Source: Phaeobacter sp. B1627 (GTDB lineage Bacteria > Pseudomonadota > Alphaproteobacteria > Rhodobacterales > Rhodobacteraceae). From it: DNA of 64,000 nucleotides. Where the stretch lies: positions 372,001 through 436,000 of the forward strand of contig NZ_VCNK01000004.1 in the NCBI RefSeq assembly GCF_006265095.1, read 5' to 3'. How positions within the stretch are numbered: position 1 is the stretch's first letter; the number at the start of each line of letters is the position of its first letter. A program made the position numbers and the translations under genes. The notes under the pieces were generated by a model. That model saw nothing but the letters and a program-made list of their open reading frames with translations. It was not told where the DNA came from and searched no databases. Shown in pieces: positions 1 to 64,000 of the stretch.

Positions 1-89
1 TTGATGATGCAGAACACCAGCACCGACACCAGCAGCAATGTGAGCAGCATGGTACCAAACCGATAGAGTGCGTAGCGCAGGATCTCCAT
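1..89 (-). CDS. Peptide-type ABC transporter permease, N-terminal fragment
   Basis: Start of a gene that runs off the left edge. The minus strand begins ATG at 89 and encodes MEILRYALYRFGT followed by a hydrophobic run, the usual first membrane helix of a DppB/OppB-type inner-membrane permease. Its start codon shares one base with the stop of the binding-protein gene (TGATG), so the two are translationally coupled. With the ATPase and binding protein upstream it forms one importer operon. Only about 30 residues are visible, so the family call rests on context as much as on sequence. Confidence 0.75.
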   Translation of the reverse strand, partial: MEILRYALYRFGTMLLTLLLVSVLVFCII

Positions 90-2044
90 CAGCCGTCGCC
101 ATCCTCAAAGAAGAATTCATCGATCCGGTGCACACCGAAATGGGCGCCGGGATCCCAGGCCCAGATGGCGGTCTTTGGCACATTGCGCAGGCGGTTGGAG
201 ACCACGACCGGCTGCGGCGCCCCGGCGACGATGCCGATGGCAAAGACGTTGTCGGCATGGATCTGCAGCATCTCGCGCCAGGCATCGGCGCGCATGGTGG
301 CGTCCTCGGCCAGGTTCCAGTCCTGCAGCAGCTGCATCAGGCGCTGGGCGGGTTCCATATCCGGTGCCTCGCCCACGGCGCCGCCCGTCTGGTGGTACTG
401 GCCCCATTTCGGCCAGGACAGAAAGACCTGATCGGTGGGGGCGAGATAGGCGGGCGAGGTATAGCTCTGCGGCAGACCATTGTCCCAGCCATACCAGACC
501 GAGGCCATGGTGGTGCCGGAGAACACCCGGTTGCGCAGGATGTCGCGGTCCAGGGGCCGCATCACCAGCTTGACGCCGATGTCGCGCCAGTCGTCGGTGA
601 TGATCTGCAGGGCGTTCTCCACCTCCTGACGTTCGCCGGCGGTCTCGATGACCAGCTCCATCGGGCGGCCGTCGGGAAGGCGGCGGATGCCATGGCCGTC
701 GCGTTCGGTCAGGCCTGCCTCATCCAGCAGCGCATTGGCCAGATCCGGGTCAAACTGCGCCCATGCATCGCGCAGCTCCTGCGAGAAGAACGGGCTTTGT
801 TCCAGCACGGTCATGGCGCCTGGTTTGGCCAGTTTGAAATAGAGCGATTTGTTGATCGCGGCCCGGTTGATCGCCACCGAGAGTGCTCGGCGGACCCGCA
901 CATCGCGCAGGATCGGGCGCCAGACATCATCGACGGTATTGAGATTCGGGTAGATCGCGATCTGCGAGGCGGTGCCGGAGGACCACAGCTCGGTCCGGTA
1001 GCCGCCTGCGGCCTCGCCCTTGCGCAGGATCGGGATATCGCGGAAGTCCAGCCCGCGCGCCTGCAGGTCGGCCTCACCGGCGTTGGATTTCGCCGCCACC
1101 AGCCCGCCGGAGACGATCTCCATTTCGACGGTATCGATATAGGGCAGCTGCACGCCATTCTCATCGATGCGGTGGTAATAGGGGTTGCGCGTGAAGGCGT
1201 GGCGGATTTTCTTGCCCTGGGTGGCGTTGAGCCAGGGCTGCAGGGTGGGCAGGTCCGGATTGTCGAACTTGTCCATATTATCGAGCTTGTTATGGAGCGC
1301 GGCCCAGCTTTTGACACGGGCATAGTCGATCTCCTCCGCCAGTGTTTCGGGGTCGGCAAAATCCTTGTGGAACTGTTTCAGATAGGCGGAGGGGCGATAG
1401 ATGAAGGGCGGTGCGGCCTGCGCCAGGGTCTGCAGGAAGCCGGGGTTGGGCTGGCTCCATTCAAACACCACCGTGGTGGCATCGGGAAAGCTGACCTGCG
1501 GCAATTCGCCGTCGACGCGCACGAAATCCGGCGGGCCGGTGGGGTTCAGTTCCGCGTTGTTGACGATGTGGACCCACCAATATTCGAAATCCGCCGAGGT
1601 GAACGGATCCCCCGAGGACCAGCGGTGACCGGGGCGCAGATGCAGGGTGAATTTGTGGTCCGCCTCGCTCTCGAAACTTTCGAGGATATCGGGCACCAGA
1701 TCGTAGGCGTCATTATACCCCACAAGCCGGGCATAGCCGTAGACCACCATCTGCCGGATGTCCTTGGAGCGGGTCACCATGGTGTTGAGCGTGCCGCCCT
1801 GCACGCCGGGGGTGCGACCCCGCGCGGTCAGGTTCACCACCAGCGGGGTCGCGGGGATCCGCTCTGCCACGGGGGGCAGGGTGCCTGCCTCGACCTCGGC
1901 GCGCAGGAATTCGCTTTCCTGCGGGAGGGGGCGGTCACTGGCGGCCAGCGGCAGCGCCGAAAGGGCCAGAGACAGGGCTGCCGGCAGGAGTGCAGGTAGC
2001 GCGCAGACAGCGCGGCGAATGAAAAAGTCTCGGGCATTAAACAT
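89..2044 (-). CDS. Extracellular solute-binding protein, family 5 (peptide-type ABC importer)
   Basis: 651-residue periplasmic binding protein that would capture an oligopeptide or peptide-like solute for the adjacent permease and ATPase. The N-terminus ([11 protein letters not shown], then an Ala/Leu-rich stretch to about residue 36) is a signal peptide. Family 5 features include FTLHLRPGHRWSSGDPFTSAD near the first quarter and VRRALSVAINRAAIN in the second half. It is longer than DppA/OppA (about 530-540), as in the subgroup with a conserved extension before the first lobe. I chose ATG at 2044: it overlaps the ATPase stop by 8 bases and gives a proper signal peptide. The frame stays open to 2137 without one. 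The substrate cannot be read from the sequence. Confidence 0.9.
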   Translation of the reverse strand: MFNARDFFIRRAVCALPALLPAALSLALSALPLAASDRPLPQESEFLRAEVEAGTLPPVAERIPATPLVVNLTARGRTPGVQGGTLNTMVTRSKDIRQMVVYGYARLVGYNDAYDLVPDILESFESEADHKFTLHLRPGHRWSSGDPFTSADFEYWWVHIVNNAELNPTGPPDFVRVDGELPQVSFPDATTVVFEWSQPNPGFLQTLAQAAPPFIYRPSAYLKQFHKDFADPETLAEEIDYARVKSWAALHNKLDNMDKFDNPDLPTLQPWLNATQGKKIRHAFTRNPYYHRIDENGVQLPYIDTVEMEIVSGGLVAAKSNAGEADLQARGLDFRDIPILRKGEAAGGYRTELWSSGTASQIAIYPNLNTVDDVWRPILRDVRVRRALSVAINRAAINKSLYFKLAKPGAMTVLEQSPFFSQELRDAWAQFDPDLANALLDEAGLTERDGHGIRRLPDGRPMELVIETAGERQEVENALQIITDDWRDIGVKLVMRPLDRDILRNRVFSGTTMASVWYGWDNGLPQSYTSPAYLAPTDQVFLSWPKWGQYHQTGGAVGEAPDMEPAQRLMQLLQDWNLAEDATMRADAWREMLQIHADNVFAIGIVAGAPQPVVVSNRLRNVPKTAIWAWDPGAHFGVHRIDEFFFEDGDG

Positions 2045-3851
2045 GGCAACGCACCTTGTGTCCGGGGTCCAGCGGCACCAGGGGCGGGGCGTCCTGTCCG
2101 GCAAAGCGGAAGGCCTCCGGCCAGTTTTCCGGCGCACCGGCGCCCTGGGCTACGAGTTTCAGGTTGATGGGCCGGTCAACGTCCGGCACCGGCTGAGCGG
2201 CAATCAACGCCTTGGTATAGGGGTGTTTGGGGTCATGAAACAACACCTCCGGCGGCGCCTGTTCGACGATCATGCCACGGCGCATCACCGCCACTTCATC
2301 GGCAATGCGGGCCACCACCGCAAGGTCGTGGCTGATAAACAGATAGGACAGTTGCCGGGCATCTCGAATCTCTTCCAGAAGCGAGAGGATCTGCTCCTGC
2401 ACCGAGACATCCAGCGCCGAGGTCGGCTCGTCGCAGACCAGAAGCTTCGGGTCGAGCATCAGGGCGCGGGCAATCGACAGGCGCTGGCGCTGCCCGCCGG
2501 AGAACGCATGCGGAAATCGTGTCAGCATGTCGGTGGGCAGCCCCACGAGGCCCAGCATCTCTGCCGCGCGGTCGCGGTGATCGGCCCGTTGATTGGCCCG
2601 GCTGCCGGTGCCGTGGATCTCCAGCGGTTCAGAGAGCGTATCAAGGATCCGCTGGCGCGGGCTGAGCGAGGAATAGGGGTCCTGGAACACCATCTGCGCC
2701 TGTCGTTGAAAGGCGCGCCGGGCCGCGCGTTCCATGTCGTGGACGCGCAACGGATCCGCGCCGGCTGTGGCGCGGAACAGCACCTCGCCGCCCGGGTCCA
2801 CGGTCTCGGCTCCCAGTGCGATCCGGGCGGCTGTGGTCTTGCCGGAGCCGCTCTCGCCGACGATGGCCAGGGTGGTGCCGCGGGGCAGTTCCAGATCCAC
2901 CCCCTCGCAGGCGCGCACCAGCGTCGGTTTGCTCCAGCTCTTGCCGGAGCGCAGGGTGAAGGTCTTTGTCACATGTTTCAGTTCGAGGATCAGATCCTTG
3001 TCCTGTCCCTTTGTGCCGGTATCGCGCCCTGCAGTGGGGTGTTGCGGGATCTTGGGCGCCGCGTTGAACAGCTCCTGAGTATAGGGATGCGCCGGGGCGC
3101 GCAGGATCGGTTCGGCGGCGCCGGCCTCCATCACCCGGCCCTTGTGCATGACCACCACCTGTTCCGCCATATTGGCGACCACCCCGAGGTCATGGGTGAC
3201 AAGGATCATCGCCATGCCGGTTTCCTGCTGCAGCTCTTTCATCAGCCCCAGCACCTGCGCCTGGGTGGTCACATCCAGCGCGGTGGTCGGCTCGTCCGCG
3301 ATCAGCAGTTCCGGTTTGGCCACCATCGCCATGGCGATCATCGCCCGCTGGCGCATCCCGCCGGAGAGCTCGAACGGGTAGGACCGCCAGGTGCGCTCCG
3401 GGTCGGGAAAGCCGACGCGCTCGAAACACTCCAGCACCTGACGTTTGGCCTCCGCCTCGGAAGTGCGGCCATGCAGGTGAAGCACCTCGGACACCTGATT
3501 CCCGATCCGGTGCAGCGGCGACAGCGAGCGCATGGGCTCCTGAAAGATCATCGCGATGCGGTTGCCGCGCACATGGCGCATTTGCTTCTCGCTGATCCGT
3601 GCCAGATCCAGATCGCCGCTGTCATCGCCGCCGTCGCCTTTGCCCGCCAGGATCATGCGACCGCAGGTCAGCCGTGCCGCGCGCGGAAGGATGCGCAAAA
3701 TTGCGCGGCAGCTGATGGTCTTGCCGGACCCACTTTCCCCGACAATCGCCAGCGTTTCACCGGCGGCGACAGAAAAGCTCACATTTCGGACGACCGGGTT
3801 GTCCTTCCCGAATCCGATACTTAGATCTTCTACGGACAGGAGGGGGCGCAT
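2037..3851 (-). CDS. Peptide-type ABC transporter, fused double ATPase (YejF/DppDF-like)
   Basis: 604-residue cytoplasmic protein holding two complete ABC ATPase domains in one chain, equal to a fusion of DppD and DppF, as in YejF. Each half has an intact Walker A (GESGSGKT), an ABC signature (LSGGMRQR in the first, FSGGQRQR in the second), a Walker B ([12 protein letters not shown] and [12 protein letters not shown]) and an H-loop ([10 protein letters not shown] and [11 protein letters not shown]). Both halves also have the C-terminal oligopeptide-transporter extension ([16 protein letters not shown]). It energises uptake through the permease encoded downstream. First gene of the operon; a 15-bp palindrome about 100 bp upstream (3955-3969) is a possible operator. 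Confidence 0.93.
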
Positions 3852-3954
3852 TCAGCTACCCCTGCCGCACGATGGCTGCGCAAGACTGGTGATGAGAAAG
3901 CTCCCTGGTTTTTTCCGCATCTTCGCGCGGGCTGCCCCTTGTAGTCAAATGTCA

Positions 3955-3969
3955 TTTACCAGTGGTAAA
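3955..3969. promoter_or_regulatory. 15-bp palindrome, possible operator of the peptide transporter operon
   Basis: TTTACCA-G-TGGTAAA, a perfect 7-bp inverted repeat with a single central base, 104 bp before the ATPase start codon. The shape is typical of a dimeric repressor site. No regulator gene is adjacent, so the binding protein is unknown. Confidence 0.35.
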
Positions 3970-4001
3970 AGACAGTTGCGGCGAGTGTGACCATCCGGCC
4001 C

Positions 4002-4034
4002 GTGTTTGGCGTGTGTTTGGCCCGTCTTTGGCCT
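4002..4034. repeat. 11-bp tandem repeat, 3 units
   Basis: GTGTTTGGCGT, GTGTTTGGCCC and GTCTTTGGCCT in direct succession. Non-coding, in the same gap as the array at 4131-4170. Confidence 0.7.
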
Positions 4035-4130
4035 GAAGTCCGACCATGTCCGAAACGTGATCGCCACGATTGCTGCAATGCGGCCGTCGGGCTGATAGTC
4101 CGAAGTTGCGACACAAACGCGACAGATGGC

Positions 4131-4170
4131 GCAGATTGCCGCAGATTGCCGCAGATTGCCGCAGATTGCC
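4131..4170. repeat. 10-bp perfect tandem repeat, 4 units
   Basis: Four identical copies of GCAGATTGCC, followed by a partial copy (GCAGG). The array ends 36 bp before the methyltransferase ATG. Identical units suggest recent duplication and make the copy number likely to vary between strains. Confidence 0.95.
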
Positions 4171-4206
4171 GCAGGTGCGGCGCAAGCACGAGCAAAAGGA
4201 TCGCAA

Positions 4207-4698
4207 ATGCCGACAAGACTGGATGTTTTTATCGACCGGATGGTGTCTCAGCGCGCCTGTCTGGACTATGCCATCGCCGAAACCGATGCGCTGGCGGGGC
4301 CGGTGTTCGAACTGGGTCTTGGCAATGGGCGCACCTATCATCACCTGCGGCACAGGGTTCAGGGGCGGGACATATTCGTCTTTGAACGCGCGGTCGGTGC
4401 CCATCCTGACAGCGTTCCGCCCGCTGACCGGACAATATTGGGCGATGTGCGCGAGACGCTGCCTGCGGCGGTGCGCCGCTTTGGCCCCGCCGCGAGCCTG
4501 ATTCATGCGGACCTTGGCGGTCACAACCCGGAAAAGAACGATGCGTTTGCCCGGCTGGTTTCGCCTCTTGTGGAGCCACTGCTGGCGCCGGGAGGGATGA
4601 TGGTTTCGTCGGACCGGATGTATTTCGATGCATTGAGCGAGCTGGCCCTGCCGGAGGGGGCGGTGCCGGGGCGGTGTTTCGTCTACAGGCGCACCTGA
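4207..4698 (+). CDS. SAM-dependent methyltransferase (Methyltransf_17-like)
   Basis: 163-residue class I methyltransferase-like protein. Motif I reads FELGLGNGRTYHHLR (about residues 36-50), a glycine-rich SAM-binding loop after a beta strand; FVFERAVGAH fits the acidic motif II strand; LIHADLGGH fits motif post-I. The small size and these motifs resemble the PF12692 group of short methyltransferases, whose substrate is not known to me. Start ATG 4207 is set by AAAAGGA 7 bases upstream; the longer open frame would translate the tandem repeat. Single gene, no obvious partner. Confidence 0.75.
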   Translation: MPTRLDVFIDRMVSQRACLDYAIAETDALAGPVFELGLGNGRTYHHLRHRVQGRDIFVFERAVGAHPDSVPPADRTILGDVRETLPAAVRRFGPAASLIHADLGGHNPEKNDAFARLVSPLVEPLLAPGGMMVSSDRMYFDALSELALPEGAVPGRCFVYRRT

Positions 4699-4777
4699 TC
4701 CGCAGGGCTGAGTGGCCCCAAAGGCCCGCGCGAGGCAACAGGGGTGCTGTGGGCAATATGAACGCGACGTGAGGCAT

Positions 4778-4852
4778 TGCAGCGGCCTGTTTTACATAGG
4801 CCCGTCTTACATAGGCCCGTATTGCACCGGCCCGTGTTGCAGCGGGCCATGC
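4778..4852. repeat. 15-bp degenerate tandem repeat, 5 units
   Basis: Five 15-bp units, e.g. TACATAGGCCCGTCT, TACATAGGCCCGTAT, TGCACCGGCCCGTGT, between the methyltransferase and the glutathione transferase. An open frame through it gives a repetitive HRPVL peptide with no ribosome site, so I treat it as non-coding. Confidence 0.9.
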
Positions 4853-4897
4853 TGCCGACTAGGATGCCGGGAGCGATGCTGACAGGAGCCCTTGCCG

Positions 4898-5527
4898 ATG
4901 ATTTTCTTCGATTGTTCTACTGCGCCAAACCCGCGCCGGGCGCGTATGGTTCTGGCGGAAAAAGGGATCGAGGTCGAAACCCATGAGATCTCCATCGCCG
5001 CAGGAGAGCAGCTGAGCGAGGCCTATCGCGCCATCAATCCGCAGGCGATGGTGCCTGCGCTGCGGCTGGATGACGGCACGCTGCTGACCGAGAACCTCGG
5101 GATCGCCGCCTATCTGGAGGCGCTGCAGCCCGAGCCGCCCCTGCTGGGGCGGGACGCGCGCGAAAAAGGTCTGGTGATGATGTGGACCGCCATCGTCGAA
5201 ACTCAGGGTGGGATGCCGATTGCAGAGGCGTTGCGCAACGCCCATCCTGCGTTTGAAGATCGCGCGGTTCCAGGCCCTGCCAACCATGCCCAGATCCCGG
5301 CCCTGGCAGAGCGGGGCCGAGCGCGGGCGGAGGCCTTTCTGTCCCTGCTGGAGGCGCGGCTGCAGGAGGTGCCCTGGCTGGCCGGGGAGGCGTTCAGTTT
5401 CGCCGATATCACCGCCTATGTGTTTCTGGACTTTGCCCGGATTATCCGGATGCGGGTGCCGGACAGCCATAGCGCCACGCTGGCGTGGCAGGCACGCATT
5501 GCAGCGCGGCCAAGTGCGCGGGCCTGA
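4898..5527 (+). CDS. Glutathione S-transferase family protein
   Basis: 209-residue two-domain GST. The N-terminal thioredoxin-like domain (residues 1-80) has the STAPNPRRARMVLAEKG helix start, the cis-Pro loop MVPALRLDDG and the glutathione-binding LLTENLGIAAYLE. The all-helical C-terminal domain contains FSFADITAYVFLDFA, the N-capping-box region typical of GSTs. Probably a cytoplasmic conjugating or detoxifying enzyme. Start ATG 4898 is preferred over TTG 4892 because CAGGAG lies 9 bases before it. Followed by a TetR regulator in the same direction after about 150 bp. Confidence 0.88.
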   Translation: MIFFDCSTAPNPRRARMVLAEKGIEVETHEISIAAGEQLSEAYRAINPQAMVPALRLDDGTLLTENLGIAAYLEALQPEPPLLGRDAREKGLVMMWTAIVETQGGMPIAEALRNAHPAFEDRAVPGPANHAQIPALAERGRARAEAFLSLLEARLQEVPWLAGEAFSFADITAYVFLDFARIIRMRVPDSHSATLAWQARIAARPSARA

Positions 5528-5676
5528 GGCGCACGGCTTGCACAACGGGACGCCGCGGGGCAGGGTGGGGCTGTCCTGCGTCAGGATGCGATGGTGCAAG
5601 GCGATCTCGGCATGTCCCGTCGCGCCCGCGGATCGGAACCGTCGGGGTCTACCCCTGAATGTAAGGCAGAGCAGAT

Positions 5677-6351
5677 ATGACCCATAAACCCCTGTTGCAC
5701 CGTGACGATCCTGATGCAACGCCGCTGGTCGGCAACATCAAGGTCACCCGTGAGGACTGGCTGAACATCGGTCTGGATGTGCTGATCCGCGACGGGGTCG
5801 AACGGGTCAAGGTGCTGGCCCTGGCGGAGGCGATGGGGGTCTCCCGGTCGTCGTTCTATTGGTATTTCAAATCCCGTCAGGAGTTGCTGGACGCGCTTCT
5901 GACGCGGTGGGAAGAGACCAATACTGCCGGGCTGATCGCGCAGGCCGCGGCGCCTGCACCGCGGATCACGGGCGCGGTTCTCAATATCTTTCGCTGCATT
6001 GCTAACCCGGATCTGTTCAATACGGCGCTGGATTTTGCGGTCCGGGACTGGGCGCGCCGGTCAGAGACCGTGCGGGCCCGGATGCGGGAGGGGGATGCGG
6101 CGCGTGTTGCGGCGGTGACGGCGATGTTTGCCCGCTACGGCTGCGCCGAAAAAGAGGCGGTGACCCGGGCCAAGGTACTGTATTACATGCAGTTGGGCTA
6201 TGACATGGCCGAGCCGGAAGAGAGCCATGCCTATCGATTGATGATGACACCCGAATATCTGAAGGTGTTCACCGGGCAGGCGCCGACTGACGCAGAAATG
6301 GCAGAGTTCTCTGACTACAGTCGTCGCTACTGGCCGGATCTGGCGCCGTGA
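5677..6351 (+). CDS. TetR family transcriptional regulator
   Basis: 224-residue DNA-binding regulator. The N-terminal helix-turn-helix spans about residues 25-75: VKVLALAEAMGVSRSSFYWYFKSRQELLDALL is a textbook TetR recognition helix followed by the FYWYF motif. The remainder is the helical ligand-binding and dimer domain, with no recognisable ligand signature. Start ATG 5677 follows AAGGCAGAG. The target may be the GST gene upstream, but no clear palindromic operator was seen nearby. Confidence 0.9.
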   Translation: MTHKPLLHRDDPDATPLVGNIKVTREDWLNIGLDVLIRDGVERVKVLALAEAMGVSRSSFYWYFKSRQELLDALLTRWEETNTAGLIAQAAAPAPRITGAVLNIFRCIANPDLFNTALDFAVRDWARRSETVRARMREGDAARVAAVTAMFARYGCAEKEAVTRAKVLYYMQLGYDMAEPEESHAYRLMMTPEYLKVFTGQAPTDAEMAEFSDYSRRYWPDLAP

Positions 6352-6738
6352 TGGCCGGGCAGACTGCTGTTTGGCGGGCGCGCTGACGCGCGGCAGGATG
6401 TGTCTGCTGCATGCGCAGCAGACCTGTGCCTCCGGCGGAGGTATTTGAGAAAAGATGAAACAGCTGCGTTGGGACAGGAGCGGTTCGGGTTTTCCCCGGG
6501 AATGGATCTGCGATGCGGCTGCCGTATGTTTTGGGGCGGTGTGCCGAATTGACCCTGCGCCGGACCGACGGCTGCGCGCCGGATGGCGATCCAGCCTGGC
6601 AAAGGGGCGGCCCCCTGCGATCCGAAGGCCCCGCCGCGCGCTTGCGCGGCGCTACGCCCAACGGGCGGAGATCCTCACGATAGTGCAGGATCGACAACGG
6701 GCGGGAGCCCCCCTTCTGTCTGGTTGGACGGGAGGGGC
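6352..6738. other. Intergenic region with hairpins and a dispersed element
   Basis: 387 bp between the TetR gene and the 3' end of the DUF3307 gene. It contains a copy of the dispersed hairpin-plus-tail element (6402-6459) and a GC-rich perfect hairpin at 6632-6651 (CGCCGCGC, loop GCTT, GCGCGGCG) that could end the leftward DUF3307 transcript. No gene is supported. Confidence 0.6.
6402..6459 (+). repeat. Dispersed hairpin-plus-tail element, copy 1
   Basis: A perfect 9-bp stem (GTCTGCTGC, loop ATGC, GCAGCAGAC; 6402-6423) followed by a short CCTCC-GGC-GGAGG stem and the conserved tail GGTATTTGAGAAAAGATGAA to 6459. It sits 50 bp after the TetR stop in the sense direction and may act as a terminator. 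Other copies: 17405, 24401 and 24484. Confidence 0.7.
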
Positions 6739-7128
6739 TCAGAACGCCACCATGGCCCAGGCGGCCGTCATCGCCACATAGGTCAGATGGTGCAGCAACT
6801 GGTCCATGCCCATCGCGCGCCAGAATGCGCCCTGCGTCGGGTCCAGTTTGTTGCATTCGGTATGATGGGCCTTCCAGAAGTCGATATTGAAATGAACGAG
6901 CCATTCCGCAGCGCAGATCGCGGCGATGAACCAGGGCGGGCTGCCGACGATGAACAGTACCACCACGGACGCAAGCGCATGCACGCCTGCGTGCTGGGCA
7001 CGACCCGGGTGAAAATACTGGCAGCGTCCCGACAGCATCTTTTTGGTCTGCAGGTAAAAGTCGGCAAACATATGCTTGACCTCAAACAGGCACACCAGCA
7101 ACAGGACGATACCGACATTCTCTGGCAA
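6739..7128 (-). CDS. DUF3307 domain-containing membrane protein
   Basis: 129-residue integral membrane protein with about three or four hydrophobic segments. It shows the family's conserved pattern: KHMFADFYLQT near the N-terminus, then AGVHALASVVVLF, AAEWLVHFNIDFWK and LLHHLTYVAMT, with His and Asp residues inside the hydrophobic stretches. Function is not established for this family. The start is a TTG at 7128, decided by a strong AAAGGAG 8 bases upstream; no in-frame ATG occurs before residue 20. It is transcribed away from the large ABC/cyclic-nucleotide-binding gene, with the CRP-type palindrome in the shared promoter region. Confidence 0.8.
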   Translation of the reverse strand: MPENVGIVLLLVCLFEVKHMFADFYLQTKKMLSGRCQYFHPGRAQHAGVHALASVVVLFIVGSPPWFIAAICAAEWLVHFNIDFWKAHHTECNKLDPTQGAFWRAMGMDQLLHHLTYVAMTAAWAMVAF

Positions 7129-7225
7129 GATGGACGCTCCTTTCGCAGTTACAGCTTGATGGGGGGGGCAAAGTTCAGGCGGACCTTACGGAGTTTTTCA
7201 TATATCGCAAATATTGTATTGGACT

Positions 7226-7247
7226 GTCTGTGACATAGCTCACAGAC
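7226..7247. promoter_or_regulatory. Perfect CRP-type palindrome
   Basis: GTCTGTGA-N6-TCACAGAC: an exact 8-bp inverted repeat around CATAGC that contains the TGTGA-N6-TCACA core recognised by CRP/CAP-family regulators. It is centred about 53 bp before the proposed GTG of the ABC/cNMP-binding protein and about 108 bp before the DUF3307 start, so it could serve either promoter. Confidence 0.65.
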
Positions 7248-7289
7248 GTTTCCTCATCATCCAGCTAGCCTGCGGCGGTTGCAAGGTCT

Positions 7290-10200
7290 GTGGCATGGTT
7301 TGTGCCATTGCCTGTAACCGTGAAACCGCGCTACCCATGGCGAACTGATTACCGCATTGTCCTGTCACATGACCGTCGGAGCCCTCCCATAGAACGTTCG
7401 CTGTTCCAATTCATCTGGAAATATTCCAAGCGGGATCAGATCGTCCTGCTGCTCGTCACCACCTGCCTGTTTCCGTTGCTGTATCTGACGCTGGAATTGC
7501 CCAAGCGGATCATCAACGATGCGATCGGTGCCCAGTCCTCGACTGTTGAGGTCTGGGGCATGAGCTTTGATCAACTCACCTATCTGTGGCTGCTATGTGG
7601 TGCATTCCTGTTGGCGGTGCTTGTGCATGGCCTGACCAAGATGCGCATCAACACCATGAAGGGCGTGCTGTCCGAGCGGATGCTGCGCCGGTTTCGCTAC
7701 AGTCTGATCGCGCGGGTCCTGCGCTTTCCGCAGCCCTATTTCGAACGCACCAGCCAGGGTGAGCTGGTCTCCATGATCACCTCGGAATCGGAACCGATGG
7801 GCGGCCTGATGGGCGATGCCGTCAGTCAGCCGGTGCTGCAGGCCGGTCAGATGCTGACCATTCTCTATTTTCTGTTCCTGCAAAGCTTCTGGTTCGGCCT
7901 GGCGGCCATTGCGTTGATCCCCCTGCAGGCCTGGGTGATTCCGATGCTGCAGCGCCGGATCAACCGGTTGAACAAGAAGCGGGTCCAGCAGGTGCGCGGG
8001 CTGGCCTCCGAGATCGGCGAAAGCGCCGCCGGGGCCTCGACCCTGCGGGTCAACGGGGGCTGGCGCTACCGGATGGCGCGGGTGACAGACCGTCTGGGGC
8101 GGCTCTACGAGATCCGCTTTGAGATCTACCAGAAAAAGTTCTTCATGAAGTTTCTCAACAACTTCATCACGCAGCTGACCCCCTTTTTCTTCTATGCGAT
8201 CGGCGGGTATCTGGTGCTGGAGGGCCGGGTGTCGCTTGGGGCGTTGGTTGCGGCTCTTGCGGCCTACAAGGACCTGGCCTCGCCGTGGAAAGAGCTGTTG
8301 GCCTATTACAACCAGACCCAGGACATGGCGGTGCGCTGGGATGTGATCCTCGAACGTTTCGCGCCACCCGATATGGTGGACGAGCATCTGATGGAGGGCG
8401 AGCCGGAGGAGCTGCCGCATCTGGACGGGGATCTGGTGCTGGACGGGGTCAGCGTCCGGGATTCGGATGGCAATCTCGTGCTCGAAGAGATCAACGCCAC
8501 TTTCCCCAAGGGCGAGCTGATCGGCATTGCCGCCCCCTCGGAGGAGGACCGCCGCGCGCTGGCCGAAGTGCTGACCCGGGAGGTCCTGCCTTCGGCGGGC
8601 CAGGTCACGGTCGCGGGTCATAATATCCGAGAGCTGCATCAGATGGTCCTGGCCACCCGCATTGGTCATGCGACCTCGCGGCCGGTGTTGTTTCGTGGCT
8701 CATTTGGCGAAAACGTTCTGATGCCGCTGCGCATGCGGCCCATGGAAGAGGCCCCGGATATGCGCGCGCAACAGGATGCGGTGCGGGCGGGCAACAGCCC
8801 CGATCCATTTGGCGTCAACTGGGTCGATCCCGGTGTTGCGGGATTTCAGCGCACCGAAGAGCTGCGGGACTGGTGGTTGCGGATCGTCGAGGGGATCGGC
8901 TCTGACACCGCGCTGCTGCGGCGCGGCATGGATCAGGTCTTTGACAAGAGCGAGCATCCAAAGCTGGCGGAGGCATTGGTCAAGCTGCGGCCGCATGTGC
9001 AATTGGCCCTGATGGAGTCGGGGCTGGATGCCTTTGCCCATTTCAACAACCGCGAACGCTATAATCCGGCGCTGCCGGTTGCGGAAAACCTGCTCTATGC
9101 CACCCGCTCGGTGCCGATCACCTACGAGCTGCTGCTGCAGCAGACCGAATTCCTGCAGACCGTGCGGCGCATCGGTCTGGACCGGGATCTGGTGAAGCTG
9201 GCGCAGGATGTGCTGGAAATGCTGCGCCAGATTTTCGGCATGGATGGCACCACCCACCCGTTGTTCCGCAAACTGGGGCTGGAGGTGTCGGACTATGAGG
9301 CCGCCTTGCAGCTGATGCAGAAGATCAAACTGAAGGGGATGGAAACGCTGGACCCGGACGAGCTGGCGCAGATGATGATCGTGCCGTTCTCGATTTCCGC
9401 CGAGGCGCTGGGGCCTGCGTTCAGCAGCGAGATCGAGGACCGGATCCTGTATCTGCGCGACACCCATGGCGCCGAGCTGCTGAGTACGTTGAATGATATC
9501 TTCGTCCCGCTCTACGAGGGCCATTTCTCGCCGGGGTTCACGGTGTTGGAGAACGCGATCTTCGGCAAGATCTCGGACAGTGCCGGCCCCCGCGCCGAGG
9601 ATCTGCGCAAGGTTGTGGCCGATGTCATCGACAAGGCCGGCGTGCGGGAGATGGTGGTCGAACTGATCTTTGATCTGCCGGTCGCGGTCGGGGGGCAGGG
9701 ATTGGGCGCCAGCTTCGCAGAGCCATTGGCGTTTTGCCGCGCCTCGATCAAGCGGCCGGATATCCTGATCCTCGAGGGCGCCCTGGCGAGCTTTGACCGC
9801 GACACGCGGCGGGCGATGCAGGACAATCTGCGCGATTTGCTGCCCGATGCGACGCTGATCTTTCTGGAGCCATCGTTCCGCGATCCGGACCGGTTCGATC
9901 ACTATTTCGAACTGCGGCAGGGCCGCCTGAAGGACGAGCGCGCCGATGACCGGGGCGCGAGCGACGAGGACAGCACCTCGGCGGCGGATCTGTCGCGCAA
10001 GCTGCGGGCGCTGGAATCCACAGAGCTGTTTTCCGGGCTCAACCGGCGTCAATTGCGGCTGCTGGCTTTTGGGGCGCGCTGGTACGAGGCGGCGCCGGGC
10101 ACTGCGGTGTTCAACAAGGATGACGATGCCTCCGACGGTGCCTATATGATCATCGAAGGCGAGGCGGGTTTGTTCCTGCCCGCCGATCACGAGGGCGGCG

Positions 10201-10409
10201 AGAGCCAGTTGATCGCCAAGGTCGGCCCCGGTCGGCTGGTGGGGGAACTGGGTCTGATCCGCAAGGAACCCCGGGCCCTGACGATGATTGCGGAAACCGA
10301 CCTCACCTGTCTGCGGATCGGGGAGGAAGAGTTCCTGGCAGTGGTGGAAAATGACGCCAATACGGCGTTCAAGCTGCTGCAGGTGGTGGCGGGCTACGTG
10401 TCGAGCTGA
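7290..10409 (+). CDS. ABC-exporter-like membrane protein with degenerate ATPase and C-terminal cyclic-nucleotide-binding domain
   Basis: 1039 residues. Residues about 45-340 form a six-helix ABC exporter membrane domain (helices near 50-70, 93-115, 188-222 and 288-320). Residues about 385-880 align with an ABC ATPase, but every catalytic motif is altered. The Walker A position reads GIAAPSEEDRR (no GKS/T); the Q-loop region is HATSRPVLFRGSFGENV; the signature is GGQGLGASF; Walker B is DILILEGALASFD with no Glu; the H-loop is IFLEPSF with no His. About 300 mostly helical residues are inserted between Q-loop and signature. Residues about 908-1039 are a cNMP-binding domain with a GELGL-type phosphate cassette and its Arg (EPRAL). 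It probably cannot hydrolyse ATP and may be a cNMP-responsive membrane protein. The start is uncertain: GTG 7290 or GTG 7320, no in-frame ATG nearby. Confidence 0.85.
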   Translation: MAWFVPLPVTVKPRYPWRTDYRIVLSHDRRSPPIERSLFQFIWKYSKRDQIVLLLVTTCLFPLLYLTLELPKRIINDAIGAQSSTVEVWGMSFDQLTYLWLLCGAFLLAVLVHGLTKMRINTMKGVLSERMLRRFRYSLIARVLRFPQPYFERTSQGELVSMITSESEPMGGLMGDAVSQPVLQAGQMLTILYFLFLQSFWFGLAAIALIPLQAWVIPMLQRRINRLNKKRVQQVRGLASEIGESAAGASTLRVNGGWRYRMARVTDRLGRLYEIRFEIYQKKFFMKFLNNFITQLTPFFFYAIGGYLVLEGRVSLGALVAALAAYKDLASPWKELLAYYNQTQDMAVRWDVILERFAPPDMVDEHLMEGEPEELPHLDGDLVLDGVSVRDSDGNLVLEEINATFPKGELIGIAAPSEEDRRALAEVLTREVLPSAGQVTVAGHNIRELHQMVLATRIGHATSRPVLFRGSFGENVLMPLRMRPMEEAPDMRAQQDAVRAGNSPDPFGVNWVDPGVAGFQRTEELRDWWLRIVEGIGSDTALLRRGMDQVFDKSEHPKLAEALVKLRPHVQLALMESGLDAFAHFNNRERYNPALPVAENLLYATRSVPITYELLLQQTEFLQTVRRIGLDRDLVKLAQDVLEMLRQIFGMDGTTHPLFRKLGLEVSDYEAALQLMQKIKLKGMETLDPDELAQMMIVPFSISAEALGPAFSSEIEDRILYLRDTHGAELLSTLNDIFVPLYEGHFSPGFTVLENAIFGKISDSAGPRAEDLRKVVADVIDKAGVREMVVELIFDLPVAVGGQGLGASFAEPLAFCRASIKRPDILILEGALASFDRDTRRAMQDNLRDLLPDATLIFLEPSFRDPDRFDHYFELRQGRLKDERADDRGASDEDSTSAADLSRKLRALESTELFSGLNRRQLRLLAFGARWYEAAPGTAVFNKDDDASDGAYMIIEGEAGLFLPADHEGGESQLIAKVGPGRLVGELGLIRKEPRALTMIAETDLTCLRIGEEEFLAVVENDANTAFKLLQVVAGYVSS

Positions 10410-10516
10410 TGCGGCGCCTGTATCCGGCAGGTCCGGAACCGAGCCGCGCCATCCGCGGGCCCAGCCTTTGGCCTGGCGCGTGGTGCGGCTCTCGATAGTC
10501 AACAGGGAGAGATCAG

Positions 10517-11365
10517 ATGAAATTATTTCGGTACCGCACGGGCGCGGGCGTGCGTCCTGGGTTGATGGATGCGGGCGGGGTCGCGCGCGATCTGTCGGGG
10601 CATCTGGCCGATGTCGTGCCGGAGACGCTGGATCCGGCGGTGCTGGCGGGGATTGCGGCGCTGGATGCCAGCGCCTTGCCGGCGCTGCAGGGCGAGATCG
10701 ACTACGCGCCCTGTGTTGGCGGGGTGGGAAAGTTTCTCTGCATCGGACTCAACTATTCCGATCATGCCGAAGAGGTCGGTGCGGCGCCGCCGGAACACCC
10801 GATCCTTTTCATGAAAGCAAATTCAGCGATCGTCGGTGCCAATGATATTGTCCGCATCCCGCGCGGTTCTCAGGCGACGGATTGGGAGGTCGAGCTGGGC
10901 GTGGTCATCGGTCAGGCGGCCAAATACGTGCCCGTCGAGTCCGCGCTGCAGCATGTGGCGGGCTATTGTGTCATCAATGATGTGTCAGAGCGTGATTTTC
11001 AGATGAAGCTGACGGGCCAATGGACCAAGGGCAAGAGTTGCGACACATTCGGCCCCCTCGGCCCCTGGTTGGTCACGGCGGATGAGATCGCCGACCCGCA
11101 GGATCTGACGTTGTCCTGCGACGTGAATGGCCAGAGGATGCAAACCGGAAACACCGACAAGATGATTTTCGGCGTGGCCGAGATCATCAGTCATCTGAGC
11201 CAGCTGATGACGCTGCATCCGGGCGATGTGATCGCAACGGGGACGCCGCCGGGCGTTGGAATGGGGCAAAAGCCCGATCCTGTCTATCTCCGGGATGGCG
11301 ATGTAATGGAGTTGGAAATTCAAGGGCTTGGACGGCAGCGACAGGTTGCGCGCGCGGATAGCTGA
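10517..11365 (+). CDS. Fumarylacetoacetate hydrolase family protein
   Basis: 282-residue FAH-fold enzyme. The catalytic domain starts near residue 70 (FLCIGLNYSDHAEE) and carries the metal-binding acidic residues of DWEVELGVVIG, then GYCVINDVSERDFQ, GKSCDTFGPLGPWLV and the C-terminal DVIATGTPPGVG loop, all hallmarks of the family. Members hydrolyse or decarboxylate beta-diketo or 2-keto-3-deoxy acids using Mg2+ or Mn2+. The closest styles are ureidoglycolate lyase-like and 2,4-diketo-3-deoxy-L-fuconate hydrolase-like proteins. Substrate unassigned. Start ATG 10517 follows GGGAGA. Alone on its strand, convergent with the ArsR gene. Confidence 0.88.
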   Translation: MKLFRYRTGAGVRPGLMDAGGVARDLSGHLADVVPETLDPAVLAGIAALDASALPALQGEIDYAPCVGGVGKFLCIGLNYSDHAEEVGAAPPEHPILFMKANSAIVGANDIVRIPRGSQATDWEVELGVVIGQAAKYVPVESALQHVAGYCVINDVSERDFQMKLTGQWTKGKSCDTFGPLGPWLVTADEIADPQDLTLSCDVNGQRMQTGNTDKMIFGVAEIISHLSQLMTLHPGDVIATGTPPGVGMGQKPDPVYLRDGDVMELEIQGLGRQRQVARADS

Positions 11366-11425
11366 GCGCCGGACCAACAGGGGCGTGCCGCGTCTGGCGC
11401 GGTGCGGACCCTGCCTCAGGACTAA

Positions 11426-11740
11426 TCAGGCGCAGTAGATGCCGTGCAATGTATGCAGGATCTGCGCCGCAGGTCCCGGCGCCAGCGAGTAATAGACTGT
11501 CTTGCCGTCGCGGCGGGTTGCAACCATCCCGTCCTCGCGCAGGCGCGACAGCAGCTGGCTGACGGCGGCCTGTCGCTTGTTCAGGCGCGACTCGAGGGCG
11601 CCCACGGACAGTTCCGTCTCACTCGCCAGATGGCAAAGGATCATCAGCCGTCCCTCATGGGCCAGGGCCTTCAGAAGGGCGCAGGCCGCTGCGGCGTTTT
11701 CTTCCATGTCCTTCATGGACATTTCCCGTGTGTCTATCAT
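11426..11740 (-). CDS. ArsR/SmtB family regulator, SqrR/BigR-like
   Basis: 104-residue winged-helix repressor. LLKALAHEGRLMILCHL (about 22-38), the recognition helix RQAAVSQLLSRLREDGMV and the wing RRDGKTVYYSL are typical ArsR. Cysteines at residue 36 (MILC) and residue 103 (GIYC) stand where SqrR and BigR carry the two cysteines that form a polysulfide bridge when reactive sulfur is present; no metal-site CxC is visible. Role inferred: repressor released by persulfides or oxidants. No sulfide-oxidation gene lies next to it. ATG 11740 lacks a clear ribosome site; internal ATGs at codons 7, 9 and 12 are alternatives. Confidence 0.85.
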   Translation of the reverse strand: MIDTREMSMKDMEENAAAACALLKALAHEGRLMILCHLASETELSVGALESRLNKRQAAVSQLLSRLREDGMVATRRDGKTVYYSLAPGPAAQILHTLHGIYCA

Positions 11741-11861
11741 ATGTCTGTCATGGCGTTTAGCAACTTTCGGACGCGACCGTGATCCTGCGTCATGCAGAAT
11801 GGTGACGCCACCGTAAAAATGACGCTAATAAGAGTAAGGCCACGGAATGCCGTCACCTCGC

Positions 11862-11880
11862 AAGAGTTTTCATAACTCTT
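11862..11880. promoter_or_regulatory. Inverted repeat upstream of the ArsR gene
   Basis: AAGAGTT-N5-AACTCTT, a perfect 7-bp inverted repeat about 120 bp before the ArsR start and 75 bp after the stop of the enolase-superfamily gene. A possible self-operator or the stem of a weak terminator; there is nothing to decide between them. Confidence 0.35.
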
Positions 11881-11954
11881 TATTCATTTTTGCAAACCTC
11901 CGCTCAGAAAGGCTTCGATTGCCTCACTGATTTTGGGGAGGCTGCGCAGAGGCG

Positions 11955-13187
11955 TCAAATCTGAAGGGGCGGCGCGCCTCCTTCGAACAGGTTGCCATTG
12001 GCGTAGTCACAGGGCGCTTCCTGCATATTGAGATGCAAGTCATTGCCGGTGAAGGGATGGGCGCGGGCGAGGGCTTCGTCGACATCGATGCCGAGACCTG
12101 CGGATGTGGGCAGGGTGATATAGCCGTTGTCGACGCGGATCGTGCTCTTGATCAGCGCATCGTGAAAGGGGGTCTCGATCGTTTCGGCCATCAGGATATT
12201 GGGGATGGAGGCGGCGAGCTGGATATTTGCGGCCCATTCCACCGGTCCGGCATAGAGGTGGGGCGCTATCTGCGCGTTGAATACTTCGGCGATGGCGGCG
12301 ACTTTCTTCATTTCCCAGATGCCCCCAGCCCGCCCGAGCGCCGGCTGCAGGATTTCGGCTGCTCCGCTGCGCAGGACGGCTGCGAACTCTGCCTTGGTGG
12401 TCAGGCGTTCGCCGGTGGCGACGGGAATGCGGACAGCGCGGGCCACGCGGGCCATGTCCTCGGTCATGTCGGGGGGCGTGGGCTCTTCGAACCACAGGGG
12501 GCTGTAGGGTTCGAGCGCCTGTCCCAGCCGGATCGCACCGGCGGTGTTGAACTGGCCGTGCGTGCCGAACAGCAGGTCGGCCTTGTCGCCGACGGCGGCG
12601 CGGATCGCCTTGCAGAAGGCGACGGAGCGGGAAATGTCGGACATGGCGGGCATATGGCCGCCGCGGATCGTATAGGGGCCGGCGGGGTCGAATTTCACCG
12701 CCGTATAGCCGCGCGCAACTGCATCGGCGGCGGCTTCGGCGGCCATCTCGGGAGAGGCCCAGAAAGCAGGCAGGGGATGTGCGGCGAGCGGGTAGAGGTA
12801 GGTGTAGGCGCGGATGCGGTCGTTCATCCGCCCGCCCAGCAGCGCATGCACGGGGCGGTCACGGTCCTTGCCTAGAATGTCCCAGCAGGCGATTTCCAGC
12901 CCTGAGAAGGCGCCGATCACGGTCGGGTCGGGCCGTTGCGTAAATCCGGAGGAATAGGCGCGGCGGAACATCAGTTCGATATTCTCCGGCGACTCGTCCT
13001 GCATGTGACGGGCAAAGACATCCTCTATGACAGCGGTCATCGCCGTCGGCCCGACCGTGGAGGCGTAGCATTCGCCCCAGCCGGTGATGCCGGTGTCGGT
13101 GGTGAGTTTGACGAGGATCCAGTATCGCCCGCCCCACCCCGGGGCCGGAGGGGCTGTGATGATGACGTCGAGGTCCTGCAGTTTCAT
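11955..13187 (-). CDS. Enolase-superfamily (mandelate racemase/muconate lactonizing-type) enzyme
   Basis: 410 residues with the MR/MLE architecture: N-terminal capping domain, then a TIM barrel. KFD (about 165-167) fits the second-strand Lys motif. WFEEP (Glu234) and TGER (Glu260) supply two metal ligands. APHLYAG carries the late barrel His. The first metal-ligand Asp is replaced: the strand reads DLLFGTHGQF with Gly208, though His210 is in the place used by galactonate dehydratase-type enzymes. The Asp of the His-Asp dyad is Ala (QPALGRAGG). Likely a sugar-acid dehydratase or a variant with altered metal use. The Zn alcohol dehydrogenase gene lies upstream on the same strand, separated by two strong hairpins. 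Confidence 0.85.
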   Translation of the reverse strand: MKLQDLDVIITAPPAPGWGGRYWILVKLTTDTGITGWGECYASTVGPTAMTAVIEDVFARHMQDESPENIELMFRRAYSSGFTQRPDPTVIGAFSGLEIACWDILGKDRDRPVHALLGGRMNDRIRAYTYLYPLAAHPLPAFWASPEMAAEAAADAVARGYTAVKFDPAGPYTIRGGHMPAMSDISRSVAFCKAIRAAVGDKADLLFGTHGQFNTAGAIRLGQALEPYSPLWFEEPTPPDMTEDMARVARAVRIPVATGERLTTKAEFAAVLRSGAAEILQPALGRAGGIWEMKKVAAIAEVFNAQIAPHLYAGPVEWAANIQLAASIPNILMAETIETPFHDALIKSTIRVDNGYITLPTSAGLGIDVDEALARAHPFTGNDLHLNMQEAPCDYANGNLFEGGAPPLQI

Positions 13188-13230
13188 GGCTGTCAGCCCT
13201 TTGAATAGGTCGGTGTCGGTGGAGGAGGGG

Positions 13231-13292
13231 GCGCGCGCCGGGGCCGTCGAGGCCCCGGCGCGCGCGGGTCCGGGCCGGACGGGCCCGGACCC
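13231..13292. terminator. Two tandem perfect GC-rich hairpins
   Basis: First stem GCGCGCGCCGGGGCC / GGCCCCGGCGCGCGC (15 bp, loop GTCGA; 13231-13265). Immediately after it comes a second stem GGGTCCGGGCC / GGCCCGGACCC (11 bp, loop GGACG; 13266-13292). No T tract on either side. They lie between two leftward genes and could terminate, pause or protect transcripts. Confidence 0.65.
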
Positions 13293-13310
13293 TGGGCGGC
13301 TGGGGCAGGC

Positions 13311-14402
13311 CTAGCGGTCGAACAGGATCACATTGCGCTTGGCGCTGCCGGTTTTGGTGTCTGCGATGGCCTCGTTGATCTGCGCCAGCGACCATCGGCC
13401 GGAGATCAGCTCATCCAGTTTCAGACGGCCCTGCTGATAGAGGTCAACGATCCAGGGCACATCTCTTTGGATCACCACATCGCCCATCTTGGAGCCCTGC
13501 AGCCCCTGGCCGAGGGCGGCCAGAACCACGGGCTCGTACTGTGCCGTCTGGCTGGTGTGGGGCATGCCGATCATGATGGCCCGCCCGCCTACGCCGAGGT
13601 AGCGGGGGGCCTGATCGTAGGCGGGAATGGCCCCGACGGTGATCAGTACGACATCAGCCCCCTTGCCGCCGAGGGCCTCGCTGGCCGCGCGCCAGGGTTT
13701 GGGGTCGGAGCCAAGCACACCATGGGTGGCGCCGAAATCGCGGGCGATGGACAGTTTTTCCTCGCTCATGTCGACGGCAACGATGCGGCGCGCTCCGGCG
13801 ATCCGGGCCCCCTGGATTGCATTGAGGCCGACGCCGCCTGCGCCGATCACAACCACGTCTTCGCCGGCGCGCAGTCTGGCGGTGTTGACCGCGCCGCCGA
13901 CCCCGGTGATCACCCCACATGAAATCAGCGCGGCGACGTCTTTGGGCATGTCAGCGGGGATCTTGACGATCTGCCGCGCGCTGACCACCACCTTTTCGGC
14001 AAAGGCACCGCAGTCCATGGCCTGCAGCAATGGCGCTCCGGCTGAGGTGGTCAGAGGCCCCTGGGTTCCGTCCCGCGCGGTGCTGCAGTTGACGGGCCGG
14101 CCAGAGGCGCAGGTCGGGCAGGCACCGCAGGCGCGGATCAGGGTGACAATGACGTCATCGCCAGGGGCGAAGCCGTCTACGCCGGGGCCGGTGGCGCTGA
14201 TACGTCCCGCCGCCTCGTGGCCGTAGACCGCTGGCAGGTGCCCCCCCCAGCCGCCCTCGGCAAAGGAGATATCGCTGTGACAGATCGCGACCGCGTCCAG
14301 CGTGACTTCGACCTCGCCCTGTCCGGGAGGCGCAATCCGGATGTCCTCAATTTCAAGCGGTGCCCCAAAGCTGTGGCACACAGCAGCCCGGATGGTTTGC
14401 AT
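13311..14402 (-). CDS. Zinc-dependent alcohol dehydrogenase (MDR family)
   Basis: 363-residue medium-chain dehydrogenase. Catalytic zinc ligands are visible in VAICHSDIS (Cys) and GHEAAGRI (His-Glu). The structural zinc loop CGACPTCASGRPVNC has four cysteines. The Rossmann NAD-binding motif is VVVIGAGGVGLNAIQGA (about residue 190). Closest in style to class III/aryl-alcohol type dehydrogenases; oxidises an alcohol to an aldehyde or ketone with NAD+. Start ATG 14402 follows GGAGAGAACGATC. It may work with the enolase-superfamily enzyme downstream, but the substrate is not evident. Confidence 0.9.
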   Translation of the reverse strand: MQTIRAAVCHSFGAPLEIEDIRIAPPGQGEVEVTLDAVAICHSDISFAEGGWGGHLPAVYGHEAAGRISATGPGVDGFAPGDDVIVTLIRACGACPTCASGRPVNCSTARDGTQGPLTTSAGAPLLQAMDCGAFAEKVVVSARQIVKIPADMPKDVAALISCGVITGVGGAVNTARLRAGEDVVVIGAGGVGLNAIQGARIAGARRIVAVDMSEEKLSIARDFGATHGVLGSDPKPWRAASEALGGKGADVVLITVGAIPAYDQAPRYLGVGGRAIMIGMPHTSQTAQYEPVVLAALGQGLQGSKMGDVVIQRDVPWIVDLYQQGRLKLDELISGRWSLAQINEAIADTKTGSAKRNVILFDR

Positions 14403-14530
14403 GATCGTTCTCTCCTTGTCGGTTGATCACAGGGTGACGAGGCGGTGGGCGCCCTGCAATGCGGAAAACGGCGCGGAGATGTCGGTTTTACGTCACGGCA
14501 CTTTTGGCAGGCTGCGCCCCTGCCGCGGGC

Positions 14531-15769
14531 TCAGAGCCTGCCGCGCAGAAACAGGGCAAAGCCGCAGGCCATCAGCAGGATCGCCAGCAGAAACGGCGCG
14601 CCGGGCAGGTGCAGAGCCGCATCCTCGCGGGTGAAGGCAGCGAAGGTGGCGGTCATCATCAGCGGCGACACGATCATCGAGAGCGCATGGACCGAGGTCA
14701 TGACCCCCTGCAGCGTACCCTGATGGGTGTCGGCCACGGCGCGCGACAGGATCCCCTGCAGGGCGGGCTGCACAACCGCGCCGAGCGCCGTCACCGGGAT
14801 CATCATCAAGGCAATGGTGCCGTTGGTGAGGCCCGCAAGTATGGCAAAGCCCAGAATATCGAAGAGCTGCCCGTAGATGACCGTGCGCCGCTCGCCGCCC
14901 CACCGCAGGGCGTAGCGCATCAGCCCCCCCTGGACCACGGCGATGGACACGCCGTAGATCGCGAGCGAAACCCCGATGAGAGCAGGGGTCCACCCAAAGG
15001 AGGCAGCAGAGTAGTAGGACCAGATGGCAGGATAGACATAGATCGCCACCGAATAGAGGAAATAGACCAGCAGCAGACGGGATATTCCGGGGATCCGCGC
15101 GAGGGTGCGGACGGCACCCAGCGGGTTGGCCTCGCGCCAGTCAAAGGCGCGCCGCGTCCGGTCGGTGACGGTTTCCGGCATCACCAGCCAGCCGAGGGCG
15201 GCATTGGCGGCGCAGAGTGCGGCGGCGGCATAGAAGGGGGCGCGGGTGCCCAGCTCTGCCAGAAGCCCGCCGAGCAGCGGCCCGAGGACGAAACCGACCC
15301 CGAGGGCTGCGCCCAGAAGGCCAAAGTTCCGGGCCTTGTCCTCGGGCCGTGAAATATCCGCCATATAGGCTCCGGCGGTGGCATGGGTGGCGGCGGTGAT
15401 GCCGCCCACCATCCGGGCGAGCAGCATCAGCCAGAGGCTGCCCGCCGTTGCCATCACCAGATAGTCCAGCGCCAGCGCCGTGAGCGATACCAGCAATACC
15501 GGGCGGCGCCCGATGCTGTCGGACAGGCTGCCGACGACGGGGCCGAACAGGAATTGCATGGCGGCGAACCCGGTCGCGAGGATCCCTCCCCAGAGGGCCG
15601 CATCCGCCAGTGAGCCGCCGCCGACCTCCTGCAGCAGGCTTGGCATGATCGGCAGGATCAGGCCGATGCCCATGGCGTCGATCATCACCGTGCCCAGCAC
15701 GAAGACCAGCGTCAGCAGCCGTGGGCGCGCATAGGGGGGCGGGTCTGTCAGGTGGGGCGGTGTCGGCAT
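14531..15769 (-). CDS. MFS efflux transporter, TetA-like
   Basis: 412-residue, twelve-helix major facilitator. The first-helix motif [14 protein letters not shown] and the loop 2-3 motif [14 protein letters not shown] (motif A) match the tetracycline-efflux (TCR/Tet) branch of drug:H+ antiporters. Motif C ([12 protein letters not shown]) in helix 5 marks an antiporter. It exports an unknown small molecule through the inner membrane. It is followed downstream on the same strand only by the Zn alcohol dehydrogenase gene; the alpha/beta hydrolase gene ending at 15785 lies 15 bp upstream, so co-transcription is likely. Drug resistance cannot be inferred from sequence alone. Confidence 0.88.
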
Positions 15770-15784
15770 TTTGCGATGCGGCCC

Positions 15785-16498
15785 TTACATCCGCGCCATC
15801 CGCGCGGCGATCTGGTCGATGAGCGATGCCAGCAGGGCGGGGGCCGCGAAGAAGGGGGAATGGGAGGTCTCGATCGCATGTACATCCGTGGCGGGCCAGT
15901 CGGCGACCATGCTGGCCTGATACTCCGGTGGAATGGTCCGGTCCTGGGTGGCGCGAATATAGGCCTTTGGCAGCGCCTCCCAGCTGGCGGGAACGGCCAG
16001 CGGCGTCGCCTGCGGCAGGATCGGCTGGGGGCAGAGATGGTCCAGCGCATAGGACAGCGCCTCTGGCGGGCAATCATGACAGAAGAGATCTGCGGCCCGG
16101 TCCCGCCGGATGGTATAGCTGTGGCCATCTGCCGATTTGACCGCCGCATCGCCGATGGTCTGGCGCGGGCCGGCCTTGCGCATGTCGATCAGCGACATCT
16201 GATGCGTCGGGACATAGGCGCAGAGGTAGATCAATCCGCGCGGGCGGGCGTATTCAACCGCGCCGGTAATGGGAAAGCCGGCCCAGGAGTGGCCGAGCAC
16301 CAGCGTGTCGGCCGATATCTCGGCCGCAACCGCCCGGCAGGTCTCCTCCAGGGTGACGTCGGCCGGGGGGCGGCCGTCCCCGTGGCCGGGAAGGTCTACG
16401 GTGCGCGGGCTGTGACCCAGCGCGGTCAGCGCCGGGATCAGGTCGCGCCAGCACCAGGCGCCATGGCAGGATCCATGGACCAGAAGAATGTCAGCCAA
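15785..16498 (-). CDS. Alpha/beta hydrolase (methylesterase/HNL-like)
   Basis: 237 residues. The N-terminal oxyanion motif HGSCHGAWCW and nucleophile elbow GHSWAG (Ser near residue 71) match the small esterase subgroup that includes plant methylesterases and hydroxynitrile lyases. The late His is in ETSHSPFFA. The start is TTG 16498, supported by GGGAGA 9 bases upstream; there is no nearby in-frame ATG. It overlaps the preceding hydrolase gene by 8 bp, so the pair is translationally coupled and the two products may act on consecutive esters or lactones. Confidence 0.85.
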   Translation of the reverse strand: MADILLVHGSCHGAWCWRDLIPALTALGHSPRTVDLPGHGDGRPPADVTLEETCRAVAAEISADTLVLGHSWAGFPITGAVEYARPRGLIYLCAYVPTHQMSLIDMRKAGPRQTIGDAAVKSADGHSYTIRRDRAADLFCHDCPPEALSYALDHLCPQPILPQATPLAVPASWEALPKAYIRATQDRTIPPEYQASMVADWPATDVHAIETSHSPFFAAPALLASLIDQIAARMARM

Positions 16499-17294
16499 AA
16501 TGTCCGATCTCCCTCAGGAAGTGTGTCAGCCGCTCTGCGTAGGGGCCGGGTTGGTCAATGCAGGGAACATGCCCGCTGCGCCGCACCAGGGCAAAGCGGG
16601 ACCCGGGGATCAGATCCACGGTTTCGCGCACCATATCGGGCGGGGTGGAGCCATCCTCAGATCCGGCGATGCCCAGCACCGGCAGCCGCAGCCCGGAGGT
16701 CGGCGTGTAGAAATCGGTCCCGGCAATGGCCGCGCAGCAGCCAAGATAGCCATTGACCTGCTGGGTCTCGAAGCGGTGCTGCCAGGGGCTGTGGGCACCA
16801 GTGGAGCGGTAGGCCGCGGGAAACCAGCGCGCCATGGTTTCGGCGCTGATGGCGGCGAGGCCACCGGAGCGGACCGCGGCCATGCGACGCTGCCAGATCT
16901 CGGCCGTGGCGATTTTGGCGGCGGTGTTGGACAGGACCAGTGCCCGAATTTGATCGAGCCGTTTCACCGCGAGTCCCTGAGCCACCATGCCGCCGATCGA
17001 CAGGCCGACAAAGACGCAGTCCCGGATTTCGCAGTGATCCAGCAGCCGCTCCGCATCGCGGATCAGGGCTCCCATGGAATAGGGGGGCGCGGGCACCGAT
17101 GAGCCGCCATGGCCGCGCAGGTCATATGCGAGAATGCGCAGGCTGTGGGCGGGGTCCGCCGTGAGCAGAGCAATGACCTGATCCCAGATCGCAAGATCCG
17201 CTCCGAGCGCATGGGCGAAGACCAGCGTCGGCGCATCAGTCGGTCCTGTGAGGCGATAGTTGATCTGGACATCGCCGAGGTCAGCGAGGGGCAT
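16491..17294 (-). CDS. Alpha/beta hydrolase, 3-oxoadipate enol-lactonase-like
   Basis: 267 residues. The fold markers are LVFAHALGADLAIWD, DLRGHGGSS, the nucleophile elbow GLSIGG (Ser near 99), the acid strand VLGIAGSEDGSTPPD and the catalytic His in RRSGHVPCIDQP. The overall pattern resembles PcaD, which opens 3-oxoadipate enol-lactone, but no other beta-ketoadipate gene lies nearby, so the activity may be on another lactone or ester. Start ATG 17294 has only a weak ribosome site (ACGAAAG). First of a two-hydrolase overlap with the gene ending at 15785. Confidence 0.82.
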   Translation of the reverse strand: MPLADLGDVQINYRLTGPTDAPTLVFAHALGADLAIWDQVIALLTADPAHSLRILAYDLRGHGGSSVPAPPYSMGALIRDAERLLDHCEIRDCVFVGLSIGGMVAQGLAVKRLDQIRALVLSNTAAKIATAEIWQRRMAAVRSGGLAAISAETMARWFPAAYRSTGAHSPWQHRFETQQVNGYLGCCAAIAGTDFYTPTSGLRLPVLGIAGSEDGSTPPDMVRETVDLIPGSRFALVRRSGHVPCIDQPGPYAERLTHFLREIGHFG

Positions 17295-17340
17295 GGTGTG
17301 CTTTCGTTGCTGTTTTTCGCGAGCTTACGCGGTCACGCAG

Positions 17341-17397
17341 GGCGGTGCCAGTCCCGACCGGTGGTGCCAGTCCTGACGGGCGGTGCCAGTCCTGACT
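17341..17397. repeat. 19-bp degenerate tandem repeat, 3 units
   Basis: Units GGCGGTGCCAGTCCCGACC, GGTGGTGCCAGTCCTGACG and GGCGGTGCCAGTCCTGACT, then a partial fourth. Lies between the PLP dehydratase and the lactonase-like gene, just before copy 2 of the dispersed element. Confidence 0.9.
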
Positions 17398-17404
17398 GGC
17401 GGTG

Positions 17405-17454
17405 GCGAGGGGCCAGCCCCTCGCGCTCCCCGAGGTATTTTTGAAAAGATGAAG
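17405..17454 (+). repeat. Dispersed hairpin-plus-tail element, copy 2
   Basis: A perfect 8-bp stem (GCGAGGGG, loop CCAG, CCCCTCGC; 17405-17424) followed by CGAGGTATTTTTGAAAAG and GATGAAG to 17454. It is opposite in direction to both flanking genes and ends 8 bp from the dehydratase stop. Confidence 0.7.
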
Positions 17455-17462
17455 CGGCCGGG

Positions 17463-18440
17463 CTAGAGAAACCGTCCGATGGCGGCTGCGAATATGTCGC
17501 TATCCACATTGCCGCCGGTGGCGACCGCGATCACCGCGTCGCCTTCGATGTCTTCGGGGTGGAAGAGGGCCGCGGCGAGAGCGGCGGCGCCGCCGGGTTC
17601 GACCACGATCTTCAGCCGTTGAAAGGCCAGCGCCATGGCCCGGAGCGCCTCGTCATCGGTGATGGTGATGCCGGGGCCGCAGAGACGGGACAGGAGCGGC
17701 CAGGTCAGCGCGCCCGGGGAGGGCGTGAGGATCGCATCGCAGACCGAGCCCGAGGGGGCCGCGTTGGTCTCGACCTTGCCGGATTTCAGGGAGCGGACCA
17801 CATCGTCAAAGCCTTGCGGTTCGGCCGGGCGGACGCGCAAGCCGGGGGCGTGGCCTTCGAGCGCGAGGGCGACGCCGGAGGTGAGGCCGCCGCCGCCGCA
17901 GCAGACCAGAACATCGGCCTGTGAGACACCCAGGCTGGCGGCCTGTTCGGCGATTTCCAGCCCGGTGGTGCCCTGGCCTGCGATGACCTGCGGATCGTCG
18001 AACGGTTTGATCAGGGTCAGGCCGCGCTCTGCCACCAGGGGGGCGGTGACGGCATCCCGGTCCTCTCCTCCGGCGCGGTCATAGAGGATGACCTCGGCGC
18101 CTAGGGCACGGGTGTTGTCGATCTTCAGGCGGGGGGCATCCGCAGGCATCACGATCACCGCCGGAGCGCCATGGGCCTGGGCTGCCATCGCCACGCCCTG
18201 GGCATGATTGCCGGATGAGAAGGCGACGACGCCGCGTTGGCGCAGCTCCGGGGCGAGGGCGGAGACCGCCGCCCAGCCGCCGCGAAATTTGAACGATCCG
18301 GTGTGTTGCAGGCATTCCGCTTTGACCAGCAGGCGCCGGCCCGCGATCTCGTCAAGGAAGGGCGAGGACAGGAGCGGTGTGCGGCGGGCGTGGCCTTTGA
18401 GCCGCGCGGCGGCCGCTTCGATCAGGGCAAGAGAGGTCAT
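17463..18440 (-). CDS. PLP-dependent threonine/serine dehydratase-like enzyme
   Basis: 325-residue fold-type II PLP enzyme. The cofactor lysine is in GSFKFRGGWAA (about residue 51), the substrate loop is SSGNHAQG, and the phosphate-binding glycine loop is CCGGGGLTSG (about 179-188). There is no C-terminal ACT regulatory domain, so it is the short catabolic type (TdcB, serine racemase, hydroxyaspartate dehydratase group), deaminating threonine, serine or a related hydroxy-amino acid to a 2-oxo acid. It overlaps the hydrolase gene upstream by 4 bp (ATGA), which suggests joint action. Confidence 0.87.
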   Translation of the reverse strand: MTSLALIEAAAARLKGHARRTPLLSSPFLDEIAGRRLLVKAECLQHTGSFKFRGGWAAVSALAPELRQRGVVAFSSGNHAQGVAMAAQAHGAPAVIVMPADAPRLKIDNTRALGAEVILYDRAGGEDRDAVTAPLVAERGLTLIKPFDDPQVIAGQGTTGLEIAEQAASLGVSQADVLVCCGGGGLTSGVALALEGHAPGLRVRPAEPQGFDDVVRSLKSGKVETNAAPSGSVCDAILTPSPGALTWPLLSRLCGPGITITDDEALRAMALAFQRLKIVVEPGGAAALAAALFHPEDIEGDAVIAVATGGNVDSDIFAAAIGRFL

Positions 18441-19285
18441 GACATATCTTTCAGAACGGTGTGGATCAGGGCAATCGCCGGGGCTTCGTCGAGGAAGGGG
18501 ATATGGCCGCGGTCCGGCAGCTCGACCGCGTGCAGCGCAGGCAGGCGCCGTTGCATTTCTGCGTAGGTATCCGCCGACAGGATATCGGAGTTGGCGCCCC
18601 GAATGACGCCAGCGGGGATCCCGGCAAGGGCCTCGAACCAGGGCCAGAGGCTGGGTGGGTCCTCCAGTTCCGCGACGGCGGCCGCCTGGGCCAGCATCGC
18701 GTCCCGCAGGCGGAGGTCATAGCGCAGCTCCAGCCCCTCGGGGGTTTCGATGTAGAAAGTCTCCACCTCTTCGCGCCAGCGCTGCGACGGGACGCCGGGA
18801 AAGTCAGCGGCCATGGCGCGTTCCAGGGCGACGGCGGCCTCGGCATGGGTTCGGGCGGACGGCGGACGGCCGAGGTAGTCGAAGATACGCCCGAGGCCCG
18901 GCGCGGCGATCTCGGGGCCGACGTCGTTCAGGATCACGGCAGAGAGGCGCTCCGGGACTGTGGCGGCCAGCGCCATTGCCACCAGCCCCCCGCGCGAGGT
19001 GCCGAGGATGGCGGCGCGGGGCAGGCCGAGGTGATCCATCAGCGCCACCACATCGAGGGCCTCGGTGACGATGTTGTAGCTGGCGGGGTCTGCCGCGTAA
19101 TCCGACCGCCCCCGCCCCCGCAGGTCAAGCAGGATGACCCGGTAGTCTGCGAGATGCGGCAGCGCGTAGCGAAAATCCTGCCCGTCCCGGGTCAGGCCCG
19201 GCAGGCAGATCAGCGGCTTGCCCTGTGGGGTGCCATGGTCTTCGTAGTAGAGGGAGAGAGCGTCTGCGGTGTCGAAGCGGCTCAT
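18437..19285 (-). CDS. Alpha/beta hydrolase
   Basis: 282-residue hydrolase with LICLPGLTRDGQDF (oxyanion region), DLRGRGRSDYA, nucleophile elbow LGTSRGG (Ser near 97), and the catalytic His in PDRGHIPFLDEAPA. Epoxide-hydrolase and haloalkane-dehalogenase-like proteins share this layout, but the halide-binding Trp pattern is absent, so an esterase or amidase role is more likely. The gene overlaps the PLP dehydratase by 4 bp and follows a haloacid dehalogenase gene by about 40 bp, making a probable three-gene leftward operon. Confidence 0.83.
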   Translation of the reverse strand: MSRFDTADALSLYYEDHGTPQGKPLICLPGLTRDGQDFRYALPHLADYRVILLDLRGRGRSDYAADPASYNIVTEALDVVALMDHLGLPRAAILGTSRGGLVAMALAATVPERLSAVILNDVGPEIAAPGLGRIFDYLGRPPSARTHAEAAVALERAMAADFPGVPSQRWREEVETFYIETPEGLELRYDLRLRDAMLAQAAAVAELEDPPSLWPWFEALAGIPAGVIRGANSDILSADTYAEMQRRLPALHAVELPDRGHIPFLDEAPAIALIHTVLKDMS

Positions 19286-19327
19286 GCGGTGGGTCCTGAA
19301 CAGGTTGGGGTTGCGGGGAGGGCAGGG

Positions 19328-20017
19328 TCAGGCAGAGGCGGCGATCTGCGGAATGGAGGTCAGGTCGGACAGAAGGTGGTCGGGGCGCCAGGGCAGGCGG
19401 TCCACCGGTTCGCCCGCCCGGTTGACCCAGGCCGTGGTAAAGCCATAGCCGGTGGCGCATCCTGCGTCCCAGCCATTCGAGGAGACGAAGAGGACCTCGG
19501 ATGTCCGGCCACCAAACCGTGCGCCGACGAGATCGTAGACTGCGGCGGCGGGTTTGAAGATCCCGACGCTTTCGACCGAGAGCACGTCATCCAGAAGCAG
19601 CTCCAGCTCGGCAGAGGCCACGGCTCCCTGCAGCATCTCGGGCGAGCCATTGGACAGGATGCCGGTCTGATAGCCTGCGTCTTTGAGCGCGCGCAGCATG
19701 GCGGGAACTTCCGGGTAGGCGGCGAGTTCCCAATAGAGATCAAGGAGCCTCTGGCGCAGGGCCTCATCCCCGTCGAGCGATGCCGCTTCCAGCGCCCAGT
19801 CGAGACCGTCCCGGGTGACCTGCCAGAAATCCGCATGCGCTCCGGCGACGGCGCGCAGCCAGGTGTATTGCAGCTGCTTCAGGCGCCAGTTCTGTGCCAG
19901 GCTGGCCCAGCTGTCGCGGATCTTTGCAAAGGCTGGCTCGGCGGCGGCCTGGCGGGCGGCGGCGGTGACGTCAAACAGGGTTCCATATGCGTCGAAAATG
20001 CAGGTTTTGATGGCCAT
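19328..20017 (-). CDS. Haloacid dehalogenase type II (HAD superfamily)
   Basis: 229-residue HAD hydrolase. Motif I FDAYGTLFD gives the nucleophile Asp, motif II is LSNGSPE, motif III Lys is in VGIFKPAA, and motif IV is FVSSNGWDAGCATGYGF, the SSNxWD signature of type II L-2-haloacid dehalogenases. It likely replaces halogen by hydroxyl on 2-haloacids, which are abundant in marine settings, although some relatives have other substrates. ATG 20017 was chosen over upstream in-frame ATGs because GGGAGA stands just before it and MAIKTCIFDAYG is the usual N-terminus. Confidence 0.88.
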   Translation of the reverse strand: MAIKTCIFDAYGTLFDVTAAARQAAAEPAFAKIRDSWASLAQNWRLKQLQYTWLRAVAGAHADFWQVTRDGLDWALEAASLDGDEALRQRLLDLYWELAAYPEVPAMLRALKDAGYQTGILSNGSPEMLQGAVASAELELLLDDVLSVESVGIFKPAAAVYDLVGARFGGRTSEVLFVSSNGWDAGCATGYGFTTAWVNRAGEPVDRLPWRPDHLLSDLTSIPQIAASA

Positions 20018-20184
20018 GCGGGTGTCTCCCATTTGCGGCGAAGGTGCCACAAGCGGGGCCGGGATCAATGGTCTAAATTGTGTTGGTACGGGTTTACACC
20101 AGTGCCATGGCGGGTAGGGTGGCGGCTTCTCATTGGACCGGATGGTCCGGAAACCATATCTGACAGACCCGAAAGGGGATCCTC

Positions 20185-20613
20185 ATGACTGCGGTAAAAA
20201 ATGGCGACACGGTTCGCATCCACTACACTGGAAAGCTGACGGACGGCACCGTTTTTGACAGCTCCGAAGGGCGCGATCCGCTGGAGTTCACCGTCGGCGA
20301 AGGCCATGTGATCAAAGGGATGGATGACGGCATGGTCGATATGGCGGCGGGCGACAAGAAGACGCTGGAGATCGCATGCGAAGATGCCTATGGGCCGATC
20401 AACCCGGATGCGCGCCAGGCGATCCCGCGCGAGGGAATTCCCGCCGATATCCCGCTGGAAATCGGCACCATGCTGCAGATGCAGACCCCCGAAGGCCAGG
20501 TGCTGCCGGTGACTGTGGTCGAAGTCGAGGAGGCGACGGTCACGCTGGATGCGAACCACCGTCTGGCGGGGCAGGATCTGATCTTCGACGTGGAGCTGGT
20601 CGAAATCGCCTGA
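20185..20613 (+). CDS. FKBP-type peptidyl-prolyl isomerase, SlyD-like
   Basis: 142 residues. The FKBP catalytic half (VKNGDTVRIHYTGKLTDG, FDSSEGRDPLEF, VIKGMDDGMVDMAAGDKK) is split by an insert-in-flap chaperone domain (residues about 70-120), as in SlyD. The His-rich metal-binding tail of E. coli SlyD is missing. Cytoplasmic folding catalyst for Xaa-Pro bonds. Start ATG 20185 after GGGGATCCTC. Single gene followed by two terminator hairpins (20664-20690 and 20793-20818). Confidence 0.92.
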   Translation: MTAVKNGDTVRIHYTGKLTDGTVFDSSEGRDPLEFTVGEGHVIKGMDDGMVDMAAGDKKTLEIACEDAYGPINPDARQAIPREGIPADIPLEIGTMLQMQTPEGQVLPVTVVEVEEATVTLDANHRLAGQDLIFDVELVEIA

Positions 20614-20663
20614 ACCGGGCAGCTGACCGAGGGGGCGCTGTACAAGGGCGCTCAGGGACCCAC

Positions 20664-20690
20664 AAAAGGGAGGCTGCAGGGCCTCCTTTT
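20664..20690. terminator. Intrinsic terminator (bidirectional shape)
   Basis: AAAAGGGAGGC, loop TGCAGG, GCCTCCTTTT: GC stem with one bulge, A tract before and T tract after. It would end the FKBP transcript and could also act on the opposite strand. Confidence 0.75.
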
Positions 20691-20792
20691 CCGCATGGTG
20701 CGAAGGCCCGGCCAGGATGTGAAGCCCGGCGCCGCGCGCGACAGACCCTCTCAGGTCTGGCAAGCTGTTCTGGCAGGCTGTTGTGCAACGGA

Positions 20793-20818
20793 AAAAGGCG
20801 CCCGTGGAGGCGCCTTTT
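20793..20818. terminator. Strong intrinsic terminator (bidirectional)
   Basis: AAAAGGCGCC, loop CGTGGA, GGCGCCTTTT: perfect 10-bp stem flanked by A and T tracts, between convergent FKBP and fabI genes, able to stop transcription from either side. Confidence 0.88.
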
Positions 20819-20917
20819 GTCTGTCCGGTCCCAGTTCCGGTCCCAGTTCCGATCTCTGCGCGGCTCTTTTGAAGGTGCGGCTTTGACGGTGCCGCGCCGA
20901 AAAGAGACCTGCCCGAA

Positions 20918-21709
20918 TCAGAGGTGATCCTGCTGCGGCATGCCGAGAATGTGAAAACCGCCGTCGACCTTGATGACTTCGCCGGTGGTATAGGCTCCGG
21001 CATCCGACGCCAAATAGACCGCCGTGCCGCCGACGGCCTCCAGTGTCGCATTGGACCGCAGGGGTGCGTTTTGCTCGGTATGTTTGAACGTCTTGCGCGC
21101 GCCCCCGATCGCCGCCCCCGCCAGCGTCTTCATCGGACCGGGAGAGATCGCATTGACGCGGATGCCTTCGGGGCCAAGGTCGTTGGCCAGATAGCGGGTC
21201 GCCGATTCCAATGCCGCCTTGGCGACGCCCATCACGTTGTAATTCGGCACCACCCGGTTGGAGCCCTGATAGGTGAGGGTCAGCAATGTGCCGCCATTGT
21301 CCTGCATCAGCGGGTAGGCACGGCGCGCCACCTCGATGAAGGAATAGGCAGAGATATCCATCGAGTTCTTGAAGTTGGCGCGCGAGGTATTGATGAACCG
21401 GCCCGTCAGCTCCGATTTGTCGGAATAGGCTATGGCGTGGACCAGGAAATCAATGGTCGGCCAGCGCCCCGCCAGTTGTTCAAACGCGGTATCGAGCGAG
21501 GCATCGTCGGTGACATCCACATCCACCATGAAATCGCTGCCGACGGTGGCGGCGAGGGGCTCCAGCCGCTTGCCAAAGGCCTCCCCCTGATAGGTGAAAG
21601 CCAGCTCGGCCCCGGCCTCATGCATGGCTTTGGCGATGCCCCAGGCGATGGAACGTTCATTCGCGACGCCCATGATCAGGCCACGTTTTCCGGTCAGTGC
21701 TCCGGTCAT
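20918..21709 (-). CDS. fabI: Enoyl-[acyl-carrier-protein] reductase (NADH) FabI
   Basis: 263-residue short-chain reductase that completes each fatty-acid elongation cycle by reducing trans-2-enoyl-ACP. N-terminal GLIMGVANERSIAWGIA is the FabI-specific cofactor motif. The catalytic Tyr/Lys lie in a YxxxxxxK arrangement (VPNYNVMGVAKAALE), and SPGPMKTLAGAAIGG matches the substrate-binding loop targeted by triclosan in other FabIs. Start ATG 21709 follows AAGGA. Last gene of fabA-fabB-fabI, divergent from irr. The C-terminus faces a bidirectional terminator. Confidence 0.96.
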   Translation of the reverse strand: MTGALTGKRGLIMGVANERSIAWGIAKAMHEAGAELAFTYQGEAFGKRLEPLAATVGSDFMVDVDVTDDASLDTAFEQLAGRWPTIDFLVHAIAYSDKSELTGRFINTSRANFKNSMDISAYSFIEVARRAYPLMQDNGGTLLTLTYQGSNRVVPNYNVMGVAKAALESATRYLANDLGPEGIRVNAISPGPMKTLAGAAIGGARKTFKHTEQNAPLRSNATLEAVGGTAVYLASDAGAYTTGEVIKVDGGFHILGMPQQDHL

Positions 21710-21714
21710 GGTGG

Positions 21715-22944
21715 TTATTCCTTGTATTTGCTCAGGACCATGGAGCCGTTGGTGCCGCCAAAGCCAAAGCTGTTGGTCATGACACTGTCGAGCCCCGCAT
21801 TTTCAACGAAGGTCGTGGCGACTTCGCCTGGTTCGATCCCCTCGGCCAGGGTTTCGACGTTGATCGAAGGGGTGATGAAATCATTGTCCAGCATCAACAG
21901 GCAGAAGATTGCCTCCAGCGCGCCGGCCGCCCCCTGCGCGTGGCCGGTCATCGACTTGGTGGAGGAAATCGGCGGCACCTGACCGGCGCCAAAGACGCGG
22001 CGGGCAGCTTCGATTTCGCCAAGGTCGCCGACCGGGGTCGAGGTGCCATGGGCGTTGATGTAGGACACTTTGCGACCCTCGGGCAGCGATTGCAGCGCCA
22101 GGCGCATCGCCCGCTCTCCGCCTTCACCGGAGGGGGCCACCATGTCGTGGCCGTCCGAGGTCGCGGCAAAGCCGGTGACTTCGGCGTAGATTTTCGCACC
22201 GCGCGCCAGGGCGTGATCCAGATCTTCCAGCACCACGATGCCGCCGCCGCCGGAGATCACGAAGCCGTCGCGATCCTGATCAAACGCGCGCGAGGCCTTC
22301 TCCGGGGTGTCGTTGTATTTCGAGGACATCGCGCCCATGGCGTCAAACAGGCAGGACAGGGTCCAGTCCAGCTCCTCGCCGCCGCCCGCAAACATGACGT
22401 CCTGTTTGCCCATCATGATCTGCTCGGCTGCGTTGCCAATGCAGTGCAGCGAGGTGGAGCAGGCAGAGGTGATCGAATAGTTGATGCCCTTGATCTTGAA
22501 CGCGGTCGCCAGATTGGCGGAGATCGTCGAGGACATGCATTTTGGCACCGCAAAGGGGCCGATCCGTTTGGTCGCGCCTGTCTTCAGAACGGTCTGATGC
22601 GCGGTCAGCATGGCCGAGGTCGAGGGCCCGCCGGAGCCTGCAATCAGCCCGGTGCGTTCGTTCACCACCTGATCCTCTGTGAGGCCTGCGTCGGTGATCG
22701 CCTGTGACATGGCGATATGGGCATAGGCGGCACCGGCGCCCATGAACCGCAGGGTCCGCTTGTCGACATGGTCGGCCACATTGATCTTGAGCGTGCCTGC
22801 GACCTGGCTGCGGAACCCGTGTTCGACCATATCGGGGCTGGCGACGATACCGGATTTCCCGGTTTTCAGAGAGGCAGTGACCTCTTCGGCGGTGGTGCCG
22901 ATGGAAGAGACGACTCCCAGTCCGGTGACGACGACGCGACGCAT
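21715..22944 (-). CDS. fabB: Beta-ketoacyl-ACP synthase I FabB
   Basis: 409-residue condensing enzyme needed with FabA for unsaturated fatty-acid synthesis. The catalytic Cys is in SACSTSLHCIG, and the two His are in NAHGTSTPVGD and SMTGHAQGAAG, the Cys-His-His triad of KAS I/II. N-terminus MRRVVVTGLGVVSSIG is typical. ATG 22944 with AGGAG upstream; the frame is open further but would run through the tandem repeats at 23029-23085. Six bases separate it from fabI, and 173 bp separate it from fabA. Confidence 0.96.
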   Translation of the reverse strand: MRRVVVTGLGVVSSIGTTAEEVTASLKTGKSGIVASPDMVEHGFRSQVAGTLKINVADHVDKRTLRFMGAGAAYAHIAMSQAITDAGLTEDQVVNERTGLIAGSGGPSTSAMLTAHQTVLKTGATKRIGPFAVPKCMSSTISANLATAFKIKGINYSITSACSTSLHCIGNAAEQIMMGKQDVMFAGGGEELDWTLSCLFDAMGAMSSKYNDTPEKASRAFDQDRDGFVISGGGGIVVLEDLDHALARGAKIYAEVTGFAATSDGHDMVAPSGEGGERAMRLALQSLPEGRKVSYINAHGTSTPVGDLGEIEAARRVFGAGQVPPISSTKSMTGHAQGAAGALEAIFCLLMLDNDFITPSINVETLAEGIEPGEVATTFVENAGLDSVMTNSFGFGGTNGSMVLSKYKE

Positions 22945-23028
22945 GTTGCGTACTCCTGTACTCGTTTCAAGGGGCGGACCCCGTTCCTGTGCCCGAGCCC
23001 GAGCCTGTGTGACGATGTTCGCGGGCCG

Positions 23029-23085
23029 GTGCCTGTGTGGCGGTGCCTGTGTGACGCTACCTGTGATGCGCTGCCTGTGTGGCGC
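23029..23085. repeat. 14-15-bp degenerate tandem repeat, 4 units, inside fabA-fabB spacer
   Basis: Units such as GTGCCTGTGTGGCG, GTGCCTGTGTGACGC, TACCTGTGATGCGC and TGCCTGTGTGGCGC, with a related GAGCCTGTGTGACG just upstream. It lies inside the fabA-fabB operon rather than at its edge. Confidence 0.8.
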
Positions 23086-23117
23086 TGTTTGCACGACAGA
23101 GCCACACCAGTTTCAGG

Positions 23118-23627
23118 TCAGCTCTCTGACAGGGCGACCTTCATGTCCTTGACCTGATAGATCACTTCACCGTCCGCTTCCACGATCCCGTCTGCAACGC
23201 CCATGGTCAAGCGGCGAGTCTGCAGGGCTTTGGTGAAGTTGACACGGTAGGTGAGCATTTTGCGGTCCGGACGAACCATGCCCGTCAGCTTCACTTCGCC
23301 AACGCCAAGCGCATAGCCGCGGCCCAGCCAGCCGCGCCAGCCCAGATTGAAGCCGGTGAGCTGCCACAGGCCATCCAGGCCAAGACAGCCGGGCATGATC
23401 GGATTGCCGGGGAAATGGCAGTCGAAAAACCAAAGATCCGGCGTGATGTCGAATTCTGCGATGATATGGCCCTTGCCGTGCTCGCCGCCGTCTTCGCTCA
23501 CGTCGGTGATGCGATCCATCATCAGCATCGGTGGCGCCGGCAGTTGCGCGTTGCCGGGTCCAAACAGCTCGCCTCTTGCACATTTGAGCAGATCTTCTTT
23601 GTCAAAGCTGCTGGGATAATTGGCCAT
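23118..23627 (-). CDS. fabA: 3-hydroxydecanoyl-ACP dehydratase/isomerase FabA
   Basis: 169 residues. The hot-dog fold active-site His is in [24 protein letters not shown] (about residues 68-91), with the Asp on the following helix, as in E. coli FabA. It dehydrates 3-hydroxydecanoyl-ACP and isomerises the product to the cis-3 form, opening the unsaturated branch that FabB extends. Start ATG 23627 follows AGGAG. First gene of the leftward fab operon, divergent from irr with about 230 bp between the two start codons. Confidence 0.97.
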
Positions 23628-23856
23628 GTGTGGGGCAACTCCTGCCTGTGGGGTCTCAAAAAGGTTTCACTGCCCCCATTAGCATCGCGTTTACATGTCC
23701 TGCAAGGGCGGGACTATGCTGCAGTCGCGAGGGCCGCTGGTGCGGATTGTGGGCGTTGAGATCACGAATAGTCGGCATGGCTTTGCAAATCCGTTTGAAA
23801 ACGAGCTATACTCTGACATATAGATGTCTGGTAGCAGCGAGCGGCAGGAAGGTGAG

Positions 23857-24273
23857 ATGACACCGACCCATGAAGAGAACGCCAATAATTGGCTGATGAA
23901 TGCCGGGCTTCGCCCGACCCGTCAGCGCGTGACTTTGGCGTCGCTGCTGGTCGGGGATGGCAAACACCGGCATGTTACCGCCGAGAGCCTGTTTGACGCG
24001 GCCAAAGAGGACGGAGCGGCCGTATCTCTGGCAACGGTCTACAATACTCTGCGTGCGTTTTGCGATGCAGGTGTGTTGCAGGAGATCACCGTTGACGGCT
24101 CCAAAAGCTACTTTGACACCAATGTGCACGACCACCCGCATTTTTACTGGGAAGGGGAGTCGCGTGTCTCGGATGCCCCGTCCGAGGAATTGGTGATACA
24201 GTCGCTGCCGCAGCCTCCCGAGGGCATGGAGATCGCCTCTGTCGACGTGGTGATCCGTCTTCGTAAAAAGTAA
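23857..24273 (+). CDS. irr: Iron response regulator Irr (Fur family)
   Basis: 138-residue Fur-fold regulator. Its winged-helix half (LRPTRQRVTLASLL, HVTAESLFDAA, VSLATVYNTLRAFCDAGVL) and the HDHPHFYWEG His cluster identify alphaproteobacterial Irr, which senses iron through haem and controls iron-dependent genes. There is no N-terminal haem-regulatory Cys-Pro motif as in Bradyrhizobium Irr. ATG 23857 was chosen for GAAGGTGAG just upstream; an earlier in-frame ATG at 23824 lacks one. Divergent from fabA-fabB-fabI, sharing the promoter region. Confidence 0.93.
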   Translation: MTPTHEENANNWLMNAGLRPTRQRVTLASLLVGDGKHRHVTAESLFDAAKEDGAAVSLATVYNTLRAFCDAGVLQEITVDGSKSYFDTNVHDHPHFYWEGESRVSDAPSEELVIQSLPQPPEGMEIASVDVVIRLRKK

Positions 24274-24400
24274 TTCTGGCCTCCGGTGCAGGGTTTGAGT
24301 TCCGAAGCGTGCAGCAGAGAATTCTTCGTGCACTCTTCTTCCGGGTGCTAGGATCGGCCGAGACCTGCTGCTGTGTGACTGAGGCAGGGATGAGCGGGGC

Positions 24401-24467
24401 AGGGGGCTCTGCCCCCTCGCATCCGATGGATGCTCACCCCCGAGGTATTTTCAAAAAGATGAAGGAT
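24401..24467 (+). repeat. Dispersed hairpin-plus-tail element, copy 3
   Basis: Perfect stem AGGGGGC, loop TCT, GCCCCCT (24401-24417), then CGAGGTATTTTCAAAAAG and GATGAAG. Sense direction downstream of irr. It faces the inverted copy 4 across about 20 bp. Confidence 0.7.
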
Positions 24468-24483
24468 GGAGAACCGCCGTATT

Positions 24484-24536
24484 TCATCTTTTCAAAAATA
24501 CCTCTGCCGGAGGCCACGCTCCACGGATGTGGAGCG
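24484..24536 (-). repeat. Dispersed hairpin-plus-tail element, copy 4 (inverted)
   Basis: Read on the minus strand: a GCTCCAC/GTGGAGC stem (loop ATCC; 24518-24535) right after the stop of the leftward GT-like gene, then a GCCTCCGGCAGAGG stem and TATTTTTGAAAAGATG. It converges on copy 3, so a transcript across both tails could fold into one long duplex. Confidence 0.7.
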
Positions 24537-25406
24537 TTAGAACCACTGACCTGGCTCCATCAGGCCCAGATCCAGGAGTTGGCGTGAATGCCATTCAAAC
24601 ACTGCTGAATTGTGCCATTTGAAGCTGTGAATATCAAAGCTTGATCCCGGATTTCGTTTCAGCGCCTTGGCAGCCCGAAAGGAGCAAATCGTGGCAGTCA
24701 GATTGTGGTGCCAGGGACAGGCGTAGGTGTTGTATTCCTGATCGTCAAAGGTGTGATCGGGTCGAAGCACAAGGTCTTTAGCGGCACGGAACAAGGCGAT
24801 GCGGTCGATTTTACGGCTGGCCGGCGGGATGTGTTCTTCGTGTCGCCAGCGAAGGCCGCCAAAGAAATCGAGCTGCCGGTCCCTTGGGTTGCCGGTGGCG
24901 GGATCATTGCGCGCGAGGGCGTAATAGCCGGATTTGTCGAGGTGGGCTGTCTCTATCGAGACGGCATTGGGGTGCGTGTCCAGATCTCCGGCATAGAGGT
25001 CAATCACATAGGTGAGCATGGCATCGCGCCGTTCTTCGGCGTGAAAGGTCAGCATCTCGTTGATGCTCCGGGTCTCGCAAAACGGATAGAAGAGGTATTC
25101 CGCGTTGTAGCAATAGTAGAGCCAGCATCCGGGGGCGACGGCGCCGTTGATCCGGTTGACGGCGTCAATCACCGCATCGGCATCACCGCAATCAAAGGCT
25201 ATGCGATGCACGTTCGGGGCGACATCGGCGGGAAGGCTCATTTCATCCGGGATGAAGACCCAGACCGACTTGAAGCCACAGTTCAGGTGATGACGCAGGG
25301 TGGTGCCGACCTCGACTTCGTCTTCCACGAAAATCAATGCAATCGGGCCTTTGGCCTCTGCGGTCCTGCCCGTTCGCAGGAAAGTCTCCAGCGATTCATA
25401 CACCAT
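24537..25406 (-). CDS. Conserved protein, possible GT-A-type glycosyltransferase
   Basis: 289 residues, no signal peptide or membrane helix. IALIFVEDEVEVGTTLRHHL followed by KSVWVFIPDE resembles the opening strands of family 2/92-like glycosyltransferases. WLYYCYNAEYLFYPF sits where a metal-binding acidic motif would be expected, and FGGLRWRHEEHIPPASRKI, ALFRAAKD, DQEYNTYACPWHHN are conserved-looking blocks. The canonical DxD is not obvious, so the call is tentative. Start ATG 25406 with AAAGGA about 10 bases upstream; the open frame to 25505 lacks a ribosome site. Divergent from miaB. Confidence 0.6.
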   Translation of the reverse strand: MVYESLETFLRTGRTAEAKGPIALIFVEDEVEVGTTLRHHLNCGFKSVWVFIPDEMSLPADVAPNVHRIAFDCGDADAVIDAVNRINGAVAPGCWLYYCYNAEYLFYPFCETRSINEMLTFHAEERRDAMLTYVIDLYAGDLDTHPNAVSIETAHLDKSGYYALARNDPATGNPRDRQLDFFGGLRWRHEEHIPPASRKIDRIALFRAAKDLVLRPDHTFDDQEYNTYACPWHHNLTATICSFRAAKALKRNPGSSFDIHSFKWHNSAVFEWHSRQLLDLGLMEPGQWF

Positions 25407-25567
25407 ATGGGGCCTGTCCTTTGTTCCTCTGCAGGGAGTGTGGCCCCCCGACTGGTCTTTGCCCCCAAAATCGGGTAATCGGGCCTGCATTGCAAGCCGC
25501 AGCAAATCGCGCTATGCGCAGCCGCTGTTTTGTCTGCACTGCACCCGTTTCGAGAAGGTAGACCCGC

Positions 25568-26890
25568 ATGTCCGCGCCCAAGAAGCTCTATATCAAGACC
25601 TATGGCTGTCAGATGAATGTCTATGACAGCGAACGCATGGCAGAGTCCCTCGGCGGTCAGGGCTATGTGGAGACGCAATCGCCTGACGACGCGGACATGA
25701 TCTTGCTGAACACCTGTCATATCCGGGAAAAGGCGGCCGAGAAGGTCTATTCCGAACTGGGCCGGTTCAAGGGATTGAAAGCGCAGAAACCGGATCTGAA
25801 GATCGGCGTCGCGGGTTGCGTGGCGCAGGCCGAGGGCGAAGAGATCATGCGCCGCCAGCCGTTGGTCGATCTGGTCGTCGGCCCGCAAAGCTATCACCGC
25901 CTGCCGGAAATGGAAGCCAAGGCAGGCGCCGGGGCAAAGGTGCTGGATACGGATTTCCCCGAAGAGGACAAGTTCGAGAAACTGGCGCGTCGTCCCAAGG
26001 CAAAGCGGGGGCCGACCGCGTTTTTGACCGTGCAGGAGGGCTGCGACAAATTCTGTGCGTTTTGTGTCGTGCCCTATACCCGCGGGGCCGAGGTCTCGCG
26101 CCCGGTGGATCGCGTCCTGCGCGAGGCCGAGGATCTGGTCGAGCGGGGGGTGCGTGAAATCACCCTTTTGGGGCAGAACGTCAACGCCTATCACGGTGCG
26201 GGGCCGGATGGCGACATGACGCTGGCCCAGTTGATCTGGGAGCTCGACAAGGTTGAGGGGCTGGAGCGCATCCGCTTCACGACCTCGCATCCGAACGACA
26301 TGATGGACGACCTGATCGAAGCCCATGCCACCTGCAAGAAGCTGATGCCCTACCTGCATCTGCCGGTGCAGGCGGGATCGGACAAGATCCTCAAACGGAT
26401 GAACCGGAGCCACACGGCCGACAGCTACCTGCGCCTGATCGAACGTATCCGGGCCGCGCGGCCCGATATCCTCATCTCCGGGGATTTTATCGTCGGTTTC
26501 CCGGAAGAGACCGAAGAGGATTTCCAGGCGACGCTGGATCTGGTGGAGGAGGTCACCTACGGCACGGCCTATTCCTTCAAATACTCCACCCGCCCGGGCA
26601 CGCCTGCGGCAGAGCGGGCACAGGTCGACCCGGCCGAGGCGGATGACCGGCTGCGGCGGCTGCAGGCTCTGCTGACACGCCAGCAGCGCCAGGTGCAGGA
26701 CAGTATGGTTGGCCGCGAGGTCGGGGTTCTGTTCGAAAAAGCGGGCCGCCTGCCGGGGCAGATGGTCGGGAAATCCGACTATCTGCATGCGGTCCATGTG
26801 GCGGATTGCGATGCGCAGCCGGGGGAGTTGCGGCGGGTGCGCATCGTCTCTTCGGGTACCAATTCGTTGGCGGGTGAGTTGATCGGGTAA
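25568..26890 (+). CDS. miaB: tRNA-2-methylthio-N6-dimethylallyladenosine synthase MiaB
   Basis: 440-residue radical-SAM methylthiotransferase that modifies A37 of tRNAs reading UNN codons. Domains in order: UPF0004 ([35 protein letters not shown], three Cys for the auxiliary cluster); radical SAM with CDKFCAFC (CxxxCxxC; about residues 157-164); C-terminal TRAM domain ([11 protein letters not shown] to the end). Its size and motifs distinguish it from RimO/MtaB. Start ATG 25568, in a good context after AGAAGGTAGACCCGC. Confidence 0.97.
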
Positions 26891-27236
26891 CTCGGACCGG
26901 GCGCGGGCGGAGGAGAGGTGTTGCGCATTCGCGCCGCTTTGTCCGGTATCATCGGGCCTGGCCCGTGCCGGTGACGACATGCCGGTTGAGTCGCGATACC
27001 AATAGAGAGCCGTCCGGATCTGAAAGACCGAGGTCAGCTGCTTCAGCTCCTGATGACTGGTTTGACTTTGGAAATGGTCGCGTCTTGTGGTTGGAATTGT
27101 TTCGTCTCGCAGGCCGGGACAGGACTGTTGTGTTGAGATTGGCGCCAAATTCAGAAAAAGTTAGTGTGCATTTGTAAAGTGAGCAGGGCCCGGGGGCGCG
27201 CAGGGGCTGCGTACCCCTGAAGGGACAAAATAGAGG
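26891..27236. other. Intergenic region, nothing recognised
   Basis: 346 bp between miaB and the OmpA-like gene. A less GC-rich stretch near 27050-27180 may hold the promoter of the OmpA-like/lipoprotein operon. No gene, repeat array or clear terminator was seen. Confidence 0.5.
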
Positions 27237-27821
27237 ATGCCTGTTGTGTTTGATCATATGATGAGCAAAGCCTGCGCGACATTGATGACTGCGGCCGCTG
27301 CCGTCTCAATCGCGCTGACCATGCCGGTCGCGGCGCAAGACGAGAGCGCCCCGGTCGGCGAGCGCTATGTGCCCACCATCTGGGTCGACCCGGATGGCTG
27401 CGAACATTGGGTTATGGATGACGGGGCCGAAGGCTACATGTCACCGCATGTGACCCCGGATGGCAAACCGGTCTGCCGGCCGGGGCTGCTCTGCGGTCTG
27501 ATGTCCACGGATCAGTTCTTTGCCACCGACCAACATCAGGTCACCGCTGCCGGCCGTAAACGGCTGCAGGACTGGTTCCGCGAAGCGATTCCCAACAACC
27601 GCTATTTTGTCGTCGCCGGTCACACGGACAGCCGGGCCTCGGATGAGTACAACATGGGGCTGTCGCAGCGCCGTGCCAATACGGTGGCGCAGGTGGCCCG
27701 CTCGGTTGGCGCCCGGATCGAAGATGTGCGCGCCTATGGCGAACGCAGCCCGCGCGTGCCGAATACAAGCGCCGCCAATATGGCGCAGAACCGGCGCGTC
27801 GAAATCTACTGCGTGCGCTAA
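27237..27821 (+). CDS. OmpA family protein with N-terminal CEHW module
   Basis: 194-residue envelope protein. A signal peptide (hydrophobic Ala/Ile/Leu stretch ending VAAQ, about residue 34) precedes a short module, residues 47-80 (IWVDPDGCEHWVMDDG to TPDGKPVC). An OmpA-C peptidoglycan-binding domain follows (FVVAGHTDSRASDEYN, LSQRRANTVA, AYGERSPRVPN, QNRRVEIYC). It probably anchors to peptidoglycan from the periplasm or outer membrane. The module recurs in the lipoprotein encoded 13 bp downstream. Start ATG 27237 or the double ATG at 27258/27261; the latter would trim only the start of the signal sequence. Confidence 0.85.
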   Translation: MPVVFDHMMSKACATLMTAAAAVSIALTMPVAAQDESAPVGERYVPTIWVDPDGCEHWVMDDGAEGYMSPHVTPDGKPVCRPGLLCGLMSTDQFFATDQHQVTAAGRKRLQDWFREAIPNNRYFVVAGHTDSRASDEYNMGLSQRRANTVAQVARSVGARIEDVRAYGERSPRVPNTSAANMAQNRRVEIYCVR

Positions 27822-27834
27822 GGAGAGCTTCCCC

Positions 27835-28140
27835 ATGACATTTTTCAAAGCAAGTGCCGCGCTTGTCCTCGCGCTGTCCCTCTCGGCCTGCGGCGATATC
27901 AACGACAAGACCCGCGACAAGAACGTCTTTGATGGCGGCAATGGCGACCTGTCGAATATGACCGCCGGGATCTGGGTGGATCCGCAGGGTTGCGAGCACT
28001 GGATCATCGATGACGGCGTCGAGGGCTATCTCGACCTGCGCCGCACGCCCGACGGGAAACCGGTCTGCAACAGTGAACTGGCGCCCAATACAGCCAGCGG
28101 TCCGTTCAAGCGCGGATCGAGTTTCGTCGATCTGCTCTGA
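27835..28140 (+). CDS. Small lipoprotein with CEHW module
   Basis: 101 residues. The signal sequence ends in a lipobox LSAC with lipidated Cys19. Residues 45-78 repeat the module of the upstream protein: IWVDPQGCEHWIIDDG, EGYLDLR, TPDGKPVC. The rest is low complexity. Start ATG 27835 after AAGGAGAG, 13 bp beyond the OmpA-like stop, so the two form an operon and likely work at the same envelope site. No database family came to mind; the shared module is the only functional hint. Confidence 0.85.
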   Translation: MTFFKASAALVLALSLSACGDINDKTRDKNVFDGGNGDLSNMTAGIWVDPQGCEHWIIDDGVEGYLDLRRTPDGKPVCNSELAPNTASGPFKRGSSFVDLL

Positions 28141-28448
28141 GATCCGCGTCGCAGGGGCACTGGCGGCCCCGCACGTGAGACCCTGATTGGCTTCTGTTTA
28201 GTCCCTGCAGCTCAAGGGGGATCCCGCATGTGCTGGATTCTTCCTTGGGTTGCCAGGATCCCCTTGGGTTGCCAGGTCCCCCCCGAACAAAAAGAGAAAT
28301 CCAGAAGCCCCGTCTCAGCGCTTTCCCGGGGCTTTGCCCCGATTGCATGGAACAGCGCCGTCGGGACGGGCCACGCTGATCTAATCCTTGCAACAAATGT
28401 CATTTGCGAAGACTGTTAAATCATTCAGGGGGCAAAACCGCATATGAA
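28141..28448. other. Intergenic region with 19-bp duplication
   Basis: 308 bp before the hybrid kinase gene. It contains a 19-bp direct repeat (28243-28280) and a small perfect inverted repeat CAAATG-T-CATTTG (28394-28406) close to the kinase start that could be an operator. No gene is supported. Confidence 0.5.
28243..28280. repeat. 19-bp tandem repeat, 2 units
   Basis: CCTTGGGTTGCCAGGATCC followed directly by CCTTGGGTTGCCAGGTCCC. Non-coding. Confidence 0.9.
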
Positions 28449-30803
28449 ATGCACGCGAGTTGCTCCGCCAGCCAACGGATTGTTTTCATGATCATCCTTT
28501 TTCTCGCTCACGTCCTGTTGTTCTCGGTCTTCGCGATGGGCCTTACTTTAATGCTGCGGCCATATCGCGCGATCTACTTTTACGCCTATCTGTCGATTAT
28601 CCTTATTGTTGGCGGTTTCCTTGGCAATGCATATTCCCTGCCGCTTTCCGAGGGGATCGTCGTGAGCGGGGGCAACCTTGCCTATGGCGCCTTCATGATG
28701 ACGTCGATCCTATTTGTTCTGGCGGAACGCGACGTTTTTATCCTGCGTCGGCTTGTGCAATTGGTCGTCGGCGTTGACGTATTTAATATACTGTTATCTG
28801 CAATTATCACCGGAACCCTCAATTTTCAGGGGGTTGTGAACCCGCATGGGACCCCACCCGCGCTCTTTGCGACATCGATACCGTTTATCATTCTCGGCGG
28901 TGTTCTGATTATTCTCGAACTTGGCGTAATGTTGTTTCTTTTTGAAGCATTCAAACGCTTCATCCATTCGAAGGTCGCAATGCAGATCGCGTATCTGCTG
29001 ACGTTTATTGCAATATTATGCGCGGACGGGGTTTTGTTTCCCATGATCGCCTTCGGCACCGCGCCGGAAATCATCACCATCATTGTCGGAAGTTTGCCGG
29101 GAAAAATTCTGACCGCCGCCGCCTACGGGTTGGCCGTTGTCGCATTTACCGTGGCCTTCCCGAAACGCTTTTCCTCCTATCTGGAAACGCGGGTTTTCAC
29201 ATGGCGGACGCTTTTGTTGTCAAGCAGCCAAATCCTTCGCGACCTGGAGGACAAAGAAAACCAACTGACAAAATCCCAGTCGCGCATCGTGCATTCGGCG
29301 GAACTTGCCGGGCTGGGATATGCCATTTCGGACAGTAAAACCGGGCGGGTCGTGGAATGTGACGAGGTCTACGCTGCAATGCACGGGCTGTCGGTCAAGG
29401 ATTTTGACAGGCTTGAGACCAGCAGGCTCATTGAGCAACTGATTCACGAAGAGGACCGTGAAAAAGCGCTGGAGATCAGACAGAAGGTCCAGAATGGCGA
29501 GGCTGCCATCAGCGAGCTGCGTCATGTGCTGCCGAACGGTGAGGTCAGATCGCTTCGCAAAATCTTCACACCGCTCGCCTCCTCCGGCTCTGACAGTCAC
29601 CTGTATGAGGTGGTCGGCCAGGATGTCACGGACTCCCGGCGCCTGCAGGATCAGCTCTATCAAAGCCAGAAAATGGATGCGATTGGCAAGCTGACGGGCG
29701 GGATCGCCCATGATTTCAACAATCTGCTGGCCGTGACCCTGGGCAATCTGGAACTGCTGAACGATGAGATCGCGGACCCGGAAAAGAAAGCGCTGATCCA
29801 GAACAGTATTCAATCAACCCTGCGCGGCGCCGACCTCACCCGCAATATGCTGAGCTTCGCGCGCAAGGCACCGCTGCAGCCGCGCATTGTCGATATCAAC
29901 CAGGTTGTCGGGGACCTGGAAAAATGGACCAGCCGCACCCTGCCGTCCACGATTGCCGTGAAGATCAAGCTCGGCGACAGGCTCTCGGCGATCAAGGCCG
30001 ACCCCAGCTCGGCGGAAAGCGGATTGCTCAACCTGATCCTGAATGCCCGCGATGCGATGCCCGAGGGCGGGACGCTGACGATCGAAACCTCGCAGGTCAC
30101 CGTCAGTCCCGATCGTGCAGACCCAGGGGATGATGATCTTGAGCCGGGACAATATGTGCGCCTGTCGGTGTCTGACACTGGCGAAGGCATTTCGCAAAAG
30201 AACCTGAAACGGATTTTTGAACCCTTCTTCACCACCAAACCGGTCGGATCGGGGTCCGGATTGGGGCTGTCGATGCTGGATGGCTTCATGCGTCAATCCG
30301 GCGGCACAATTCGCGCCGTGTCCGAGGAGGGCAAGGGAACCACCTTCCATCTGTATTTCCCGGCGGCAATGGAGGATCAGGCGGCGGACCCTGCCGCGGC
30401 CGAGCCGGCGGCGGACCCGGTCAAGAAGGGTCCCGCCACTATTTTGGTCGTCGAGGACAATGCCGACGTTCTGAATGCGCTGCAGATGACGCTGGAGAAG
30501 TCCGGGTTCCGCGTGGTCAAAGCCCTGTCGGGAGACGACGCCCTGAAAACCTACCACGCTGAGCCGAATATTGATCTGCTGCTGACGGATATCGTCATGC
30601 CAGGCACCCTGCAGGGCCCCTCACTGGCGGATGCCATTCGCGCGCTGCGTCCCGAGCTGCCGATCATCTTCATGTCCGGCAATCTCAGCGAGGCCTCCGA
30701 TGCGGATGCCCCCGGACGATCGCAGGACGCGCGCTTGATGAAACCGGTCAAGCGGGAGGATTTGCTGCAGGCGGTCAGGGCGGCGCTTGCCGCCACGGAC
30801 TGA
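28449..30803 (+). CDS. Hybrid sensor histidine kinase with PAS and receiver domains
   Basis: About 784 residues. The N-terminal third (roughly residues 14-250) is a seven-helix-like membrane sensor. A PAS domain follows (about 280-400; LAGLGYAISDSKTGRVVECDEVYAAM). Then HisKA with phospho-acceptor His near 420 (GGIAHDFNNLLAV), HATPase_c (NLILNARDAMPEGG, DTGEGISQ, GSGSGLGLSM), and a C-terminal receiver domain with phospho-Asp near 714 (LLLTDIVMPG). The FNN-type H-box is usual for soluble-ligand and stress-sensing hybrid kinases. No separate response regulator lies nearby, so it may feed a remote phosphotransferase. ATG 28449 or 28488 are both possible; ribosome sites are weak. Confidence 0.9.
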   Translation: MHASCSASQRIVFMIILFLAHVLLFSVFAMGLTLMLRPYRAIYFYAYLSIILIVGGFLGNAYSLPLSEGIVVSGGNLAYGAFMMTSILFVLAERDVFILRRLVQLVVGVDVFNILLSAIITGTLNFQGVVNPHGTPPALFATSIPFIILGGVLIILELGVMLFLFEAFKRFIHSKVAMQIAYLLTFIAILCADGVLFPMIAFGTAPEIITIIVGSLPGKILTAAAYGLAVVAFTVAFPKRFSSYLETRVFTWRTLLLSSSQILRDLEDKENQLTKSQSRIVHSAELAGLGYAISDSKTGRVVECDEVYAAMHGLSVKDFDRLETSRLIEQLIHEEDREKALEIRQKVQNGEAAISELRHVLPNGEVRSLRKIFTPLASSGSDSHLYEVVGQDVTDSRRLQDQLYQSQKMDAIGKLTGGIAHDFNNLLAVTLGNLELLNDEIADPEKKALIQNSIQSTLRGADLTRNMLSFARKAPLQPRIVDINQVVGDLEKWTSRTLPSTIAVKIKLGDRLSAIKADPSSAESGLLNLILNARDAMPEGGTLTIETSQVTVSPDRADPGDDDLEPGQYVRLSVSDTGEGISQKNLKRIFEPFFTTKPVGSGSGLGLSMLDGFMRQSGGTIRAVSEEGKGTTFHLYFPAAMEDQAADPAAAEPAADPVKKGPATILVVEDNADVLNALQMTLEKSGFRVVKALSGDDALKTYHAEPNIDLLLTDIVMPGTLQGPSLADAIRALRPELPIIFMSGNLSEASDADAPGRSQDARLMKPVKREDLLQAVRAALAATD

Positions 30804-30842
30804 GGCGCTTGCCAGCGCGAACTGAGGTGCTTGCCAGCACGG
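30799..30842. repeat. 22-bp tandem repeat at the 3' end of the kinase gene
   Basis: ACTGAGGCGCTTGCCAGCGC.. and ACTGAGGTGCTTGCCAGCAC.., two 22-bp units starting at the kinase stop codon. A related GGCGCTTGCCGCCACGG lies just before, inside the coding end, so the array seems to have grown from the gene's last codons. Confidence 0.8.
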
Positions 30843-30931
30843 AGACTGACGCGCCGTCGCTGCTCGGCCTTGGCAGTCGCGCTTGCGCCTGCGGCGCCAG
30901 TCTGTTCCCGCATGTCCCGCGCCGGGACCCG

Positions 30932-31834
30932 TCAGGAGTTGTCGCCGGACCGGGACTTGAGCCATTCCAAGACGGCAGCGACCGACGCCTTGTTGCCGCC
31001 CGCGCGTTTTGACAGCAGGTAGAAGTCGTTGCCGCCCGCCTCCCAGGGCGCGCCGATCTGGACCAGCCGACCCGCCGCAAGGTCATGAGACACCAGAAAT
31101 CGGCTGACCAGTGCCACGCCCTGACCGGCGATGGCGGCATCCACCGCAAGCGACGTCTGGCTGAGGCGAAGCCCGCGCAGTGATCTGGCCTCCACGCCCA
31201 ACTGGGCCAGATACCCTGGCCAAAGGTCATGGGTGTCATGGATCTTTGCCAGATCGCCAAACACTCCGGCATCGCTCAGGTCACGATCCGGGCCGACAAG
31301 GTTCGGCGCCGCAACCGCGATGACCTCCTGCCGGAACAGCAGCGTTGCGGACAAGGCGGCCCCGAACGGCGGCGACCCCTGACGCACGGCAAGGTCGATC
31401 CCGTCACTGTGAAAGCTGGAGACTTTCTCCGTGGCCATGATCCGCAGATCGATGCCGGGACAGGCCTCGGCAAAGCCCGGCAGGTTTGGGATCAGCCATT
31501 TGGCGGCGAATGTCGGGGTGACGCTGATCAGGACCTTGTCCGGTTCCGGCTTTAATTCCGCAGTCGCGGCGCGAAGATCCGCAAAAATCCCGGCAATCCG
31601 GAGGTGGTAGCCTCGGCCCGCAGATGTGAACGCGAGGCCCTTGGGGATCCGCTCGAACAGGGGGATGCCGAGATGGGATTCGAGCTGGCGCACATGCTGC
31701 GCCACCGCGCCCTGGGTGACGCCCAGCTCGTCGGCTGCGGCGCGGAAACTCAGGCGGCGCCCGGCGGCATCAAACGCACGCAGGCTGTTGAGGGGGGGAG
31801 GTCGCTCATCTGGCAATAGTATTTCTATTGTCAC
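30932..31834 (-). CDS. LysR family transcriptional regulator (GcvA-like)
   Basis: 300 residues. N-terminal helix-turn-helix LNSLRAFDAAGRRLSFRAAADELGVTQGAVAQHVRQLE, then the LysR substrate domain (VTPTFAAKWLIPNLPGF, DGIDLAVRQGSPP) of the GcvA/AmpR branch. Divergent from the atypical SDR gene 74 bp away, its likely target. The GTG start at 31834 has no ribosome site. A perfect inverted repeat CAATAG-N5-CTATTG (31814-31830) overlaps the first codons and may be an operator, in which case translation could begin further in. Confidence 0.87.
   Translation of the reverse strand: MTIEILLPDERPPPLNSLRAFDAAGRRLSFRAAADELGVTQGAVAQHVRQLESHLGIPLFERIPKGLAFTSAGRGYHLRIAGIFADLRAATAELKPEPDKVLISVTPTFAAKWLIPNLPGFAEACPGIDLRIMATEKVSSFHSDGIDLAVRQGSPPFGAALSATLLFRQEVIAVAAPNLVGPDRDLSDAGVFGDLAKIHDTHDLWPGYLAQLGVEARSLRGLRLSQTSLAVDAAIAGQGVALVSRFLVSHDLAAGRLVQIGAPWEAGGNDFYLLSKRAGGNKASVAAVLEWLKSRSGDNS
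31814..31830. promoter_or_regulatory. LysR-type inverted repeat
   Basis: CAATAG-N5-CTATTG, a perfect 17-bp dyad of the size bound by LysR proteins, between the LysR gene and the divergent SDR gene and overlapping the annotated LysR N-terminus. Confidence 0.45.
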
Positions 31835-31907
31835 GCGGCATCAATTCTCAATCGAACCAAATCGACTACGCCGCTATCTGTTGTGTGTTGATCGAAGGAG
31901 CGATGAG

Positions 31908-32612
31908 ATGGCAGCAGAAAAAGTGGCACTGATTACGGCCGGCGGCAGCGGCATGGGCGCGGATGCGGCGCGCAGACTGGCCGAAGATGGCTTCAAGGTC
32001 GGCATCCTGTCCTCCTCCGGCAAGGGGAAGGCGCTGGGCGAGGCGCTTGGCGGCTTTGGCGTCACCGGCTCCAATCTCGATGGCGACGACCTGACCGCCT
32101 TGGTGACCGGTGCGACGGAGCGCTGGGGGCGGGTCGACGTGTTGGTCAATTCCGCCGGTCACGGCCCCAAGGGCCCGGTGCTGGAAATCAGCGACGACGA
32201 CTGGCATCAGGGGATGGAGGTCTACCTGATGAATGTCATCCGCCCGACCCGGCTCGTGACCCCGGTGCTGCAGGCGCAGGGCGGCGGGACGATCGTCAAT
32301 ATCTCGACCTTTGCCGCCTTCGAACCCGATCCGCTGTTCCCGACCTCGGGCGTGTTCCGCGCCGGGCTGGCCGCGTTCACCAAGCTCTATTCGGACAAAT
32401 ATGCCGCCGACAATATTCGCATGAACAATATCCTTCCGGGCTTTATCGACAGCCTGCCCGAGACCGAGGACCGCAAAGCCCGGATCCCCATGGGCCGGTA
32501 CGGAACCGCAGCGGAGGTATCTTCGCTGGTGTCGTGGCTGGCCTCCGAAGGCGGCGGCTACATGACCGGCCAGAACCTGCGCATTGACGGGGGGCTCACC
32601 CGTGCCGTCTGA
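31908..32612 (+). CDS. SDR-family oxidoreductase lacking the YxxxK motif
   Basis: 234 residues with a Rossmann fold: TAGGSGMG (cofactor loop, residues 10-17), VNSAGHGPKG (NNAG-like), NIST (131-134). The catalytic Tyr-xxx-Lys is replaced by Ser147-GVF-Arg151 (FPTSGVFRAGLAAFTK), while the rest of that helix and the PGFIDSLPE loop are well kept. Orderly replacement suggests a subfamily with altered chemistry or a non-catalytic role rather than decay. ATG 31908 after GAAGGAG. Divergent LysR gene likely controls it; a tiny membrane-protein gene overlaps its 3' end. Confidence 0.85.
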   Translation: MAAEKVALITAGGSGMGADAARRLAEDGFKVGILSSSGKGKALGEALGGFGVTGSNLDGDDLTALVTGATERWGRVDVLVNSAGHGPKGPVLEISDDDWHQGMEVYLMNVIRPTRLVTPVLQAQGGGTIVNISTFAAFEPDPLFPTSGVFRAGLAAFTKLYSDKYAADNIRMNNILPGFIDSLPETEDRKARIPMGRYGTAAEVSSLVSWLASEGGGYMTGQNLRIDGGLTRAV

Positions 32613-32853
32613 TGCAATCGCCATCACCAGCCCGCGCGAACGCCTTGTGTTTGTTGTCAAATGGGGCGCGTCAGCGGTTCAGATCATGGGCTACACCGCG
32701 ACGGGATTCGGCTGGACGCCGCTGAACCTGTATCTGTTTCTGGTCGGGGTTGTCGGCTGGTTTGCCGTCGGCGCGTTGTGGAATGACAAGGCGCTCATGC
32801 TGGTCCACCTGGCCGCGCTGGCCGCAATGATCACGGGCATGGCCAGCAGCTGA
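32602..32853 (+). CDS. Small inner-membrane protein
   Basis: 83 residues with two or three hydrophobic segments (LVFVVKWGASAVQIMGYTA, LYLFLVGVVGWFAVGALW, LMLVHLAALAAMITGMA). It probably begins at GTG 32602, overlapping the last codons of the SDR gene, which points to translational coupling. Resembles short uncharacterised proteins of the Roseobacter group (possibly the DUF6552 type, not certain). A 13-bp perfect hairpin follows 20 bp after the stop. Function unknown. Confidence 0.7.
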   Translation: MPSDAIAITSPRERLVFVVKWGASAVQIMGYTATGFGWTPLNLYLFLVGVVGWFAVGALWNDKALMLVHLAALAAMITGMASS

Positions 32854-32873
32854 GCGGGCAGGCGCGGCCAATG

Positions 32874-32907
32874 ACGCCGCGCCGGGAGGAGGGGCCCGGC
32901 GCGGCGT
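32874..32907. terminator. GC-rich hairpin, terminator-like without U tract
   Basis: Perfect 13-bp stem ACGCCGCGCCGGG / CCCGGCGCGGCGT with an 8-base loop, 20 bp after the SDR/small membrane-protein pair. There is no T run on either side. Confidence 0.65.
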
Positions 32908-32950
32908 TGACCGCCAGCGAGGACCACCGGTGATAGGCACCAGTGACGGT

Positions 32951-33006
32951 TGCGGGCGGTGACGGATGGAACGGTGGCTGCGGGCAGTGACGGATGGAGC
33001 GGGCGC
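32951..33006. repeat. 28-bp tandem repeat, 2 units
   Basis: Two 28-bp units, each beginning TGCGGGC and containing GTGACGGATGGA, differing at a few positions. Immediately before the 13-bp array. Confidence 0.85.
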
Positions 33007-33023
33007 AGAGAGCAACAGATCGC

Positions 33024-33166
33024 CCAGTCCCGTCTGCCAGTCCACTCTGCCGGTCCCGTCTTCTAGTCCTGCCTTCCGGTCCTGTCCTTCGGTCCTATCG
33101 TCCAATCCTGTCGCCCAGTCCTGTCGCCCAGTCCTATCGTCCAGACCGTTCCTCCAGTCCTGTCGT
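33024..33166. repeat. 13-bp degenerate tandem array, 11 units
   Basis: Eleven consecutive 13-bp units of consensus CCAGTCCTGTCGT (e.g. CCAGTCCCGTCTG, CCGGTCCCGTCTT, CCAATCCTGTCGC, CCAGTCCTATCGT) without indels over 143 bp. It ends 7 bp from the stop of the TRAP small-permease gene. The period is not a multiple of three, so it is not a coding repeat. Confidence 0.95.
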
Positions 33167-33173
33167 CCCGAGA

Positions 33174-33701
33174 TCAGTCCAATTGCGGCGCGGTGGTGCC
33201 GGCCTGATCGTCCCCCGCCCATCTGGCCGCCAGATGCAGCAGGATGATGATCATGGCGACTGGAACCGACACCGAGATCCACACCATCGGAATGCCGAGC
33301 GTGTCCGCAGTCAGACCTGACTGCCGCGCCAGATAGCCCTTGGCAAAGCCGCCCCGCAGGCCGATGAAACAGAAATAGACCACCGGCAGGACAAAGGTCA
33401 GAACCGCCGCGCTGTGAACCGCGTTGGCCAGATAGGCCAGCGGATGCGGCCGGTCCGGCGCGACGCTTTGCATCAAAACCGCGTCGGCGCGTGTCTTGAA
33501 CGACAGGGTGGCCCCCAGCAGCCCGGTCCAGACCATGGCGTAGCGGGCCACGTCCTCGGTCCAGACGGGGGGGGCGGAAAACACGTAGCGCGCGATGATC
33601 TGCAGCACGACGGTCAGGAACATGAGGCAGATCGCCAAGACGGCGGCCCCGCGCGCGGCATGGTGAACACGGTTGCTGGCTGCGATGATGGTTTTGCGCA
33701 T
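33174..33701 (-). CDS. TRAP transporter small permease (DctQ-like)
   Basis: 175 residues, four membrane helices. The conserved DctQ pattern includes VVLQIIARYVFSAPPVWTEDVARYAMVWTGLLGA (helix 2 with the WTEE-like motif), then ATLSFKTRADAVLM and the C-terminal VWISVSVPVAMIIILLHLA. It joins the large permease in a Na+-coupled uptake complex fed by the periplasmic binding protein. Last gene of the amidase-DctM-DctP-DctQ operon; the gene order with DctQ last is unusual but complete. The substrate is unknown, possibly an amide or carboxylate linked to the amidase. Confidence 0.9.
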   Translation of the reverse strand: MRKTIIAASNRVHHAARGAAVLAICLMFLTVVLQIIARYVFSAPPVWTEDVARYAMVWTGLLGATLSFKTRADAVLMQSVAPDRPHPLAYLANAVHSAAVLTFVLPVVYFCFIGLRGGFAKGYLARQSGLTADTLGIPMVWISVSVPVAMIIILLHLAARWAGDDQAGTTAPQLD

Positions 33702-33755
33702 AGGTCGGGTCCTGCCGAAGGAGCCGGGCCTGGTCAGAGGCCCGGCGATTGCGGG

Positions 33756-34730
33756 TCAGCGGTTGGCGTTGGAGATATCGGTCCAGATCTTCACATCCTC
33801 GGCGGGCATCAGGCCGGAGTCATACACCGGTTTGGAGGCCTCGCGGAACACCGCCCGTTCTTCTGCGGTCAGACGCTGAACGGTCACGCCTTTCTCTTCG
33901 AGCGCGGTCAGGCCGCGCACGGTGGCCTCCGCCAGCCAGGCCCGCGCGGCGGCATCGGCGGTCTCGACGGCGCTGTCAACGGTGGCCCTGTCGGCCTCTG
34001 ACAGGCTCTCATACCAATCCTTGGACACCAGCACGGCGCGCAGCGGGATGATGACGCCCGCATCGGCGAAATTCTTGACGAAGTCGGTCTGGCCGAACAT
34101 CACCGGAATGAAGGGCGAGTTCAGGTAGCCGTCGATCACGCCGGTCTGCAGGCCCGCAGGGACTTCGCCCCAGGGCACGATGGTGCCGCTGGAGCCCCAG
34201 GCCTGATACATGGCAATCTGCGCATCGTCGAGTGCCCGCATCCGCAGCTCCGACATATCGGCCGGAGCGCGTACGGCCGTGTCGGTGGTGATGATCCCCG
34301 ACAGCGGGCCGAGCGGCGCGAGGGCCAGCACCACGACATCCTGACCAGCCAGCTTTTCATTGACGCGGTCAAAGATCTTGCCTGCTTCCAGGACCCGGTC
34401 CATGTGGTCGACATCATCAAAGATGTAGGGCAGGCGCACGCCATAGATGAACGGATCAACCTGCGCGATGGCGCGCACGTCGGAGAGCGACACCTCCAAA
34501 AGCCCGGTCGAGAGCTGGTCGAACTTCTCGGACTCGTTGCCCACGGATCCGCGCGGCATTTCGCGAACCTCCATCCCCGCGTCGCTCAGCGCCGCGCCGA
34601 AGGCATGCGCCCAGTTGTATGACCCGCTGGTGTCCAGATCCGGCGCGCTGTCCAGGGCGATCTTGACCTCTGCGTTGACGGCGGATGACAGTGCCAGCAC
34701 TGCGGCCAGCGAGAGTGCTTTGAGTTTCAT
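33756..34730 (-). CDS. TRAP transporter substrate-binding protein (DctP-like)
   Basis: 324 residues with signal peptide (cleavage after SAVNA, about residue 20). The DctP-family core includes FDQLSTGLLEVSLSD, VVVLALAPLGPLSGIIT, ELRMRALDDAQIAMYQAWGSSGTIVPWGEVPAGLQTGVIDG. The last stretch carries the usual Arg (here LRMR) that salt-bridges a substrate carboxylate, so an organic acid ligand is expected. Start ATG 34730 follows AGGAGG. Middle gene of the TRAP operon. Confidence 0.92.
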   Translation of the reverse strand: MKLKALSLAAVLALSSAVNAEVKIALDSAPDLDTSGSYNWAHAFGAALSDAGMEVREMPRGSVGNESEKFDQLSTGLLEVSLSDVRAIAQVDPFIYGVRLPYIFDDVDHMDRVLEAGKIFDRVNEKLAGQDVVVLALAPLGPLSGIITTDTAVRAPADMSELRMRALDDAQIAMYQAWGSSGTIVPWGEVPAGLQTGVIDGYLNSPFIPVMFGQTDFVKNFADAGVIIPLRAVLVSKDWYESLSEADRATVDSAVETADAAARAWLAEATVRGLTALEEKGVTVQRLTAEERAVFREASKPVYDSGLMPAEDVKIWTDISNANR

Positions 34731-34751
34731 GTTTTCCTCCTCCTTTGAAAT

Positions 34752-36035
34752 TCAATTGACTGCAAAACCGAGCAGACGCGGCAATGTGAGCGAGAGCGCA
34801 GGCCAATAGACCAGCGCCATCAGCAGCAGCACCTGAACGGCAATGAAGGGCAGCGCGGCATAGGCCAGCCGCCAGTAGTTGAGGTCGGTCAGCGCCGAGA
34901 CAACCACGAGACATTTGCCCAGGGGCGGTGTGATCAGACCGACACACAGGTTGAAGCACAGCACGATGCCAAGCTGGATCGGGCTGATGCCCTGTTCCAG
35001 CGCCTGCGGCGCGAACAGCGGGATCAGCAGGGTCAGCGCCACCGGAGTGTCCATGAACATGCCCGCAATCAGGAAGATCGCGACCAGGAAGAACAGGTAT
35101 TTGGTGCCGGTCAGCCCGAAGGAGCCGACCCAATCCGCCAGCGCAGCGGACCACCCAAGCTGGCCGGCCAGATAGCCCAGCACAGAAATCGCGGCGAGGA
35201 TGATGAAGATCGTGCCGGTCATCTTGGCGGTGGCCTCGACGGCGTCAAAGATCATGCGCAGGGTCAGCCCCTTGTAGTATTGCCCCGCCACCAGCGCCAC
35301 CAGAACCGCGATGGCGGAGCCTTCGGTCGGTGTCGCCAGGCCGAAGACCAGCGCCCCGAGGATCACCACGGGCAGGCAGAGCGCCGGGGCGGCGTTCAGG
35401 AGGCTGGGCAGGAACCGCGGCAGGTCGTCGGATGTGCCGCCGGGGTGGCCCTTGACGGTGGCAATCCCGGCATTCAGCGCCATCAGGGCCGCCGCAAGCA
35501 GCAATCCCGGCACGATGCCCGCAATGAACAGCGCCGCAACCGATGCCCCGGTCAGGCCTCCGTAGATGATCATGATGATCGAGGGCGGAATGATCGGCCC
35601 GATCATCGACGAGGCCGCCGTGATGGCGCCTGCATAGTAGGGATCATAGCCGCGCGCCTTCATCTCCGGCACAAAGGTGCGCGACAGGGCGGCGCTGTCG
35701 GCGATGGCAGAGCCGGAGATGCCCGCAAAGAACACGCTGGTCAGGATGTTGACATGCCCCAGACCGCCGCGAAACCGGCCGACGACAGACATGGCAAAGT
35801 CGATCAGGCTCCGGGTGACGCCCGCTCGGCTCATGATCTCGGCCGTCAGGATGAAAAGCGGCATCGCCATGAAGGCAAAGACGTCGAGCTGGGCAAAGAT
35901 GCGCTGCGGCAGGATCGACAGGTACTGGCTCTTGTCGAGGAGCACGAAGGTCAGCACAGAGACGGCGCCCATGAGATAGGCAAAGGCGGTTCCGCTGATC
36001 AGCAGAATGATAAAGATGATCGGGATCAGATACAT
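34752..36035 (-). CDS. TRAP transporter large permease (DctM-like)
   Basis: 427 residues and about twelve membrane helices. Family markers are PLFILTAEIMSRAGVTRSLIDFA, FAGISGSAIADSAALS, GYDPYYAGAITAASSMIGPIIPPSIIMIIYG, and GLITPPLGKCLVVVSALT. This is the ion-coupled transport subunit in the inner membrane. ATG 36035 lies 7 bp after the amidase stop; 21 bp separate its end from the binding-protein start, so the genes are co-transcribed. Confidence 0.94.
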   Translation of the reverse strand: MYLIPIIFIILLISGTAFAYLMGAVSVLTFVLLDKSQYLSILPQRIFAQLDVFAFMAMPLFILTAEIMSRAGVTRSLIDFAMSVVGRFRGGLGHVNILTSVFFAGISGSAIADSAALSRTFVPEMKARGYDPYYAGAITAASSMIGPIIPPSIIMIIYGGLTGASVAALFIAGIVPGLLLAAALMALNAGIATVKGHPGGTSDDLPRFLPSLLNAAPALCLPVVILGALVFGLATPTEGSAIAVLVALVAGQYYKGLTLRMIFDAVEATAKMTGTIFIILAAISVLGYLAGQLGWSAALADWVGSFGLTGTKYLFFLVAIFLIAGMFMDTPVALTLLIPLFAPQALEQGISPIQLGIVLCFNLCVGLITPPLGKCLVVVSALTDLNYWRLAYAALPFIAVQVLLLMALVYWPALSLTLPRLLGFAVN

Positions 36036-36042
36036 GGGGCTG

Positions 36043-37557
36043 CTACACTGCTGTTCGCATGGCGGTCGGCTCGGACCGGCCGACGCTGTTCAGAATGGGC
36101 GGATGGGTTACGATGGACCGCAGGTCAATATCCGGCGGAGCCAGAGCCGCCAGATCGGGGCGGGGTCTCGCCGTGTCGGGATCCGCCGCAAAGAAGCGCT
36201 CGACCGCTGTGGCCGCAGCCAGCATCCCCTCGTCCCCCCTGACCGGCCCCAGCATCTGCAGGCCAAAGGGCAGGCCATGGGGATCGCGCCCGCAGGGCAG
36301 CGTGATCGACGGGCCACCCGAAAGCGACCCGCGATAGGTCAGCGCCAGCCAGCGGTAGTAGATATCCATGCTCTGCGATTCTATCTCGGTGGCATGGCCC
36401 TGGGTCCAGGGGAAGGGAGAGACCGGCGCGGTAGGAAGCAGGATCACGTCGAACCCCTGCATCACCGCATTGAACCGCCGCAGGATACGGGTCTGTTCGG
36501 CATGGGCCCAGGCCCGGTCGGCCAAAGTCATGCTCTCGCCCAGGGCGACATTGGTCGCGATATCGGGCCCGAAGGCATCGGGATCGGATCGGACGACCTC
36601 GCCGAAGGCCGACAGGAAACTCTCGGCGCGCAGAATGTCAAAACACCGGTCCATCTCTCCGAGCGCCAGATCAACCGCCGAGCAGTGCTGCACATGGGGC
36701 GCGATCTTGTCGATACGGGCGCGGAAGGTTGCCCGAATGGCCGGGTCCACCGGCGCGCCGCCGAAATCCTCACTGTAGCCGACCCGCAGCGCCCCGAGGC
36801 TGACGGCGGGAAGGCTGGCAAACCGGTCCGGCGCGCCCGGCGCGGACAGCGGATCGTCCGGATCATACCCCGCGCAGACCCGCAGCATCAAAAGCAGATC
36901 GTCCATGCTGCGCGCCATCGGGCCAAGCACCGAAATGCCGGACCAGCCCAGCGGTCGGGTCGGATGGGCAATGACATCGACAGAGGGGCGATAGCCGACG
37001 ATACCGCAGAGCGCCGCAGGCAACCTCAGGGAGCCGCCGGTGTCGGATCCGGTGCACAGCGGCAGCAGATCCGCCGCCAGCGCGGCCGCCGATCCCCCCG
37101 ACGAGCCGCCGGCTATCAGATTGGCGTCAAACGGGTTGCCCGTCGCGCCCCAGACCGGGTTGCGGCTGTTGCCGCCGGCGCCGCATTCGGGGACATTGGT
37201 CTTGGCCAGGATGATCGCCCCCGCCGCCCGCAGCCGCGCGACCATGGGCTGGTCGTCCTGCGGGCAATTGGCGCGCATCCGTGGGCTGCCGTGGGTGGTC
37301 AGCAACCCTTTGGTGTTCTGAAGATCCTTCACCCCCACCGGCAAACCGTCCAGCGGCCCTTTGGGGGTTCCGGCCCGCCATCTGACCGTTGCCTGAACCG
37401 CCTCTGCGACCGCACCCTCGCCATCGATGGCCGTCAGCGCGTTGATCCTGGGGTTGACCTGCGAGATCCGCTCCAGACAGGCCGCCAGATAGTCGCTGGG
37501 GGTCAGCCGATGGTCCGCGAACCGCTGCAGCACGTCATGAGCGGACAGGGACATCAT
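36043..37557 (-). CDS. Amidase (amidase signature family)
   Basis: 504 residues. The Ser-cisSer-Lys triad is visible: Lys in GLPVGVKDLQNTKG, the cis-Ser and neighbouring residues in GGSSGGSAAALAADLLPLCTGSDTGGSLR. These define the GatA/FAAH-like amidase signature family, which hydrolyses amides to acid and ammonia. It heads a TRAP transporter operon, suggesting uptake and cleavage of an amide, or transport of its acid product. ATG 37557 was chosen over 37572 because AGGGGGG stands 6 bases before it. A LysR gene upstream on the same strand and a dyad at 37728 may govern expression. Confidence 0.9.
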   Translation of the reverse strand: MMSLSAHDVLQRFADHRLTPSDYLAACLERISQVNPRINALTAIDGEGAVAEAVQATVRWRAGTPKGPLDGLPVGVKDLQNTKGLLTTHGSPRMRANCPQDDQPMVARLRAAGAIILAKTNVPECGAGGNSRNPVWGATGNPFDANLIAGGSSGGSAAALAADLLPLCTGSDTGGSLRLPAALCGIVGYRPSVDVIAHPTRPLGWSGISVLGPMARSMDDLLLMLRVCAGYDPDDPLSAPGAPDRFASLPAVSLGALRVGYSEDFGGAPVDPAIRATFRARIDKIAPHVQHCSAVDLALGEMDRCFDILRAESFLSAFGEVVRSDPDAFGPDIATNVALGESMTLADRAWAHAEQTRILRRFNAVMQGFDVILLPTAPVSPFPWTQGHATEIESQSMDIYYRWLALTYRGSLSGGPSITLPCGRDPHGLPFGLQMLGPVRGDEGMLAAATAVERFFAADPDTARPRPDLAALAPPDIDLRSIVTHPPILNSVGRSEPTAMRTAV

Positions 37558-37600
37558 CTCGGCCCCCCTCATGCGCGCGTCCCCGCCAGGCCGACCGCCC

Positions 37601-37711
37601 GTGAACTTGTCTGCGCACTAGTCTGTGAAGCACTTGTCTGTGAAATTTTCTGTGAAACCGTCTGCGGAATTTGCTGCGAAACGGTCTGCGAAATTGCCTC
37701 CGAACCTGTCA
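37601..37711. repeat. 12-bp degenerate tandem array, 9 units
   Basis: Units of GTGAAATTTTCT type (e.g. GTGAACTTGTCT, GTGAAACCGTCT, GCGAAACGGTCT, GCGAAATTGCCT). One unit carries a 3-bp insertion (37625-37639). The array fills the leader between a candidate LysR box and the amidase start, so it is likely transcribed. Confidence 0.92.
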
Positions 37712-37727
37712 TCGCACCCCTCCCAAG

Positions 37728-37744
37728 ATAACGAGTTCAGTTAT
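37728..37744. promoter_or_regulatory. LysR-box-like dyad upstream of amidase-TRAP operon
   Basis: ATAAC-N7-GTTAT, a 17-bp interrupted palindrome in AT-rich DNA 170 bp before the amidase start and 49 bp after the stop of the LysR gene at 37793. Candidate target of that regulator. Confidence 0.4.
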
Positions 37745-37792
37745 GATAATGGGCGGTGAATGGGAATAATATTGAATTTTCGCCTCACAACA

Positions 37793-38773
37793 TTAACCCT
37801 CGGGAATGGTTTTGAGGTCATCCGTCGCTTTTTGCAGGCATTTCAGAAAGAAGGACAAAGTCGGGTTCGTGGCAACCTGATCGCTGCGCCAGAAGCAGCG
37901 GGCCTCGGACAAGAGGCCGCGGGTGTTGAGCGGCAGCGAAACGATGTCGCCGCGCGCAGCATGGGCCCGGGCCAGCCGTTGTGGCAGCAGGCCCAGCGCC
38001 GGCAGCGCCTCCAGCAGGGCCAGATTCAACGTCAGCGACAGGGAGGCAATGGTATTGGCCGGCGGCGTCAGCCCGTTCTCGGCAAAGAGCGCATCGATTG
38101 CGCGCCGCGCGACCGAATTGGCCTGCGGCAGGATCCACGGAAACCCGATCACGTCGCTCCAGTCGAGGTGAGACCGTTTTGCCAGCCGGTGATTGCGTCC
38201 CGCCACCACCACAACCGGCTCGGCAAAGAGACTCAGCTGCTCGATCCCCGGCAATTCCCGGGGCTGCCAGATCCGGGCGATCAGCAGATCAAGCGCCCCC
38301 GTCTCCAGCTCGGGCAGAAGTTCGACGAAATGCCCCTCCTTGATGGAAATGCTGGCCTGCGGGGTGCTGCTTTTGAACAGCGCGATGGCCCCGGGCAACA
38401 GGGTGGGCGCAACCGAGCTGACAACCCCGACCGAGACCGACCCCGAAACCCCGCTCGCCATCGCCTCGATATCAAAGGCGGCGCGGTCCAGTTGGTTGAG
38501 CGCCTGTTTCGCATGCTCTGCCAGCCGCTGGCCGATCGGGGTCAGAAACAGCCGGTTGCGGTCGCGTTCGACAATGGGCGCGCCGACCAGCCGTTCCAGG
38601 TCCGCGATCTGCTTGGACACGGCCGGCTGGGTGACGTTGAGCGCCTCAGAAACCCGCGCCACCAGCTTCAGATCGGACAGGGCGGCAATGACGCGCAGGT
38701 GGTGCAGCTTGATCGATTTCTGGAAGTCTGGATTTGGAATGGTCGGACCTCCCGCTGATGACAACGGCGACAT
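37793..38773 (-). CDS. LysR family transcriptional regulator (GbpR-like branch)
   Basis: 326 residues. HTH at IKLHHLRVIAALSDLKLVARVSEALNVTQPAVSKQIADLERLVG (about 17-60) and a C-terminal effector domain (SVGVVSSVAPTLLPGAIALFK, GALDLLIARIWQPRELPG). It belongs to the branch containing GbpR and related sugar or aromatic regulators. ATG 38773 gives a normal-length protein; the open frame to 38887 has no ribosome site. Flanked by the amidase-TRAP operon (same strand, downstream) and the divergent dehydrogenase at 39110; either may be its target. Confidence 0.87.
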   Translation of the reverse strand: MSPLSSAGGPTIPNPDFQKSIKLHHLRVIAALSDLKLVARVSEALNVTQPAVSKQIADLERLVGAPIVERDRNRLFLTPIGQRLAEHAKQALNQLDRAAFDIEAMASGVSGSVSVGVVSSVAPTLLPGAIALFKSSTPQASISIKEGHFVELLPELETGALDLLIARIWQPRELPGIEQLSLFAEPVVVVAGRNHRLAKRSHLDWSDVIGFPWILPQANSVARRAIDALFAENGLTPPANTIASLSLTLNLALLEALPALGLLPQRLARAHAARGDIVSLPLNTRGLLSEARCFWRSDQVATNPTLSFFLKCLQKATDDLKTIPEG

Positions 38774-39109
38774 TAGCACCAGACGCCAAAGACGGGAACA
38801 GTGCTCCGCGCCCAGTCCGCGCCCAGGCTGCGTCCAGGCTGCGCAGAGGCTGCGTCCGGTTTTGCGGGGCATAACGCAGGCGGACATGAGGCGCAGGGCG
38901 GCATTTCATCACGATTGGCCCATTGAGCCAAGAGCGGCCGCTTTACCGGGGCAAAACCGCAGGCCACTGTGTCGGGACAGCCCAGCGCAGGCAAAGACAG
39001 AGCTGGAAAGACAGAGCTGGAACGACGGGGCTGGAAAGACGCACAGGGAAAGCAGCAGATGGAAGAACAGCATATGGAAGAACAGCATTTGGCAAAAGGA
39101 ATGCGCGAT
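38774..39109. other. Divergent intergenic region
   Basis: 336 bp between the LysR start and the dehydrogenase start. Its right third is the seven-unit array at 38993-39092. The dehydrogenase frame stays open through the array, but its ribosome site (AAAAGGA, 39094-39100) follows it. No other gene seen. Confidence 0.6.
38993..39092. repeat. 14-15-bp degenerate tandem array, 7 units
   Basis: AAAGACAGAGCTGG twice, then AACGACGGGGCTGG, AAAGACGCACAGGG, AAAGCAGCAGATGG and two 15-bp units AAGAACAGCATATGG/AAGAACAGCATTTGG. The last unit ends 2 bp before the dehydrogenase ribosome site, so the array lies in its 5' leader. Confidence 0.92.
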
Positions 39110-40126
39110 ATGAAGATCGGTTTCATTGGCCTCGGCAATGTGGGGGGCAAGCTGGCGGGCAGCTTGCTGCGCAATGGGTTTGACCTCACGGTGCATGATC
39201 TGAACCCTGATCTTGTGGCGGCGTTCGTTGCGCGCGGAGCCCGTGCCACACCCGGCCCTTTGGCGTTGATGCGGGACTGTGATGCGGTCATCACCTGCCT
39301 GCCGTCGCCTGCTGCCTGCGCCGCTGTCGTCGAGGAGATGCTGCCGGGCGTCGACAGCTCCAAGATCTGGATGGAGATGTCGACCACCGATGCAGCCGAG
39401 GTCAAGCGGCTCGCGGCCCTCGTGGCGGAGCGGGGCGGGGCGGCAATGGAATGCCCGGTTTCCGGCGGGTGCCACCGGGCCGACACCGGCAATATCTCGA
39501 TCTTTGCAGGCTGCGACCGGGACACGTTTGAACGGATGCTGCCGACGCTGACCACCCTGGGCCGCCGGGTGCTGCACACTGGTGACATCGGCAGCGCCTC
39601 GATCCTGAAGGTGATGACCAACTACCTGGCCACGGCGAACCTGCTGACCTGCTGCGAGGCGCTGGTGACCATGAAGGCGGCGGGGATGGATATGAACACC
39701 ACCTATGAGGCGATAAAAATCTCCTCCGGCACCTCCTTTGTGCATGAGACCGAGAGCCAGGTGATCCTGAACGGATCGCGCGACATTTCCTTCACCATGG
39801 ATCTGGTGAAGAAAGACATCGGCCTGTTCCAGACCATCGCCGATGCCCATGGCGTGCCGCTGGACATCAGCCCGCTGATGGTCGAGATCTTCACCGACGG
39901 GATCGCCCGCTTCGGCGAGCGGGAGCTGTCGCCCAACATCATCCGCCGGCTGGAAGAGGCAACCGGACTGTCGGTCACCGCCCCCGGTTTCCCCGCTGAA
40001 ATGGTCGATGACGAGCCGGAAGAGCCGGGCTATGAGGTCATTCCCACCGGGCTTTCGGCTGAACTTTCGGCTGGACTTTCGGCGCCTCGGGAAATGCGCC
40101 CGGCCCCGCAAGAGACGGAGAACTGA
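39110..40126 (+). CDS. NAD(P)-dependent beta-hydroxyacid dehydrogenase (3-hydroxyisobutyrate dehydrogenase-like)
   Basis: 338 residues. N-terminal Rossmann GFIGLGNVGGKLAG, substrate motif MECPVSGGCHRADTG, and the catalytic Lys segment KVMTNYLATANLLTCCEAL (GxxxKxxxN type) define the 3-hydroxyisobutyrate/tartronate semialdehyde/6-phosphogluconate dehydrogenase family. It interconverts a beta-hydroxy acid and the semialdehyde. The last 50 residues are extra, and part of the tail (LSAELSAGLSA) is encoded by a 12-bp tandem repeat. ATG 39110 is favoured over 39101 by the AAAAGGA spacing of 9. Convergent with the ferric-reductase-like gene. Confidence 0.87.
   Translation: MKIGFIGLGNVGGKLAGSLLRNGFDLTVHDLNPDLVAAFVARGARATPGPLALMRDCDAVITCLPSPAACAAVVEEMLPGVDSSKIWMEMSTTDAAEVKRLAALVAERGGAAMECPVSGGCHRADTGNISIFAGCDRDTFERMLPTLTTLGRRVLHTGDIGSASILKVMTNYLATANLLTCCEALVTMKAAGMDMNTTYEAIKISSGTSFVHETESQVILNGSRDISFTMDLVKKDIGLFQTIADAHGVPLDISPLMVEIFTDGIARFGERELSPNIIRRLEEATGLSVTAPGFPAEMVDDEPEEPGYEVIPTGLSAELSAGLSAPREMRPAPQETEN
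40052..40087 (+). repeat. 12-bp in-frame tandem repeat inside the dehydrogenase gene
   Basis: CTTTCGGCTGAA, CTTTCGGCTGGA, CTTTCGGCGCCT: encodes the repeated LSAE/LSAG/LSAP tail. The only coding example among the arrays of this window. Confidence 0.85.
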
Positions 40127-40143
40127 GGATCAGGGCGGGCGGG

Positions 40144-41466
40144 TCAATCATAGACAAACAGCTCGGACAGAATGCGCGCGGACGGAATGCCAAGCGCCAA
40201 GAGCTCTGCCCGGACCGCCCTGAGCATCGCCGGCGGGCCGCAGAGAACATAGACCCAGTCCCGGCGCTCCGGCGTGCCAAATTGCTGCCGCAGGAGCGCC
40301 GCATCGATCAGCCCGGTGGCACCGGTCCAGGTCTCCTCCGGTTCCGAGAGCACATGCACCACCTCGGTGCCATGCTGCGCGGCGAGATCGCGCAGCTCTC
40401 CCGGCCGGACGATCTGTGCCTCGCGCCGGTTGCCATAGAGCAGCACGGTGGGACGCGGGTCCTGTGTGGCGGCACGTTCGCGCAGAATACCCAGCAGCGG
40501 CGCGATCCCCACCCCGCCCGCAATCAGCGCAATCCCCGGCGCATCCGCGTGCCCGGCAAGGGTCAGGTGGCCATGCGGCGCCTCAAGCCAGGCCCGGGTG
40601 CCCGCCTTGATCTGCCCGATGCTGCGGGTGAAATCCCCCAGCTCCTTGATGGTGAACTCCACCTCGGGTCCCGCAGACGGGGCGGAGCTGATCGAGAAGG
40701 GGTTTTCGTTCAGGCTGAACACCCCATGGCCGATATTGAGCCAGGCAAACTGCCCCGCCTTGTAGTCGAGCCCGCCGTCAAATTCCGGGCGCAGCGTCAC
40801 CGTCCAGGTCCGCTCTGCCGCCGGGCGAACCGAGGTCACGCGCCAGGGCCTGCGCCATCGCAGCAGCGGCGCCACGAGATAGACGTAGAGCAGTGCCCCC
40901 ATGGCGCAGGCGAACAGCAGGATCCAGACCCAGCCCAGCAGCGGATCGGCGCTGTAGCGCCCCGCCCGCAGCACATGCAGCACCCCGAACCCCGCGACGA
41001 GGGCCGCAACCAGCCCGTGCAGCATGCGCCAGACCGCATAGGGCACGCCGCTGCTATCGCGTGCGATGGCCATGGCCACCAGTCCCGCCAGCAGCAGCCA
41101 GGCGGCGATGCCGGGCCAGAACCCCTCCCAGCTGTAGTTCACCGCCGTCGTGCTGGTGACATCCCAGACCGGCGGCTGCGTCATGGGCGACACATAGAGA
41201 AACGGATGCATCACGGCGAAGACAAGCGCCACACGGGCAAGCTGCTGATGGGCCCGCATGATGACATCGGAGCCCGCGCGTTGCGTGATGCTGCGAAACC
41301 GTCCCAGCAAAAAGAACTCCGCAAGGATCATGGCCAGAGAGACCAGCCCCAGACTGCTGGCCAGCTCATCGAAAAAGGGCCGCCGCGGAACGTCCTGAAC
41401 CCAGGCAAGCGTCAACGGCAGGGCTGCAAGAGCGAGATAGAGCGGGATCAGAATGGCGACTGGCAT
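40144..41466 (-). CDS. Ferric-reductase-like transmembrane flavoprotein
   Basis: 440 residues. The N-terminal half has six membrane helices with haem-ligand-type His (RAHQQLARVALVFAVMHPFLY, WRMLHGLVAALVAGFGVLHVL). The C-terminal half is a ferredoxin-reductase module: FAD-binding NENPFSISSAP, NAD(P)-binding LIAGGVGIAPLLGILRE and YVLCGPPAMLRAV. It resembles the NOX/FRE superfamily, moving electrons from NAD(P)H across the membrane to a metal or oxygen. No iron-uptake gene is adjacent. Start ATG 41466. The gene converges on the dehydrogenase with only 17 bp between stops. Confidence 0.88.
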   Translation of the reverse strand: MPVAILIPLYLALAALPLTLAWVQDVPRRPFFDELASSLGLVSLAMILAEFFLLGRFRSITQRAGSDVIMRAHQQLARVALVFAVMHPFLYVSPMTQPPVWDVTSTTAVNYSWEGFWPGIAAWLLLAGLVAMAIARDSSGVPYAVWRMLHGLVAALVAGFGVLHVLRAGRYSADPLLGWVWILLFACAMGALLYVYLVAPLLRWRRPWRVTSVRPAAERTWTVTLRPEFDGGLDYKAGQFAWLNIGHGVFSLNENPFSISSAPSAGPEVEFTIKELGDFTRSIGQIKAGTRAWLEAPHGHLTLAGHADAPGIALIAGGVGIAPLLGILRERAATQDPRPTVLLYGNRREAQIVRPGELRDLAAQHGTEVVHVLSEPEETWTGATGLIDAALLRQQFGTPERRDWVYVLCGPPAMLRAVRAELLALGIPSARILSELFVYD

Positions 41467-41524
41467 GGGGCGGCTTTGACCTCTTTATCGTCGAACTGCC
41501 ATCTTAGCGGCATCCGCCCGCCTA

Positions 41525-41554
41525 TGTACAATGCTGCGGCGTATAATGCAGCGT
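41525..41554. repeat. 15-bp tandem repeat, 2 units
   Basis: TACAATGCTGCGGCG and TATAATGCAGCGTCG, in the spacer upstream of the ferric-reductase-like gene. Confidence 0.6.
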
Positions 41555-41617
41555 CGGCCGATCATGGCCCGCAGCGCCGAAGCCCCCGCAATATGCCCCT
41601 TTTTGCGCCAGTAGCCG

Positions 41618-41677
41618 CCAGTCCGAACGTCACCAGTCCGAACGCCGCCAGTCCGAACGCAGTCTGTCAGAACGCCG
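41618..41677. repeat. 15-bp degenerate tandem array, 4 units
   Basis: CCAGTCCGAACGTCA, CCAGTCCGAACGCCG, CCAGTCCGAACGCAG and TCTGTCAGAACGCCG. Non-coding, between the XRE regulator gene and the ferric-reductase-like gene. Confidence 0.9.
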
Positions 41678-41755
41678 CCTGATCAAACCTGCCCCCATGC
41701 CGCGAGCGGCACCGGGGTTTCCCGACAGGGCACTGATGGCCTGCCGCCTCGGGGA

Positions 41756-41953
41756 TCAGTCCTGATCCGGCTGGAAGATCTCCTCGATGGTCAGCCCGAA
41801 CAGCCGCGCAATGCTGAAGCTGAGCGGCAGGCTCGGGTCATACCGGCCGCGTTCCAGCGCATTGATGGTCTGCCGCGACACCTTCAGGTGGCTGGCAAGT
41901 TCAGCCTGTGACCAGTTTTTCTGCTGGCGCAGCTCCTGAATGCGGTTGTTCAT
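41756..41953 (-). CDS. Small XRE-family helix-turn-helix regulator
   Basis: 65 residues, essentially a bare Cro/C1-type domain: MNNRIQELRQQKNWSQAELASHLKVSRQTINALERGRYDPSLPLSFSIARLFG, as in the YozG/Fst-type minimal regulators. Its ATG overlaps the stop of the membrane-protein gene (ATGA). Probable autorepressor of the pair through the two TGTAAAG-N4-CTTTACA-like sites upstream; the membrane partner could sense the signal or sequester it. Confidence 0.88.
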   Translation of the reverse strand: MNNRIQELRQQKNWSQAELASHLKVSRQTINALERGRYDPSLPLSFSIARLFGLTIEEIFQPDQD

Positions 41954-42318
41954 CGAAACCTCAGCCGCCCCAGCATCACACCGATGAACCAGATTGTGGA
42001 AATCAGCGGCAGGACGACAAACATCGACAGTTTCGGAAAGCCCGCCCCCTCCAGAAAGCCGTAGCCGAAGGTTATCAGCGCCGTGCCCGCAACCGCCAGT
42101 GCAAGCGCTTCGAATTGCAGCTTGCGCTGCATCTCGTCCAGATGGCGGATTTGCCAGATAATGACCCCGCATATGAAGGCAGCAGGCAGCATCGGGCTGA
42201 GGGAGACCAGAAGACGCATCCCTTGGGTTTCAATTCCCTGTGCAAACAGCATTTTCGACAGAAACAGCATCCCGGCATAGGCCAGAAGGCCGACCAGCAG
42301 AGCAATCATTCCACGCAT
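41950..42318 (-). CDS. Small four-helix membrane protein partnered with XRE regulator
   Basis: 122 residues with four hydrophobic segments (IALLVGLLAYAGMLFLSKMLF, SLSPMLPAAFICGVIIWQI, FEALALAVAGTALITFGYGFLEGAG, MFVVLPLISTIWFIGVMLG). A conserved-looking IRHLDEMQRKLQFEALALA loop joins helices 2 and 3. Pairs of this kind (membrane protein plus minimal XRE protein) occur in many bacteria, but their role is not known to me. ATG 42318 is chosen for the GGAGA 5 bases upstream; ATG 42330 is possible. Confidence 0.8.
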   Translation of the reverse strand: MRGMIALLVGLLAYAGMLFLSKMLFAQGIETQGMRLLVSLSPMLPAAFICGVIIWQIRHLDEMQRKLQFEALALAVAGTALITFGYGFLEGAGFPKLSMFVVLPLISTIWFIGVMLGRLRFR

Positions 42319-42332
42319 GGCGGTCTCCATGT

Positions 42333-42350
42333 TGTAAAGTTCCCTTTACA
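42333..42350. promoter_or_regulatory. XRE operator candidate 1
   Basis: TGTAAAG-N4-CTTTACA, a perfect 7-bp inverted repeat just before the membrane-protein/XRE operon. The second site at 42372 has the same 4-base spacing. Confidence 0.6.
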
Positions 42351-42371
42351 TCTGGGCGACCTTCACCGGTG

Positions 42372-42389
42372 TGTCAAGCACGCTTTACA
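42372..42389. promoter_or_regulatory. XRE operator candidate 2
   Basis: TGTCAAG-N4-CTTTACA, one mismatch from site 1, centred 39 bp further upstream. On the minus strand it includes TTGACA, a plausible -35 element, so occupancy of both sites would cover the promoter. Confidence 0.55.
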
Positions 42390-42516
42390 TCGCTCTTCTG
42401 CCGCCCTGCCGCAAAATCTCCGCCGTGCAGGCGGTGAATCTGCGTCGGACAGGTCGAATGAGACAGGCAAAACGAGGCAGGCGGCCGGGAGATCCGCAGC
42501 GGGATAGGCGGACAGG

Positions 42517-42556
42517 CCAGAACAACGGGCGGGCAGGGGCGTGCCCGTTGTTCTGG
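42517..42556. terminator. Perfect 14-bp hairpin after the GbpR gene
   Basis: CCAGAACAACGGGC / GCCCGTTGTTCTGG with a 12-base GC-rich loop, directly abutting the stop of the leftward LysR gene. It is terminator-like although no T tract follows on the minus strand. Confidence 0.65.
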
Positions 42557-43480
42557 TCACAAATGGCGCAGGACCTCATCCAGCAGGCGCTGCGCCACCG
42601 AGGTCAGCTTGCGTTTGCGGGCATGGATCACCAGAAACGGCGGCACGCTGATCGCGGTATCCAGATCGAGAGTGGTCAGCCCGGTGCCGATCCCCGACAG
42701 CATCTGCGCCACCTCATGGGTCTGGGTGGCGATGGTGTCCGACTGCCCGACAAGCGACAGCGCAATCAGCAGCGAAGAAGAATTGGTGATCCGCTCCGGC
42801 ATCGCGATGCGGTTCTCGAGGAAAGCCTGCTCGAAGGCGAGCCGGATCGGCGAGCCCGGCTCCTGGATCAGGAAATCATACTCCAATGCCGCCTGCAGCG
42901 AGACCCGCCCGCCCGCCAGCGGATGGCCCTCCCGCACCAGAAACGCCACCTCTTCGGTGCGCCCCGGATAGGCCTGATAGGCGCGGGCGTCACTGTCCGG
43001 GCTGATGCGCGCAATGATGAAATCGAACCGCCCTTCCTCCAGCCCCCGCATCAGTTCGGCCGAGGGGGCGACCTCGATGGTGGGCTGAATGTCCGGCGCG
43101 ATCCGCCGCACCTTCATCAGCGCGGGCAGCAGCGCAGAGACCGCAGGCCCCGTCACCGACCCCACCCGGACCCCGCCCGCCTTGCCCGATTGCAGGCTGC
43201 CGACTTCGGCGGCCAGCGATTCCAGTTCGGCCAGGATCACCTGCGCGTGGCGCACGAAGGCCTCGCCCAATGCGGTGGCGGTCATGCCGCGGGGCTGGCG
43301 GTCAAACAGGGCGCCGCCGACCTCGGCCTCGATATCGGCCAGCAACCGCGAGGCCGAGGGCTGGGTCATATTCACCGCCTCCGCCGCCAGTTGCAGCTTG
43401 CCGGTGTCATGGATGCTGCGCACCAGGCGCAACTGCGACGGCTTGAGCCGTGTGGCCAGGGGGAGACCCATATTTGACAT
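42557..43480 (-). CDS. gbpR: LysR family regulator of sugar uptake, GbpR-like
   Basis: 307 residues. HTH LKPSQLRLVRSIHDTGKLQLAAEAVNMTQPSASRLLADIEAEVGG; effector domain VRVGSVTGPAVSALLPALMKVR, FDFIIARISPDSDARAYQ. It resembles GbpR, the regulator divergent from chvE-gguA-gguB in Agrobacterium, and has the same position here. It likely activates chvE in response to arabinose, galactose or a related sugar. Start ATG 43480 (MSNMGLPLATRL); a GTG at 43504 would also be open. An inverted repeat CATACCA/TGGTATG spans the shared promoter. Confidence 0.88.
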   Translation of the reverse strand: MSNMGLPLATRLKPSQLRLVRSIHDTGKLQLAAEAVNMTQPSASRLLADIEAEVGGALFDRQPRGMTATALGEAFVRHAQVILAELESLAAEVGSLQSGKAGGVRVGSVTGPAVSALLPALMKVRRIAPDIQPTIEVAPSAELMRGLEEGRFDFIIARISPDSDARAYQAYPGRTEEVAFLVREGHPLAGGRVSLQAALEYDFLIQEPGSPIRLAFEQAFLENRIAMPERITNSSSLLIALSLVGQSDTIATQTHEVAQMLSGIGTGLTTLDLDTAISVPPFLVIHARKRKLTSVAQRLLDEVLRHL

Positions 43481-43522
43481 ACCATTTTTGTTATCTCTCC
43501 CCACCTTATTTAGATTGGTATG
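43478..43522. promoter_or_regulatory. Inverted repeat across the gbpR-chvE promoter region
   Basis: CATACCA (43478-43484) and TGGTATG (43516-43522) are exact inverted copies 31 bases apart. The left copy contains the gbpR start codon. Candidate GbpR contact sites for chvE activation and gbpR autoregulation. Confidence 0.4.
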
Positions 43523-43595
43523 ATATGTGAACCCACCCTATCGTCCGAATCGGGAGATCGCGGACCACAACCGCGCGCTTGAGGAGGAGAAAAGC

Positions 43596-44651
43596 ATGAC
43601 CCTGAAATCAATTCTGGTCACCACCGCACTGGTGAGTGGCCTTGCAACGGCTGCCTTTGCAGAAGGCAAGATCGGTATCGCGATGCCGACGAAATCCTCT
43701 GCGCGGTGGATCTCGGACGGCGAGTCCATGGTCAGCCAGTTCGAAGAGGCCGGCTACACCACGATCCTGCAATATGCAGAGGATGACATTCCGAACCAGC
43801 TGGCGCAGATCGAGAACATGATCACCAATGGCGTCGACGTTCTGGTGGTGGCCGCGATTGATGGCACCACCCTGTCGAACGCTCTGGAGAACGCGCATTT
43901 CGCGGGCATCCGCACCATCGCCTATGACCGTCTGATCCGCGACAGCGCATATGTCGACTATTACGCGACCTTCGACAACTTCAAGGTGGGCGTGCAGCAG
44001 GCGGAAACGCTGGTCGCCGGTCTGCAGGAGCGCTTCCCTGACGCCGAGAGCTGGAACGTCGAATTGTTCGGCGGCAGCCCCGACGACAACAACGCCTATT
44101 TCTTCTACAACGGCGCCGTATCGGTGCTGCAGCCGCTGATCGACAGTGGCAAGATCACCGTGGTCTCGGGCCAGCAGGGCATGGATACCGTCGGCACGCT
44201 GCGCTGGGATGGCGCGGTGGCGCAGGCGCGGATGGATAACCTGCTGTCGGCTCATTACACCGACGCCCAGGTCCATGGCGTTCTGTCGCCCTATGACGGT
44301 CTGTCCATCGGCATCCTGTCGTCGCTCAAGGGCGTCGGCTACGGTTCCGGCGATCTGGCGATGCCGATCGTCTCCGGTCAAGACGCCGAGGTCCCCTCGG
44401 TCAAATCGATCCTCGCGGGCGAGCAATATTCAACCATCTTCAAGGACACCCGCGAACTGGCGCGTGTGACCGTGGGCATGGTCGATGCGCTCCTTGAGGG
44501 CGGCGAGCCCGAGATCAACGACACCTCGACCTATGACAACGGGGTCAAAGTGGTGCCGTCCTACCTGCTGGAGCCGCTCAAGGTGACGGGCGAGAACTGG
44601 AAAGAGGTTCTGGTCGGCTCCGGCTACTATACCGAAGATCAGATCAACTGA
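43596..44651 (+). CDS. chvE: Multiple sugar-binding periplasmic protein ChvE
   Basis: 351 residues; signal peptide to AAFA (about residue 22), then a two-lobe sugar-binding protein ([70 protein letters not shown]). The GSPDDNNA motif and overall order match ChvE, which binds arabinose, galactose, glucose and related sugars and also signals to chemotaxis or VirA in Agrobacterium. Strong ribosome site GAGGAGGAG. First gene of a rightward operon; a small stem-loop follows before gguA. Confidence 0.93.
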
Positions 44652-44676
44652 TCTGACGCGATGCGATCCTCCCTGT

Positions 44677-44696
44677 CCGGGCCCTGAGCGGCCCGG
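44677..44696. terminator. Intercistronic stem-loop between chvE and gguA
   Basis: CCGGGCC, loop CTGAGC, GGCCCGG, 26 bp after the chvE stop and not followed by a T tract. Such hairpins often stabilise the upstream message so that the binding protein is made in excess over the ATPase and permease. Confidence 0.5.
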
Positions 44697-44768
44697 CAGC
44701 GGCGTCCCGTTCACCTGTCAGCAAGGGGTGGACGGGACAGATATTCAATAAAACCAAAGGATGATCTC

Positions 44769-46289
44769 GTGCAGACACCCCTGCTCGAAATGCGGTCTAT
44801 CACCAAGACGTTTCCCGGCGTCAAGGCGCTGGATGATGTGACCCTGACCGTCCGCGAGGGCGAAATCCATGCCATCTGCGGTGAAAACGGCGCTGGCAAA
44901 TCGACCCTGATGAAGGTCCTCTCCGGTGTCTATCCGGTCGGCCAATATGACGGCGAGGTCCATTATGCGGGCCACCGCGCCGCGTTCCACGACATTTCCG
45001 AGAGCGAGGCCGAGGGCGTCATCATCATCCACCAGGAGCTGGCTCTGGTGCCGCTCCTGTCGATTGCCGAGAACCTGTTTCTCGGCAACGAAGTGCAGAA
45101 AAACGGGGTCGTCAACTGGCCCGAAACCTACCGGCGCACAGAGAGCCTGCTGCAGAAGGTGGGGCTGAAGGACGCGCCCACCACGCTGGTGGACAAGCTC
45201 GGCGTCGGCAAGCAGCAATTGGTCGAGATCGCCAAGGCGCTGGCCAAGGACGTGCGGCTGCTGATCCTCGACGAACCCACCGCGGCCCTGTCGGAGGCGG
45301 ACAGTCAGGCGCTGCTGGATCTGATGCTGGAGCTGAAGGCGCAGGGCGTCACCCAGATCATCATCAGCCACAAACTGAACGAGGTCCGCCGGGTGGCGGA
45401 TACGGTGACCGTGATCCGGGACGGCCAGACGGTGTCCAGCTTTGGCGTCAGCGACGGCATCACCGAGGACCGTATCGTGCGGGACATGGTGGGCCGCTCG
45501 CTGGAGAACCGCTACCCGCCCCGCGAACGGCGGATCGGCGAGCTGCTGATGGAGATCGAAGACTGGACCGTGCATCACTCCGAACAGGCCGACCGCCGGG
45601 TCATCCACGGCGTCGACCTGAACGTGCGCGCAGGCGAAGTCATCGGCATCGCCGGGCTCATGGGGGCCGGTCGCACCGAACTGGCGATGTCGGTCTTCGG
45701 GCAATCCTGGGGGCAGGGGATCTCGGGGCAGGTGCGGATGCGCGGCACCGCCGCCGACACCTCCACCGTCGGGCGCGCCATTGCCGCGGGCCTTGCCTAT
45801 GTCACCGAGGACCGCAAGAGCCTCGGTCTGGTGCTGGACGAGGAAATCCGCCGCAACGTGACACTTACCAACCTGCCAAAGGTCGCCAAGGGGCCGGTGC
45901 TCAACCACAATGAGGAAACCCGGGTTTCCGAGGGCTATCGCGGCTCGCTCAATATCCGCACGCCCTCGGTGTTCCAGAAGGTGGTGAACCTGTCGGGCGG
46001 CAACCAGCAAAAGGTGGTTCTGGCCAAATGGCTGTTTGCGGAACCGGAGGTGCTGATCCTCGACGAACCGACCCGGGGGATCGATGTGGGGGCCAAGTTT
46101 GAAATCTACGGGCTGATCAATGATCTGGCCGCCGCGGGCAAGGGCGTGGTGATGATCTCATCCGAACTGCCCGAACTTCTCGGCATGTGCGACCGCATCT
46201 ACGTGATGAACGAGGGCGCATTCGTCGGCGAACTCAGCGCCGCCGAGGCCAGCCAGGAGCGCATCATGTCGCTCATCGTGACGGAATAA
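44769..46289 (+). CDS. gguA: Sugar ABC transporter double ATPase GguA (MglA/XylG family)
   Basis: 506 residues, two ABC domains. The first is canonical (Walker [10 protein letters not shown], Walker [12 protein letters not shown]) with signature [15 protein letters not shown]. The second has the Walker A variant [10 protein letters not shown] usual for this family, with signature [15 protein letters not shown] and [14 protein letters not shown]. It drives monosaccharide import with ChvE and GguB. Start GTG 44769; the ribosome site is weak, fitting a lower expression than chvE. Confidence 0.94.
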
Positions 46290-46300
46290 GGACAACAGCG

Positions 46301-47536
46301 ATGACTTTCGCAGGACAGACACAAACCAAGTCCGCCGAGGCCCCAAAAACCGGCATCGGCGCCTATCTCTCGGCGCATCTGCGCGAATACGGACTGTTGT
46401 TCGCGCTGATCGCGATCATGGCGTTTTTCCAGATCGTCACCAGCGGCACCCTGCTGCGGCCGATCAACCTGACCAACCTGCTGCTGCAGAACAGCTATAT
46501 CATCATCATGGCGCTGGGCATGCTGATCGTCATCGTGGCGGGGCATATCGACCTTTCGGTGGGCTCCGTGATGGGGTTCGTCGGCGCCTTGGCGGCGGTG
46601 ATGATCGTCAGATGGGATCAGTCGCTGGCCCTCACGGCGGTGGTCTGTATCGCCACCGGCGCCCTGATCGGCGCGGCGCAGGGCTATTGGATCGCCTATT
46701 GGAGCATCCCGTCGTTTATCGTGACGCTGGCGGGGATGCTGGTGTTCCGGGGCCTGTCGCTCTGGTTGCTGGGCGGCGAATCCGTCGGCCCGTTCCCGCG
46801 GGAATTCCAATCCATCGCCAGCGGCTTCGTGCCCGATGTGCTGCCCGGCGGCGCAGCCATGGCCGAGCTCTTCGGTCTGCGAAATTTCAACATGCTGTCC
46901 TTCGCCATCGGGCTGATCGCGGCAGGGCTGGTGGTTTGGTCCGGCCTCGGCAAGCGGGCGCAGAACCGCAAATACGGCATCGAGGATGAACCAAAGGCGT
47001 TTTTCGTCGCCCGGATCGGCATCGTCGCGCTGGCGCTGGTCTTCGTGTTCTTCAAACTCTCCACCTTTCGCGGTCTGCCGAATGTGATGATCACCATGGG
47101 CATCCTGACGGTGATCTATGCCTTTGTGACCGAACAGACGGTGCTGGGGCGGCGGGTCTATGCGCTGGGCGGCAATCGCAAGGCGGCGAAACTCTCCGGC
47201 ATCAAGACCGAGCGGCTGACCTTTCTTGCCTTCGTGAACATGGGCGCACTTGCGGCCATCGCCGGGCTGGTCTTTGCCGCCCGCCTGAACTCCGCCACCC
47301 CCAAGGCGGGCTTTGCGCTCGAACTGGATGTGATCGCGGCGGTCTTCATCGGCGGGGCCTCCATGTCGGGTGGCGTCGGCAAGATCGTCGGCGCCGTGGT
47401 CGGGGCCTTCCTGATGGGAGTTCTGAACAATGGCATGGGCATCATGGGCGTCGGCATCGACTACCAGCAGATGATCAAGGGGCTGGTGCTTCTCGCCGCC
47501 GTGATCTTTGACGTCTACAACAAGCAGAAAGGCTGA
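46301..47536 (+). CDS. gguB: Sugar ABC transporter permease GguB (XylH/RbsC family)
   Basis: 411 residues with about ten membrane helices. Markers are IVIVAGHIDLSVGSVMGFVGALAA, SIPSFIVTLAGMLVFRGLSL, RRVYALGGNRKAAKLSGI and ELDVIAAVFIGGASMSGGVGKIVGAVVGAFLMG, the periplasmic and coupling motifs of ribose/xylose-type permeases. ATG 46301 after TAAGGA, 11 bp beyond gguA. Membrane channel of the ChvE-GguAB importer. Confidence 0.94.
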   Translation: MTFAGQTQTKSAEAPKTGIGAYLSAHLREYGLLFALIAIMAFFQIVTSGTLLRPINLTNLLLQNSYIIIMALGMLIVIVAGHIDLSVGSVMGFVGALAAVMIVRWDQSLALTAVVCIATGALIGAAQGYWIAYWSIPSFIVTLAGMLVFRGLSLWLLGGESVGPFPREFQSIASGFVPDVLPGGAAMAELFGLRNFNMLSFAIGLIAAGLVVWSGLGKRAQNRKYGIEDEPKAFFVARIGIVALALVFVFFKLSTFRGLPNVMITMGILTVIYAFVTEQTVLGRRVYALGGNRKAAKLSGIKTERLTFLAFVNMGALAAIAGLVFAARLNSATPKAGFALELDVIAAVFIGGASMSGGVGKIVGAVVGAFLMGVLNNGMGIMGVGIDYQQMIKGLVLLAAVIFDVYNKQKG

Positions 47537-47542
47537 TCCGCG

Positions 47543-49285
47543 ATGAGCTTCACGCCCGCAAAATGGCCCCGCAGCCTGCGCAGTCAGGAATGGTACGGGG
47601 GTTCCGGCCGCGATGTGATCTATCACCGGGGCTGGTTGAAAAATCAGGGCTGGCCGCACGACATGTTCGACGGCCGTCCGGTGATCGGCATCCTCAACAC
47701 CTGGTCCGATCTCACCCCCTGCAACGGCCACCTGCGGGAGCTGGCGGAGAAGGTCAAGGCAGGCATCTACGAGGCCGGCGGTTTCCCGGTCGAGGTCCCG
47801 GTGTTCTCGGCCTCGGAAAACACCTACCGCCCCACGGCGATGATGTTCCGCAATCTGGCCGCAATGGCCACCGAAGAGGCGATCCGGGGTCAGCCGATCG
47901 ACGGCTGCGTGCTGCTGGTGGGCTGCGACAAGACCACGCCGAGCCTCATGATGGGGGCGGCCTCCTGCGATCTGCCGACCATCGTGGTGTCGGGCGGGCC
48001 GATGCTGAACGGCTATTTCCGTGGGGAACGGGTGGGGTCCGGCACCCATCTGTGGAAATTCTCCGAAGCGGTGAAGGCGGGCGAGATGACGCAGGAGGAA
48101 TTCCTGGAGGCAGAGGCCTCCATGAGCCGCTCCACCGGCACCTGCAACACCATGGGCACGGCCTCCACCATGGCCTCCATGGCCGAGGCGCTGGGCATGG
48201 CCCTGTCCGGCAACGCGGCCATTCCGGCGGTGGATTCCCGCCGCCGGGTGATGGCGCAGATGACCGGGCGGCGGATCGTGCAGATGGTCAAGGACGATCT
48301 GAAACCCTCCGATATCATGACCAAAGAGGCGTTCGAGAACGCCATCCGCACCAATGCCGCCATTGGCGGCTCCACCAATGCGGTGGTCCATTTACTGGCC
48401 ATTGCGGGGCGCGTCGGGATCGATCTGACGCTGGAGGACTGGGACCGCTGCGGGCGCGACGTGCCGACCATCGTCAACCTGATGCCATCGGGCAAATACC
48501 TGATGGAGGAATTCTACTATGCCGGCGGTCTGCCAGTGGTGCTGAAACGTCTGGCCGATGCGGGCATGCTGCATCAATCCGCGCTCACCGTCTCTGGCGG
48601 AGCGATCGGGGACGAGATCGCCCATGTGCTCAACCACAACGAAGACGTGATCCTGCCGGCCGCGCAGGCGCTGACCCAATCGGGCGGCATTGTCGTGGTG
48701 CGGGGCAACCTCGCCCCCCGGGGGGCGGTGCTGAAACCCTCGGCCGCGACGCCTGCGCTGATGCAGCATCGCGGCCGCGCGGTGGTGTTCGAGGATATCG
48801 ACGACTACAAGGCGAAGATCGCCGACCCGGATCTCGATATCGACGAGACCTGCGTGATGGTGCTGAAGAACTGCGGCCCGAAGGGATATCCGGGCATGGC
48901 AGAGGTCGGCAACATGGGCCTGCCGCCCAAGCTCCTGAAGAAGGGGATCACCGATATGGTACGCATCTCCGACGCCCGCATGTCGGGCACGGCCTATGGC
49001 ACCGTGGTGCTGCATACCTCGCCCGAGGCGGCGGCCGGCGGCCCTCTGGCGGTGGTGCGCGATGGCGACATGATCGAGCTGGACGTGGCGAACAGACGCC
49101 TGCATCTCGACATTCCGGACGCCGAGCTCGAAGCGCGACTGGCCGCCTGGACCCCCACCCATGAGGTCGCGGCCACCGGCTATCTGATGCTGCATCAGAC
49201 CCATGTCGAAGGGGCCGATACCGGCGCCGACCTCGACTTCCTCAAGGGCTGCCGCGGGGCGCCTGTCGGAAAGGACAGCCATTGA
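47543..49285 (+). CDS. L-arabonate dehydratase (IlvD/Edd family)
   Basis: 580-residue Fe-S dehydratase. Cluster and active-site Cys are in LTPCNGH, LVGCDKTTPS and STGTCNTMGTAST. Other family blocks are GSTNAVVHLLAIAGR and DARMSGTAYGTVVLH. The length and the RSQEWYGGSGRDVIYHRGW N-terminus match sugar-acid dehydratases (L-arabonate/D-xylonate/D-galactonate type) rather than IlvD itself. It converts L-arabonate (or D-fuconate/D-galactonate) to the 2-keto-3-deoxy acid. It directly follows the ChvE-GguAB genes and overlaps the sugar dehydrogenase gene by one base. Confidence 0.9.
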   Translation: MSFTPAKWPRSLRSQEWYGGSGRDVIYHRGWLKNQGWPHDMFDGRPVIGILNTWSDLTPCNGHLRELAEKVKAGIYEAGGFPVEVPVFSASENTYRPTAMMFRNLAAMATEEAIRGQPIDGCVLLVGCDKTTPSLMMGAASCDLPTIVVSGGPMLNGYFRGERVGSGTHLWKFSEAVKAGEMTQEEFLEAEASMSRSTGTCNTMGTASTMASMAEALGMALSGNAAIPAVDSRRRVMAQMTGRRIVQMVKDDLKPSDIMTKEAFENAIRTNAAIGGSTNAVVHLLAIAGRVGIDLTLEDWDRCGRDVPTIVNLMPSGKYLMEEFYYAGGLPVVLKRLADAGMLHQSALTVSGGAIGDEIAHVLNHNEDVILPAAQALTQSGGIVVVRGNLAPRGAVLKPSAATPALMQHRGRAVVFEDIDDYKAKIADPDLDIDETCVMVLKNCGPKGYPGMAEVGNMGLPPKLLKKGITDMVRISDARMSGTAYGTVVLHTSPEAAAGGPLAVVRDGDMIELDVANRRLHLDIPDAELEARLAAWTPTHEVAATGYLMLHQTHVEGADTGADLDFLKGCRGAPVGKDSH

Positions 49286-50208
49286 TGAAGATCGCAGTTG
49301 TCGGCATCGGAAAGATCGCGCAGGACCAGCATCTGCCCGCGATCGCGGCCAGCCCGGACTGGGATCTGGCCGCCACCGTCAGCCGTTCCGGTAAAGTGGA
49401 CGGCGTGGAGGCTTTCACGGATCTCTCCGTTATGTTGGAGGACCGGCCCGATATTCGCACCGTCTCTCTCTGTCTGCCGCCGGTGCCGCGCTTTGCCTAT
49501 GCGATGCAGGCGATCCGCGCCGGCCGGCATGTGATGCTGGAAAAACCGCCCGGGGCGACGCTGGCGGAATGCCACGCCCTCACCGAAGCCGCGCGGGAGG
49601 CGGGCACTGCGCTCTATGCCACCTGGCATTCACGACAGGCGGATATGGTCGCCGCCGCTCGCGCCTGGCTGGCGGACAAGAGCCTGCGCCGGCTGACGGT
49701 CACCTGGAAGGAAGACGTGCGGCGCTGGCATCCCGGTCAGGCCTGGATCTGGGAGCCGGGCGGGCTTGGGGTGTTTGATCCGGGCATCAATGCGCTCTCC
49801 ATCGTGACGGAGATCCTGCCGGACGCCATCCACGTGACCGATGCCCGTCTGGAGGTGCCCGAGAACTGCCAGACGCCGATCGCCGCCGATATCCGGTTTC
49901 ACCATGCAGGCGGCGCCGAGGTCACGGCGACCTTCGACTGGCGCCAGGAGGGCCCCCAGACCTGGGAGATCGAGGCCGTGACCGATCAGGGCAGGCTCAC
50001 CCTGTCGGACGGCGGCGCGGTGATGCAGGTGGACGGTGTTGCCGCAGGCGAGGCCGCGGCGCTCGGTGGCGAATATCCGCGTCTTTACGAACAGATGGCC
50101 CGGCTTGTGGAACGCGGGGGCCTCGATATGGACCTGCGGCCACTGGTGCTGGTGGCCGATGCTTTCACCCTTGGGCGGCGTGTGACCACTGCGGCCTTTG
50201 TAGACTAA
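49285..50208 (+). CDS. L-arabinose/D-galactose 1-dehydrogenase (Gfo/Idh/MocA family)
   Basis: 307 residues. NAD(P)-binding KIAVVGIGKIAQDQHLPAI (1-20), the EKPPGATLAEC loop with conserved Lys, and WKEDVRRWHPGQAWIWEPGGLGVFDPGINALSI with the catalytic Asp and nearby residues. This is the pattern of bacterial galactose/arabinose dehydrogenases, which oxidise the aldose to its lactone. ATG 49285 shares a base with the stop of the dehydratase gene (TGATG). Gives the first intracellular step of the pathway. Confidence 0.88.
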   Translation: MKIAVVGIGKIAQDQHLPAIAASPDWDLAATVSRSGKVDGVEAFTDLSVMLEDRPDIRTVSLCLPPVPRFAYAMQAIRAGRHVMLEKPPGATLAECHALTEAAREAGTALYATWHSRQADMVAAARAWLADKSLRRLTVTWKEDVRRWHPGQAWIWEPGGLGVFDPGINALSIVTEILPDAIHVTDARLEVPENCQTPIAADIRFHHAGGAEVTATFDWRQEGPQTWEIEAVTDQGRLTLSDGGAVMQVDGVAAGEAAALGGEYPRLYEQMARLVERGGLDMDLRPLVLVADAFTLGRRVTTAAFVD

Positions 50209-50271
50209 CTGCGCCCCTCGCGGCGCCCTGAAATCCCCAAGACCTGCGTGTCCGACGCGCAAGGAGGTGAA

Positions 50272-51192
50272 ATGAAACAGCCCCTGACCGGCATTCTCCC
50301 GGTGGCCCCGACTCCCTTCCTCGACGATGGCAGCCTTGATCCCGAGGGCATGGCCCGCGTCCTTGATTGCATGATCGATCAGGGCGTCGATGCGATCTGT
50401 ATCCTCGCCAATTACTCCGAGCAGTTCGTGCTCTCGGATGCGGAACGGGCGACCTTGACCCGGCTCTCGCTCGAACATGTGGCGGGCCGGGTGCCGGTGA
50501 TCGTGACGATCAGCCACTTCAGCACCGAAATCGTGGTCGCCCGCGCCCGCGAGGCCGAGGCGATGGGGGCCGCGATGCTGATGATGATGCCGCCCTATCA
50601 CGGGGTCGGACTGGTGCCCCCGGAACCCGCGATCTTTGAACATTTCGCCGCCGCATCAGATGCGGTGTCGATCCCGATCATGGTGCAGGACGCGCCGTTG
50701 TCGGGGGTGACGCTCTCGGTGCCGGTCCTTGCGCGGATGGCGCATGAGATCGAAAACGTCAGCTATTTCAAGATGGAAACCCCCTTTGCGGCGGACAAGC
50801 TCGCGGCGCTGATCGAGGCCGGGGGGGCGCATATCCTGGGCCCCTTTGATGGCGAGGAAGCGGTGACGCTGCTGGCTGATCTCGATGCGGGCTGTACCGG
50901 AACCATGACATCGGCGTTGCAGCCGGAGCTGATCCGGCCCATCGTCACCGACTATCGCGCCGGGCGCATCAATGCGGCGCTGGCACAGTGGCGGACCTGC
51001 CTGCCGCTGATCAACCACGAGAACCGTCAATGCGGGTTGCGTGCCGCCAAAGTGGTGATGAAGGAGGGCGGTGTGATCCGCTCTGACCACGTGCGCCACC
51101 CGCTGAAACCGATGTCAGACCGCAGTCGCGCCCGCCTGCTGCAGCTCGCCGCCGAGCTGGATGTGATCGCGCTGCGCTGGGGAAAAGGATAA
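50272..51192 (+). CDS. L-2-keto-3-deoxyarabonate dehydratase (DHDPS/NAL family)
   Basis: 306-residue TIM-barrel class I enzyme. The Schiff-base Lys is near residue 167 (YFKMETPF), the catalytic Tyr in MMMPPYHG. The substrate loop reads ICILANYSEQF in place of the GTTGE of DHDPS, as in 2-keto-3-deoxy-L-arabonate dehydratases. It turns L-KDA into 2-oxoglutarate semialdehyde with loss of water. ATG 50272 after AAGGAGGTG. Flanked by the sugar dehydrogenase and the semialdehyde dehydrogenase, which fixes the pathway. Confidence 0.88.
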   Translation: MKQPLTGILPVAPTPFLDDGSLDPEGMARVLDCMIDQGVDAICILANYSEQFVLSDAERATLTRLSLEHVAGRVPVIVTISHFSTEIVVARAREAEAMGAAMLMMMPPYHGVGLVPPEPAIFEHFAAASDAVSIPIMVQDAPLSGVTLSVPVLARMAHEIENVSYFKMETPFAADKLAALIEAGGAHILGPFDGEEAVTLLADLDAGCTGTMTSALQPELIRPIVTDYRAGRINAALAQWRTCLPLINHENRQCGLRAAKVVMKEGGVIRSDHVRHPLKPMSDRSRARLLQLAAELDVIALRWGKG

Positions 51193-51197
51193 AAACT

Positions 51198-52718
51198 ATG
51201 AGCTATCAACCGCATGGAAATCATCTGATCGCAGGCGAATGGATCGCGAGCGCGGAGCGTTTCACCTCGGATCCGGTCACCGGCGCGGGGATCGATGTGG
51301 CGGCCGGGGGCGCGACCGAGGTCGATCAGGCGGTCCGCGCGGCCGAGGCGGCCTTTGCCGCCTATGGTTGGACCACGCGCGAGGAGCGGGCCGGTTTTCT
51401 GGAGGCCATCGCCGATGAGATCGAGGCCCGTGGCGCCGATATCACGCGCCTTGGCATGGCCGAGACCGGTCTGCCGCAGGCCCGGCTTGAGGGCGAACGG
51501 GGGCGCACGACCGGTCAGCTCCGGCTGTTTGCCACCCATATTCGCGCCGGAGACTATCTGGACCGCCGCCATGATGCAGCCCTGCCGGACCGCCAGCCGC
51601 TGCCGCGCCCGGACATGAAGATGCTGCAGCGCCCGATTGGCCCGGTCGCGGTCTTCGGGGCGTCGAATTTCCCGTTGGCCTTCTCGACGGCGGGGGGCGA
51701 TACAGCCTCGGCGCTGGCAGCGGGCTGCCCGGTTGTGGTCAAGGGCCACCCCGCCCATCCCGCCACCGCAGAGATCGTCGCAGATGCGATCCACGCGGCC
51801 ATCGGGCGCTGCGGCCTGCCGGCCGGTGTCTTCTCATTGGTGCAGGGGGTGAGCCACGATCTGGGGCATGCGCTGGTCACCCATCCGCTGATCCGGGCCG
51901 TCGGCTTTACCGGGTCGCTCGGGGCCGGGCGGGCGTTGTTCGATCTGTGCATGCAACGTCCTGATCCCATTCCGTTCTTTGGCGAGCTGGGGTCTGTGAA
52001 CCCGGTCTTTGTGATGCCCGCAGCCCTGGCGGCGCGCGCCGAGGCGCTGGGGCAGGGCTGGGCCGGATCTCTGACCATGGGGGTGGGGCAGTTCTGCACC
52101 AATCCGGGCCTTGTCATCGGCGTGAAAGGCGCCGCGCTGGAGACCTTTGTCGAGTCGGCGCGCCGGGCACTGGAGGACGCGGGCGAAAGCGCCATGCTGA
52201 CTGCGGGGATCGCGGCGGCCTACCGACAGGGGGTGGAGACCATCGCCGGGACTGCCGGTGTCCGCGATGTGCTGACCACGGCCTGCGATGGCCGCAAGGG
52301 GGCGCCCGCGGTCTACCGGGTCACGGCTGCCGACTGGCTGCAGAGCGGCGCCCTGGCAGACGAGGTCTTTGGCCCGCTTGGCCTGATCATCGAGGCCGAG
52401 GATCCTGATGAAATGCTGGCCCTCGCCTCGGGTCTCGCAGGGCAGCTCACCGCGACGCTGCAGATGGAGGAGGCGGATACGGACACCGCGCGCCCCTTCG
52501 TTCCGGTGCTGGAGCGCAAGGCGGGGCGGGTTTTGGTCAACGGCTTTCCCACCGGGGTCGAGGTGGCCGATGCCATGGTGCATGGCGGGCCCTATCCGGC
52601 GTCGACGAATTTCGGCGCGACCTCTGTCGGCACGCTGGCCATCCGGCGGTTCCTGCGCCCGGTCTGCTATCAGAACATGCCGGACGCCCTGCTGCCTGCG
52701 GACCTGCAGGGCCTCTGA
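51198..52718 (+). CDS. 2-oxoglutarate semialdehyde dehydrogenase (NADP+-type aldehyde dehydrogenase)
   Basis: 506 residues. The nucleophile Cys is about residue 300 (GVGQFCTNPG), the general-base Glu is in FFGELGSVNPVFV, and cofactor segments are PIGPVAVFGASNFPLAFSTAGGD and VGFTGSLGAGRALFD. The FGASNFPLAFS variant and the C-terminal FPTGVEVADAMVHGGPYPAST are typical of alpha-ketoglutaric semialdehyde dehydrogenases from sugar-acid pathways. It ends the route at 2-oxoglutarate. Last gene of the operon begun at chvE, 5 bp after the dehydratase. Confidence 0.92.
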   Translation: MSYQPHGNHLIAGEWIASAERFTSDPVTGAGIDVAAGGATEVDQAVRAAEAAFAAYGWTTREERAGFLEAIADEIEARGADITRLGMAETGLPQARLEGERGRTTGQLRLFATHIRAGDYLDRRHDAALPDRQPLPRPDMKMLQRPIGPVAVFGASNFPLAFSTAGGDTASALAAGCPVVVKGHPAHPATAEIVADAIHAAIGRCGLPAGVFSLVQGVSHDLGHALVTHPLIRAVGFTGSLGAGRALFDLCMQRPDPIPFFGELGSVNPVFVMPAALAARAEALGQGWAGSLTMGVGQFCTNPGLVIGVKGAALETFVESARRALEDAGESAMLTAGIAAAYRQGVETIAGTAGVRDVLTTACDGRKGAPAVYRVTAADWLQSGALADEVFGPLGLIIEAEDPDEMLALASGLAGQLTATLQMEEADTDTARPFVPVLERKAGRVLVNGFPTGVEVADAMVHGGPYPASTNFGATSVGTLAIRRFLRPVCYQNMPDALLPADLQGL

Positions 52719-52730
52719 CCGCCCCAGTTG

Positions 52731-52780
52731 GCACCCGGTGGCTCCCGGTGGCTCCCGGTGGCAACAGGTGGCAACAGGGG
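52731..52780. repeat. 10-bp degenerate tandem array, 5 units
   Basis: GCACCCGGTG, GCTCCCGGTG twice, GCAACAGGTG, GCAACAGGGG. It lies between the end of the sugar operon and the end of the convergent AraC-type gene, with no other terminator seen there. Confidence 0.9.
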
Positions 52781-52805
52781 GAAATGGCGCGGATTGGCCC
52801 CGAAA

Positions 52806-53663
52806 TCAGGGCCAGTCCGCAAAGGAGATCTCGTCCGACCGCCTGCGCCACAGCGGCGTGAAATGGCGTCGGAACTGGCCGGGGGGCAGGTCCTCGTGGC
52901 GCCGGAAGAACCGGGTGAAATAGGCCGCGTCGCTGAACCCCAGCTTGTAGCCGACCTCGGCCACCTGCAGATCGGTGGTGACCAGAAGCGCCTTTGCCTC
53001 TTCCATCAACCGCCGTTGGATGTGCTGATGCGGCGGTATTCCGATGGCGCGCCGTACCGCCTCGTTCAGCCGATCCCGTGAAACGCCGATGCGGCGGGCG
53101 TATTCCCCCACCGTCCAGTGGTTCTGCAGATGCAGCTCCACCAGGTTCAGAAAACTGTCCGAGAGCCGGTGGAGCTGGGGTTCGGCGGCCTGAACCGGCG
53201 GCGCGGCGGCCCGCCAGAGCTCGATCAGCAGCAGCGAGACGCAGTGGTGCAGCACCGTCTCGCTGCCCGGCGCCATCTCACGCAGTTCCGATTCTATCTT
53301 GTCGAACAGCGCCACCAGGGCCTGGATCGTGGGCCGCGCCAGATCGGACAGAAAGATGCGCCGGCTGACCACCTGACGCACATGGGCCGAGATCACATCG
53401 GTGGGCAGCGCCCGCCCCAATGCGCGTTCCGGCATGCGGATGAGAACCCCCCGCGTGCCGGCCGCGAGCGACATCCGGGTGGACCAGCCGGTGGGGGCCC
53501 AGATCAGGCAGGGGGCGGAGACATCGCGTTCGACCTCATCCGAGACGAAGGTCCCGCGCCCGGAGACCAGCAGCACGAAGGTCGAGCGCCCGCCGGAGGT
53601 GGAAAACTCTGTGGTGGTCAGGGCGCTTTTGATGCGCTCCGCCTGGATGGTTTGACGTTCCAC
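52806..53663 (-). CDS. AraC family transcriptional regulator
   Basis: 285 residues. The N-terminal cupin-like sensing domain (STFVLLVSGRGTFVSDEVERDVSAPCLIWAPTGW) is followed by a C-terminal double HTH (VGEYARRIGVSRDRLNEAVRRAIG and VAEVGYKLGFSDAAYFTRFFRRHEDLPPGQFRR). The start is GTG 53663, decided by AGGAGA 7 bases upstream; the frame is open to 53975 but would then run into the divergent gene. It is likely the activator of the branched-chain-type transporter operon starting at 53848. Confidence 0.88.
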   Translation of the reverse strand: MERQTIQAERIKSALTTTEFSTSGGRSTFVLLVSGRGTFVSDEVERDVSAPCLIWAPTGWSTRMSLAAGTRGVLIRMPERALGRALPTDVISAHVRQVVSRRIFLSDLARPTIQALVALFDKIESELREMAPGSETVLHHCVSLLLIELWRAAAPPVQAAEPQLHRLSDSFLNLVELHLQNHWTVGEYARRIGVSRDRLNEAVRRAIGIPPHQHIQRRLMEEAKALLVTTDLQVAEVGYKLGFSDAAYFTRFFRRHEDLPPGQFRRHFTPLWRRRSDEISFADWP

Positions 53664-53847
53664 GCCGGGTTCTCCTGTCGATCTGCGGTCATGACCCGCC
53701 AAATGTGCAATTATTCCCTCAAAAAGTCTATTATCCTGTGGCCACGGAATGCGTAATCTTTTCTCCATGCCCCGCTTTGGGAGAAGCGCGGGTCCGGGGA
53801 GCAGGCCGGAGCGGCCATGGCCCCCCGTGGAAATCGGGAGGAAAAAC

Positions 53848-55089
53848 ATGAAATATTCGATTGCGGAGGCCGCACGCGCGGCCCGCCGCCTGACGACCTG
53901 TGCCACGGCTGCGGTGCTTGCGGTCATGGTCGGCACATCGGGCCTGCAGGCACAGGAACGCGACAAGGTGACCATCGGCTATGCCGTGTCCAAGTCGGGA
54001 CCGAACGCCGGCGGGGCGGATATGACCGTCACGCCCAACTACGAGCTTTGGGTAGAAGAAGTGAACGCGGCGGGCGGGTTGAAACTGCCCGATGGCCGCC
54101 AGTTGCCAATCGAGGTCATCGCTTATGATGACCGCTCCTCGGCCGAGGAAGTGGTGCGGGCGGTGGAGCGTCTGGCGACGCAGGATGAGGTGGATTTCAT
54201 CCTGCCGCCCTGGGGCACGGGGTTCAATCTGGCGGTGGCGCCGTTGATGGCGAAATTCGGCTATCCGCATCTTGCGGGCGCTGCGGTGACCGACAAGGCC
54301 TCCGACTTCGTCAAACGGTGGGACAGCAGCTTCTGGTTCATGGGCGGCAGCGCCGACTATGTGAATGCCCTGACCGAGATCCTCATCGCCGAACGTGAGG
54401 CGGGGCGGATCAACGACAAGATCGCCATGATCTCTGTCGCGGACGGCTTTGGCATCGATCTGGTGAAGGCCGCGCGCCCCAGCTTTGAGGGGGCAGGGTT
54501 TGATGTCAGCTATGACAAGACCTTTCCGCCGGAGACATCGGATTTCGCCACGATCGTGAACGAGGCCTCCAATTCAGGTGCCGACAGTTTCGTAGCCTTC
54601 AGCTACCCGCCCCACACATTCGGGCTGACCAAACAGGCCAAGGTGGCGAGCTATAATCCGCCAGTCTTCTATCTCGGTGTCGGCGCGGGCTTCCCGGTCT
54701 ATCCGAAGATCGCGGGCGGCTCTGTCGAAGGCGTCATGAGCCTTGGCGGCATCGACCCCGACAATGAGTTGAACACGGCCTACCGGGCCAAGCATGAGGA
54801 CGTCGTGGGCCGCGCCCCCGATTACTGGGGATCGGTGCTGATCTACGCCTCGCTGCAGATGCTGGGGCAGGCGGTCGAGCGTGTCGGTCTCGACAAGGCG
54901 GCCGTGGCGGGGGAACTGTCGACGGGGACCTTCTCGACCGTGCTGGGCGCCGAGACCCGGCTGGAGAACAACCAGCTGCGGGCCATCAACTGGGTCGGAC
55001 AGTGGCAGGACGGCCAGTTCGTTGCGGTCTCTGCACAGGGTGGCGACGGCAAGGCCGCGGTGAAACTGCCAAAGCCCGCCTGGGAGTAG
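53848..55089 (+). CDS. Branched-chain-type ABC transporter substrate-binding protein
   Basis: 413 residues. Signal peptide ends at GLQAQ (about residue 36), then the type I periplasmic fold of LivJ/LivK relatives: VTIGYAVSKSGPNAGGADM, NAAGGLKLPDGRQLPIEVIAYDDRSSAEEVVRAVERLATQDEVDFIL, KVASYNPPVFYLGVGAGFP. This family binds amino acids but also many aromatic acids and amides. The neighbouring enzymes argue for an aromatic or keto acid. Ribosome site GGGAGG. First gene of a seven-gene rightward operon. Confidence 0.9.
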   Translation: MKYSIAEAARAARRLTTCATAAVLAVMVGTSGLQAQERDKVTIGYAVSKSGPNAGGADMTVTPNYELWVEEVNAAGGLKLPDGRQLPIEVIAYDDRSSAEEVVRAVERLATQDEVDFILPPWGTGFNLAVAPLMAKFGYPHLAGAAVTDKASDFVKRWDSSFWFMGGSADYVNALTEILIAEREAGRINDKIAMISVADGFGIDLVKAARPSFEGAGFDVSYDKTFPPETSDFATIVNEASNSGADSFVAFSYPPHTFGLTKQAKVASYNPPVFYLGVGAGFPVYPKIAGGSVEGVMSLGGIDPDNELNTAYRAKHEDVVGRAPDYWGSVLIYASLQMLGQAVERVGLDKAAVAGELSTGTFSTVLGAETRLENNQLRAINWVGQWQDGQFVAVSAQGGDGKAAVKLPKPAWE

Positions 55090-55209
55090 CTGGGCGCAGG
55101 GGCCGGGGTCTGATCTCGGCCTTTCCCCTCTTGACCTGACCTTATTCGCACCGGAGTGCGGCGGCCCTGTCCGCCGCCTCCATCCCCCTCGAAAAAGACC
55201 GGATTTTCC

Positions 55210-56073
55210 ATGCTTGAACACGTCATCAACGGGCTTGTGCTCGGTGGGACCTATGCGCTTGTCGCCATGGGTCTGACCATCCAGTACGGGATCGCGCGGA
55301 TCATGAATCTCAGTTTCGGAGACACGATCATCGCGGCCTGTTTCGCCACCTACGTTCTGTTTTCCTCTTTCGCGATCAGCCCGGTGCTGGCGCTGCTGAT
55401 CCTGGTGCCTGCGGGCTATGCCTTCAGCCTGGTGATCTACCGGGTCATCATGCGCCCCCTGGTGGCGCGCGCGCCGGACGAGGGCGCGCTGGAGGTGGAC
55501 AGTATTCTGGTCACCTTCGGGCTGCTCTTTGTGATCCAGGGCGTACTTTTGATCTTTTTCGGCGGCGGCTACACCAGCTACAGCTTTCTCAATACGCCTG
55601 TGAACGTGCTGGGCACGGTGGTGGCCGGCAACCGGCTTCTGGCGGTGGTGCTGAGCCTGCTGATCGGTCTGTCCCTCATCGTCATCCTCTATCGCACCCG
55701 CTGGGGCATGATCCTGCGCGCGGTGGCGCTGTCGCCGCAAAACGCGCCGCTGTTCGGAATCGATACCGATCGCGCGGCCCGCACCGCCTTTGCCATCGGC
55801 GGCGCCATGGCGGCAACCGTAGGTGTGGTGGTCTCCATGTTCCAGACCTTCACCGCGACGGCGGGGGTCGTCTTTACCATGAAGGCGCTGATCGTCGTGA
55901 TCCTGGGCGGCAAGGGCAGCGTGCTCGGCGCGGTGGTGGCGGGGCTGCTGCTCGGTCTGGTTGAGACCTTTGTCGCCGCCTACATCGATCCCGGCCTGAC
56001 CCTTGCGGCGGTCTACGGCGTGTTTCTCCTGCTGCTTCTCGTGCGGCCCAACGGCATCTTCGGAAAGGCGTGA
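55210..56073 (+). CDS. livH: ABC transporter permease, LivH type
   Basis: 287 residues with about eight membrane helices. MLEHVINGLVLGGTYALVAMGLTIQYGIARIMNLSFGD is the standard LivH start, and ALIVVILGGKGSVLGAVVAGLLLGLVE is the coupling-loop region. It pairs with the LivM-type subunit to form the membrane channel. ATG 55210. The stop overlaps nothing, but the next gene starts within 3 bp. Confidence 0.93.
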   Translation: MLEHVINGLVLGGTYALVAMGLTIQYGIARIMNLSFGDTIIAACFATYVLFSSFAISPVLALLILVPAGYAFSLVIYRVIMRPLVARAPDEGALEVDSILVTFGLLFVIQGVLLIFFGGGYTSYSFLNTPVNVLGTVVAGNRLLAVVLSLLIGLSLIVILYRTRWGMILRAVALSPQNAPLFGIDTDRAARTAFAIGGAMAATVGVVVSMFQTFTATAGVVFTMKALIVVILGGKGSVLGAVVAGLLLGLVETFVAAYIDPGLTLAAVYGVFLLLLLVRPNGIFGKA

Positions 56074-56075
56074 CG

Positions 56076-56990
56076 ATGAAGGTTCAGACTGCTTTTGCGC
56101 TGGCGGCGGCGGTGCTCGTCGTGCTTGCGCTCGCGCCCCTGTTTATCCCGGACTACTGGACCGGGGTGCTGCTGGGGATGACCGGCTATGTGACACTGGC
56201 CACGGCCTGGGCGCTGTTTTCGGGGCCGACCCGCTATGTCTCGCTCGCGACTGTCGCCTTCTTTGGGGTCGGGGCCTATACGGTCGCCGTGCTGAACGAG
56301 GCGATGCCCTATCCGATGGTGCTGCTCTGCGCGGCCGGGATCGGGATGGCGCTGGCGCTGGTGGTGGGGCTGTCGACGCTGCGCCTCGCCGGGGTCTATT
56401 TCGTGATCTTCACCTTCGGGCTGGCCGAGCTGGTCCGTCAGGTCGTCAGCTGGTGGGAGGTCAATGTGACCTATACGATGGGGCGGTATGTCTTTCTGCC
56501 CTTCGAGGGACGCCACATCTACTGGCAGCTTCTGGCGCTGGCCGCCGTCACGCTGCTGATCTCCTGGGCCATCGGGCGATCGCGCCTCGGTCTGGCGCTC
56601 AAGGCGGTCGGCGATGACGAGACGGTCGCCGCCCATGCAGGCGTCGATGTGACCCGGATCAAGCTGCTGCTGTTTGTCATCTCGGCCACCATCATCACGC
56701 TTGTCGGCGCCATTCAGGCCCCCCGCTGGACCTATATCGAACCGTCCATCGTGTTCAATCCGACCGTCAGCTTCATGACGCTGATCATGGCGCTGCTGGG
56801 CGGTGCGATGCGGCTCTGGGGGCCCCTGGTGGGGGCGGTGCCGTTGTTCCTTCTGTTTGAGTGGCTCTCGGTGAGCTTTCCGGATCATTTCTCGATCATT
56901 CTGGGACTGCTGTTCATTCTCATCGTGTTTGTCATGCCCAACGGGGTGCTGGCCAAGCTTGAGGATCTGCGCAAGGGAGGTCGGGCATGA
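56076..56990 (+). CDS. livM: ABC transporter permease, LivM type
   Basis: 304 residues, about nine membrane helices; YVSLATVAFFGVGAYTVAVL, LRLAGVYFVIFTFGLAELVRQ, SRLGLALKAVGDDETVAAHAGVDVTRIKLLLFVISA (coupling region) and the C-terminal GGAMRLWGPLVGAVPLF are LivM hallmarks. ATG 56076, 2 bp beyond the LivH stop. The gene overlaps livG by 4 bp (ATGA). Confidence 0.93.
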   Translation: MKVQTAFALAAAVLVVLALAPLFIPDYWTGVLLGMTGYVTLATAWALFSGPTRYVSLATVAFFGVGAYTVAVLNEAMPYPMVLLCAAGIGMALALVVGLSTLRLAGVYFVIFTFGLAELVRQVVSWWEVNVTYTMGRYVFLPFEGRHIYWQLLALAAVTLLISWAIGRSRLGLALKAVGDDETVAAHAGVDVTRIKLLLFVISATIITLVGAIQAPRWTYIEPSIVFNPTVSFMTLIMALLGGAMRLWGPLVGAVPLFLLFEWLSVSFPDHFSIILGLLFILIVFVMPNGVLAKLEDLRKGGRA

Positions 56991-57715
56991 GCGCTCAGCT
57001 TGAAATCTCAAACCTGAACAAACGCTTCGGGGGGCTGGTGGCCGTCAACGACGTGAGCTTCACCCTGCGCCCGGGCGAGGTTGTGGGGCTATTGGGGCCG
57101 AACGGATCGGGCAAGACGACGGTGATGAACATGATCTCCGGCGCGCTGCCCAGCGATGGTGGCCAGGTGCGCGTGGGCGGTGTGGACATCACCCGGATGA
57201 AGCCGCATCGGGTGGCCAAACATGGCGTTGCCCGCACCTTTCAGCTGGTGCGCCCGCTGCCGACCCTCAGCGTCGCGGAAAACGTGCTGCTGTCGCTGGC
57301 CTTTGGTCGCAAGCGTCACTGGGGCCGCGAGGCCCGCGATCTCGCCGAGGAAAAACTGGCCTTTGTCGGCCTGGCGGGACGCGGCGAGGAGCAGGTGGGC
57401 AACCTGACCTACATCGATCAGAAACGGCTGGAGATGGCCCGCGCGCTGGCCTCCGAGCCGGAGTTGTTGCTGCTGGATGAGTGGCTGGCCGGATTGAACC
57501 CGTCCGAGCTGCGCATCGGCATCGATCTGGTGCAGCACCTGCAGGGGCAGGGCATGACCGTGCTGCTGGTGGAACACATCATGGAGGCGGTGCGGGCGCT
57601 GTGTTCGCGCTGCATCGTGATGAGCGCGGGAGAGGTGATTGCCGAGGGCGAGTCGGGCGAGGTTCTGCAACGTCCGGCAGTCATCAAGGCCTACCTTGGA
57701 GATGATCATGCTTGA
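56987..57715 (+). CDS. livG: ABC transporter ATPase, LivG type, with atypical signature
   Basis: 242 residues. Walker A GPNGSGKTT, Q-loop GVARTFQLVRPLPTLSVAEN, Walker B LLLLDEWLAGLNPSE and H-loop LLVEHIMEAVRAL are intact. The ABC signature, normally LSYGQQ in LivG, reads LTYIDQKRLEMARA, so the central Gly is missing, and the residue after the Walker B Glu is Trp instead of Pro. Whether it still hydrolyses ATP alone is open; the LivF partner is canonical. Overlaps livM (4 bp) and livF (8 bp). Confidence 0.9.
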   Translation: MSAQLEISNLNKRFGGLVAVNDVSFTLRPGEVVGLLGPNGSGKTTVMNMISGALPSDGGQVRVGGVDITRMKPHRVAKHGVARTFQLVRPLPTLSVAENVLLSLAFGRKRHWGREARDLAEEKLAFVGLAGRGEEQVGNLTYIDQKRLEMARALASEPELLLLDEWLAGLNPSELRIGIDLVQHLQGQGMTVLLVEHIMEAVRALCSRCIVMSAGEVIAEGESGEVLQRPAVIKAYLGDDHA

Positions 57716-58421
57716 ACTTGAGAATATGACCGTCCGCTACGGCAAGCATCTGGCGGTGGACAGTGTTGGCTTTTCGGTCGCCCCGGGCGAGATCGTGGTG
57801 GTTCTGGGCGCCAATGGCGCGGGCAAGTCCTCCTTGCTGAAGGCGATGGCGGGCATGGTGCCCCCGGAGGCGGGCGCGGTGCTGCGCTTGCACGGAAGAG
57901 AGCTCACCGGCTTGCCGGCCCATGAGGTGACAAATGCGGGCATCGCGCTTGTCCCCGAGGGGCGCGGCGTGATCGGCCGTATGACGGTCGAGGAAAACCT
58001 GCGGCTCGGGGCGACGCCTGCGCGGGCGCGCGACGCCGAGGAAGAGACGCTGGCACAGGTGTTCGACATTTTCCCGCGGCTGGCCGAGCGGAGGGGGCAA
58101 TGGGTTCACACCATGTCCGGCGGCGAGCAGCAGATGGTCGCCGTCGGTCGGGCGATGATGTCGAAACCGGATTTCCTGTTGCTGGATGAGCCGAGCCTCG
58201 GGCTCGCGCCGATTGTGGTGGGTGATCTGTTTCGGGCGCTGGCGCGGGTGCGCGACACCGGTGTCGGCCTTTTGATCGTGGAGCAAAACGTGCGCATCAG
58301 CCTGCGCCATGCCGATCGGGGCTACCTGCTGGAGGCCGGGCGGCTGACCGGGGCCGGGACTGCCGATGAACTGATGACTGATGACGCCGTGAGACACGCC
58401 TTTTTGGGCGGCGATATGTGA
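57708..58421 (+). CDS. livF: ABC transporter ATPase, LivF type
   Basis: 237 residues. Walker A GANGAGKSS, signature MSGGEQQMVAVGRAM, Walker B LLLDEPSLGLAP and H-loop VEQNVRISL are all canonical. ATG 57708 with GGAG 6 bases upstream overlaps the livG stop by 8 bases. Forms the second ATPase of the importer. The aldehyde dehydrogenase gene begins 15 bp after its stop, tying transport to catabolism. Confidence 0.93.
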   Translation: MLELENMTVRYGKHLAVDSVGFSVAPGEIVVVLGANGAGKSSLLKAMAGMVPPEAGAVLRLHGRELTGLPAHEVTNAGIALVPEGRGVIGRMTVEENLRLGATPARARDAEEETLAQVFDIFPRLAERRGQWVHTMSGGEQQMVAVGRAMMSKPDFLLLDEPSLGLAPIVVGDLFRALARVRDTGVGLLIVEQNVRISLRHADRGYLLEAGRLTGAGTADELMTDDAVRHAFLGGDM

Positions 58422-58436
58422 ATGGAGAGAGAAGAC

Positions 58437-59888
58437 ATGAGCATTTTGGAGCTACTGATCGAAGGCGAGAAGGTGCCCGCAGAGGGCGGCCGCACGTTTA
58501 CCCGCAAAAACCCCCTCACGGGCGGCGTGGCGACCGAAGCGGCTGCCGCCTCGGTTGAGGATGCGATCCGCGCGGCAGATGCGGCGGCGCGGGCCTTTCC
58601 CGACTGGTCAAACACCGGCCCGGCGCAGCGGCGCGGGTTGCTGCTCGCGGCGGCCGATAATCTGGAGGCCTGCAAGGCGGATATTGCGCTCGCCATGGCC
58701 GAAGAGCTTGGCGCGACGGCCGCATGGGCCGGGTTCAACGTGATGCTGGCGGCGGGGATGCTGCGGGAAGCGGCTTCGATGACCACCATGATCAAGGGCG
58801 AGATCATCCCCTCGAACCGTCCCGGCTCCATGGCGATGGCGATCCGCCAGCCGGCCGGGGTCGTGTTGTCCATCGCCCCGTGGAACGCGCCGGTGATCCT
58901 CGGGGTGCGCTCTATCGCGATGCCGCTGGCCTGCGGCAATACGGTGGTGATGAAATCCTCCGAACTGTCGCCGCGCACCCATGCGCTGATTGTCGAGGCG
59001 ATGCAGGGGGCGGGGCTGCCCAAGGGGGTGTTGAACGTCATCTCCAATGCGCCGGATGATGCGGGGGATATTGTCGAGGCGCTGATTGCCCATTCGGCAG
59101 TGCGCCGGGTGAATTTCACCGGCTCGACCCGGGTCGGGCGGATCATCGCCAAGCTCGCCGCCGAGAACCTGAAACCGGCCTTGCTGGAGCTGGGCGGCAA
59201 GGCGCCGATGATCGTGCTGGACGATGCCGATCTGGACGCCGCCGTCGCCGCTGCCGCCTTTGGGGCCTATATGAACCAGGGGCAGATCTGCATGTCGACC
59301 GAGCGGCTGATCGTGCATGAGGCCATCGCCGACGCCTTTGTCGAAAAGCTGGCCGAGAAGGTCCGCAGCCTGACCGTCGGCGACCCGCGCGAGGGCAACA
59401 CGCCCCTTGGCTGCGTCGTTGACAAGGGCGCGGTGGACCGCATCATGGGGCTGGTGCGCGACGCCGAGGACAAGGGCGCGCGGATCATGGCTGGCGGTCA
59501 TGCCGAGGGCGTCCTGATGGAGGCGACCCTGGTCGACAACGTCACCCCCTCGATGCGGATCTACACCGAAGAGAGCTTTGGCCCGACGGCATCGGTGGTG
59601 CGGGTGGGCAGCATCGACGAGGCGGTGCGGGTGGCCAATGACACCGAATATGGTCTGTCGGCCAGCATCTTCGGGCGCGACACGGTCCGGGCGATGGCTG
59701 TCGCCAGACGGATCGAAAGCGGCATCTGCCACATCAACGGGCCGACCGTGCATGACGAGGCGCAGATGCCGTTCGGCGGCGTCAAGGATTCCGGCTACGG
59801 CCGCTTTGGCGGCACGGCGGCGATCGAGGAATTCACCACATTGCGCTGGATCACCGTTCAGGACGGCCAGCCGCAGTATCCGATCTGA
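58437..59888 (+). CDS. NAD(P)-dependent aldehyde dehydrogenase (vanillin/benzaldehyde dehydrogenase-like)
   Basis: 483 residues. The nucleophile Cys is residue 285 (NQGQICMSTE), the general-base Glu in LLELGGKAPMI, the cofactor loop in VNFTGSTRVGRIIA and the Lys in CGNTVVMKSSE. The QICMSTER variant and PAGVVLSIAPWNAPVILG are typical of aromatic aldehyde (vanillin, salicylaldehyde, benzaldehyde) dehydrogenases. It oxidises an aldehyde to the acid. ATG 58437 after GGAGAGAGAAG. It shares a TGATG overlap with the SDR gene, so both products act together. Confidence 0.88.
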   Translation: MSILELLIEGEKVPAEGGRTFTRKNPLTGGVATEAAAASVEDAIRAADAAARAFPDWSNTGPAQRRGLLLAAADNLEACKADIALAMAEELGATAAWAGFNVMLAAGMLREAASMTTMIKGEIIPSNRPGSMAMAIRQPAGVVLSIAPWNAPVILGVRSIAMPLACGNTVVMKSSELSPRTHALIVEAMQGAGLPKGVLNVISNAPDDAGDIVEALIAHSAVRRVNFTGSTRVGRIIAKLAAENLKPALLELGGKAPMIVLDDADLDAAVAAAAFGAYMNQGQICMSTERLIVHEAIADAFVEKLAEKVRSLTVGDPREGNTPLGCVVDKGAVDRIMGLVRDAEDKGARIMAGGHAEGVLMEATLVDNVTPSMRIYTEESFGPTASVVRVGSIDEAVRVANDTEYGLSASIFGRDTVRAMAVARRIESGICHINGPTVHDEAQMPFGGVKDSGYGRFGGTAAIEEFTTLRWITVQDGQPQYPI

Positions 59889-60667
59889 TGGAAAATCCGA
59901 TGTTTGATCTTGACGGAAAAGTCTGTGTGATCACCGGCGGCGCCGGCTCTCTGGGGCTGGCTGCTGCGCGACTGTTGCATCAGCAGGGGGCACGGCTGGC
60001 GCTGATCGACCTCGATCTCGCCGCGCTGGACACGGCGACAGAGGCGGCCTTTGGGGCGAAATCCGGTGATATCCTTCGCCTGGCGGCCGATGTCTCGGAT
60101 GAGGCCCAGGTGCGCCGCGCGGTGGAGCGTACGGCGAAAGTCTACGGTGGCATTGATGTGTTGTTCTCGAACGCGGGCATCTTTGGCACCGTGGCCGCAC
60201 TCGAGGACTATCCGACCGAGGTGTTCGACAAGGTGATGTCGGTGCATGTGCGCGGCGCGTTTCTGATGGCGAAACACGTGGTGCCGCATATGAAAAACGG
60301 CGGCAGTATGGTGCTGACATCCAGTGTTGCGGCGACCCGGGGCGATCCGGGTGTCTATGCCTATATCACCGCGAAACATGCGCTGACCGGGTTGATGCGG
60401 GTGCTGGCAAAGGATCTTGCCCCTCGGGGCATCCGGGTCAACGCCATCGCACCGGGGCCCATCGACAACGGGTTTCAGAAGCGGGTCGAGGACGGGCTGG
60501 GCGAGGCCATCGGGCGCGATGGCACCGAATTCTTCGACGAGATGATCCCCATGGGCCGCCATGGCAGCGCCGAGGAAATCGCGGCATCGGTTCTCTATCT
60601 TGCCTCGGCGCAGTCGGGGTTCACCACCGGTCATCTGCTGATGGCCGATGGTGGAATGTCGGTATGA
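59888..60667 (+). CDS. Short-chain dehydrogenase/reductase (classical SDR)
   Basis: 259 residues with complete catalytic equipment: cofactor loop TGGAGSLG, NAG in FSNAGIFG, catalytic Ser in LTSSVAA, Tyr and Lys in YAYITAKHAL, and PGPIDNGF after it. It oxidises a secondary alcohol to a ketone, or the reverse. Last gene of the rightward transporter-catabolic operon, convergent with the cupin gene, 2 bp apart. It contrasts with the SDR at 31908, which lacks the Tyr/Lys pair. Confidence 0.9.
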   Translation: MENPMFDLDGKVCVITGGAGSLGLAAARLLHQQGARLALIDLDLAALDTATEAAFGAKSGDILRLAADVSDEAQVRRAVERTAKVYGGIDVLFSNAGIFGTVAALEDYPTEVFDKVMSVHVRGAFLMAKHVVPHMKNGGSMVLTSSVAATRGDPGVYAYITAKHALTGLMRVLAKDLAPRGIRVNAIAPGPIDNGFQKRVEDGLGEAIGRDGTEFFDEMIPMGRHGSAEEIAASVLYLASAQSGFTTGHLLMADGGMSV

Positions 60668-60669
60668 CG

Positions 60670-61215
60670 CTAGCGGAACAGCCCGTCGATATACTCCGCA
60701 CCGATGCCGACCTTGTCGTAATGGGCCTTGCACATGGCGATATACTGATGGACATCGAAATAGCCGTCGGGTTCGCCGTCCTCATCCAGCCAGATCAGCG
60801 GGCCGGTGACCTTGAAATGGACTTTCATCGGGTCGGGATGGTCATAGGCCACCAGGGTGTGGCCCTCGCCCGGGGTCTCGTAGACGAAGTCGCCGGCGGT
60901 GGCGATCCAGTCATGCTCGAGGTAGCCCCACTTGCCGGATATCGTGTAGGCAAAGACCTCATGCGGGTGATAGTGCCGGTTGACCAGCCCCGGCCCGGTC
61001 GCCATGAGCACGTCGCACCATTGGTTCTTGGACGGCGAAATCCAGACCGGCCTGGAGAAGACCGTTTCCGTGAAGGGCACGTAATAGCGCCGGTCGTCAT
61101 CGGCGATATTGGGCAGATAGACCTCGGGCTGGGCATCCGGCTGGAAGACTTTGGTGATCGGCTTGAGACCGCGCCAGAATTCACTGTCACTTGGTTGGTG
61201 GGGGCTGTCGCTCAT
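60670..61215 (-). CDS. Cupin protein, 2,4'-dihydroxyacetophenone dioxygenase-like
   Basis: 181 residues, a single cupin barrel. RHYHPHEVFAYTISGKWGYLEHDW carries the His/His/Glu iron-binding set and GDFVYETPGEGHTLVAY the second cupin motif with its His. This arrangement resembles 2,4'-dihydroxyacetophenone dioxygenase, which splits the C-C bond between a keto and a hydroxymethyl carbon to give an aromatic acid and formate. ATG 61215 with GGAAGGAG. The IclR gene is next upstream on the same strand, separated by an 18-bp repeat array. Confidence 0.8.
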   Translation of the reverse strand: MSDSPHQPSDSEFWRGLKPITKVFQPDAQPEVYLPNIADDDRRYYVPFTETVFSRPVWISPSKNQWCDVLMATGPGLVNRHYHPHEVFAYTISGKWGYLEHDWIATAGDFVYETPGEGHTLVAYDHPDPMKVHFKVTGPLIWLDEDGEPDGYFDVHQYIAMCKAHYDKVGIGAEYIDGLFR

Positions 61216-61236
61216 CGGGAGGCTCCTTCCTTGGGG

Positions 61237-61308
61237 TGGTTTTTCGGTCATGGGTGGTCTTTCGGTCTTGGCTGGCCTGGCGGGCTGGGATGGCCTGGCG
61301 GGCAGGGG
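61237..61308. repeat. 18-bp degenerate tandem array, 4 units
   Basis: TGGTTTTTCGGTCATGGG, TGGTCTTTCGGTCTTGGC, TGGCCTGGCGGGCTGGGA and TGGCCTGGCGGGCAGGGG. It occupies almost all of the spacer between the IclR stop and the ribosome site of the cupin gene, hence in the cupin leader. Confidence 0.9.
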
Positions 61309-62034
61309 TCATGGCCCGGCCAGACCCTCGGCCGCATCGCGCAGCAGGTCTCGGGCGCGGTCGATAAAGGCGGTGTCGAAGCGGCTCAATGTGCCAAAGA
61401 CGGACAGGGTCAAGGTGGTGCGCCCACCGGTCCTGACGGCGACGGATACGGCGGCAATGTCGGGTTCGTTGTCGCCCCGGTTGATCGCATGACCACTGCG
61501 CTGCGCCTGATCGAGGGCGGGTTCGATGGCGCGCAGCACGGCCGGCTCGACGCCCTGCGCCCTGGCCCAGCCCGCGCGGTCACGGACGGACATGTCGGCC
61601 AGAAACAGCCTCCCCTGCGCGGTCTCCAGCATCGGCAATGTGGTTCCGGTACGAATATTGACGGAAATCGGTCGCTGTGCAGCAGAGACCGCAACGCACA
61701 GGGGGCCGCGGGCGGTGAAGCGGCAGGCCATGACGGATTCATTCAGCTCCTGCCGCAGCGCATCCAGCGTCGCCTGCAGAGATCGGGGCAGGGGCGCCAG
61801 ATCTTCGGCCATACGGCCCAGCCGGGCAAGACGCGGCCCCGGGGCAAACACACCGCGACGGACGGTGGTCAGCACCCCCGCAGTTTCGAGCGTGACCAGA
61901 AAGCGATGCGCGGTGGCATAGGACAGACGCAGCTCACGCGCGACCGTATCAGCCGTGAGTTCGGGACGCTCGTCACAGAACAGGTCGAGCGCGTCGAAGG
62001 CCTTGATGACCGAAAGATTCACAGGCGTCGCCAT
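61309..62034 (-). CDS. IclR family transcriptional regulator
   Basis: 241 residues. N-terminal winged helix (LSVIKAFDALDLFCDERPELTADTVARELRLSYATAHRFLVTLETAGVL) and the IclR effector domain (LNESVMACRFTARGPLCVA, GTTLPMLETAQGRLFLA). Regulators of this type control aromatic and C2 catabolism. ATG 62034 follows AAGGAGG. Divergent from the ThDP-enzyme gene with 110 bp between start codons, and upstream of the cupin gene; it probably controls both. Confidence 0.9.
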   Translation of the reverse strand: MATPVNLSVIKAFDALDLFCDERPELTADTVARELRLSYATAHRFLVTLETAGVLTTVRRGVFAPGPRLARLGRMAEDLAPLPRSLQATLDALRQELNESVMACRFTARGPLCVAVSAAQRPISVNIRTGTTLPMLETAQGRLFLADMSVRDRAGWARAQGVEPAVLRAIEPALDQAQRSGHAINRGDNEPDIAAVSVAVRTGGRTTLTLSVFGTLSRFDTAFIDRARDLLRDAAEGLAGP

Positions 62035-62144
62035 GCCGGAGGCCTCCTTGCAGCGGGATTGACTCAAGGTGGCCGTAGAGATCACTATTTGCAAACAGAA
62101 TCTTCGAATGTGATTTTATATCGTGGACGGGAAGGATCGAACCC

Positions 62145-63875
62145 ATGACAGAAGCAGGCCATATCACCGCAGGCGGGGCCATCTTCGGAAAGCTCAAGGC
62201 GCTTGGTGTGGACTATGTCTTTGCCAATTCCGGAACTGACTTCCCGCCCATCATCGAAGGGCTGGTCGAGGCGCGGCGCGCGGGAATTGATCTGCCGACC
62301 CCGGTGACGGTGCCGCATGAACACGCGGCCGTGTCGATGGCCCATGGCTACTGGCAGATGACAGGGCGGCCGCAGGCGGTTCTGCTGCACACCAATGTGG
62401 GCCTTGCAAACGGGGCGACCGCCGCGATCAACGCTTGGTGCGATCAGGTGCCGATGATCCTGATGTCGGGCCGCACGCCGGTGACCGAACACTCGCGCTT
62501 TGGAGCGCGGACGGTGCCGATCGGTTGGGGGCAGGAGATGTTCGATCAGGAGGCGCTGGTCCGGGAGACCACCAAATGGCACTACGAGCTGCGCTTTGCA
62601 GATCAGATCTCTGAATTGATGGACCGGGCCTGGGCGATCTGCAATTCCACCCCCAAGGGGCCGATCTATCTGAGCCTGCCACGTGAAGTCCTGTGCGAGA
62701 GCTGCCCGCCGGAGGGGCTGGACCGGCCCTCGCGCATTGCGCCGGTGGTGACGGCGCCGGATGCAACCGCATTGGCACGCGCGGCGGAGGCGCTGGCCGG
62801 GGCAGAGGCGCCGCTGATCATTGCCCAGCGGGGCGCGGGAGGTGCGGCGGGGTTTGCCGCGCTGCAGCAGCTCTGCGAGACCCATGCGCTGCCGCTGTCG
62901 CATTACTGGTCGAACCAACTGTCGCTGCCGTTGTCACATCCGATGCAGGTGGGGGCGGATCCGGGGCCGTGGCTGGCCGAGGCCGATGTGGTGCTGGTTC
63001 TGGACGCGCTTGCGCCGTGGTTCCCGGACAAGGTGACGCTGCGGGACGATGTGACAGTGATACAGGCGGGACCGGACCCGTTGTTTTCCCGCACGCCGGT
63101 GCGCAATTTTCCGGCGGCGATCACCCTGGCAGGCCCGGTGGAAACCGTCATTGACGCGCTGGCGCGGGAAATGGCCGGGCAGGCGCTGGAGACGGCGGAT
63201 CTGACTGCCCGCCGCGACCGGATCACCACCGCATCCAAGGCGGCGCGCGCCAATGTGGAGGCGGTTGCCGAGGCCGGATGCACCGCCCCCATGAGCAAGG
63301 ACTGGGTCAGCCTGTGTCTGGGCCGTGCGATCCGGGCCGAGGCCGCGCAGGGCCGCAAAGCCACCGTGTTTCACGAGCTGGGATGCCCGCTGATGCCGCT
63401 GGATCTCGATCAGCCGGGCAGCTATTTTCAGGAACCCCATTCCGGTGGTCTCGGTTGGGGGCTGCCTGCGGCCATCGGGGCGCAGATGGCCGATCCCGAC
63501 CGTCTGGTGTTCGCCACCATGGGCGATGGCAGCTACATGTTCGCCAACCCCACCGCCTGCCATCTTGTGGCCGAGGCGCATGAGGTTCCGGTGATCGTTC
63601 TGGTGCTCAACAACGAGGAATGGGGCGCCGTCCGGCATTCGGTCGAGGGTCTCTACCCCGAAGGCGCAGCCCGGGCCGCCAATGAGGTGCCGCTGACCTC
63701 GCTGCGGCCAAGCCCCGATTTCACCAAGACCGCAGCCGCCAGCCGGGCCTGGACCGAGACCGTGACGGATGGGGCCGATTTGCCGGCCGCGCTGGATCGT
63801 GCCATCAAGGTGGCCACCGCCGAACGCCGGCAGGTGGTGCTGAATATCGCCATTGCCCGGACCGCCCCGCACTAG
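62145..63875 (+). CDS. Thiamine diphosphate-dependent enzyme (decarboxylase/acetolactate synthase-like)
   Basis: 576 residues with three domains: Pyr (1-180; catalytic Glu in PVTVPHEHAAVSMAHGY), central (about 200-330) and PP (about 375-576; ThDP-Mg motif GDGSYMFANPTACHL with GDG...N). Active-site and context features suit a benzoylformate-decarboxylase-type carboligase or decarboxylase of a 2-keto acid rather than biosynthetic acetolactate synthase, as no small subunit is nearby. The aldehyde produced could be used by the aldehyde dehydrogenase at 58437. ATG 62145 after GGAAGGATCG. Confidence 0.87.
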   Translation: MTEAGHITAGGAIFGKLKALGVDYVFANSGTDFPPIIEGLVEARRAGIDLPTPVTVPHEHAAVSMAHGYWQMTGRPQAVLLHTNVGLANGATAAINAWCDQVPMILMSGRTPVTEHSRFGARTVPIGWGQEMFDQEALVRETTKWHYELRFADQISELMDRAWAICNSTPKGPIYLSLPREVLCESCPPEGLDRPSRIAPVVTAPDATALARAAEALAGAEAPLIIAQRGAGGAAGFAALQQLCETHALPLSHYWSNQLSLPLSHPMQVGADPGPWLAEADVVLVLDALAPWFPDKVTLRDDVTVIQAGPDPLFSRTPVRNFPAAITLAGPVETVIDALAREMAGQALETADLTARRDRITTASKAARANVEAVAEAGCTAPMSKDWVSLCLGRAIRAEAAQGRKATVFHELGCPLMPLDLDQPGSYFQEPHSGGLGWGLPAAIGAQMADPDRLVFATMGDGSYMFANPTACHLVAEAHEVPVIVLVLNNEEWGAVRHSVEGLYPEGAARAANEVPLTSLRPSPDFTKTAAASRAWTETVTDGADLPAALDRAIKVATAERRQVVLNIAIARTAPH

Positions 63876-63917
63876 CGGCGTGACCCGGATCACCGAAGAG
63901 ACGATAGGGAGGAAACC

Positions 63918-64000
63918 ATGTCTTTTTCAAGAATACTTGCGACGTCTGCAGTCGCGCTCGGGCTGATGACCGCCGCGGTTGCCGCGCAGGACATCCAGCT
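63918..64000 (+). CDS. Secreted protein, probably a solute-binding protein, N-terminal fragment
   Basis: Only 27 codons lie in the window. A strong ribosome site (AGGGAGGAAA) precedes ATG 63918. The product starts MSFSRILATSAVALGLMTAAVAAQ, a signal peptide with cleavage after AAVAA, then DIQL. It follows the ThDP enzyme by 42 bp and is likely the binding protein of another TRAP or ABC importer in the same catabolic group. Family cannot be fixed from this fragment. Confidence 0.7.
   Translation, partial: MSFSRILATSAVALGLMTAAVAAQDIQ

Follow-up and report, generated by a model that had tools for sequence, protein, structure and literature searches.

A 64,000-nucleotide stretch of Phaeobacter sp. 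B1627 DNA (the window) encodes a protein that combines an ABC-exporter fold with a C-terminal cyclic-nucleotide-binding domain (CNBD), and for which the loss of the ATPase motifs is strongly supported by alignment. With about as much belief as doubt, we read it as a dead exporter-fold membrane protein that is under cyclic-nucleotide control and takes part in a surface-glycan pathway, the glycan probably being lipid-linked. The ligand, the glycan and the mechanism are the parts of this reading that we infer.

The gene lies in a forward-strand frame of 1039 residues (7290-10409), from which all residue numbers below are counted. Pfam matches ABC_membrane to residues 72-323 of this frame (E = 6.7e-21) and cNMP_binding to residues 935-1022 (E = 3.9e-15, 56 bits against a cut-off of 27.5), and ABC_tran scores only 13.9 bits, below its gathering cut-off of 25. 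Solved exporters in the PDB (an ABC-type bacteriocin transporter, which we take to be PCAT1, as well as ComA, BSEP, Sav1866 and MsbA) align at about residues 93-482. The two best of these alignments resume at about 792-881, indicating that the ATPase domain is interrupted by about 300 residues. Hydropathy gives four strong segments within 51-326 and one weaker window at 788-806, the latter missing from the family average; the remaining exporter helices are expected by homology. The Pfam and PDB matches agree with the exporter-type membrane part that had been predicted for this gene. The coordinates of all features are collected in Table 1.

Table 1. Features of the pseudo-ABC exporter gene and its surroundings in the window
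Feature	Position	Strand	Basis or remark
Methyltransf_17 (PF12692)	4126..4698	+	homologous to the methyltransferase that lies 3' of the separate CNBD gene of distant relatives
DUF3307 membrane protein, divergent	6739..7128	-	Pfam and comparison of ortholog loci
CRP-like palindrome TGTGACATAGCTCACA	7229..7244	.	divergent promoter region, upstream of the gene
Shine-Dalgarno-like GGAG, 7 nt 5' of AUA	7378..7381	+	position -11 is G in 89/90 orthologs, position -10 in 85/90
Probable non-canonical start codon ATA	7389..7391	+	90 orthologs: ATA 69, ATC 19, ATG 2
Likely true coding region of the CNBD-bearing pseudo-ABC exporter	7389..10409	+	1006 aa, AUA start
Exporter transmembrane domain (ABC_membrane 72-323)	7503..8258	+	Pfam, hydropathy
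P-loop remnant APSEEDRR (415-422)	8532..8555	+	Arg replaces Lys in 99/99 roseobacter members
Helical-subdomain repeat U1 (461-589), contains Q-loop Gln -> Ser463	8670..9056	+	hhalign comparison
Helical-subdomain repeat U2 (590-744)	9057..9521	+	hhalign comparison
Helical-subdomain repeat U3 (745-815), runs into signature remnant	9522..9734	+	hhalign comparison
Signature remnant LGASFAE	9702..9722	+	alignment to intact exporters
Walker B remnant ILILEG	9762..9779	+	alignment to intact exporters
H-loop position, His -> Pro861	9870..9872	+	alignment to intact exporters
Cyclic-nucleotide-binding domain (935-1022)	10092..10355	+	Pfam
Phosphate-binding cassette GELGLIRKEPRALT	10242..10283	+	alignment

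The original prediction held that Walker A, Q-loop, signature, Walker B Glu and H-loop are all substituted. Alignment to four intact exporters of the same genome, all of which keep eight of the eight canonical ATPase residues, confirms this, as the window protein retains none of them (0/8). One reference locus (L005) entered two of the alignments a second time as an opposite-strand ORF; the counts rest on four reference rows. In Walker A, Gly is replaced by Ala415, Lys by Arg421 and Ser/Thr by Arg422; the Q-loop Gln has become Ser463, the signature LSGGQ reads LGASF (805-809), the Walker B Asp and Glu are Glu829 and Gly830, and the H-loop His is Pro861. The loss extends over the roseobacter members of the family, aligned in 102 rows (90 orthologs, 9 paralogs and 3 distant sequences) without the duplicate loci L089, L090, L091, L098, L100, L103 and L105, the window itself (L001) and L080, an ortholog divided into two. 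Among the 99 aligned roseobacter members, 34 keep none, 57 one and 8 two of the eight residues. No close homologue with intact motifs is found among them: the Walker A Lys, the Walker A Ser/Thr, the Q-loop Gln and the H-loop His are each absent from all 99, as are LSGGQ and a G....GK[ST] P-loop. Of the eight, the Walker B Asp alone persists in many members (63/99). At dN/dS values of 0-0.03, the replaced P-loop is under purifying selection, which together with the motif loss common to 99/99 roseobacters lends good support to the suggestion that the ATPase part has been reused. Judged from these alignments, the window protein very probably hydrolyses no ATP.

An insertion of about 300 residues in the ATPase domain had also been proposed. 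The split in the domain is there; the inserted part, in turn, is not foreign. Comparison by hhalign shows that within it the ABC helical subdomain is repeated two more times, making three in all, and a foreign domain is rejected on this ground. The segments compared did not overlap, and each of two pairs was set against 20 column-shuffled controls; the E-values stand for one comparison each, and the canonical profile was thin, with 8 rows of only 4 distinct sequences.

The family is class-wide, occurring in 140 of 386 sampled genomes of Alphaproteobacteria. A first set comprised the best 80 of the 325 relatives found; the 131 distant loci are a chosen subset from which several fragmentary matches and close relatives were left out, and the paralog locus L194 is not counted among them. 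Passages of the open-licence PMC literature yielded no description of the family, and no paper in that literature combined both annotation names.

Gene neighbourhoods point toward glycans. One set of glycosyltransferase genes lies within ~6 kb of the family gene in 96 of the 131 distant loci. In this genome the same set is found 14 kb upstream; genes for an importer and a regulator lie in between, along with others that have no evident relation. Of the 80 roseobacter ortholog loci, 79 lack the set within the fetched flank (up to 8 kb), L021 being the exception, so the roseobacter clade may have left the pathway. The constant neighbour in this clade is a DUF3307 homologue, present in 79/80 ortholog loci and both adjoining and divergent in 73; none was found in the 131 distant loci. 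Sulfitobacter has a one-direction gene row that includes a nucleotide sugar dehydrogenase. The S. meliloti locus on pSymB also contains a gene for a cyclase and lies next to a sulfotransferase/polysaccharide region; a region like this one is reported, in passages of PMC5498481, to include targets of the cAMP regulator Clr. Relatives of the S. meliloti cyclase occur in only 6/131 distant loci, which rules out a cyclase as a general neighbour. On this genomic context, we consider it fairly likely that the protein works in a glycan pathway.

In the mechanism that we propose, the transmembrane domain of a dimer would form a passage, platform or gate. Binding of a cyclic nucleotide (cNMP) in the CNBD, not ATP hydrolysis, would move the remnants of the nucleotide-binding domains (NBDs), and this movement would open, close or dock a device for glycan handling. 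Initiation at AUA would keep expression low, and a CRP-type regulator would set expression at the shared divergent promoter. That a cNMP-gated passage or scaffold is the actual mechanism is conceivable and, in our judgement, leans toward doubtful.

A somewhat unlikely alternative is a regulatory scaffold that carries out no transport, in which glycosyltransferases or a channel would be anchored by the dead exporter and have their activity tuned by the CNBD. SUR is an example of a regulatory ABC protein. The lost ATPase residues, the glycosyltransferase neighbours and the existence of homologues consisting of the transmembrane domain only would all suit such a role, and the enlarged helical region could serve as a docking surface. 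However, the transmembrane domain is strongly conserved (dN/dS 0.05-0.10), which is compatible with a passage as much as with a scaffold.

Beyond the roseobacters, the alignment of motif positions shows that no distant member (0/131) has all eight ATPase residues. Some distant members keep most motifs, and one (L242) keeps 7/8; this and the frequent Walker B Asp of the roseobacters indicate that parts of the family may bind or hydrolyse ATP. It is conceivable, if unlikely, that a charge-swapped site lets the distant family go on binding ATP, and perhaps hydrolysing it slowly, and that the roseobacter branch lost even that. Here the Walker A Ser/Thr would have changed to Glu/Asp while the Walker B Asp changed to Asn/Ser, so that the metal keeps one carboxylate. 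The residue counts in the 131 distant members fit this pattern, with Glu in 59 and Asp in 45 at the Walker A Ser/Thr position and Asn in 71, Ser in 25 and Asp in 19 at the Walker B Asp position. The Walker A Lys position holds Lys in 77 and Arg in 42, and the Walker B Glu position Glu in 69 and Asp in 23. Of 145 sequences, 96 combine an acidic Walker A with a non-acidic Walker B position, 8 are acidic at both, 25 only at Walker B and 16 at neither (Fisher 6e-11 with kinship ignored; among 13,203 other column pairs, 17 show an equally strong negative association). Phylogenetically independent pairs, in contrast, give 6 for, 1 against and 8 neutral (p 0.125), and the reverse test 4 versus 0 with 9 neutral (p 0.125). 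Moreover, the Q-loop Gln (retained in 29/131), the signature Gly (18/131) and the H-loop His (39/131) are lost in most distant members. Since the kinship-aware tests are not significant, we keep the charge swap only as a rival to a protein switched by a cyclic nucleotide.

The switch itself, a C-terminal CNBD with the cassette Glu and Arg, is present as had been predicted: besides the Pfam match, the domain retains Gly985, Glu986 and Arg995. The cassette Arg is found in 99/99 roseobacter members and the Glu in 90/99, with Asp in the other 9. Distant CNBDs (n = 125) have the Glu in 118, the Arg in 125 and a Thr after the Arg in 113. Of the 131 distant loci, 115 have the CNBD in a gene of its own directly downstream, 10 have it fused and 6 show none, positions being counted from match to match with gaps of 32-676 nt. 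The CNBD is thus tied to the pseudo-ABC protein in 125/131 distant loci, at only 5-16 CNBD matches per genome (four genomes). The domain probably binds a cyclic nucleotide. It is plausible that the protein responds at the membrane to cAMP or cGMP, given the conserved cassette, the genetic link between the CNBD and the pseudo-ABC gene, six cyclase-domain matches in this genome and the CRP-like site upstream of the gene.

The CNBD could instead sense another ligand, such as ppGpp, or have none, which we hold to be improbable. The CNBD of HetC, an ABC exporter in which this domain is N-terminal, is reported to bind ppGpp in vitro (passages of PMC10986499), and the cassette of the window protein reads PRALT where most distant CNBDs have a PRTAT-type sequence. 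The prevalence of that PRTAT-type cassette, as well as the constancy of the Arg and of Glu or Asp in the roseobacters, speaks against this option. Finally, a decaying pseudogene or a sequence error, which the disappearance of all eight ATPase residues from the window copy might suggest, has a negligible chance and is refuted by the comparative data, as all 99 aligned roseobacters share the loss with at most 2/8 residues kept, frames are open and dN/dS is 0.04-0.15 by domain, so neither a frameshift in this copy nor a broken gene accounts for it.

As for the coding region, the predicted frame is open over its full length; its beginning needs revision, as the first 33 residues are probably untranslated. 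The start is probably the AUA at 7389 and not the GTG at 7290, because 88 of 90 orthologs have AUA or AUC at that position. A small upstream ORF ending at a TAG that overlaps ATAG is possible in 36 of the 69 AUA orthologs; coupled initiation is possible for these 36, and the limited number rejects coupling as the conserved cause. The conserved start in roseobacters would tie translation to IF3 control like that of infC, a tentative part of the family-wide reading given below; 13 of 17 loci were parsed in the infC comparison.

The window protein has the transmembrane domain-NBD order of type IV exporters such as MsbA, PglK, PCAT1 and Sav1866, and differs from them in its 0/8 ATPase residues, three helical subdomains and C-terminal CNBD. 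Its best NCBIfam model is MsbA_lipidA, yet at 136 bits it stays far below the cut-off of 602. With the lipid-linked glycan flippases PglK and MsbA the family shares a glycosyltransferase neighbourhood, in 96/131 distant loci and, within the fetched flank, in 1/80 roseobacter ortholog loci. CFTR and SUR have turned the ABC fold to gating or regulation and still bind ATP; the window protein differs in having no P-loop and in carrying a CNBD. In TmrAB, BmrCD, TAP and MsRv1273c/72c, heterodimeric exporters with one degenerate site, the other site is active. A degenerate nucleotide site kept by selection is common to them and the window protein, whereas here the same-genome paralog (L002) likewise keeps 0/8 residues, and pairing these two proteins would therefore not rebuild a site. 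No second exporter cluster stands out from the commonest neighbours, and a heterodimer with an active partner was accordingly rejected. At E <= 1e-60, a single match is all that 7 of the 18 same-genus genomes contain. In HetC and other CNBD-bearing ABC exporters, as here, the CNBD is physically joined to the exporter-type ABC part, and TIGR03896 (bacteriocin-associated CNBD proteins) gives a weak match below its cut-off (E 2e-6). HetC, however, has its CNBD at the N-terminus, carries a C39 peptidase and requires an ATPase residue (passages of PMC10986499), while in the window protein the CNBD is C-terminal, the ATPase motifs are gone and Pfam finds no peptidase domain at E <= 1.

Taken across the class, these features may describe a family in which a cNMP sensor replaced the ATP engine as the switch. 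Its members would be hydrolysis-free, gated surface-glycan devices whose helical subdomain is triplicated and which, among the roseobacters, have an AUA/AUC start under IF3 control like infC; we put this forward tentatively, as a rather unlikely reading in its entirety. Protein-coding genes with an AUA or AUC start form a short list. If the reading is true, one more such gene with a clade-wide AUA/AUC start would join it, and this start would account for the conserved N-terminus that is missing from one ortholog as annotated in RefSeq. ABC exporters are textbook ATP-driven pumps, and the exporter fold would prove able to work on a switch other than its ATPase. Many alphaproteobacterial cyclases have no known targets; cNMP signalling in these bacteria would then gain a direct membrane effector.

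The open frame at 7290-10409 (+) encodes 1039 residues, with an ABC exporter membrane domain and a C-terminal cyclic-nucleotide-binding domain (CNBD) recognized by Pfam, and scores only 13.9 bits against ABC_tran (cut-off 25). Matches to solved exporters cover residues ~93-482 and, in two alignments inspected, continue at ~792-881, indicating that the ATPase domain is split. We aligned it with four exporters from this genome whose motifs are intact and scored eight residues: Walker A Lys and Ser/Thr, Q-loop Gln, signature Ser and Gly, Walker B Asp and Glu, and H-loop His. Each control carries 8/8 canonical residues and the window protein 0/8, which bears out the original prediction of substituted ATPase motifs. 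On the features tested, the window protein is not a member of the ABC ATPases; by sequence, its fold is that of an exporter.

Features of the window and of the encoded pseudo-ABC protein
Feature	Position	Strand	Remark
Methyltransf_17 homologue	4126-4698		within the window
DUF3307 membrane protein	6739-7128	-	His/Asp-rich motifs (by eye)
TGTGACATAGCTCACA	7229-7244		exact CRP-type palindrome
ATA/ATC codon position (putative AUA/AUC start)	7389-7391		clade-wide, 90 orthologs (e.g. L010, L012, L036, L062)
ABC exporter membrane domain	residues 72-323		Pfam
U1	residues 461-589		helical-subdomain version
U2	residues 590-744		helical-subdomain version
U3	residues 745-815		helical-subdomain version
Cyclic-nucleotide-binding domain	residues 935-1022		Pfam

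The insertion of ~300 residues proposed within the ATPase domain is indeed present, between Q-loop and signature, but it consists of helical-subdomain repeats. Here the ABC helical subdomain occurs in three versions (U1-U3), and a loop resembling xxSVxENLLFG begins each of them. When disjoint segments are compared as profiles, U1 pairs with U2 (probability 89, E 2e-6), U2 with U3 (97, E 3e-10) and U1 with U3 (59, E 9e-5). The U1-U2 and U2-U3 scores of 40.8 and 56.2 compare with at most 18.7 and 17.7 in twenty column-shuffled controls for each pair. Comparing the profile with itself over 440-850 also yields a 185-column match off the diagonal (probability 98, E 1e-13). U1, U2 and U3 reach probabilities of 90, 63 and 96 when set against a thin profile of the canonical subdomain from the four exporters, the matches of U1 and U2 being short (19 columns each).

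Loss of the motifs is common to the roseobacter relatives. Of 325 relatives found in named genomes the best 80 were retained, nearly all roseobacters by title. The Walker A Lys position is Arg in all 99 aligned roseobacter members, while none retains Walker A Ser/Thr, Q-loop Gln or H-loop His (0/99 each). Signature Ser (5/99), signature Gly (3/99) and Walker B Glu (2/99) are rare, leaving Walker B Asp as the only residue often retained (63/99). Per protein, 34 members keep none of the eight residues, 57 keep one and 8 keep two. The paralog elsewhere in the same genome, 50% identical to the window protein, likewise scores 0/8. Measured against four close orthologs, the domains of the window gene have dN/dS values of 0.04-0.15, and the substituted P-loop stretch (405-430) one of 0-0.03, indicating that the dead motif itself is under selection. 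The shared motif loss and low dN/dS together rule out a broken copy. Separately, the ortholog frame at locus L080 is divided into two ORFs of 543 and 463 aa, and a roseobacter-type ortholog (71% identical) lies in a record titled Nocardioides marinus (L020), which is probably mislabelled or contaminated.

Protein conservation sets in abruptly at residue 34, the probable non-canonical start, whose codon is ATG or GTG in the three distant members and nine paralogs aligned, and ATA in 69, ATC in 19 and ATG in 2 of 90 orthologs. ATA makes up 3.4% of internal Ile codons (157/4604), and in none of 24 conserved Ile columns does its share exceed 8.3%. A Shine-Dalgarno-like GG is nearly fixed at -11/-10 (89/90 and 85/90 orthologs). 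Up to this codon the frame is free of ATG, GTG and TTG in 50/90 orthologs; the other 40 hold one, in two cases the ATG at residue 34 itself. The next such codon downstream lies 17-22 codons in, within the conserved N-terminus, in 74/90 orthologs, and the annotated start of the Ruegeria sp. TM1040 ortholog likewise falls inside it, 17 codons downstream. In infC from the window's own genus, taken as a positive control, a conserved ATA stands at the expected (predicted) start in 13/13 parsed loci (17 searched). AUA starts are reported for infC and ccpN in S. aureus; in poor medium they give ~10% of the yield from AUG, rising in rich medium to as much as 30% for ccpN (PMC13009471).

A family profile built from 23 members finds the family in 140/386 sampled genomes of the class, which named records among the relatives identify as Alphaproteobacteria. 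In the phylum sample it occurs in 35/397 genomes, 34 of them in this class; the 35th match comprises the membrane domain only. None of the 131 fetched distant members retains all eight ATPase residues: 14 keep none, 24 one, 18 two, 46 three, 17 four, 8 five, 3 six and 1 seven. Degeneration is thus class-wide, with the roseobacter branch as its extreme. The Walker A Ser/Thr position is Glu/Asp in 104/131 distant members and the Walker B Asp position Asn/Ser in 96/131. Across these loci (e.g. L154-L205) the acidic residue accompanies loss of the Asp, suggestive of a possible charge-swapped nucleotide site; with kinship allowed for, the association is non-significant (independent pairs 6 for and 1 against, p 0.125). 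Four loci (L206-L209) hold ORFs of ~408-434 aa homologous to the transmembrane domain alone, lacking the ATPase domain. Those of L207, L208 and L209 adjoin genes for multicopper oxidase, CusF or a heavy-metal P-type ATPase: an exporter membrane domain free of NBD, in copper islands. The L206 ORF, itself without Pfam match, lies among MerR-like genes (by eye).

A separate CNBD follows the pseudo-ABC gene on the same strand in 115/131 distant loci, beginning 32-676 nt past the end of the pseudo-ABC match; it is fused in 10/131 and was not found in 6/131. As the four genomes checked have just 5 to 16 CNBD matches each, this linkage far exceeds chance, with independent support from the fusion in roseobacters. 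The Phaeobacter sp. B1627 genome has 6 CNBD matches, two of which correspond to the window protein and its paralog, and 6 matches to the class III cyclase catalytic domain. Cassette residues are largely kept in the distant CNBDs: all 125 have the Gly and the Arg, 118 the Glu, and 113 a Thr after the Arg. The separate CNBDs measure ~150 aa in called genes, and one example scanned has no other Pfam domain. The 154-aa CNBD gene on S. meliloti pSymB (L297, 16808-17272) is annotated as a Crp/Fnr transcriptional regulator, probably a misannotation, since its relative in L161 lacks a DNA-binding Pfam domain.

Glycan genes recur beside the family. In the distant loci L161 and L195, whose gene order is typical of distant relatives, polysaccharide deacetylase-like (named from a homologue's annotation), GT28, histidine phosphatase, GT4, GT4 and GT28 genes come first, followed by divergently oriented pseudo-ABC, CNBD and Methyltransf_17. 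In 96/131 distant loci, one or more of four reference glycosyltransferases are found no further than ~6 kb away; the first GT28 by itself is there in 94/131. Among roseobacter ortholog loci, only L021 (1/80) has the set in the fetched flank. In Phaeobacter sp. B1627 the glycosyltransferase set lies on the same contig (C70:359475-365531), 14 kb upstream of the pseudo-ABC gene, and in TM1040 a GT28 and two GT4 genes lie at least 17 kb upstream. A Sulfitobacter plasmid carries, in one direction, nucleotide sugar dehydrogenase, GT28, GT4, GT4, histidine phosphatase, GT28, deacetylase and a paralog-type pseudo-ABC. Within the S. meliloti pSymB locus lie a cyclase gene (PF00211, E 1.5e-5) and a gene for a polysaccharide lyase; next to it are sulfotransferase, NodQ and polysaccharide genes. 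From this gene content, we read the region as that of the nodP2-SMb21248 polysaccharide cluster, seven genes of which are reported to be affected, perhaps indirectly, by the cAMP-dependent regulator Clr (PMC5498481). The constant roseobacter neighbour is a DUF3307 membrane protein (79/80 loci, L075 excepted; divergent by gene calls in 73/80), which occurs in 0/131 distant loci.

Upstream of the window gene, TGTGACATAGCTCACA is the sole CRP-type match with at most one mismatch in 64 kb; as 1.0 is expected, this occurrence is non-significant alone. With at most two mismatches and within 350 nt upstream, such a palindrome occurs in 58/90 orthologs (with kinship among them), 0/9 paralogs and 79/1000 random windows, and its position is constant in Ruegeria, near -144. 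Since many orthologs carry AATGAACTNGTTCACA there, the binding protein is uncertain.

Four features are thus established at the sequence level: a dead yet selected ATPase, a repeated helical subdomain, a bound CNBD and a glycan gene context. That the window protein works ATP-independently is the firm part. A cyclic nucleotide would be the CNBD ligand and would move the NBD remnants, so that the device might pass, gate or scaffold a glycan step. Gating is our best guess, albeit one we hold tentatively and consider rather less than even in likelihood; the protein may act in the manner of a gate or a flippase, with no need to hydrolyse ATP.
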